Position numbers and translations under genes: made by a program. From a virus, in the IMG/VR virus record IMGVR_UViG_3300042384_000049, positions 1 through 22,500 of that record: a stretch of 22,500 nt of DNA, one strand, 5' to 3'. Under the pieces are notes generated by a model. It was not told the origin of the DNA and made no database searches. It was given only the letters and a program-made list of their open reading frames with translations. Numbering within the stretch: position 1 is the stretch's first letter; each line of letters begins with the position of its first letter. Positions 1-22,500 of this stretch are shown piece after piece.

Positions 1-22
1 CTGCTCCATGCTAGTAAGGAGG

Positions 23-169
23 TTACTTGGAGGAGTGGATCGTGATGGCCCGTGCAGCCTCTTCCGCATCAAGCGCGAAAGTCTTTGTCCCGTCCGGCAA
101 GATGCTCATGGAGCAACCAGCAAGGAAGCAAGTTGAGATCAAGATTACAATCGTTGCGGTGATTTTCAT
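23..169 (-). CDS. Small lipoprotein, possible spanin-type lysis protein
   Basis: This 48-residue ORF starts at ATG 169-167 and ends with TAA at 25-23. It has a basic start (MKIT), a hydrophobic stretch (residues 5-17) and a lipobox, LAGC, with the Cys at residue 19, so it should be exported and lipidated. The mature part is about 30 residues with no proline-rich stretch. It follows two short membrane-protein genes, 16 nt after the stop of the second. Short phage lipoproteins next to holins are often outer-membrane spanin subunits (Rz1-like), but nothing beyond the lipobox and context supports that role. A lipobox outer-membrane protein would fit a Gram-negative host. No Shine-Dalgarno box is visible upstream. 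Confidence 0.6.
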   Translation of the reverse strand: MKITATIVILISTCFLAGCSMSILPDGTKTFALDAEEAARAITIHSSK

Positions 170-185
170 AGGTTGGTATTTGCGT

Positions 186-362
186 TCAAGACTTCTTAAT
201 CAATTTCAGCAAAGAAAGCAAGCCCACAATTATACCCAGAGAAAGCGAGGTCAACCGCATCCCGAACTCTAGTTGTTCTTGGAACGATGTAACAAGCCCC
301 AGAGCGGGTGCAGCAGTGCCAACGATGCCGTGCAGGAAGTCCCTGCCTTGATCCGCTGTCAC
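186..362 (-). CDS. Holin-like small membrane protein
   Basis: This 58-residue ORF starts at GTG 362-360, which overlaps the TGA of the preceding gene (GTGA), so coupled translation is likely. It has an amphipathic N-terminal half (residues 8-26) and one strong hydrophobic segment near the C-terminus (about 38-52, SLSLGIIVGLLSLL) ending in a basic tail, KLIKKS. Size, a single membrane helix and a charged C-terminus are typical of small holins or holin-like proteins. It lies between another small membrane protein and a lipoprotein, as in a lysis cassette. No enzyme motif is present and the holin role is inferred. It is the only ORF on this strand that fills this gap. Confidence 0.55.
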   Translation of the reverse strand: MTADQGRDFLHGIVGTAAPALGLVTSFQEQLEFGMRLTSLSLGIIVGLLSLLKLIKKS

Positions 363-511
363 TTGTCGTCCCCAGCTTTGATTAGGCCAACTCCTGCGGT
401 CACGGCGGCAAATGCGCCAATAAAGTCAGGTGCGCTACCATTGAGTAGCTGAATGCCAACATTAGACAATGTGGCGACGATAGTAAGGATTCCTAGTGCG
501 GTAGTTTTCAT
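359..511 (-). CDS. Small membrane protein, possible holin or holin partner
   Basis: This 50-residue ORF starts at ATG 511-509, 18 nt after the stop of the upstream 109-residue gene, and ends at TGA 361-359. It has two hydrophobic stretches, about residues 5-23 (ALGILTIVATLSNVGIQLL) and 30-44 (FIGAFAAVTAGVGLI), joined by a short polar turn and followed by the charged tail KAGDDK. This could be a two-helix hairpin or one membrane helix plus a peripheral segment. From memory, proteins ending in a similar GVGLIKA motif occur near lysis genes in other phages, but this was not checked. Its leader is A/T-rich with no Shine-Dalgarno box. Function remains inferred from size, hydrophobicity and neighbours. 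Confidence 0.55.
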   Translation of the reverse strand: MKTTALGILTIVATLSNVGIQLLNGSAPDFIGAFAAVTAGVGLIKAGDDK

Positions 512-529
512 GATATGTATTGTTGTTTA

Positions 530-859
530 TTATGCCCAAAAAATGTTGGGAACGTCTGGGTTGAACTCAGGGCGGGGGACTTGGATTTCGCTGCCAGCAT
601 CGTCAGTCACCGTCCAGTCGGAAGACCAATAGATGAACTGCTCGCCGCCTGCGGGAATCGGGATGCCTACAAGGTCACGGGAAAGCACCCAGTATTGCCC
701 GTCGCCGTTATGCTCGCCAATGATGCAGAGAGCATGGGTGTGGGACGCGAGAGATGATTGCACCTCACCGTTCTCATCTGGCGCAGCAAAGCCGTTGGCG
801 ATGCCGAATTGCTCAGCGATTTCCTTGGATGCGAATTTCAATAAATAATCAGTGGTCAT
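530..859 (-). CDS. Hypothetical protein after the tail-spike gene
   Basis: This 109-residue protein starts at ATG 859-857. The start overlaps the TGA of the spike-like gene by the ATGA pattern, so the two are probably translated together. It has no membrane segment, no cysteine cluster and no recognised catalytic motif. The N-terminal third is helical and charged (TTDYLLKFASKEIAEQFG); the rest is mixed, with many Asp, Gly and Trp residues (QYWVLSRDLVGIPIP and IYWSSDWTVTDD) and ends in a Pro/Asn-rich stretch. The coupling suggests a role linked to the spike, such as a chaperone or a small appendage subunit. That is inference from position only, and the family is not recognised. Confidence 0.65.
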   Translation of the reverse strand: MTTDYLLKFASKEIAEQFGIANGFAAPDENGEVQSSLASHTHALCIIGEHNGDGQYWVLSRDLVGIPIPAGGEQFIYWSSDWTVTDDAGSEIQVPRPEFNPDVPNIFWA

Positions 860-2106
860 ACGGTAAAGCTGGCAAGTTTTGCGTTGGCTAGGCGTTTCTT
901 GAAGTAGCGTATGGACTGAATGTGACCTGTAAGACGGTTGGACGTTCCTCCCAAGTTGCCAATATGCAATGCCGTAGCATTTGGGATTGTCCCGCCTGTA
1001 TTGGTATCGGAACCACCAAGAAGACCATTATATGAGCTTTGGTAATCGTTGATTGCGTATGCCAAGCCTAGCTTGATCGGATACGTTGGACTTGTTACAA
1101 CTCTTATCTCCTGCGCTCCTGCGGCTTCAAAGAAGTCGATGTTTGTTGTTCCGTAGATTTCAAGGGTGCGGGCGCTTCCGGCGTTAGAGACAAATCTTGG
1201 CACACTCCCTAGCGAAGAACCAACTCCAACAACACAAGTCCCAGCAAAGCGATTCCAGAATCCAGTAAAATCACTCCCCGTGATACTACAAACATCCGCG
1301 CTGCGAACCACGGACGCTGCCACGGTCGGGATGTAGCTGGTGGGGAATGCGCCTGCTTCTACTTGTGCGCCATAGCAATACATTCCGTTGACTCCATTAC
1401 CTAAGTACGAGCGGTTTGTAAAAACTCCGTCACGCGATAGTCGGATGTCTATGTTTGAAGATGCAGACGATGTAGCTACCTGTGAAACTGAAACTCTCCA
1501 CCATCCGTTTGAATGGGCAACTGATGTAGCCCCAACTGGAACACCAGTTGCCGTAGTAACCGCACCAGTAGAGAGATTAACAGAAATCAATGTAAATGTT
1601 GCAAACCCACTTCCAACTAGTCCTACAAAAGCAAAACCGTTTTCAGCCGCTTTAAGCCACACCGATGCTGTGTAAGTTGTGCCAGACACAGAAGTGAAAG
1701 AACTAGTTACTGCGTGAATACTTAAAAGCGAGTCTTCTACTACTTTCCATGCGTCCGCCGTCCCTTCTGGAGTTACTACGGATGATGCCGCAACAGTGGC
1801 GTTTCCTAGCGTCCAAGTGTTAAACGCATTAGAACCAGTGATCGAATTAGTCCTAGATTCCTCAATGAGAAGCCCCTTGCACGCTAGGGTGATAGGATCG
1901 TGGTCGAAGCGTGCAGCGTTAATAGCAGCAGATTGGATCAAGCCATCGCTCCCAACGAAGGTAGCCGTTGACGCACGGGTGAACGTAGGGGTGGGACCCT
2001 TCCTTGCCGTCAGCGTCTTGTCGGCGGCAAACTGGAGGTCAAGGGAAAGGCCATCAGCGTTTAGACCGCGAGCACCGTTAAGCATATTTCCAAGAGCGTA
2101 TTTCAT
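856..2106 (-). CDS. Tail spike / appendage protein with lectin-like domains
   Basis: This 416-residue protein is a probable host-recognition appendage. Residues 40-90 carry a motif pattern I associate with phage spike or fibre proteins: FTRASTATF, then RFDHDP and GLLIEESRTN. Residues 90-270 look like a beta-sandwich, carbohydrate-binding-like domain (NTWTLGNATV, SVWLKAAENG, NGWWRVSVSQ). The C-terminal ~130 residues resemble a concanavalin/LamG-like fold ending in GHIQSIRYFKKRLANAKL. Ser, Thr, Ala and Val are very common, as in beta-rich virion proteins. No endosialidase, lyase or peptidase S74 motif is visible, so enzymatic activity cannot be claimed. The start overlaps the preceding small gene (ATGA), and the gene couples in the same way to the next one. 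Sugar binding is inferred. Confidence 0.75.
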   Translation of the reverse strand: MKYALGNMLNGARGLNADGLSLDLQFAADKTLTARKGPTPTFTRASTATFVGSDGLIQSAAINAARFDHDPITLACKGLLIEESRTNSITGSNAFNTWTLGNATVAASSVVTPEGTADAWKVVEDSLLSIHAVTSSFTSVSGTTYTASVWLKAAENGFAFVGLVGSGFATFTLISVNLSTGAVTTATGVPVGATSVAHSNGWWRVSVSQVATSSASSNIDIRLSRDGVFTNRSYLGNGVNGMYCYGAQVEAGAFPTSYIPTVAASVVRSADVCSITGSDFTGFWNRFAGTCVVGVGSSLGSVPRFVSNAGSARTLEIYGTTNIDFFEAAGAQEIRVVTSPTYPIKLGLAYAINDYQSSYNGLLGGSDTNTGGTIPNATALHIGNLGGTSNRLTGHIQSIRYFKKRLANAKLASFTV

Positions 2107-2234
2107 CAGTAGTGCATTTGCATGTTAGCGTTTGTAAATATCCTGTTTGAGACTAATCCGCTTGTGTGGTTCTCGTCAAGGCTGGGCGCGTCACTCTGAA
2201 GCTCCAAGCCATAACAGCCAGCTTGAATACTCAT
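2106..2234 (-). CDS. Very small hypothetical protein between fibre and spike genes
   Basis: With a start at ATG 2234-2232 this ORF encodes 42 residues (MSIQAGCYGLELQSDAPSL at its N-terminus) and overlaps the end of the preceding 65-residue gene by 44 nt. Its TGA overlaps the ATG of the spike-like gene (ATGA), which suggests translational coupling. A longer version from ATG 2318 (70 residues) is possible but would overlap the neighbour more deeply. The sequence has no recognised motif. It may be a real small virion or accessory protein, or simply a spacer ORF that keeps ribosomes on the message up to the spike start. Confidence is limited by its length and the uncertain start. Confidence 0.4.
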   Translation of the reverse strand: MSIQAGCYGLELQSDAPSLDENHTSGLVSNRIFTNANMQMHY

Positions 2235-2388
2235 TCTCAGACATGGTTTCATGGTCGAATGGTTGATCTGTGGTTTGCTCATTGCTTGCTGGTGGCTGGG
2301 GCTTATTGTATTCAACAACTCGAATCACATCACCAGAAGTGAACTCATAAGTGGCGGAATCTTCTGTGCTTGAGATTAGTGTTTTCAT
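2191..2388 (-). CDS. Small acidic hypothetical protein after the tail fibre
   Basis: The frame is open for 93 codons, but the ATG at 2388-2386, 1 nt after the TAA of the fibre gene, is the likely start because it avoids overlap; this gives 65 residues. The product starts MKTLISSTEDSATYEF, continues with a beta-like stretch (SGDVIRVVEYNK), a Pro/Gln/Asp-rich linker and ends with a Trp-rich tail (YSSWLLWLGASE). It has no membrane segment or catalytic motif. Small acidic proteins next to fibre genes are often fibre-assembly chaperones or appendage parts, but nothing in this sequence shows that. The leader ends in ATAATATG, like several other starts in this window. Confidence 0.6.
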   Translation of the reverse strand: MKTLISSTEDSATYEFTSGDVIRVVEYNKPQPPASNEQTTDQPFDHETMSENEYSSWLLWLGASE

Positions 2389-2389
2389 A

Positions 2390-3781
2390 TTATGCGTAGT
2401 AAGGAATTTTGCGAGCGGTTCCGTTGATGTTGACCACAAGGTATCCTGCGACTTGCGCTGGCACATCACCATTGGCTCCTGCGGTTGCGCTAGTGGCTAC
2501 GGTAGCAGAGGAAACGGTTAGATCGCCTGCGACATGGAGCCTAGAGCTTGGGGTGGTTGTCCCGATTCCGACATTGCCTGTGCTGGTGATACGCATTTTT
2601 TCGTTGATTACAGAACTAGATTGCCTTGTCGTAAATGAAATCCCCGCACTGACATTCCCAAGAGATACAGGTGAATCTACAATGCAAAAAATACGCGCAC
2701 CTTCTATAAATTCAGTTCCATCATACCCTTGGTAAGTGGTAACTCCTATATAGTCTCCATCTTCAAGAGCAGTAGAAACTGCTAAGGTTCCCCTTGATCT
2801 AGCAAATCCTGTCAATCCTGAACCTGCGTCGTTTTGCGAATGAAATATGACATTTGATGCTTCATCTCCAACATCCCCCTGTAATTGGAAGCGAGGGGTC
2901 ATTTGCCCACCAGTGTATATGTTTCTAAAAGTTTTCGATGTCATTGACCCAGAAATGACCTTGCCAAGCGCACTTACCACAAAAGGAGTTGCATCTGGAC
3001 TGGTTGAGTCTTCAACAACCAGTGCATTACCGCTTCCAGTTTGCGTAATACGAAGAGCATCGGAGGAACTGTTATCAACAACATTCAACTTCGCGGCAGG
3101 CGTAGCCGTCCCGATGCCGACATTGCCTGCGCTGGTGATGCGCATGCGTTCGACGATACCCGTGGTTCCATCTGCGCTTGTAGAAAAGGTAAGGCGTGAA
3201 GGCATGTCGTCAGAACCGGGCGTTCCGTCAACGAAAGATGATATTTGGCTTCCAAGCACATAATCACTTCCGTCACTTCCAGTGAATGCTACTGATCCAA
3301 GCGAATCTCCATTTTGAACGATAGTATGCGGGGAGCTAGGAGTCCCTCGGCTTTTAACGAATGTTAGCCCTTCTCCAAATTGGTTGTTTCCTACAGCAGT
3401 CAATTGTGCACCAACATTGGTTATTTGAAGACCTCGCGAAAATCCGTATGGGCCTGTTCGACTCATCACATCGCCAACAATAACTCGACCGTTAGAGTCA
3501 ACTACAAACGGAGTGCTATCTGGGTTCGTGCTATCTTCAACAACCAGTGCATTTCCAGATCCAGTCTGCGTGATTCGCACTGCATCTCCAGAGCTAGATC
3601 CAGAGATAACAATCCCCGGCTCAAGCGGTTGTTTTGCAAGCTCTTTGGCAAGCAGACTGGCTGTGACCTTCTTATTAGTGCCGCTAGGGGCCATTACGCC
3701 ATCCTCGACATCTACGATTTGAATAAAATCGGATGCGGTTACGTCCGTGGCTGAAGTAAGTTGTGAGATTTTTGTAGACAT
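2390..3781 (-). CDS. Tail fibre-like protein with internal duplication
   Basis: This 463-residue protein has the look of a trimeric fibre or appendage. The N-terminus (KISQLTSATDVTASDFIQIV) resembles attachment segments of phage fibres. Two copies of a repeat follow. DAVRITQTGSGNALVVEDST at residues 66-85 recurs as DALRITQTGSGNALVVEDST at 241-260, and RMRITSAGNVGIGTATP at 212-228 recurs as KMRITSTGNVGIGTTTP at 395-411. The GNVGIGTTTP motif commonly precedes a chaperone domain in phage fibres, but no peptidase S74 domain follows here; the protein ends in GYLVVNINGTARKIPYYA. A good ribosome-binding site, AAGGA, lies 7 nt before the ATG, the clearest in the window. Host binding is inferred from composition and position. 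Confidence 0.8.
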   Translation of the reverse strand: MSTKISQLTSATDVTASDFIQIVDVEDGVMAPSGTNKKVTASLLAKELAKQPLEPGIVISGSSSGDAVRITQTGSGNALVVEDSTNPDSTPFVVDSNGRVIVGDVMSRTGPYGFSRGLQITNVGAQLTAVGNNQFGEGLTFVKSRGTPSSPHTIVQNGDSLGSVAFTGSDGSDYVLGSQISSFVDGTPGSDDMPSRLTFSTSADGTTGIVERMRITSAGNVGIGTATPAAKLNVVDNSSSDALRITQTGSGNALVVEDSTSPDATPFVVSALGKVISGSMTSKTFRNIYTGGQMTPRFQLQGDVGDEASNVIFHSQNDAGSGLTGFARSRGTLAVSTALEDGDYIGVTTYQGYDGTEFIEGARIFCIVDSPVSLGNVSAGISFTTRQSSSVINEKMRITSTGNVGIGTTTPSSRLHVAGDLTVSSATVATSATAGANGDVPAQVAGYLVVNINGTARKIPYYA

Positions 3782-3785
3782 GATA

Positions 3786-4514
3786 TTATCCTTCGGTTGT
3801 AAGAATTACGCTGTTTTCTGTTATAATTGTTTCGCCTTCCTCGTCAATAACTGGGGAGGCTCCAGTAGGTGAGATAGTCCCACCAATAATGCCCCCGCCA
3901 CCGTAACGGGCAGAACGGTTCATATAAGTAAATACACGCGGGGATATTACGGTCTGCGTGTGTTGCTCGTCAAGGCGCATCATCTCGTCCGTGAGTATCT
4001 CTGCGGTTTCTGTTTCAGCGATAGCTGCGCGGTCTTGTTGTCCCTCTGCTCGGAGATAGTCCGCATACACGCCATGAGCAATGTATTGAAACCATTCGTA
4101 AGGGATGTTTTCTTCTTCTCCAACATTGTCCCCGTAGTAATCTGGTAAGGCAGCCTTGTATGTCGCCCACACTTCACCAGAGCCTACGGAGTCAACAATA
4201 AGCGTAGCCCCTGCGGAAGTTACGGTGAACTCAAATTCTTGCCCACCAGTGCGCCCATACGGGGGTTGGAGGTAGATTCTCAAGAATGTATCAACCGTAT
4301 CATACCCGAAGGCAGAGTAAGGCAAAACACCATCAATAACATCACGCTTCTCACCAACCTTTAGAAACCTAGTCCAGTAGTTGCTTGCGCGGTATGCCCG
4401 TTGCGCCCTGCGGTTAACCAACGCCTTTACCCTAATAGCCTCAACTACGGAGAATGACATTCCAAGCATTGCTTGGATAAGCCCGAAAAGGTCAGAGTAA
4501 AGGCGAGTTTGCAT
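3786..4514 (-). CDS. Connector/adaptor-like protein, second copy of a tandem pair
   Basis: This 242-residue protein is a clear paralogue of the gene just upstream. Both share ALVNRRAxRAYRASNxWxRF near residue 31 and the identical 17-residue string YIAHGVYADYLRAEGQQ (144-160 here). The two align almost without gaps over about 185 residues. This copy has an extra C-terminal tail of about 30 residues rich in Gly, Ile and Glu. Its start overlaps the upstream stop as TAATG. Mixed helical ends around a beta-rich core and a position after the capsid genes suit a head-tail connector, adaptor or gatekeeper protein, but no family could be confirmed. It ends 5 nt before the fibre gene starts. Confidence 0.7.
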   Translation of the reverse strand: MQTRLYSDLFGLIQAMLGMSFSVVEAIRVKALVNRRAQRAYRASNYWTRFLKVGEKRDVIDGVLPYSAFGYDTVDTFLRIYLQPPYGRTGGQEFEFTVTSAGATLIVDSVGSGEVWATYKAALPDYYGDNVGEEENIPYEWFQYIAHGVYADYLRAEGQQDRAAIAETETAEILTDEMMRLDEQHTQTVISPRVFTYMNRSARYGGGGIIGGTISPTGASPVIDEEGETIITENSVILTTEG

Positions 4515-5158
4515 TAACCTTGTGAAGTTCTTGGAGCAACATTAGCCGTTGCATTTCCACCCACGTTCGTCAGGAATCGTGTTCCAAACGTAATTCCTGC
4601 GCCTTGTTGTTCAATTTGAACAAGCTCATCGTTAAGAATCATTGAGGCCTCTTGGTCTGCCATTTGCGATTTTTCTTGCTGACCTTCAGCACGCAGGTAA
4701 TCGGCATATACTCCATGAGCAATATAATCAAACCATTCGGATGGAACTAGTGGCTGCATAAGAGTTGTTTCGCCATAAACGTCAGATAAAACCTTTTTGT
4801 ATGTAACGAACGCCGCAGCAGGACTTGCACTTGTAATTAACTTAGCTCCCGTAGAATCAATATAGAAATTAAAATCTTGTGGGCTGGTGGTTGTATAAGG
4901 AGCAACAGCTTGAATCTTCAAGAATGTGCCAATCGGGTCAACAGCGGGGGACGCCTGAGTATATGGAACTGTTTTGGTGGTAACAACGCGAGATTCCCCA
5001 ACGGTAATAAATCGAGGCCAATTGTTTGATGCACGATACGCTCGTTTGGCTCGACGGTTCACAAGAGCATTGATCCTTGGAAGTTCAACGGTGGCAAATT
5101 CAACGCCGCAAAGCGATTTGATTTGATCTAGTAGTTCGGTATATGTTTTAGTCGTCAT
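4514..5158 (-). CDS. Connector/adaptor-like protein, first copy of a tandem pair
   Basis: This 214-residue protein is colinear with the next gene. The N-terminal helix region includes INALVNRRAKRAYRASNNW (residues 29-47), a beta-rich middle carries DFNFYIDSTGAKLI, and a C-terminal helix region includes YIAHGVYADYLRAEGQQ (145-161). The last segment ends in a Thr/Asn/Ala-rich tail. The size, the mixed fold and the location between capsid and fibre genes suggest a ring-forming connector or adaptor at the portal vertex, or a tail completion protein. The leader (AATAAAACAAAAAC before ATG) is A-rich without a Shine-Dalgarno box. It follows a small gene whose stop lies 12 nt upstream. Confidence 0.7.
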   Translation of the reverse strand: MTTKTYTELLDQIKSLCGVEFATVELPRINALVNRRAKRAYRASNNWPRFITVGESRVVTTKTVPYTQASPAVDPIGTFLKIQAVAPYTTTSPQDFNFYIDSTGAKLITSASPAAAFVTYKKVLSDVYGETTLMQPLVPSEWFDYIAHGVYADYLRAEGQQEKSQMADQEASMILNDELVQIEQQGAGITFGTRFLTNVGGNATANVAPRTSQG

Positions 5159-5170
5159 GTTTTTGTTTTA

Positions 5171-5449
5171 TTAAACGTTTCCTGCTTTTAAGTGAGATTG
5201 GGACTTGAAAAAATCACGGACAAATGAACGGTCGTCCCAGCATTCGGAACCGTATTTGTTTGCAATGTTTAGATACTCATACTGAGGAATGGCCCCGATT
5301 GGTTTGCCCAACGTGGACTTGGCTTCCCTCATAGCCCTTGCTTCAGCAGCCGCTTCAATCTCGCGCTTGTTCTGGAGTGCTTCTTTGAACTTGCGCCCAG
5401 AGCATAACTCTTTGACCAGAGCGTCGGTAATAGCGTCTTCGCAAATCAT
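5171..5449 (-). CDS. Conserved-looking small phage protein after the capsid operon
   Basis: This 92-residue protein has a long helical, charged N-terminal half (KFKEALQNKREIEAAAEARA), which may form a coiled coil, and a C-terminal half with the pattern IPQYEYLNIANKYGSECWDD followed by RSFVRDFF. I recall similar C-terminal patterns (KYG.ECWDD...RDF) in small proteins next to capsid genes of other phages, but I cannot name the family. No enzymatic motif is seen. It starts at ATG 5449, immediately after an intrinsic terminator, so its expression probably depends on read-through from the capsid genes or on an unseen promoter. A minor virion or assembly role is inferred from location. Confidence 0.65.
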   Translation of the reverse strand: MICEDAITDALVKELCSGRKFKEALQNKREIEAAAEARAMREAKSTLGKPIGAIPQYEYLNIANKYGSECWDDRSFVRDFFKSQSHLKAGNV

Positions 5450-5450
5450 C

Positions 5451-5493
5451 GGAAAGAAAAGGGAAGGGGCGACGTTTTAAGCCACCCCCTCCC
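5451..5493 (-). terminator. Intrinsic terminator after the capsid/decoration genes
   Basis: Read on the minus strand, 13 bases (5493-5481) pair with 5473-5461 around a 7-base loop (TTAAAAC), and the stem is followed by TTTTCTTTCC. The three stem positions that would mismatch on the plus strand are G-U wobbles on the minus strand, so the structure works in the direction of the genes. It lies between the decoration-protein stop (5503) and the next start (5449). It probably limits read-through, keeping capsid mRNA more abundant than the connector and tail mRNA. Confidence 0.75.
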
Positions 5494-5502
5494 GATTAGG
5501 AT

Positions 5503-5925
5503 TTAGGCATTCAACGAAAGGGCAAAAGGATCAAGGATGGTGAGACCCAAGATGATTTCACCAGCAGTGATACTAGCCACCGTTCCGCCAAGAGTAGCAA
5601 TAATGCTGACTGGAGAAGTGGTGTTGTTGATATAACCCGGTTCAGTATCGACTAGCGATCCCGTGTTGTAAGCCGTTGCAACAAGAGCGTCGAGGTCAGT
5701 CGATGCGACAAGTCCAGCAGCAGTTCCGGTAACGCCAACCGTGATGGTAATATCAGAAGCACCTGCGATAGCCGTGAGGACAGTTACTGACGCGTTGGTA
5801 ACAATGCCACCGCGAGGAACGACACCAATAGTTTTAGCGGAGGTTCCGGCAGCAACCAGATCAGCAGCATTCAAACGGAAATAGTGGGTAAACCCACGCG
5901 ATTCTTGATTAGACAGTTGAGGCAT
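5503..5925 (-). CDS. Probable capsid decoration / head-fibre protein
   Basis: This 140-residue protein lies directly after the major capsid gene and before a terminator, so it should be made at high level with the capsid. It is rich in Thr, Ala, Val, Gly and Ile with few charged residues. Alternating hydrophobic stretches such as TNASVTVLTAIAG, DITITVGVTGTAAG and SIIATLGGTVASITAGEIIL suggest an all-beta fold. No membrane segment or active site is evident. Size, composition and location match capsid decoration or stabilising proteins of tailed phages, but sequence alone does not confirm the family. The leader before ATG is A/T-rich (AACAATAAT) with no Shine-Dalgarno box. Confidence 0.6.
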   Translation of the reverse strand: MPQLSNQESRGFTHYFRLNAADLVAAGTSAKTIGVVPRGGIVTNASVTVLTAIAGASDITITVGVTGTAAGLVASTDLDALVATAYNTGSLVDTEPGYINNTTSPVSIIATLGGTVASITAGEIILGLTILDPFALSLNA

Positions 5926-5953
5926 ATTATTGTTTCTTTCTTATTTAGTAGGA

Positions 5954-6949
5954 TTAGTAAGCAATCTTGCCGTGTGCTTGCGGGTGCTTGACACAGAGAG
6001 TGCCAGCAACGTCAACGTAGCCACGCTCGCCACCGCCTTGGTTCTCAAGACGAGTGCCGCCCATTGGGATCAGGGTGTTGAAGCCAAGATACTTAGGGTT
6101 AAGGACGTAACCGACGTTGGTCGATGCGGTTGGCATACAGCTTGGGTTGCCGTTGACGATCTTCACGATACCAAAGTCGGAATCATAGAGGTTGACCGAA
6201 AGCGTGATTGCCTTGCTGGTCGCGTCTTGATTGACATGATAAACATTGTTCGTGCTGACGGATGGAGCGCGGGTGAAGCCACTGATGATTTGACGAAGAG
6301 CCGTGTTGGCAACCAGCGTCAGGCTGTTCATTTCGCCGTTCTTACTGAAGATCGAACCCAACATGGTGTTGAAGGTCGATTCAGTAACAGTAGTGGCAAG
6401 GATCGAACCGGAAGGGGTGCGATAATCAGCCGGAACAGCATTGGTGGCTTGGGCGGTGGACTGAATCCACTTGCCAAGGCCGCGCATACCGTAAGGAGTG
6501 CCAGCACCGTTTTCGACAGTCATTTCGTTGTCGGAAGCAATGGTAGCCTCGATGTCACGCTTGATTTCACGCATCGACTTTGCTTCGGCTTGAGCGACGT
6601 TGGCAGGACCAACGCTGGTAACAGCTTGTTGCAGGTTCGACACAAGGTAATCGCGGCGCATCAGTTGGATGTAGTTACCCAGACGAGCGCGGTCAGCAAA
6701 CTTGTCGCTGAACGAGGTAACGTCGGAACCTTCGGAGATGCCAGTCGTAACTGGGGATGCGAGGGAATCAACGGTCCACTCGGTGAACGTCGAAGCTGCC
6801 TTGCCTTTGGAGCAAAGCGACAGGATTGGGGTTTCTTCTGGAGCAAGGATAGCAAGTTCGTTGCTGAGATCCTCACGGTTGGAGATTGCGGAACCCTTAC
6901 CAGTTTTGGCTTGGGGCGCATTTGGTTGATAAGTAGCACTAATTGGCAT
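5954..6949 (-). CDS. Major capsid protein, SU10-like (DUF5309-type)
   Basis: This 331-residue protein is the likely main shell protein (HK97 fold). It shows the N-terminal pattern of SU10-like capsid proteins: NREDLSNELAILAPEETPIL (residues 24-43), then SKGKA and FTEWTVDSLA (55-64). The middle has a long helix (NVAQAEAKSMREIKRDIEAT), and the C-terminal part holds NPKYLGFNTLIPMGGTRL and the ending HPQAHGKIAY. Length fits the family. It follows the acidic scaffold gene by 19 nt and precedes the decoration gene, the usual capsid order. No protease gene or cleavable prodomain was recognised. The leader ends in AAATATC before ATG. The family assignment is by pattern memory, and the capsid role is well supported by context. 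Confidence 0.88.
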   Translation of the reverse strand: MPISATYQPNAPQAKTGKGSAISNREDLSNELAILAPEETPILSLCSKGKAASTFTEWTVDSLASPVTTGISEGSDVTSFSDKFADRARLGNYIQLMRRDYLVSNLQQAVTSVGPANVAQAEAKSMREIKRDIEATIASDNEMTVENGAGTPYGMRGLGKWIQSTAQATNAVPADYRTPSGSILATTVTESTFNTMLGSIFSKNGEMNSLTLVANTALRQIISGFTRAPSVSTNNVYHVNQDATSKAITLSVNLYDSDFGIVKIVNGNPSCMPTASTNVGYVLNPKYLGFNTLIPMGGTRLENQGGGERGYVDVAGTLCVKHPQAHGKIAY

Positions 6950-6968
6950 GATATTTGATATTTAGAAG

Positions 6969-8003
6969 TTATTTGAATTTAGCGATTCTGGCAGCAATCC
7001 ATTCTTCCGGGCTACCACTTCTTTCAAAGCGGTTATACGCATCTCCTACCTTAGCCTTTGCGGGGGAAGAAGACTTCGCTGCACCAGCACCGTATGGGGT
7101 TGAAGATGGATTTACCTTCAACTTACTTCCCATCGCTGATTGCGTCTTGATCTTCTTGTTTCCGTAAATGGAACGAGAGGCGTGAGCCAAGATATATTCA
7201 ATTTGGAATCCGATTTCTGGAACTTGCGCTTTAATGCGGTCGATCAACGGGTCCGACACCAGTGCCTTGTAGCTCTTCCCAATCTCGGACTCTTCGTCTT
7301 GGATCTCGGGAACTTCACTCTTAGCTGCCTCTGAATACTGCTTGGACATCTCCTCATACTGGGCAATCTTAATAAGATGCTGTTGCTGGGCGGGGATGTA
7401 TTTAGTCAGTGCTTCTCGGGCATTCCGGTTTGCTTTCCGAATTTGCTTTTTGCTAAACTCTTTGTCGCCAACTACGATGATATCGTCAGGACCATAATCT
7501 TCATGTTCCTCGAGGATTTCATCAGTGGTCTCAAGCGTCCGTTCAAGCTCGTCATACTTTCCTTTGAGTGCTTCAAACGAAGCAACTTCTCGGAAAGGAT
7601 TCTCGTCTTGAGGGACAACTTTGACTTGCGACTGAGGCTGCGATTGAATCTTTTCCTCAAGGGCTTTTTTCTGCGCCGTCAATTCCCCAATTCGTTGGAG
7701 GAGGCGAGACTTACCCTTTTTGGCTAAAGATTGAATCTGCTCAGTTGTAAGAGACAGCAGGTCAATTTCGGACTCTTCTTCGGCTTCCTCCTCGGATTCC
7801 TCTTCGGTTTCTTCTTCCGATTCTGGCGACTCCTCGTCTTCTAGACTGGCAGGCTCTTCGTCAGCTTCGGGAGATTCCTCAGACTCTTCTTCGGGTTCTT
7901 CCTCTGGAGAGGTTTGGCGGGCCACACGTTGAGCTACAAGCTCCTCGAATGACAAATTAGACACCGATTCAATAGCTTCGGCGGTAGCTTCTGGATTACT
8001 CAT
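6969..8003 (-). CDS. Head scaffolding protein
   Basis: This 344-residue protein is strongly acidic and helical. Residues 33-80 are mostly Glu, Ser, Asp and Pro, and residues 81-125 begin a predicted coiled coil (EQIQSLAKKGKSRLLQRIGE) that continues through KGKYDELERTLETTDEILEE. The C-terminus is basic and Gly/Ser/Ala-rich, ending in EEWIAARIAKFK, as expected for the capsid-binding tail of a scaffold. It sits directly upstream of the major capsid gene, the standard place for scaffolds, which guide shell assembly and then leave. It is the first gene after the 238-bp non-coding gap with a terminator and possible promoter, so it probably opens the capsid operon. No protease active site was found. 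Confidence 0.85.
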   Translation of the reverse strand: MSNPEATAEAIESVSNLSFEELVAQRVARQTSPEEEPEEESEESPEADEEPASLEDEESPESEEETEEESEEEAEEESEIDLLSLTTEQIQSLAKKGKSRLLQRIGELTAQKKALEEKIQSQPQSQVKVVPQDENPFREVASFEALKGKYDELERTLETTDEILEEHEDYGPDDIIVVGDKEFSKKQIRKANRNAREALTKYIPAQQQHLIKIAQYEEMSKQYSEAAKSEVPEIQDEESEIGKSYKALVSDPLIDRIKAQVPEIGFQIEYILAHASRSIYGNKKIKTQSAMGSKLKVNPSSTPYGAGAAKSSSPAKAKVGDAYNRFERSGSPEEWIAARIAKFK

Positions 8004-8059
8004 AATGTTTGTTTAGAACGCCATTTACGCTCGGCGGTGCGTGTTCGTGAAGAATCAAC

Positions 8060-8081
8060 ACTATAATCATTAGTATGTCAA
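8060..8081 (-). promoter_or_regulatory. Candidate sigma70-type promoter elements before the capsid operon
   Basis: On the minus strand a perfect TTGACA lies at 8081-8076 and a TATAGT hexamer at 8065-8060. The spacing between them is only 10 bases, so they cannot be a normal pair; a 17-base spacer from TTGACA would land on TTGATT, a poor -10 match. The position, after a terminator and ahead of the scaffold gene, is right for a promoter. The exact start site is unresolved. Confidence 0.35.
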
Positions 8082-8109
8082 GCAGTTTAGTAAGGTATGG
8101 AAATTGACA

Positions 8110-8151
8110 CAAAAAAGAGGCCGCAGGGAAAACGAAAACCCTACGACCTCT
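8110..8151 (-). terminator. Intrinsic terminator upstream of the capsid operon
   Basis: On the minus strand bases 8151-8139 pair with 8128-8116 as a 13-bp stem closed by a 10-base loop (TTTTCGTTTT) and followed by a run of T residues (8116-8111). Two stem positions are C/A mismatches on the plus strand but G-U wobbles on the minus strand, which shows the working direction. It should end transcripts arriving from the portal and small-protein genes. Confidence 0.85.
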
Positions 8152-8226
8152 AGTATGACACAAACCACAAAACACGCGCTAACTACAGTGGTCAGACATT
8201 CACCAGCGCACGGCAACTAAAACACG

Positions 8227-8258
8227 AAGTTGAAAACGATGTCAACTATTTTCAACTT
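8227..8258. repeat. Perfect 10-bp inverted repeat over a gene end
   Basis: AAGTTGAAAA (8227-8236) and its exact reverse complement TTTTCAACTT (8249-8258) flank a 12-base loop. The stop codon of the 71-residue gene lies in the loop. There is no T-run after the stem, so it is not a classic terminator. It could protect the mRNA 3' end or be an operator for a dimeric protein. Confidence 0.5.
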
Positions 8259-8457
8259 CCAGCAACGACAGCAACTCGTCCAGTGTGGAAACACTTCCGA
8301 CGATTTTCATAACTTCGTTAGGCTCAACGCATTGGCGAAGGTCAGCAAAGAAACGCTCACGCTCGTCTCGGACAAATTGCACGATAGCCTTGAACTCGTC
8401 ACGATCAGAGAGAGATTCGACGGCTTGTTGGATGGTTGGTTTAGGTAGTGGGGTCAT
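8242..8457 (-). CDS. Small acidic hypothetical phage protein
   Basis: This 71-residue protein starts at ATG 8457, 4 nt after the stop of the DUF6496-like gene. The leader AATAAT before ATG matches that of the decoration gene. It is helical and acidic, with the N-terminal TPLPKPTIQQAVESLSDRDE, a middle KAIVQFVRDERERFFADLRQ and a C-terminal leucine-rich stretch STLDELLSLLEVENS that may form a short amphipathic helix. No known motif is seen. It is the last gene before the terminator, so it belongs to the portal-side transcript. A role as a small assembly or regulatory factor is possible but not shown. Confidence 0.65.
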   Translation of the reverse strand: MTPLPKPTIQQAVESLSDRDEFKAIVQFVRDERERFFADLRQCVEPNEVMKIVGSVSTLDELLSLLEVENS

Positions 8458-8461
8458 ATTA

Positions 8462-8647
8462 TTACTTACGCTTCTTGATTCCAGCTTCGGACATTGCGAT
8501 TGCGACCGCTTGTTTCCGATTTTTCGCCAATGGGGCTTTCTTTGGTCCTTTGGGATTCACTCCTGCATGAAGAGTCCCAGCCTTATATTCACCCATGACT
8601 TTCGCCACTTTGGTTTGTTTAGCGGCTTTTGTTTTTGGCTTTTTCAT
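8462..8647 (-). CDS. Small lysine-rich protein, DUF6496-like
   Basis: This 61-residue protein is very basic at both ends. After a Lys-rich start (MKKPKTKAAKQTKVAK) comes the pattern KVMGEYKAGTLHAG, then KKAPLAKNRKQAVAIAMSEA. I recognise this order (K.M.E.K.G.LH.G ... RKQA.AIA.SEA) from small phage and bacterial proteins of the DUF6496 type; the match is from memory and not searched. No function is established for this type that I can state. It lies in a run of tiny genes between portal and scaffold. Basic charge suggests nucleic-acid contact or packaging inside the capsid, as inference only. Confidence 0.7.
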   Translation of the reverse strand: MKKPKTKAAKQTKVAKVMGEYKAGTLHAGVNPKGPKKAPLAKNRKQAVAIAMSEAGIKKRK

Positions 8648-8650
8648 AGA

Positions 8651-8782
8651 CTACTTGCGTTTAGCTTTTTTCTTAGGCATGCGGCTCATCTTGATTTCAA
8701 TCTCGACGTAGCCCTTGCCTTTTTTGCCTTTGCCGTATTCTTTTTCTTCCTTGTGGCCGCAGCCATTTGATTTGCTTTTCAT
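8651..8782 (-). CDS. Tiny lysine/glycine-rich protein
   Basis: This 43-residue ORF fills the gap between two other small genes: ATG 8782-8780, 4 nt after the upstream stop, and TAG 8653-8651, 3 nt before the next ATG. It begins MKSKSNGCGHKEEKEYGKGK, has a beta-like stretch GYVEIEIKMSRM and ends in a Lys/Arg cluster (PKKKAKRK). Its tight fit between neighbours and its charge, like theirs, support it as a real gene. It has one Cys and one His near the N-terminus but no full metal-binding motif. Function is unknown. It could instead be a chance ORF in a Lys-rich segment. Confidence 0.5.
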   Translation of the reverse strand: MKSKSNGCGHKEEKEYGKGKKGKGYVEIEIKMSRMPKKKAKRK

Positions 8783-8786
8783 AGAG

Positions 8787-9029
8787 TTACTTCATTGATT
8801 TGCTTCCGCTACAACGCCATTTTTTACGAGACAGGCTGTTTGGTGAGTTCTTGTCGCTACGCCAATCGCCTTTGATGGCATTGGATCTAGCGCAATAGGC
8901 ATCGCCTTTGGCTGTGCCGGGACGAATCCTGTCACCGCCATCTGCGGCTTTACCAGCCTGCCCATACTTGACAGTCTTCTTGCGTCCAGTGTCAGGATTG
9001 GTGACTACTTTTTTGAACCGCTTCTCCAT
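8787..9029 (-). CDS. Small basic phage protein, DUF6321-like
   Basis: This 80-residue protein begins with a basic part (EKRFKKVVTNPDTGRKKTVK) and a Gly-rich linker, then carries a distinctive C-terminal motif: GDAYCARSNAIKGDW, a Pro/Asn spacer, and SLSRKKWRCSGSKSMK. I recall this YCARS ... LSR.KW.C.GSKS pattern from small proteins near portal genes in other phages (DUF6321-type), not checked by search. The two Cys residues are conserved in my memory of that pattern and might bind metal. Its ATG overlaps the stop of the HNH gene as TAATG, the same junction the portal has with the HNH gene, which suggests it originally followed the portal directly. Function unknown. Confidence 0.75.
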   Translation of the reverse strand: MEKRFKKVVTNPDTGRKKTVKYGQAGKAADGGDRIRPGTAKGDAYCARSNAIKGDWRSDKNSPNSLSRKKWRCSGSKSMK

Positions 9030-9121
9030 TATTGTTGCATCCCTTGGGTAGTCACGCCGCCCATTTGAGCGGGGTCGGTTCCGATACGGCCAATCTCAGC
9101 GTTCTGCATCTGTTGCATTTG
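9029..9121 (-). repeat. Second, diverged copy of the portal 3' end
   Basis: The last ~31 codons of the HNH gene align without gaps to the last ~31 codons of the portal gene at 9742-9834. By hand count about 69 of 93 bases match, and CCCATTTGAGC and CTCAGCGTTCTG (plus-strand reading) are shared exactly. The match includes the stop codon and the overlapping start of the next gene (TAATG). Confidence 0.85.
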
Positions 9122-9742
9122 GTGTGTTCTTATCCAGCTTTCTACCAATGCGTCACGCTCAATGATTTTTAATGGGTGAGGTATATTCGCTCTTTTGTTC
9201 AGGTTGTCAACAGCCCACAATGGCTGCAAGTTTGTGAAATGTGAAAACACAAGCACCTCGGCCTCGTTATTTGCAAGGCTTATTGGGAAAAAATGATCGA
9301 TATGCCACTCCCCTCGATTTGCCCAACTCATCCCTTTGGAGAATTGGTCTTCGATAAATTTTTTGCAAACCCATGGGTCGGCCCCAAGCATTTTCCTTGA
9401 GGAATTTGATCTATTGATTCCTTTTCTCTTCTTTAATGAAGCAAGTCGCATTCTGGTAAGGAACTTGATAGCATAAACAGGATCTGATTTCATGTTTTGT
9501 TTATGTCTATCGACTCGTCTTTTTTTCGCTTCAGGACGACTTTGGCTTTTAAAGCTTCTTTCTCTTATTTTTTTTGCAAAATCTTCATCCGATGCCATTC
9601 TGGCTTTGTTTTTCTCAGATATCGATTTTCTTCTTTTATCGAAAACGTCAGAAGTCACCCAATACTCGCCATCTGGATAAGTGCGACCACGTTGCACAAA
9701 AACAAGATTAGTAACTGGGTTTATGTCTCCGTATTTGGGCAT
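9029..9742 (-). CDS. HNH endonuclease fused to a copy of the portal C-terminus
   Basis: This 237-residue protein is a probable homing endonuclease. The N-terminus (KYGDINPVTNLVFVQRGR, then GEYWVTSDVF) and a basic middle part are followed by the HNH nuclease core: WHIDHFFPIS (residues 146-155, with H147, D149, H150) and FTNLQPLWAVDNLNKRANI (169-187, with N171 and N180). The natural end of such a protein would be near residue 207. The last ~30 residues, including QNAEIGRIGT and PAQMGGV, instead match the end of the portal protein upstream (21 of 26 residues by hand count). Both gene boundaries are TAATG. The coding sequence looks more A/T-rich than the portal. It cuts DNA in the family; its target here, perhaps the portal gene of related phages, is inferred. 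Confidence 0.88.
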   Translation of the reverse strand: MPKYGDINPVTNLVFVQRGRTYPDGEYWVTSDVFDKRRKSISEKNKARMASDEDFAKKIRERSFKSQSRPEAKKRRVDRHKQNMKSDPVYAIKFLTRMRLASLKKRKGINRSNSSRKMLGADPWVCKKFIEDQFSKGMSWANRGEWHIDHFFPISLANNEAEVLVFSHFTNLQPLWAVDNLNKRANIPHPLKIIERDALVESWIRTHQMQQMQNAEIGRIGTDPAQMGGVTTQGMQQ

Positions 9743-9834
9743 TATTGCGCCATGTCTTGTGTTCTTACGCCACCCATTTGAGCCGGGGTTGTTCCAATGC
9801 GACCGATCTCAGCGTTCTGGGCCTGTTGTAGCTG
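9742..9834 (-). repeat. Portal 3' end duplicated downstream of the HNH insertion
   Basis: This is the copy that ends the portal reading frame. It pairs with 9029-9121, about 0.71 kb away in the same orientation. The two copies flank the HNH body like a direct repeat. At roughly three quarters identity they are too different to be a recent duplication within this genome. Confidence 0.85.
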
Positions 9835-11808
9835 AAATTGGTAAGCCTCCATGTATTTCTGGAGACGACCACCAAACGCTTCGTCGGACTGTGCGCGTTG
9901 CATGATGTCCGGTTGCTGGACATACGCCTGCACCATCTGCATTGCGATCTGTGCGCCGTTGGGTTGCGCGGGAACCTCGATACCAGCAAAGATCTTCGCG
10001 AGGTCATCAGTGACGTTCTTGGCGACCTTCTGCTGAGCTTCCTCGACTGGTTGCAGAACGTAGTCCGCAAAGATCGGGTTGATGCTCGATGCGGTGAACT
10101 CAAGGAGCTTGTTGACATCTAGAACGCCATTGCGATCAAGTTGAACAAGTGACACCATGTTCTTGAGTTGCGTCTCCGCAGTCTCTGGGTCAGTGGTCAA
10201 CGAGTCAAATGACACCGTAATGCTGAAGTTCTCGTCGGGGCTACCCTTGGTCATCGTCTGGGGGTTGGGATTGCCAGTGACTTGGAAGAAGACCTCGTCC
10301 GGCCCCATGCGCTGATACAGCTTCCACGCCATCGTCAAAACATCACGGACATGATCGAGGAACTTGCCAATGTAGAATTGTTGACGCGCAGCCGTGAGCG
10401 GGTTCGTGAGATCAAGACCAACGGCGCGGTCTGCTTGCGCTCGCATAGACATCTCAGACTCAATGGAACCTTGGTCCATTTGGGGAACTGGTCCCCACGC
10501 AATCTCGCCAAGACGACGATAAGGAACGCGACGGCCCGGACCCCAATCGGAAGGAGGACGGCCAGCAGGATGCATCAGCGGCGGCAAGGTGGCCAACGAG
10601 GCTCGATCAATACGGCTATCACGTTCAGTTTTGATCTGCATTTGCGGACCACGGAGAATGTCGGAGAATGTTTGCACTTCATACATCCGCCTTTGGTCGT
10701 TCGCCAGTCGCGTTACAATGAACGGGTAGTCATCGTATCCATTGAGAAGCTCATGCTTTGCGTAGCCATCTGTAGTCGGGTGGAACACGGTGCAGTAGAT
10801 GCCCTCAGAACCGTCCTCTTCGTCAATCAGACGCTGGTAGCCATAGACCACCATAACAAGGTCGTTGTCGTCAGTGATAGGCAAGCGCGTCTGAGTCTTC
10901 ACCTTCTCCCCATCAAGATACATGGAGTCTTTCCCACGAAGATTTGAGATAGCGTGATCGACCCACTTCCGATCCCATCCCTCATTGGTGACTTTCTTCT
11001 CAAGCTCCTGAGCAGTCAGGAACGTGCGCCAAAAGATGTATGGAGCGCGTTGAGGGTCGGAAACATACGGAGGGAAGATGACCTCTCCATCCGGGGCGCA
11101 CGAATAAACAATCGGGCAATCAACGGTTTGACGAGGGAGGGGGATTTCAGCCATCCCGGTCTTCCGCATATCTCGGATTGCCTTCTTAGCTCGTTTGTTC
11201 GACAGGTCGGGGAATCCTTGTTGGATCAATCCCGTGAGCATCTCGTCATCGTTCCCGTCAATAATAAGGTTCGCTAGATCAGGGGATTGTTGGGCAATTT
11301 GGTCGATGGTGACTTGTTGCAGATATGTTCTTTTTTCTCGCTTCCATCCAACATAGGATACCATAATCCCCTTCTCTAGCAAATAGTTCGCACCCAACTC
11401 CATTTGGTTCTTGAAGTCAGGAATGTAGGTCGAGCGCATCCACTTAAGGAACGACGACACAACAGAAGCTCGCGGCATTGATGCCATAGACGTTGGGAAC
11501 GCCTTGATGTGGCTGCGCTGGAGGGCTTGGTCAAACAGAGACACATACATGTCAATCCGCTCACCAACCACGTTAACTTCTTGATCTGAAGCACCTTGCC
11601 ACGGAAATGCGTTTGCTCCGTTCTTGCGAAGATCGTCAGACTTGCCGTCCCAGATATTGCGCCGATCATTATATGACCTCAAGCAAGACTCAAAATAGTA
11701 TTCAAGATCGAGCAGGCATGTGTCATAAGCATTGGTCAGCACTGCAATATCAGGCTCTTTGTCTGCATAGACAAGCGACTCGTCTTCAATTTCTTGGGAT
11801 TCGATCAT
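9742..11808 (-). CDS. Portal protein (head-tail connector)
   Basis: This 688-residue protein forms the portal ring through which DNA enters and leaves the head. The frame is open from 11853, but ATG 11808-11806 is preferred because it overlaps the previous stop as ATGA. Typical portal features are the N-terminal part with NAFPWQGASDQEVNVV, the middle YDDYPFIVTRLANDQRRMYE followed by DILRGPQMQIKTERDSRIDR, then LPPLMHPAGRPPSDWGPGRR. A long helical C-terminal part is rich in Gln and Ala. The C-terminus QNAEIGRIGT.PAQMGGV also appears at the end of the adjacent HNH protein. The size fits podovirus-like or long-portal families. It is two genes downstream of the large terminase, as expected. Confidence 0.88.
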   Translation of the reverse strand: MIESQEIEDESLVYADKEPDIAVLTNAYDTCLLDLEYYFESCLRSYNDRRNIWDGKSDDLRKNGANAFPWQGASDQEVNVVGERIDMYVSLFDQALQRSHIKAFPTSMASMPRASVVSSFLKWMRSTYIPDFKNQMELGANYLLEKGIMVSYVGWKREKRTYLQQVTIDQIAQQSPDLANLIIDGNDDEMLTGLIQQGFPDLSNKRAKKAIRDMRKTGMAEIPLPRQTVDCPIVYSCAPDGEVIFPPYVSDPQRAPYIFWRTFLTAQELEKKVTNEGWDRKWVDHAISNLRGKDSMYLDGEKVKTQTRLPITDDNDLVMVVYGYQRLIDEEDGSEGIYCTVFHPTTDGYAKHELLNGYDDYPFIVTRLANDQRRMYEVQTFSDILRGPQMQIKTERDSRIDRASLATLPPLMHPAGRPPSDWGPGRRVPYRRLGEIAWGPVPQMDQGSIESEMSMRAQADRAVGLDLTNPLTAARQQFYIGKFLDHVRDVLTMAWKLYQRMGPDEVFFQVTGNPNPQTMTKGSPDENFSITVSFDSLTTDPETAETQLKNMVSLVQLDRNGVLDVNKLLEFTASSINPIFADYVLQPVEEAQQKVAKNVTDDLAKIFAGIEVPAQPNGAQIAMQMVQAYVQQPDIMQRAQSDEAFGGRLQKYMEAYQFQLQQAQNAEIGRIGTTPAQMGGVRTQDMAQ

Positions 11809-12092
11809 GATGCGTATTCGTAAAAGTCTTCGGGGTCGGCAGATACTAAGCACACTTTGATGCGCTTGCCAACAAGTTTATTTGATAGGCGGGAAGGGCA
11901 TTTTACCGGAACCGCTAGCCCATCCATGCGGACGATAACCCAGCTCGGGTTGTTGCAAACACGCATAACAATGAAATCATCATCAATTTGCTGCTCGATA
12001 AGGCTATCAAGACTGCATGGTGACTCGTCAATAATTAGCGTTTTCTTTGCAGGTCGCCCCCGTTTTGCTGCTTTAGCTGCTTGTTTTTTCAT
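11805..12092 (-). CDS. Small hypothetical protein between terminase and portal
   Basis: The start at ATG 12092, 1 nt after the terminase TAG, gives 95 residues; the frame stays open to 12215 but that would overlap the terminase. A GGGGG run 9 nt before the ATG could act as a weak ribosome-binding site. The protein begins with a basic stretch (KKQAAKAAKRGRPAKKTLII, containing an AT-hook-like RGRPAKK), then an acidic segment (DSLIEQQIDDDF) and a compact domain with FIVMRVCNNPSWVIVRMDG, PVKCPSRLSNKLVGKRIKVC. The AT-hook-like core suggests possible DNA contact, by analogy only. Its stop overlaps the portal start (ATGA), linking the two in translation. Confidence 0.7.
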   Translation of the reverse strand: MKKQAAKAAKRGRPAKKTLIIDESPCSLDSLIEQQIDDDFIVMRVCNNPSWVIVRMDGLAVPVKCPSRLSNKLVGKRIKVCLVSADPEDFYEYAS

Positions 12093-12093
12093 A

Positions 12094-13695
12094 CTAGTAT
12101 CCCCCAGACCCGTGAGTTGTAACAAATGATTGGCTATTGTCAACGTGATCGAGATTTGCAATGGCGGCGTAGCGACAAACATCAATTGGATCTTTCCACG
12201 CTTCCTTAAGCCCACCTTCGCCAGTGTATTCAGAGAGTGCTTGGATGATGTTCTCGCAGTCGCTGCTGACGTAGAAATGCGGTCTGTTTACGGAATCCAA
12301 AGGTCGAGCGGTATCCCACGACATCTTGCCGATCAATGCTTGAAGCCCATCGTCGATATCAAGCCCCGGTGCAGGAATACAAACCATGCCTGATTCGCTT
12401 AGGTCTTCAATGATCGAGGATGAACCATCCTGCACCTGATACTTTGCAGCCCCAAGGCGAGGGTCGATAAGGCGCTCAAATATCTCCTCGTCGCCCTCCA
12501 TCTCTTGAATTGCCTCGATGTAGTCACGAATACCAAAGCCTTGCCCCTTAGCTCCCGGCCCCGGCATCCACTTCCCGCTTTTCCATTCAGCCCAGTCGCC
12601 AACGTCAACTCCCGGCCATTCACGGTAAACCCAGAAGGTTCCGCTCTCGTCAATAGCAATCCAGCACATGAACCAGTTCTTCGCCCCAGCAGGGTCGATA
12701 ACGTGATAGCGCGTGATGTTTTTGGTCGGGATAGAGGACGGAGGAACCACGTTTACAACCTTGTTGAACTTGGGGAACTTGGTTGCATGGGACTTCATTG
12801 GAACCCCGTAGGCGCGGATCAGAATCTCCTCCCGTGTGCGTCCTGACAGCGTTTCTTTAATGCGCTCGTATCCGCCAAAAGCATTGTCCTGAGAGTGGAA
12901 GTAATGAACTGATGCGTTTAGCTTTTTGGACCGCTGGACGTATGGAACCAACTCGCCATTAAGGAGTTCCGCTGGTCTTGACTCGATAGTCGTTGCTCCA
13001 TCAAGATACTCTTTAATTACCTCAGTCCAGCCATCAATAGGCGTGAACGTCACCAGCATCTTCGCGTTTCTTGTAGCAAGACGAAACCTGAGTGTGTTGA
13101 TCAATTCTGGCCCTAAGAGGTATTCATCTGCCCATACACCGATGTTGTGCCAGACTGGATTCTTAGATCCAAGTTCCGCGCCCTCAAGGATAGTAGGGTT
13201 GTTCTGATACTGGGAATACGTTTTGAAAATGATTTGAGAACCGTTTGGAAGAATCAACGATGAGTCCGTGAAGCCAGTCTTCTTCTTGTAGGAGATGTAG
13301 GTGTTCGCGCTTGTCTGCTTGGTCTTGAGGTTCTCTGGCAACCAGTCCCACACGGCACTTTGTTGCTGGCGGATACTAACCTCGGAAGTTTGCGCGAAAC
13401 AGAAGATTTCAGACTTTGGGTTCTCGATAGCCGCACGGACAACGGAGAATGCGCCCCACTGCGTCTTGCCGCTGCGATTTCCACCTAGTGCTAGGATCTC
13501 GTTTACCTCAAATAGTTGTTCTTCAGCCTTACTCCAGTGTGGGAGCCTAAACCCATAGTGGTATGGATCTTTCTCGGCATTCTCAATCGCCTCATGGTAA
13601 ACCGAATGAAGCCCGATTAGCTCATCAGGCTCCATTTGCACCATCTCCTCATCGGTGGGTGGTGTTAGGATTGCGTGTTTACGCCAAATCATCAT
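12094..13695 (-). CDS. terL: Terminase large subunit
   Basis: This 533-residue protein is the motor that pumps DNA into the head and cuts it. The ATPase domain shows Walker A GGNRSGKT (residues 71-78), Walker B NIGVWADEY with D190 and E191, and a coupling motif TFTPIDG (216-222). The RNase H-like nuclease domain has acidic residues in VIDPAG (D334), LIDPRL (D411) and KDPIDVCRY (D502/D505 region). All key motifs are present and the length is normal, so the gene looks functional. Two ATGs lie next to each other at the start (MM). It is followed at once by a small gene and the portal. The packaging strategy (cos, headful or terminal repeats) cannot be deduced. Confidence 0.95.
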   Translation of the reverse strand: MMIWRKHAILTPPTDEEMVQMEPDELIGLHSVYHEAIENAEKDPYHYGFRLPHWSKAEEQLFEVNEILALGGNRSGKTQWGAFSVVRAAIENPKSEIFCFAQTSEVSIRQQQSAVWDWLPENLKTKQTSANTYISYKKKTGFTDSSLILPNGSQIIFKTYSQYQNNPTILEGAELGSKNPVWHNIGVWADEYLLGPELINTLRFRLATRNAKMLVTFTPIDGWTEVIKEYLDGATTIESRPAELLNGELVPYVQRSKKLNASVHYFHSQDNAFGGYERIKETLSGRTREEILIRAYGVPMKSHATKFPKFNKVVNVVPPSSIPTKNITRYHVIDPAGAKNWFMCWIAIDESGTFWVYREWPGVDVGDWAEWKSGKWMPGPGAKGQGFGIRDYIEAIQEMEGDEEIFERLIDPRLGAAKYQVQDGSSSIIEDLSESGMVCIPAPGLDIDDGLQALIGKMSWDTARPLDSVNRPHFYVSSDCENIIQALSEYTGEGGLKEAWKDPIDVCRYAAIANLDHVDNSQSFVTTHGSGGY

Positions 13696-13736
13696 TCGAT
13701 AACGTCTTTTCTAATTACATTCTCTTTGGTCATCAG

Positions 13737-13976
13737 TTATTTGCCTTGCCGGAAACGTGCTTCAGCTTGGCTTAATACGTTCTTGATTGAATCGCCCTCA
13801 AATACCAATATCCCATCAACTTCACCTAAACAAACGCATTGAGATGGATTTCCAATATGGAGTTTCCATTTACATTCGATGTCATTACCTGTCCACCGAT
13901 AAAGCATTATCTCCTCCTCTTGACCCATTAAAATCATAAGGTCTTTGATTCTCTTGTCTATCGTTTTTAAGTTCAT
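13737..13976 (-). CDS. Small hypothetical protein between terminase subunits
   Basis: With ATG 13976-13974, 4 nt after the stop of the putative small terminase gene, this gives 79 residues; the frame is open further to 14051 but would overlap that gene. It starts with a helical basic part (NLKTIDKRIKDLMILMGQEE), then a beta-rich centre (IMLYRWTGNDIECKWKLHIG, SQCVCLGEVDGILVFEG) and ends with a helix DSIKNVLSQAEARFRQGK. Three Cys residues (C46 area, and C.C) are present but do not form a full zinc motif. It may be a packaging accessory, given its neighbours. The family is not recognised. Confidence 0.65.
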   Translation of the reverse strand: MNLKTIDKRIKDLMILMGQEEEIMLYRWTGNDIECKWKLHIGNPSQCVCLGEVDGILVFEGDSIKNVLSQAEARFRQGK

Positions 13977-13980
13977 TGTC

Positions 13981-14565
13981 TTATTCGTTAATGATTTCAA
14001 CATCAATGGCATCACTCTTGATCTTGCTGGCAATACGAGCTTTTGCGTCAAAGATCATCTTGGCAGCGTCATCGAGGCTAGCTCCCTTGCGATGTTCCAC
14101 GATTGAAGACGCCATACCCGTAAGTTGTGCCGCCTTATCAGTAAGAATCCCTACCGTCACGGCTAGCTTATCAGGGCTAATCTTAGCAAGCTCCTCTGGA
14201 TTATCAAACAACTGTTGGGAACGCTCAAAGAGCAAATCGGTGTAGTCCTGAGCCGCAATTGCGTATCGCATCGAGAACTCCTTGCGCTTTGTCTCCAGCG
14301 TATCGTTGTGACGCCATTGCAGGCCCCTGATGGTCTCTCTGCCGAGTCCCGTCTTCTTTTGGATATCGGTTATCCTCGCGCCTTGTGCAGCCAGCCACAG
14401 GGCCATTGCTGCCTTGTTTGGGGCATAGTGCTCGACGCAGTTTGAAGGATTCAACTTTGCACGTTCCTTGACCTCAAGAAACCACGCTGACTTGTCTTCT
14501 CGCTCGTCAACGTAATCAACCTTCAGCTTCTCGTTTGGATCAATTGGTTCTGGTTCCGAAGTCAC
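13981..14565 (-). CDS. Probable terminase small subunit
   Basis: This 194-residue protein lies just before the large terminase, with one small gene between. Residues ~52-83 contain a helix-turn-helix-like region (NKAAMALWLAAQGARITDIQ followed by KKTGLGRETIRGLQWRH), as in small terminase subunits that recognise the packaging site. The rest is helical (YTDLLFERSQQLFDNPEELA), fitting an oligomerising core. The only start in the frame after the upstream stop is GTG 14565; no strong ribosome-binding site is visible. The N-terminus is acidic and probably disordered. Alternative roles, such as a transcription regulator with the same fold, are less likely given the position. Confidence 0.7.
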   Translation of the reverse strand: MTSEPEPIDPNEKLKVDYVDEREDKSAWFLEVKERAKLNPSNCVEHYAPNKAAMALWLAAQGARITDIQKKTGLGRETIRGLQWRHNDTLETKRKEFSMRYAIAAQDYTDLLFERSQQLFDNPEELAKISPDKLAVTVGILTDKAAQLTGMASSIVEHRKGASLDDAAKMIFDAKARIASKIKSDAIDVEIINE

Positions 14566-14608
14566 TTGGAGTTCTTAGCCTTTACTTTCTTGAAAGGCAA
14601 CGTATTTA

Positions 14609-17548
14609 TTAAAATTTCGTTCCATATCCAAACGCCTTCGCGTAATCAATCGAATCCTTGGTCGCTGTTCCAAGGGTCTGCCCAAGACGACGCGACCATT
14701 CAGGATCATACTTGCCGGTTTGCAATGTTGCTTGAATGCCATTAGCGGTAAGTAATGCCGTTTCCAACGCTTTTGACGTTTCTCTTTGGAATTGTTCTTG
14801 CGTAAGTTCCTTTTGAGACATTTTCCCAAGAAGAGGAAATAATGATCCGGCCCGATACATTGCTGCCGTTGCGCGAGTTCCAATTGAATTCAAAACTGGA
14901 CCAATAGGAATAAATCCCCTAGCCCCTTTCTCTGTAACAACACCAGTAGGACGAATTCCAGTCCCTTTAGAGACTGTTTGAGTAGCCTCAGTAAGACGGG
15001 ACGCAGCTGTCATCCTGTTAACAAAATCTTCACCTAATGCAATCTCCATGTTTTGTTTTAACTTTGGATTTGCGGCAACGTCTTTAAGAAAACGATCACC
15101 ATCCCAAAGCTGCAATCTCATTGCCGTTGAATCAGGATCACCGGGATAACGAGAAAATACGTGTTCAGCAAAATCTTCTCGAATTGCCTTTTGTTCAGCC
15201 GGATTGAGTTTAGAGAACACCTTTTTCACTTGTGCTGGTTCAGCATCATACAACGCTCTCGGGAACTCGCCTCTGGTTATTGACTCTTTGTGTCCATTCA
15301 GAATGTCCTTAATCAAAACGTTGCGCCCAAGTTTCTCGGCCTTTTGCTGATTCGATATCCTATTTGCAATGGAGAACTTCATCTCTTTAATTGCATCTTG
15401 AGACACAACCCCCTCAAGTTGCTTCAGGTCATCAAACGTAATTTTGGATGGGTCAAGTTTTTGCGCCTTAAAGTAAGACTGTAAATCTTTTAGTTTCCCA
15501 ACCATTCGTTGCCCATTCACTCCTGTTCCAGAATCAAATAGCTCCCTTACGATTCTTTCATCAAAATCAAATTCATCACCAGAGCCAAGTTGCCTTCCAT
15601 TTAGGCCAATCTTATTCAAGTAAGACTCTTGCATTGAACGCTCAAATGCAGGGAAGTTTTTTGGATCGTCTCTTTTAATAACCGAAAGGATTAAATTAGT
15701 ATCTTCTGGTGACTTGTATGCGGCCTTCATAATGTCGCCCGAAGTCATTGTTTTTCCCAACTTAGTTTCTAGAACTTTAGCAATGTCAGTCTGTGTGTAT
15801 TCACGAAAGTTATTATAAACTTTGGTGGCGTCAGACCACTTATCGTATAGTTTTTGTTTTTTATAAACATCGTCACGAAATTGACTTGCAACTCGTTCAG
15901 CTGTTTTTGCGGCTTTCTTTACCTCGTCAGCTCCACTGCCAGCGATAGGACCTGATGGTGCTTGGTTCCGAATAATTCTTACTTGTTCATCTAGTTGGCT
16001 AGCACTTAGAGGTCCAGAGATTTTTTCAAGTCGTTGCATTTCCCTACGTGCAATGCTTTCAGCATCAGCCGATAATTTGCCGCCGTCGATTTGTTTTTGC
16101 AGATTCATTATTTTCTGCGCGTTTCCAGGCCTAGACCTCAGATTGTCTATGACACGCTGTATTTCAACTGGCCTAGACGCGCTTTTGTAAAATGATTCTT
16201 CAATCTTCTCAGCTAATTTAATAGGGTTTACGCTAACGATCGAATCGGCTTCCTGATAAAACGGATCGTAAATATCTTTCTTAGCTTTCTCCGCAATAGC
16301 TTTTCCCTTACCAAGAACCTCTTTCAAATACAATGCCGCAGCACCTTCGTCAATTTTCGGCTTATACATTTGCCGTTGCATTTCCTCGCTTGCGCTTCTC
16401 TTTAACGTTTCGGCAGTAGCACTATCTGAAATTGCAACTTGTTTTAGATAAAGATTGTTATCGGCCTTTAATGCTTTCTCAGCATCAGCATAAAGCCTGT
16501 CTGGAAGAGATTGCCTCAAGACGTTATCATCCATAAATGCTTCAAGTCGTTTTGCTCCAAAAGCAAGATCTTGACCAATCTTGGAGTTTGGTAGATTTTG
16601 AGCAGCGCGAAGCATTCTTTCTTGGCTTTCAACACTTCCACTGGCAAATCTCGCAAGGTTTGTTGGATAACCTTCTCTGCTAAGAAACTCTCCAGCCTCG
16701 TTAATTAGTTTTGTCCTTTCTGAAACTGCACCTTTTCTCATCGTCGCAACGTCACGAAGAAGTGCGCCGCCAATTTTAGTAACACCATATTCAATCGGAA
16801 GCCCAATCATTGCTTCGGTCGATCTACGCATAATTGAATTGCCGAATCCTTCTCCAGCACCGAGAACGGCTTTAGCAAGAGAATCTTGAATCGTTCCAGC
16901 AGCAGTGTATCCAGCAGCACTTCCAATGGCCGTTCCGGCAGGGGTCTTGGACAACGCCGCCCCACCAATTCCTCCAGCAATAGAACCCGCTATTGGTGCA
17001 ATTTCACCAATGACATCTATGAAGTCTTTTGATGTCATATCATAACGATCAACTGGAAACCAACTGCTTCCATCATTGATAAGCCTTACTGGCTTACCCA
17101 TAACGTTCATTGTTTTTACATTAGGTTCGCCATACTTTCCTTTCAGGTATTCGTCTTTAGAAGAGTCGGTTAAGAATGCTAGATTTTTTCGATCTTCCCA
17201 TCCAAGTTCTGATTGCATATTTACTGGTTGCCCAATAACTGCTGATAATCCCTTAGCCAGCTTGTTGTCAATCCCTTCAGAAGTCGTCAATGGAGTCTCC
17301 ATTGGGTCTTTCTCGCTCAAAAAAGATCCATCAGCAAGTTTCCTTGTGATGTTCTCTTTCTGATTGCCAATCATTAGATCGGCCTCGTTTACCAAATCAA
17401 CATACTGCTGCGCCTTTTGCGTTGCTTTAGCTGCACCAAGCTGATCGCCAGAATCAAACAACGATTGCGCTTGATTGCTTAGTATTTCAAACTCCGAAGT
17501 TGCTTGTTGTTTTTGACTCTCAAGCTCAGAGATTAGTTTGATTGACAT
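14609..17548 (-). CDS. Large internal virion / DNA-ejection-like protein
   Basis: This 979-residue protein is the longest in the window. The N-terminal 60 residues are a Gln/Ala-rich helix. Residues 181-220 form a glycine-zipper, membrane-active-looking segment (GEIAPIAGSIAGGIGGAALS then GTAIGSAAGYTAAGTI). The remaining ~750 residues are mostly charged helices with coiled-coil character. This plan, a very long helical protein with one Gly/Ala-rich hydrophobic patch beside other internal-protein genes, fits podovirus ejection proteins that leave the capsid with the DNA and breach the cell envelope. No lytic transglycosylase or peptidase motif was found, unlike T7 gp16. Role inferred from architecture and neighbours. 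The leader before ATG has no Shine-Dalgarno box. Confidence 0.7.
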   Translation of the reverse strand: MSIKLISELESQKQQATSEFEILSNQAQSLFDSGDQLGAAKATQKAQQYVDLVNEADLMIGNQKENITRKLADGSFLSEKDPMETPLTTSEGIDNKLAKGLSAVIGQPVNMQSELGWEDRKNLAFLTDSSKDEYLKGKYGEPNVKTMNVMGKPVRLINDGSSWFPVDRYDMTSKDFIDVIGEIAPIAGSIAGGIGGAALSKTPAGTAIGSAAGYTAAGTIQDSLAKAVLGAGEGFGNSIMRRSTEAMIGLPIEYGVTKIGGALLRDVATMRKGAVSERTKLINEAGEFLSREGYPTNLARFASGSVESQERMLRAAQNLPNSKIGQDLAFGAKRLEAFMDDNVLRQSLPDRLYADAEKALKADNNLYLKQVAISDSATAETLKRSASEEMQRQMYKPKIDEGAAALYLKEVLGKGKAIAEKAKKDIYDPFYQEADSIVSVNPIKLAEKIEESFYKSASRPVEIQRVIDNLRSRPGNAQKIMNLQKQIDGGKLSADAESIARREMQRLEKISGPLSASQLDEQVRIIRNQAPSGPIAGSGADEVKKAAKTAERVASQFRDDVYKKQKLYDKWSDATKVYNNFREYTQTDIAKVLETKLGKTMTSGDIMKAAYKSPEDTNLILSVIKRDDPKNFPAFERSMQESYLNKIGLNGRQLGSGDEFDFDERIVRELFDSGTGVNGQRMVGKLKDLQSYFKAQKLDPSKITFDDLKQLEGVVSQDAIKEMKFSIANRISNQQKAEKLGRNVLIKDILNGHKESITRGEFPRALYDAEPAQVKKVFSKLNPAEQKAIREDFAEHVFSRYPGDPDSTAMRLQLWDGDRFLKDVAANPKLKQNMEIALGEDFVNRMTAASRLTEATQTVSKGTGIRPTGVVTEKGARGFIPIGPVLNSIGTRATAAMYRAGSLFPLLGKMSQKELTQEQFQRETSKALETALLTANGIQATLQTGKYDPEWSRRLGQTLGTATKDSIDYAKAFGYGTKF

Positions 17549-17558
17549 GTTAATTCAG

Positions 17559-19232
17559 TTACTGATTGGCCTTCAATGCGTTAAGTCTATCCTGTAAAGA
17601 TTGAGCTTCGGGGCTGAGTTGATTTTGTTTTTCTTTATCAAACCTCAAAAGATTTGGGTTGTATTTGGTCCAGTCATCTCCCGGACCGCCAGTTCCAGTG
17701 TCTGAAATTCCAAGGATTGATCGAGTTTGCTTGTATTCTTTTAGGTAATCGTCAAATACTGGTTTAGAGATTTTCCCATCATTAAACAGTTTCACAACCT
17801 CTTCAGGAGTTCCGTTGACGGATTCAAACTGATTCAATGCTGTTTTTTGCACGTTTGATACAAGATCATTAGGATTCATCCCGACTTCCATTTTGCCAAA
17901 CCTGTTTTCAAACTTAGGCCATTCTTTTTCAGTAATGGTTCCTCCGGCAGAACCTGTTGGAGACGAAGCTCGCATCTTTCCAATTTCCTCTTTGGATGTC
18001 TGGACTCTGATCGTCTCCAAATCCGAGGCGATTCGGCCAGCTTCTCCGGCGGGCAAGACTTGACCTAATGTTTGCTGACCCCTTGCGATTAACGGATTTG
18101 CAGAAAGAGCGGATTGAATTTGAGGAATTATTTTTGAAGCAGACCCAATAATTGCTCTTGATCTTTCAAACGATTGTTCTTTTCGGGCTTCTTTTGCGGC
18201 TTCAGCTTTATCCCCACCGCCGCCGCGAACAATTCGCATTCCTCCACCCGGAATCATTTCGATTGTTTCTCCAGCTTGCCCGCCAATGTCTGTCCCGCTA
18301 ACCATGAAGCTTCCATCTGCAAGTGGTGTAGCACTTACCTTGAATCCTTGTGCCGCAAGATTTTGCACTTGCTCCGCAGTCATCCGGGTTTCTGGTTTTT
18401 CTGTTTTTGTTGGTTTGAATCCAACATCGTCGTTAACAACAGGAGTGGCAGTTGTTGGAGCTAAAGAAATAGCACCGTCAATTCCCGCAGCTTGTTTGTT
18501 AGTGGGGAGTGCAGGCAGGACTCCCGGATCTACTGTGTATTGCTTACCTAGATATGAAACCGTAGTTCCGTCTTGTGAAACAACTCCTTCATTTGCCGGA
18601 ATGACTGGTCCCTCAACTGTTGGAATATCCATAGGGGGACCGTCTCCTAGCGCACTTGTAATTCCATCAGCTGGAGTTTGTCCGCTAACCTGAATTGGCT
18701 CCAAAACTCCGGTTCGTGGATTGCGAACCATTTGCATTACTCCCCCGGGAACATTAACATCAGTAATTGGTCCGGGCTTACGAGCCTCAGCTTCCAACTC
18801 GGCTCGCTTTATCAATGCCGATTGAATTCCTTGCCCCTCTTCAATATCAAGTTGCCTTTTCTGCAAACCAAATTCACGTTCTTTATACGCATTGCTGATT
18901 CCAATGTTCAATGCTTTTTCAACAGCGTCCGCGGCAGCAACCCGATCTTGCAACGAATTGTTTTTGTCTCCCATTATCATCTGGGCCTCCATAGCAACTG
19001 GAGCAAGTGTCGGAAAACTTTTAGCAATGGCATTAGCAACAAGTTCAGCAGACTTTACTCGCTTCTCTTGTTCAGATTGTTGCTTCTTATATTCTCCGAA
19101 TTGTTTTGCAATCCCTCCAATATCAGCTCCAATGTTAGCCATGCTCTGACCTTGAATGTCAGCAGCGCGAGTAAAGCCTGAGTAGTCCTGAACGAACAGG
19201 CGCGGGTCAACGGATGATCCTAGTAGTGCCAT
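17559..19232 (-). CDS. Probable internal virion protein
   Basis: This 557-residue protein precedes the 979-residue protein by 10 nt. The first 160 residues are helical and charged (DIGGIAKQFGEYKKQQSEQE and KEREFGLQKRQLDIEEGQG), likely a coiled coil. A Pro/Thr/Val-rich, low-complexity middle (residues ~165-280) may be flexible. A small beta domain follows (GFKVSATPLADGSFMVSGTD, EMIPGGGMRIVRGGGG), then a helical C-terminal half with QTLGQVLPAGEAGRIASDLE and MRASSPTGSAGGTITEKEW. The C-terminal region resembles, by memory, segments found in phage internal or structural proteins. No catalytic motif is seen. Its location between two other internal-protein candidates supports a virion role. Confidence 0.65.
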   Translation of the reverse strand: MALLGSSVDPRLFVQDYSGFTRAADIQGQSMANIGADIGGIAKQFGEYKKQQSEQEKRVKSAELVANAIAKSFPTLAPVAMEAQMIMGDKNNSLQDRVAAADAVEKALNIGISNAYKEREFGLQKRQLDIEEGQGIQSALIKRAELEAEARKPGPITDVNVPGGVMQMVRNPRTGVLEPIQVSGQTPADGITSALGDGPPMDIPTVEGPVIPANEGVVSQDGTTVSYLGKQYTVDPGVLPALPTNKQAAGIDGAISLAPTTATPVVNDDVGFKPTKTEKPETRMTAEQVQNLAAQGFKVSATPLADGSFMVSGTDIGGQAGETIEMIPGGGMRIVRGGGGDKAEAAKEARKEQSFERSRAIIGSASKIIPQIQSALSANPLIARGQQTLGQVLPAGEAGRIASDLETIRVQTSKEEIGKMRASSPTGSAGGTITEKEWPKFENRFGKMEVGMNPNDLVSNVQKTALNQFESVNGTPEEVVKLFNDGKISKPVFDDYLKEYKQTRSILGISDTGTGGPGDDWTKYNPNLLRFDKEKQNQLSPEAQSLQDRLNALKANQ

Positions 19233-19235
19233 AAT

Positions 19236-20039
19236 TTAGTCTTTCATGTAGCTGAGTTTTTCTTGATCCGCCCAAGGGACAAGAGATGAAATGTTTTCAA
19301 TAGTCATATTGAGTTTTGGGCAGTGAACAAACTTAGGAGACTGTGGATTCCGATTGATGCAACTAGTGCATGCGTGAACATAATCAACATTATGGAGTTT
19401 GTCCACCTTCTCGCCCCAAACGCCATCTAGTTTTTCGTAACGGTCTGAATCGTATGGGACATTGTTACTTTCAATGTATTCCCAGATATCCGCATGAGTC
19501 CAGTCTCGAAGCGGGAACATCATAGTCGCTTGCTCCATAAGCACCCTAGATTCAATCCGTGTTCCAGCATCTCCTCCAAGAATTGGATCAGAATCGCAAC
19601 CTTTGTGGCCGATCCATAAACAATCAAATTCAGGGACTTCAAGATAGTGTTGTTTTGGACGCTTAAGGATATCCAAGGCGCAAACAAACTTAGCGTCACT
19701 TGCAGGCTCAGTAATCCCAGTTGGACAAGTCAAGATGGTTGAGTTTACTTTGTAGTGATTCTGGACCTCCCATTCATCTCCTTCTTGTTGGAATGCGGAT
19801 TGATATGGATGCCATGAATAAATAAGTAACTCCCAGTCTTGGGTGATCTTATCGTGAAACTTGTATTTAGATGGTTGCCATGGTTCACGAAAAAATACCA
19901 ATGGCAAATCAATTCCCATACCACGCATGATATGCAACAATACCATGCTGTCCTTGCCTCCAGACCAACAAATCATTCCTTTTGGGAAGTGTTTTGCGCC
20001 AGATGCAATTAGCTCTTTTGTTTTTTCAAGTTTCGTCAT
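19236..20039 (-). CDS. PAPS-reductase-family PP-loop enzyme
   Basis: This 267-residue protein has the PP-loop SGGKDS (residues 26-31) that binds the nucleotide phosphates in PAPS reductases and ATP sulfurylases, and the family signature FPLRDWTHADIWEYIESNNV (175-194). Eight cysteines are present, including C105, C120, C224, C227 and C240; the last three (CTSC ... C) could bind an iron-sulfur cluster or zinc. Family members reduce PAPS to sulfite, activate sulfate or act in sulfur-based nucleic-acid modification; the substrate here is unknown. The start overlaps the upstream stop as TAATG, and the next virion gene begins 3 nt after its end, so it is embedded in the late structural operon rather than in a metabolic cassette. 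Confidence 0.85.
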   Translation of the reverse strand: MTKLEKTKELIASGAKHFPKGMICWSGGKDSMVLLHIMRGMGIDLPLVFFREPWQPSKYKFHDKITQDWELLIYSWHPYQSAFQQEGDEWEVQNHYKVNSTILTCPTGITEPASDAKFVCALDILKRPKQHYLEVPEFDCLWIGHKGCDSDPILGGDAGTRIESRVLMEQATMMFPLRDWTHADIWEYIESNNVPYDSDRYEKLDGVWGEKVDKLHNVDYVHACTSCINRNPQSPKFVHCPKLNMTIENISSLVPWADQEKLSYMKD

Positions 20040-20911
20040 TAAATAAGTGCTGCTCCTGCTGCCGTGCTACCCATTGCACCAAGTCCTCCTGCAATACCAC
20101 CAACAGCAGATCCAATACCACCAAATAATCCTGATGAATAAGATGCTTGAGATTGTGCATTAGCGGCTTGAGCTTGAAGCATGTTTTGTCTTTGGGCTGC
20201 TCCAAGATTAAGCCCCGTGTCTGGGTTAATTAAGCCCGGGGTTCCGCGACCAATTTGACCCATGCCCATACCGAGCATTTGCTGTCCAGATTGATACGAG
20301 AGCGGTTGTTGACTTAACAGAGCGAGTCCCGGCTGGGTGTAGAAGCCCTGAGCAGCGTTATACGACTGATTGGCGGCTTGAGCGGCTTCAGCGCGTTTGC
20401 GAGCCATAACGTCCTCACGCCCCATTGCTTCGCTGACAATGCCAAGGTTGCCTCCAAGCCGTCCAGATGCTTGGAACCCTTCACGCGCTTGCTGTTCGTA
20501 ACCCCTACGTTCTTGTGGACTAACTCCCTGAGCAGCCGCCCTAGCGCGTTCTGCCTCAGTAGCAAATCCCTGAACTGCTGCAGCTTGTTCTGGGGATAGA
20601 CCTTGCATGACACCACGGGTAAGCGGTGCTTGACCAGCCATTTGGCCTAGTTCGCCTTCACGCGCTGCTCCCAGTTGTTGACCCGCTTCTTGCGACGCCA
20701 TCCGGCTAAGCCCAAACAAGCCTTCCTGACCACCAACGCCACCTAAAAAGCTAGAGATGTCTCCAAGGTTTAGCCCTTGAAACTCTGGACGAAACTGCTT
20801 TTCAAATCCAAGGATTTGCGGAAGCGCACCACCATAAGCCGATACAAATTTTCCAATGTCTGCACCATAATCTGCCTTTGGTGCCTTTACTTTATCAGGA
20901 GAGCTTCCCAT
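20039..20911 (-). CDS. Small internal virion-like protein with glycine zipper
   Basis: This 290-residue protein is rich in Gly, Ala and Gln. The N-terminus (DKVKAPKADYGADIGKFVSA) is polar, the middle is helical and Ala/Gln-rich (EQAAAVQGFATEAERARAAA, ARKRAEAAQAANQSYNAAQ), and the C-terminal ~30 residues form a glycine zipper, LFGGIGSAVGGIAGGLGAMG, ending in hydrophobic residues. Such proteins in podovirus-like genomes are internal core or ejection proteins that insert into membranes (compare the general plan of T7 gp14), and the position next to larger internal-protein candidates fits. No sequence-level family match is claimed. It begins 9 nt after the preceding gene and couples to the PAPS-reductase-like gene by TAATG. 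Confidence 0.7.
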   Translation of the reverse strand: MGSSPDKVKAPKADYGADIGKFVSAYGGALPQILGFEKQFRPEFQGLNLGDISSFLGGVGGQEGLFGLSRMASQEAGQQLGAAREGELGQMAGQAPLTRGVMQGLSPEQAAAVQGFATEAERARAAAQGVSPQERRGYEQQAREGFQASGRLGGNLGIVSEAMGREDVMARKRAEAAQAANQSYNAAQGFYTQPGLALLSQQPLSYQSGQQMLGMGMGQIGRGTPGLINPDTGLNLGAAQRQNMLQAQAANAQSQASYSSGLFGGIGSAVGGIAGGLGAMGSTAAGAALI

Positions 20912-20920
20912 ATTCTTGTA

Positions 20921-21187
20921 TTATTTGAGTTTTGAGTAAAATTGTTGCATATTGTGAACCCTCACGCGAGGAGAATTCTTAAATTCACGCCGGAATGCGA
21001 TGTATTCAAAGTCATCGCGGAACTTTCTAAGAGCTTTCCGCATGTCACCAGCGCACATGGTGACAAAGAGTGTGTTGGAATGGTGAATTTCACAGGCTTG
21101 ATCTGGGGATTCTTCTTGCGAGTAGAAACACATAGCAAAACTATCGGCATCAGAAACGACAACGCCAAAGCATAAGTGCCAATACAA
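20921..21187 (-). CDS. Small phage protein with unusual or damaged start
   Basis: This frame codes for at least 88 residues, from TTG 21187, with a charged helical C-terminal half (DMRKALRKFRDDFEYIAFRR, then VRVHNMQQFYSKLK) that looks like real protein. No ATG exists in the frame, but an ATG lies one base out of frame at 21210. Adding one G there would give a start MGEDFHKLLYWHLCFG and a 96-residue protein. So the gene may begin at TTG, may have a one-base deletion, or the sequence may carry an error. The competing frame from ATG 21210 (82 residues) is hydrophobic and less protein-like. It ends 9 nt before the internal-protein gene. Function unknown. Confidence 0.6.
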   Translation of the reverse strand: MYWHLCFGVVVSDADSFAMCFYSQEESPDQACEIHHSNTLFVTMCAGDMRKALRKFRDDFEYIAFRREFKNSPRVRVHNMQQFYSKLK

Positions 21188-21230
21188 AAGTTTGTGAAAG
21201 TCTTCGCCATATATTTGTATTGCTTTTTTC

Positions 21231-21248
21231 TAAGTGGGGGTTCACTTA
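21231..21248. repeat. Short hairpin after the decapeptide-repeat fibre gene
   Basis: TAAGTG (21231-21236) and CACTTA (21243-21248) form a perfect 6-bp inverted repeat with a 6-base loop. It lies just past the stop of the 229-residue gene. On the minus strand it is followed by GAAAAAAG, not by T residues, so it is not a convincing terminator. Confidence 0.3.
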
Positions 21249-21251
21249 TGT

Positions 21252-21941
21252 TTATTGAAATACAACAAAATTATAATTTGTTGAATTATACAGGGTTCCG
21301 TTTACTTGTCCTGTTGATATGTTGAATGTAGTGCTATTGGTAATAGTCACAAAACAATTTGTTCCATAAGTGACTCCCGATGAGTGTGTTGCATTAGCCA
21401 CGACGCAATAAGAGCTATTTTCCATTGCTGTTGTCATTACTACAGTAAATAATCCAGTTGCTATTCTTGTGATGGATGCAATATTGCCAGCTTTAATTGG
21501 AGTTATTGGTGACGCAGCGGTTCCGTTAAATGCGCCGTATGCTCTAGCTCCAAAAATTGGAGCTGTCCCAGTCTGCGCTCCATTTAACTTGGGAGCAGTG
21601 ATACTTGCGTCTGCAATCTTTGCCGCAGTTACGTTAGCATCAAGAATCTTTGCGGTTGTCACGGCAGAATCAACAATCTTCGCAGTGGTCACATTTAGAT
21701 CCGCGATCTTTGCTGTTGTCACGTTCGCATCAAGAATTGCTGTTGTGGTAACTGCATTTGCACCAAGCTCGTTTGATGTAACCCCGCCAGCCGCAACGGA
21801 AAGTTTACCAGTAGTAACGGCAAGAGTCGTGCCAATAATGGCAGTGGCCGTAATCGTGCTTTGATCGAGGATGTTGTTCATCTTCGTGCTAGTAATTACG
21901 TCGGTGGCCGTGAAAGTGTAATTCGTATCAATTGCGCCCAT
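21252..21941 (-). CDS. Fibre-like protein with decapeptide repeats
   Basis: This 229-residue protein has three parts. The N-terminal ~60 residues (IDTNYTFTATDVITSTKMNN) may attach it to the virion. Residues 63-122 are decapeptide repeats of the form NVTTAKIADA, which probably form a thin trimeric shaft. The C-terminal ~100 residues are a beta-rich tip (PIFGARAYGAFNGTAASPIT, TRIATGLFTVVMTTAM) ending in YNFVVFQ. This build is typical of phage fibres or appendages that touch the host, and the tip is of a kind I associate with uncultured phage tail proteins. No enzyme motif was seen. It starts 3 nt after the end of the preceding tail gene; the leader is GATAAAGT before ATG. Confidence 0.75.
   Translation of the reverse strand: MGAIDTNYTFTATDVITSTKMNNILDQSTITATAIIGTTLAVTTGKLSVAAGGVTSNELGANAVTTTAILDANVTTAKIADLNVTTAKIVDSAVTTAKILDANVTAAKIADASITAPKLNGAQTGTAPIFGARAYGAFNGTAASPITPIKAGNIASITRIATGLFTVVMTTAMENSSYCVVANATHSSGVTYGTNCFVTITNSTTFNISTGQVNGTLYNSTNYNFVVFQ
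21601..21750 (-). repeat. Five 30-bp tandem repeats inside the fibre gene
   Basis: Five consecutive 30-base units begin at 21601, 21631, 21661, 21691 and 21721. Each encodes one turn of the decapeptide pattern (N/A)VTTAKI(A/V/L)D(A/L/S). The units are diverged; AATCTT or GATCTT recurs at the same place in four of them. Such arrays can gain or lose units by slippage, changing shaft length. Confidence 0.85.
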
Positions 21942-21944
21942 ACT

Positions 21945-22500
21945 TTATCTCTGTGAAATGATTTGTCTGTTGGTGACTGAACCAGCTACCTTTACTGAGT
22001 TGACCTTGGGTGATCCGATAGTTCTTGTCAAGATCATTGTTCCGGTGAAGCCCCTGATGCCACCCAACCTACACCGGATGCTTGCCGTTTCAGCCTCAGT
22101 AGCTGTGCTAGGTGTAAGCAACCCACCAAGCAAAGTTGTAGTTGTGCCTATTGATTGAGCGTCGTCAGGATCTTCCGCTGCAAACGCAATGTTGTATTCC
22201 GAGTTTTGGCCGGGAAGAGACTGGATATTAACCTGCGCGTCGGTAAACCGCTTGCGTTCCATCGTGTTAAGGTCGTATCCCCTAGTCGTAAGAGACGCAT
22301 TGATTGCCGGGGACACAATAGCCGCAGAGTTGTCCACGTTTAGAGTGTCATTGGAGCTTTCAGATGCTTCAATTTGATGCAGTCCGCCATTGGATGTCAC
22401 CGCATAGAGGTTGTTCCTCTCGCTAGCACTACCAATTACGAAGTCTTTAATCAAGAACCTAGAATCACCAAAGGTATCCAGTGACTCCCACCCTTTGTTT
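21945..22500 (-). CDS. C-terminal part of a tail protein (5' end outside window)
   Basis: The frame is open to the window edge, so only the last ~185 residues are seen. TTG 22454 is not a convincing start, because the frame continues upstream (GWESLDTFGDSRFLIKDFVI) with protein-like sequence. Visible parts include NNLYAVTSNGGLHQIEA, a Ser/Thr-rich stretch with YDLNTMERKRFTDAQVNIQS, and a beta-rich end TASIRCRLGGIRGFTGTM with SVKVAGSVTNRQIISQR. The LYAVTSNGGLHQIE pattern recalls beta-propeller blades of tail nozzle or tubular tail proteins, and its position upstream of a fibre and internal proteins would fit a podovirus-like nozzle. That identity is tentative. Confidence 0.65.
   Translation of the reverse strand, partial: NKGWESLDTFGDSRFLIKDFVIGSASERNNLYAVTSNGGLHQIEASESSNDTLNVDNSAAIVSPAINASLTTRGYDLNTMERKRFTDAQVNIQSLPGQNSEYNIAFAAEDPDDAQSIGTTTTLLGGLLTPSTATEAETASIRCRLGGIRGFTGTMILTRTIGSPKVNSVKVAGSVTNRQIISQR

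Follow-up and report, generated by a model that had tools for sequence, protein, structure and literature searches.

How does the end of an essential phage gene come to be present twice, the second time as the end of an adjoining nuclease gene? The question is raised by the window, by which we mean the whole 22,500-nucleotide stretch of viral DNA analysed here, in which a portal gene, a predicted HNH endonuclease gene and the gene downstream of it all lie on the minus strand (Table 1). We find that the window very probably carries a mobile endonuclease cassette, the unit of which is a replacement portal end together with a nuclease gene. Among related phages such cassettes have inserted in a targeted manner, have replaced the portal end and displaced the native one, and have been transferred between genomic backgrounds.

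Table 1. Features of the portal-nuclease region, with positions in the window.
Feature	Position	Strand	Basis or remark
Portal gene, recipient of the cassette	9742-11853	-	open reading frame; tblastn to annotated portals; relatives in viral contigs
Donor (foreign) portal tail, last 31 codons including stop	9742-9834	-	match to displaced tail; tree
Predicted HNH endonuclease gene (type A), 237 aa	9029-9742	-	motif; PHROG 1035; AF2 model
Nuclease body	9122-9742	-	99.5% identical in L014/L016; 62–63% in the A' group
Displaced native portal tail, forming the nuclease C-terminus	9029-9121	-	98% identical to L013 native tail
TAATG stop/start overlap, portal/HNH	9740-9744	-	sequence
TAATG stop/start overlap, HNH/next gene	9027-9031	-	sequence
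Direct repeat copy 1, CAATAATG, 5' edge of nuclease gene	9740-9747	-	
Direct repeat copy 2, CAATAATG, 3' edge of nuclease gene	9027-9034	-	also the pre-insertion stop/start overlap with the next gene
Portal codon -9, before QNAE	9844-9846	-	adjoins A/A' insertion point; codon census
Resident downstream gene, MEKRF..., 80 aa	8787-9029	-	

The two portal ends of the window

The portal assignment is based on the adjoining terminase and major capsid protein genes and on tblastn matches to annotated portals (22% identity, E = 2e-22). As predicted originally from the letters alone, the end of the portal gene recurs as the end of the HNH gene, and the figures given then are exact: 69 of 93 bases and 21 of the last 26 residues are the same (24 of 30 over the longer comparison), with TAATG on both sides. 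When the HNH gene is compared with the window by blastn, the second tail copy is found with E = 2e-12, and the next best match has an E value of 0.56. The tail identity breaks off sharply at QxQQxQNAE, in the tract QxQQxQNAEIGRIG.... Ten of the matching codons differ silently between the two tails, and the copies are thus not recent, being either old or of different origin. It may be that the TAATG overlap couples translation of the nuclease to that of the portal.

The tract in common that contains the window's donor tail reaches approximately 120 nt before the portal stop. This tail is 90–97% identical to that of L014 and 72–77% identical to those of L023 and L004, although the portal bodies of L023 and L004, unlike their tails, are mostly 90–100% identical to the window near the tail. 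In the insert-free phages L006, L023 and L036 the resident downstream gene lies directly 3' of the native tail.

Several nuclease types at one gene end

We identified 322 IMG/VR stretches that encode relatives of the portal; the best 80 from each of three portal scans were taken, and together with the nuclease scans these gave 188 loci with a complete portal 3' end, including the window and the GenBank phage C75C1. The 188 loci represent 116 distinct portal 3' ends (115 besides the window). No host or prophage copy was found in a scan of genome contigs with the portal. Portals without a nuclease gene behind them mostly end in a native tail, GG(V/M)(T/Q)TQGM(Q/E)Q, and portals followed by a nuclease gene end otherwise, with IRTQDMAQ, INLQDMNQQ, INTQNMSQS or INLQNMDQQ. 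At all 13 loci with nuclease inserts the native tail is present at the end of the nuclease reading frame; a displaced tail is present at only five of the 102 other loci.

The nucleases fall into several types. Type A, an HNH protein, is present in the window, L003, L014 and L016; type A', also HNH and 62–66% identical to A, in L057, L064, L067, L071, L088 and others; type B, another HNH protein of 278 aa, in L024 and L038; and type C, in L047, is of the endonuclease VII type (Pfam PF02945, Endonuclease_7, E = 3.5e-22). The mode is not confined to the one HNH gene of the original prediction, since a second HNH protein and an endonuclease VII-type protein do likewise. The displaced native tails are about 31 codons long with types A and A', 13 with B and seven with C, and there are thus three insertion points in one gene end. 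The A, B and C nucleases have a short N-terminal module in common, GDxN..LVF...GExWVT, and between A and C this module is 35% identical (E = 1e-9 for that pair). Because the A or A' arrangement is present in more than ten contigs of different IMG data sets, it is not an artefact of one assembly.

The type A nuclease is a predicted HNH homing endonuclease, as judged from motif and modelled fold. Its DH..N..N motif (WHIDHFFP...N..N) is conserved over 60 relatives, in which H150, N171 and N180 are invariant and D149 nearly so. The protein matches PHROG 1035 (endonuclease VII; E = 4e-9); it has no match in Pfam, Endonuclease_7 included, and no CxxC pairs in its sequence. An AF2 model built with 60 sequences has a pLDDT of 81 (compared with only 60 from 11 sequences) and contains a beta-beta-alpha HNH core at residues 146–183, with the elements E146–150, E172–176 and H177–183. 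Foldseek matches to the PDB are weak, with a best E value of 0.26 (Cas9 HNH), and the top rows are mostly of the HNH type; with VIA-align the HNH rows have Z scores of about 4, which is not above unrelated rows, and a PDB sequence search with the HNH profile gave no credible match. As is typical of HNH homing endonucleases, the gene has a sporadic distribution and has been transferred laterally between alleles with and without it.

Occupied and empty sites

Natural pairs of occupied and empty sites show the insertion of the cassette directly. L057, which carries an HNH gene, and L191, which has none, are without mismatch over 1,886 nt of left flank, the identity extending up to a point 29 nt ahead of the QNAE codons; in L057 the displaced tail, of 96 nt, is the same as the native tail of L191 and is followed by 404 nt of right flank, again with no mismatch, and the only addition to L057 is the new tail and the HNH gene. 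A second pair, L071 and L151, lies in another background and has no mismatches over approximately 1,090 nt on the left, with 96 of 96 positions of the tail identical. In both pairs the altered stretch starts 28–31 nt before QNAE, the displaced tail starts at TTCCAG, 18 nt before QNAE, and some 10–13 nt of recipient sequence has been exchanged, all else having been added. These pairs bear out the proposal that a nuclease gene entered the portal end with a donor terminus, the native end becoming fused to the nuclease. None of the loci is an isogenic empty partner of the window, the best body being that of L004 (95%), and the A' phages L088 and L092–L094 have no close empty relative among them.

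L057 and L071 have portal bodies with 81% identity, but identical donor tails (100%) and almost identical nucleases; one cassette occupies one insertion point in portals that are about 71–81% identical. More generally, phages whose portal bodies have approximately 70–88% identity, and whose right flanks diverge or are unrelated, have cassettes that are 93–100% identical. For example, in sliding comparisons of L057, L064 and L088 the identity is 93–100% from -120 to about +600, with approximately 62–92% in the body and 15–82% downstream; L024 and L038 are 98–100% identical from -60 to +780; and the window and L014 are 97–100% identical through the nuclease as far as +600, their downstream flanks being divergent.

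Separate histories of portal tails and bodies

At loci with close native relatives, which are all cases except the L088/L092–L094 group, the displaced tail has an identity of 0.88–0.94 to the tails of the six nearest bodies, compared with 0.65–0.74 for the portal-fused tail; the background for this comparison in ordinary phages is 0.85 (sd 0.05, minimum 0.73). In L092–L094, where the neighbours are distant, the two tails have much the same identity to them (displaced 0.72, portal-fused 0.69).

In a tree of the tails, 16 donor-type tails form two clusters (two changes, compared with 15.2 in shuffles), and six displaced tails are scattered among native tails. Separate placement of the window's two tails gives the result that the original prediction had anticipated: the portal-fused tail groups with other donor tails (support 100/99) and the HNH-fused tail with the native tails of close relatives. 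On the tree of portal bodies, a clade of A-tail carriers is rejected with p = 3e-33 and one of A' carriers with p = 3e-27, and the INLQ tails require 11 changes, compared with 11.6 in shuffles. Since the donor tails are clustered while their phages are dispersed on the body tree, tail and body travel separately.

Alternative explanations

The portal 3' end might instead be a recombination hot spot at which passenger genes accrete, a homologous crossover in the portal being combined with an illegitimate junction in the native tail; any gene could enter by this route, and the nuclease would be one passenger that need not cut. Many different genes do lie behind the portal in relatives, displaced tails are found behind apparently non-nuclease reading frames in L009, L030, L059, L075 and L150 (family searches were run on the L009 and L150 frames only), and there are donor-type tails without a nuclease in L022, L019 and L005. 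We nonetheless consider this explanation unlikely: displaced tails are universal with nucleases (13 of 13) and rare otherwise (5 of 102), three nuclease types have arrived at one place, and the presence of one nuclease at an identical nucleotide in different backgrounds, with flanks intact to within about 13 nt, indicates a targeted event. The displaced tails behind non-nuclease frames do show that extra genes in general can enter at the portal 3' end, and that not every displaced tail implies homing; ordinary recombination may lie behind part of the pattern.

Three further explanations concern the duplicated tail itself. That the portal end was doubled locally when the HNH gene arrived, with divergence of the copies in place, would accord with their being adjacent and in frame, and the original prediction had regarded a sister pairing of the two tails as the sign of such an event; however, an AU test rejects the pairing (p = 0.012), displaced tails are identical to those of empty relatives while the portal tails are only about 71–74% so, and the ten silent differences also speak against it, and we find a late duplication scarcely credible. 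We attach just as little weight to a group I intron or intein, by which the stretch from donor tail to nuclease would be removed and the portal made with its native tail; nucleases of this kind often reside in introns or inteins, but the window has no Rfam match at the gathering level, relaxed levels gave no credible match in 8900–10000, and the donor tail has its own stop and is a complete, conserved portal terminus, for which an intron would have no use. It is also very improbable that the displaced tail is a working domain of the nuclease, for example one that docks to the portal or to packaging proteins. The tail is in frame wherever a locus of type A, A', B or C has a complete nuclease reading frame, but it is 31, 13 or seven codons long depending on the insertion point, its sequence follows the recipient phage rather than the nuclease, and its last 20 residues are disordered in the AF2 model. 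Moreover, it is absent from distant relatives: copies of an upstream gene end were found in none of 62 tests on 69 distant HNH loci, with a test that is strongly positive for A, A' and L075, weakly so for the 13-codon cases and L150, and that misses a seven-codon tail, the L047 control falling below its shuffles. The concern raised at the outset, that unrelated HNH proteins might carry such a tail as a matter of course, is not borne out by these loci.

A model for gain, immunity and loss

We therefore return to a mobile cassette composed of portal end and nuclease gene. At occupied loci the portal frame is read into the tail brought by the cassette and terminates at that tail's stop codon, on which the nuclease frame begins (TAATG or ATGA); the native tail forms the nuclease C-terminus and ends, as it did originally, where its stop overlaps the start of the next gene. 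We propose that during co-infection the nuclease would cut the uninterrupted native tail of a nuclease-free phage, and that repair of the break from the donor would copy tail and nuclease into the cut genome; these steps are modelled on the cut-and-repair mobility of homing endonucleases described in PMC2988022. A cut or nick is predicted to fall close to GGCAGTATCAATTCCAG in native portal 3' ends. The breakpoints lie no more than about 13 nt from where the cassette inserts, which suggests a nearby cut and very short co-conversion.

The occupied allele would be spared in both of its tails, as the site in the displaced tail is missing its 5' part and the donor tail would be recoded at the insertion point. 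A candidate for such recoding is codon -9, which lies within the exchanged stretch. In a codon census every donor-type tail of the A, A', C, D and INLQ classes has Ala (GCN) at this codon, and Gln is present in 85 of the 88 native portals as well as in both carriers of type B, the insertion point of which is further downstream. This association is suggestive rather than proof, because the donor tails are related by descent. All five donor tail classes (L024, L038, L047, L009 and the window) also have Asp or Asn in place of the Gly of QGM at codon 26, a change common to these classes though their inserts differ. We considered this as an immunity change for type A and rejected it, as the displaced tail keeps the Gly and would be cut; the change suggests either one origin of the donor tails or a common constraint, and shared ancestry is a likelier explanation than immunity.

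Later recombination between the two tails, or between the short repeats at the cassette edges, would delete the nuclease while a foreign or chimeric portal end stays. L022 and L041 have one and the same portal sequence for more than 1,140 nt, after which L022 has a type A donor tail (100% identical to that of L016), joined at CAATAATG to a downstream flank with one mismatch in 46 from that of the window. This joint is the exact 8-bp direct repeat that flanks the window's nuclease gene, and a deletion between the window's two copies would yield the L022 arrangement. L147 has no nuclease gene and is 98.4% identical over 1,500 nt to the carrier L064; its tail is chimeric, switching from donor to native type at CAAG, and L062 and L074 are similar. 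Donor-type tails without a nuclease, some of them chimeric, thus look like footprints of loss, and a phage that has gained and lost a cassette can be left with a portal end that is foreign or mixed. On balance we favor a general reading in which these are phage homing elements that move as a nuclease together with a replacement gene terminus, in which several nuclease types use one essential gene, and in which gain and loss, repeated through recombination between the two termini, would steadily rewrite the portal C-terminus irrespective of the phylogeny of the remainder of the gene.

Relation to known elements

The known escapes of a selfish gene in an essential gene are self-splicing introns, inteins, intergenic sites and working split genes; gene-end replacement is a further way for such a gene to spare its host. 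The original prediction could name no such mode from the literature, but it is documented in fungal mitochondria, where an endonuclease reading frame with a foreign carboxy-terminal segment generates a hybrid gene (Beaudet et al. 2013, PMC3630166). These mORF elements are found in Glomus atp6, atp9, cox2 and nad3, and an earlier case in Allomyces macrogynus atp6 is cited; the downstream native end is 91–98% identical to close relatives, vs 64–81% for the inserted end (PMC3630166). The elements described here resemble them in the position of the endonuclease frame in the 3' part of an essential gene, in an inserted end that is in frame with the gene core and divergent from the native one, and in a native end that lies downstream and is closest to element-free relatives. 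They differ in that the fungal elements reside in mtDNA and encode LAGLIDADG or GIY-YIG proteins, whereas those here are in dsDNA phages with HNH and endonuclease VII-type proteins; in the stop/start overlaps at both junctions of the window's element; in the in-frame fusion of the native tail to the nuclease; and in the use of one gene end by several nuclease types. Common descent with the mitochondrial elements was considered and rejected, as type A matches PHROG 1035 and an HNH motif and type C matches Pfam Endonuclease_7; the elements are alike in their working but of another family.

Among phage nucleases, the available portions of PMC2988022 and PMC6083498 describe T4 Seg and Mob proteins, Aeh1 MobE (in nrdA) and F-CphI, which likewise lie beside or inside essential genes, have the break-repair mobility with flank co-conversion that we propose here and, for F-CphI, use an endonuclease VII motif as does the type C nuclease; those nucleases, however, are intergenic or intron-borne, or interrupt a gene whose two parts still work (nrdA, gene 60), and no replacement of a gene end is described there. 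Nuclease genes also border exchanges near terminase, capsid and other essential genes in ICP1 and other phages, although there they involve introns and large bracketed islands rather than a duplicated gene end (PMC10448857, in part). For T4-like phages, ICP1 and Skunavirus, the portions available of PMC2988022, PMC10448857 and PMC12724721 report introns, inteins, split genes and intergenic nucleases, and make no mention there of a replaced gene end. We found no phage precedent for gene-end replacement in the open-licence literature; the process is known in fungal mitochondria, and the phage version with unrelated nucleases is new as far as we have found.

The integrases of tRNA-gene islands, and that of phage 21 in icd, restore the 3' end of their target gene. 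As in those systems, the element here brings a replacement 3' end for an essential gene and displaces the original; the integrases, however, are site-specific recombinases that act at attachment sites, and the cassette here has a nuclease and no recombinase. Phages that offer naturally filled and empty sites, with no other difference in over 2 kb of sequence, allow the mechanism to be tested directly, and in a simple system. The elements also show that a core phage gene can have its end exchanged while its body stays, which matters for portal phylogenies and for annotation, in which the nuclease C-terminus should be read as a portal fossil and not as a domain.

Additional features

The apparently non-nuclease reading frames with a displaced tail behind them include one of 100 aa in L075 (MAEKRKTYD) and one of 354 aa in L150 (MTIAERI). 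Short basic proteins that end in RGT(Q/S/D)SS..RK(L/V/I)(I/V)K form a family that recurs behind the portal at many loci (L021, L030, L031, L039, L066 and L075). L046 (9382-10099, minus strand) and L047 (7776-8367, minus strand) have a further HNH gene downstream of the portal and on the opposite strand, with an N-terminal module, DGxxFWxYxKKSxxxxxWxxW, of a kind seen in the portal-end nucleases. Elsewhere in the window, two adjacent minus-strand genes in the tail region (3786-4514 and 4514-5158) encode similar proteins (..NRRA(Q/K)RAYRASN.W.RF..VGE.R.V..), a tandem duplication, and a minus-strand gene among the virion genes (19236-20039) encodes a putative PP-loop protein with an SGGKDS motif, which by eye is PAPS-reductase-like.
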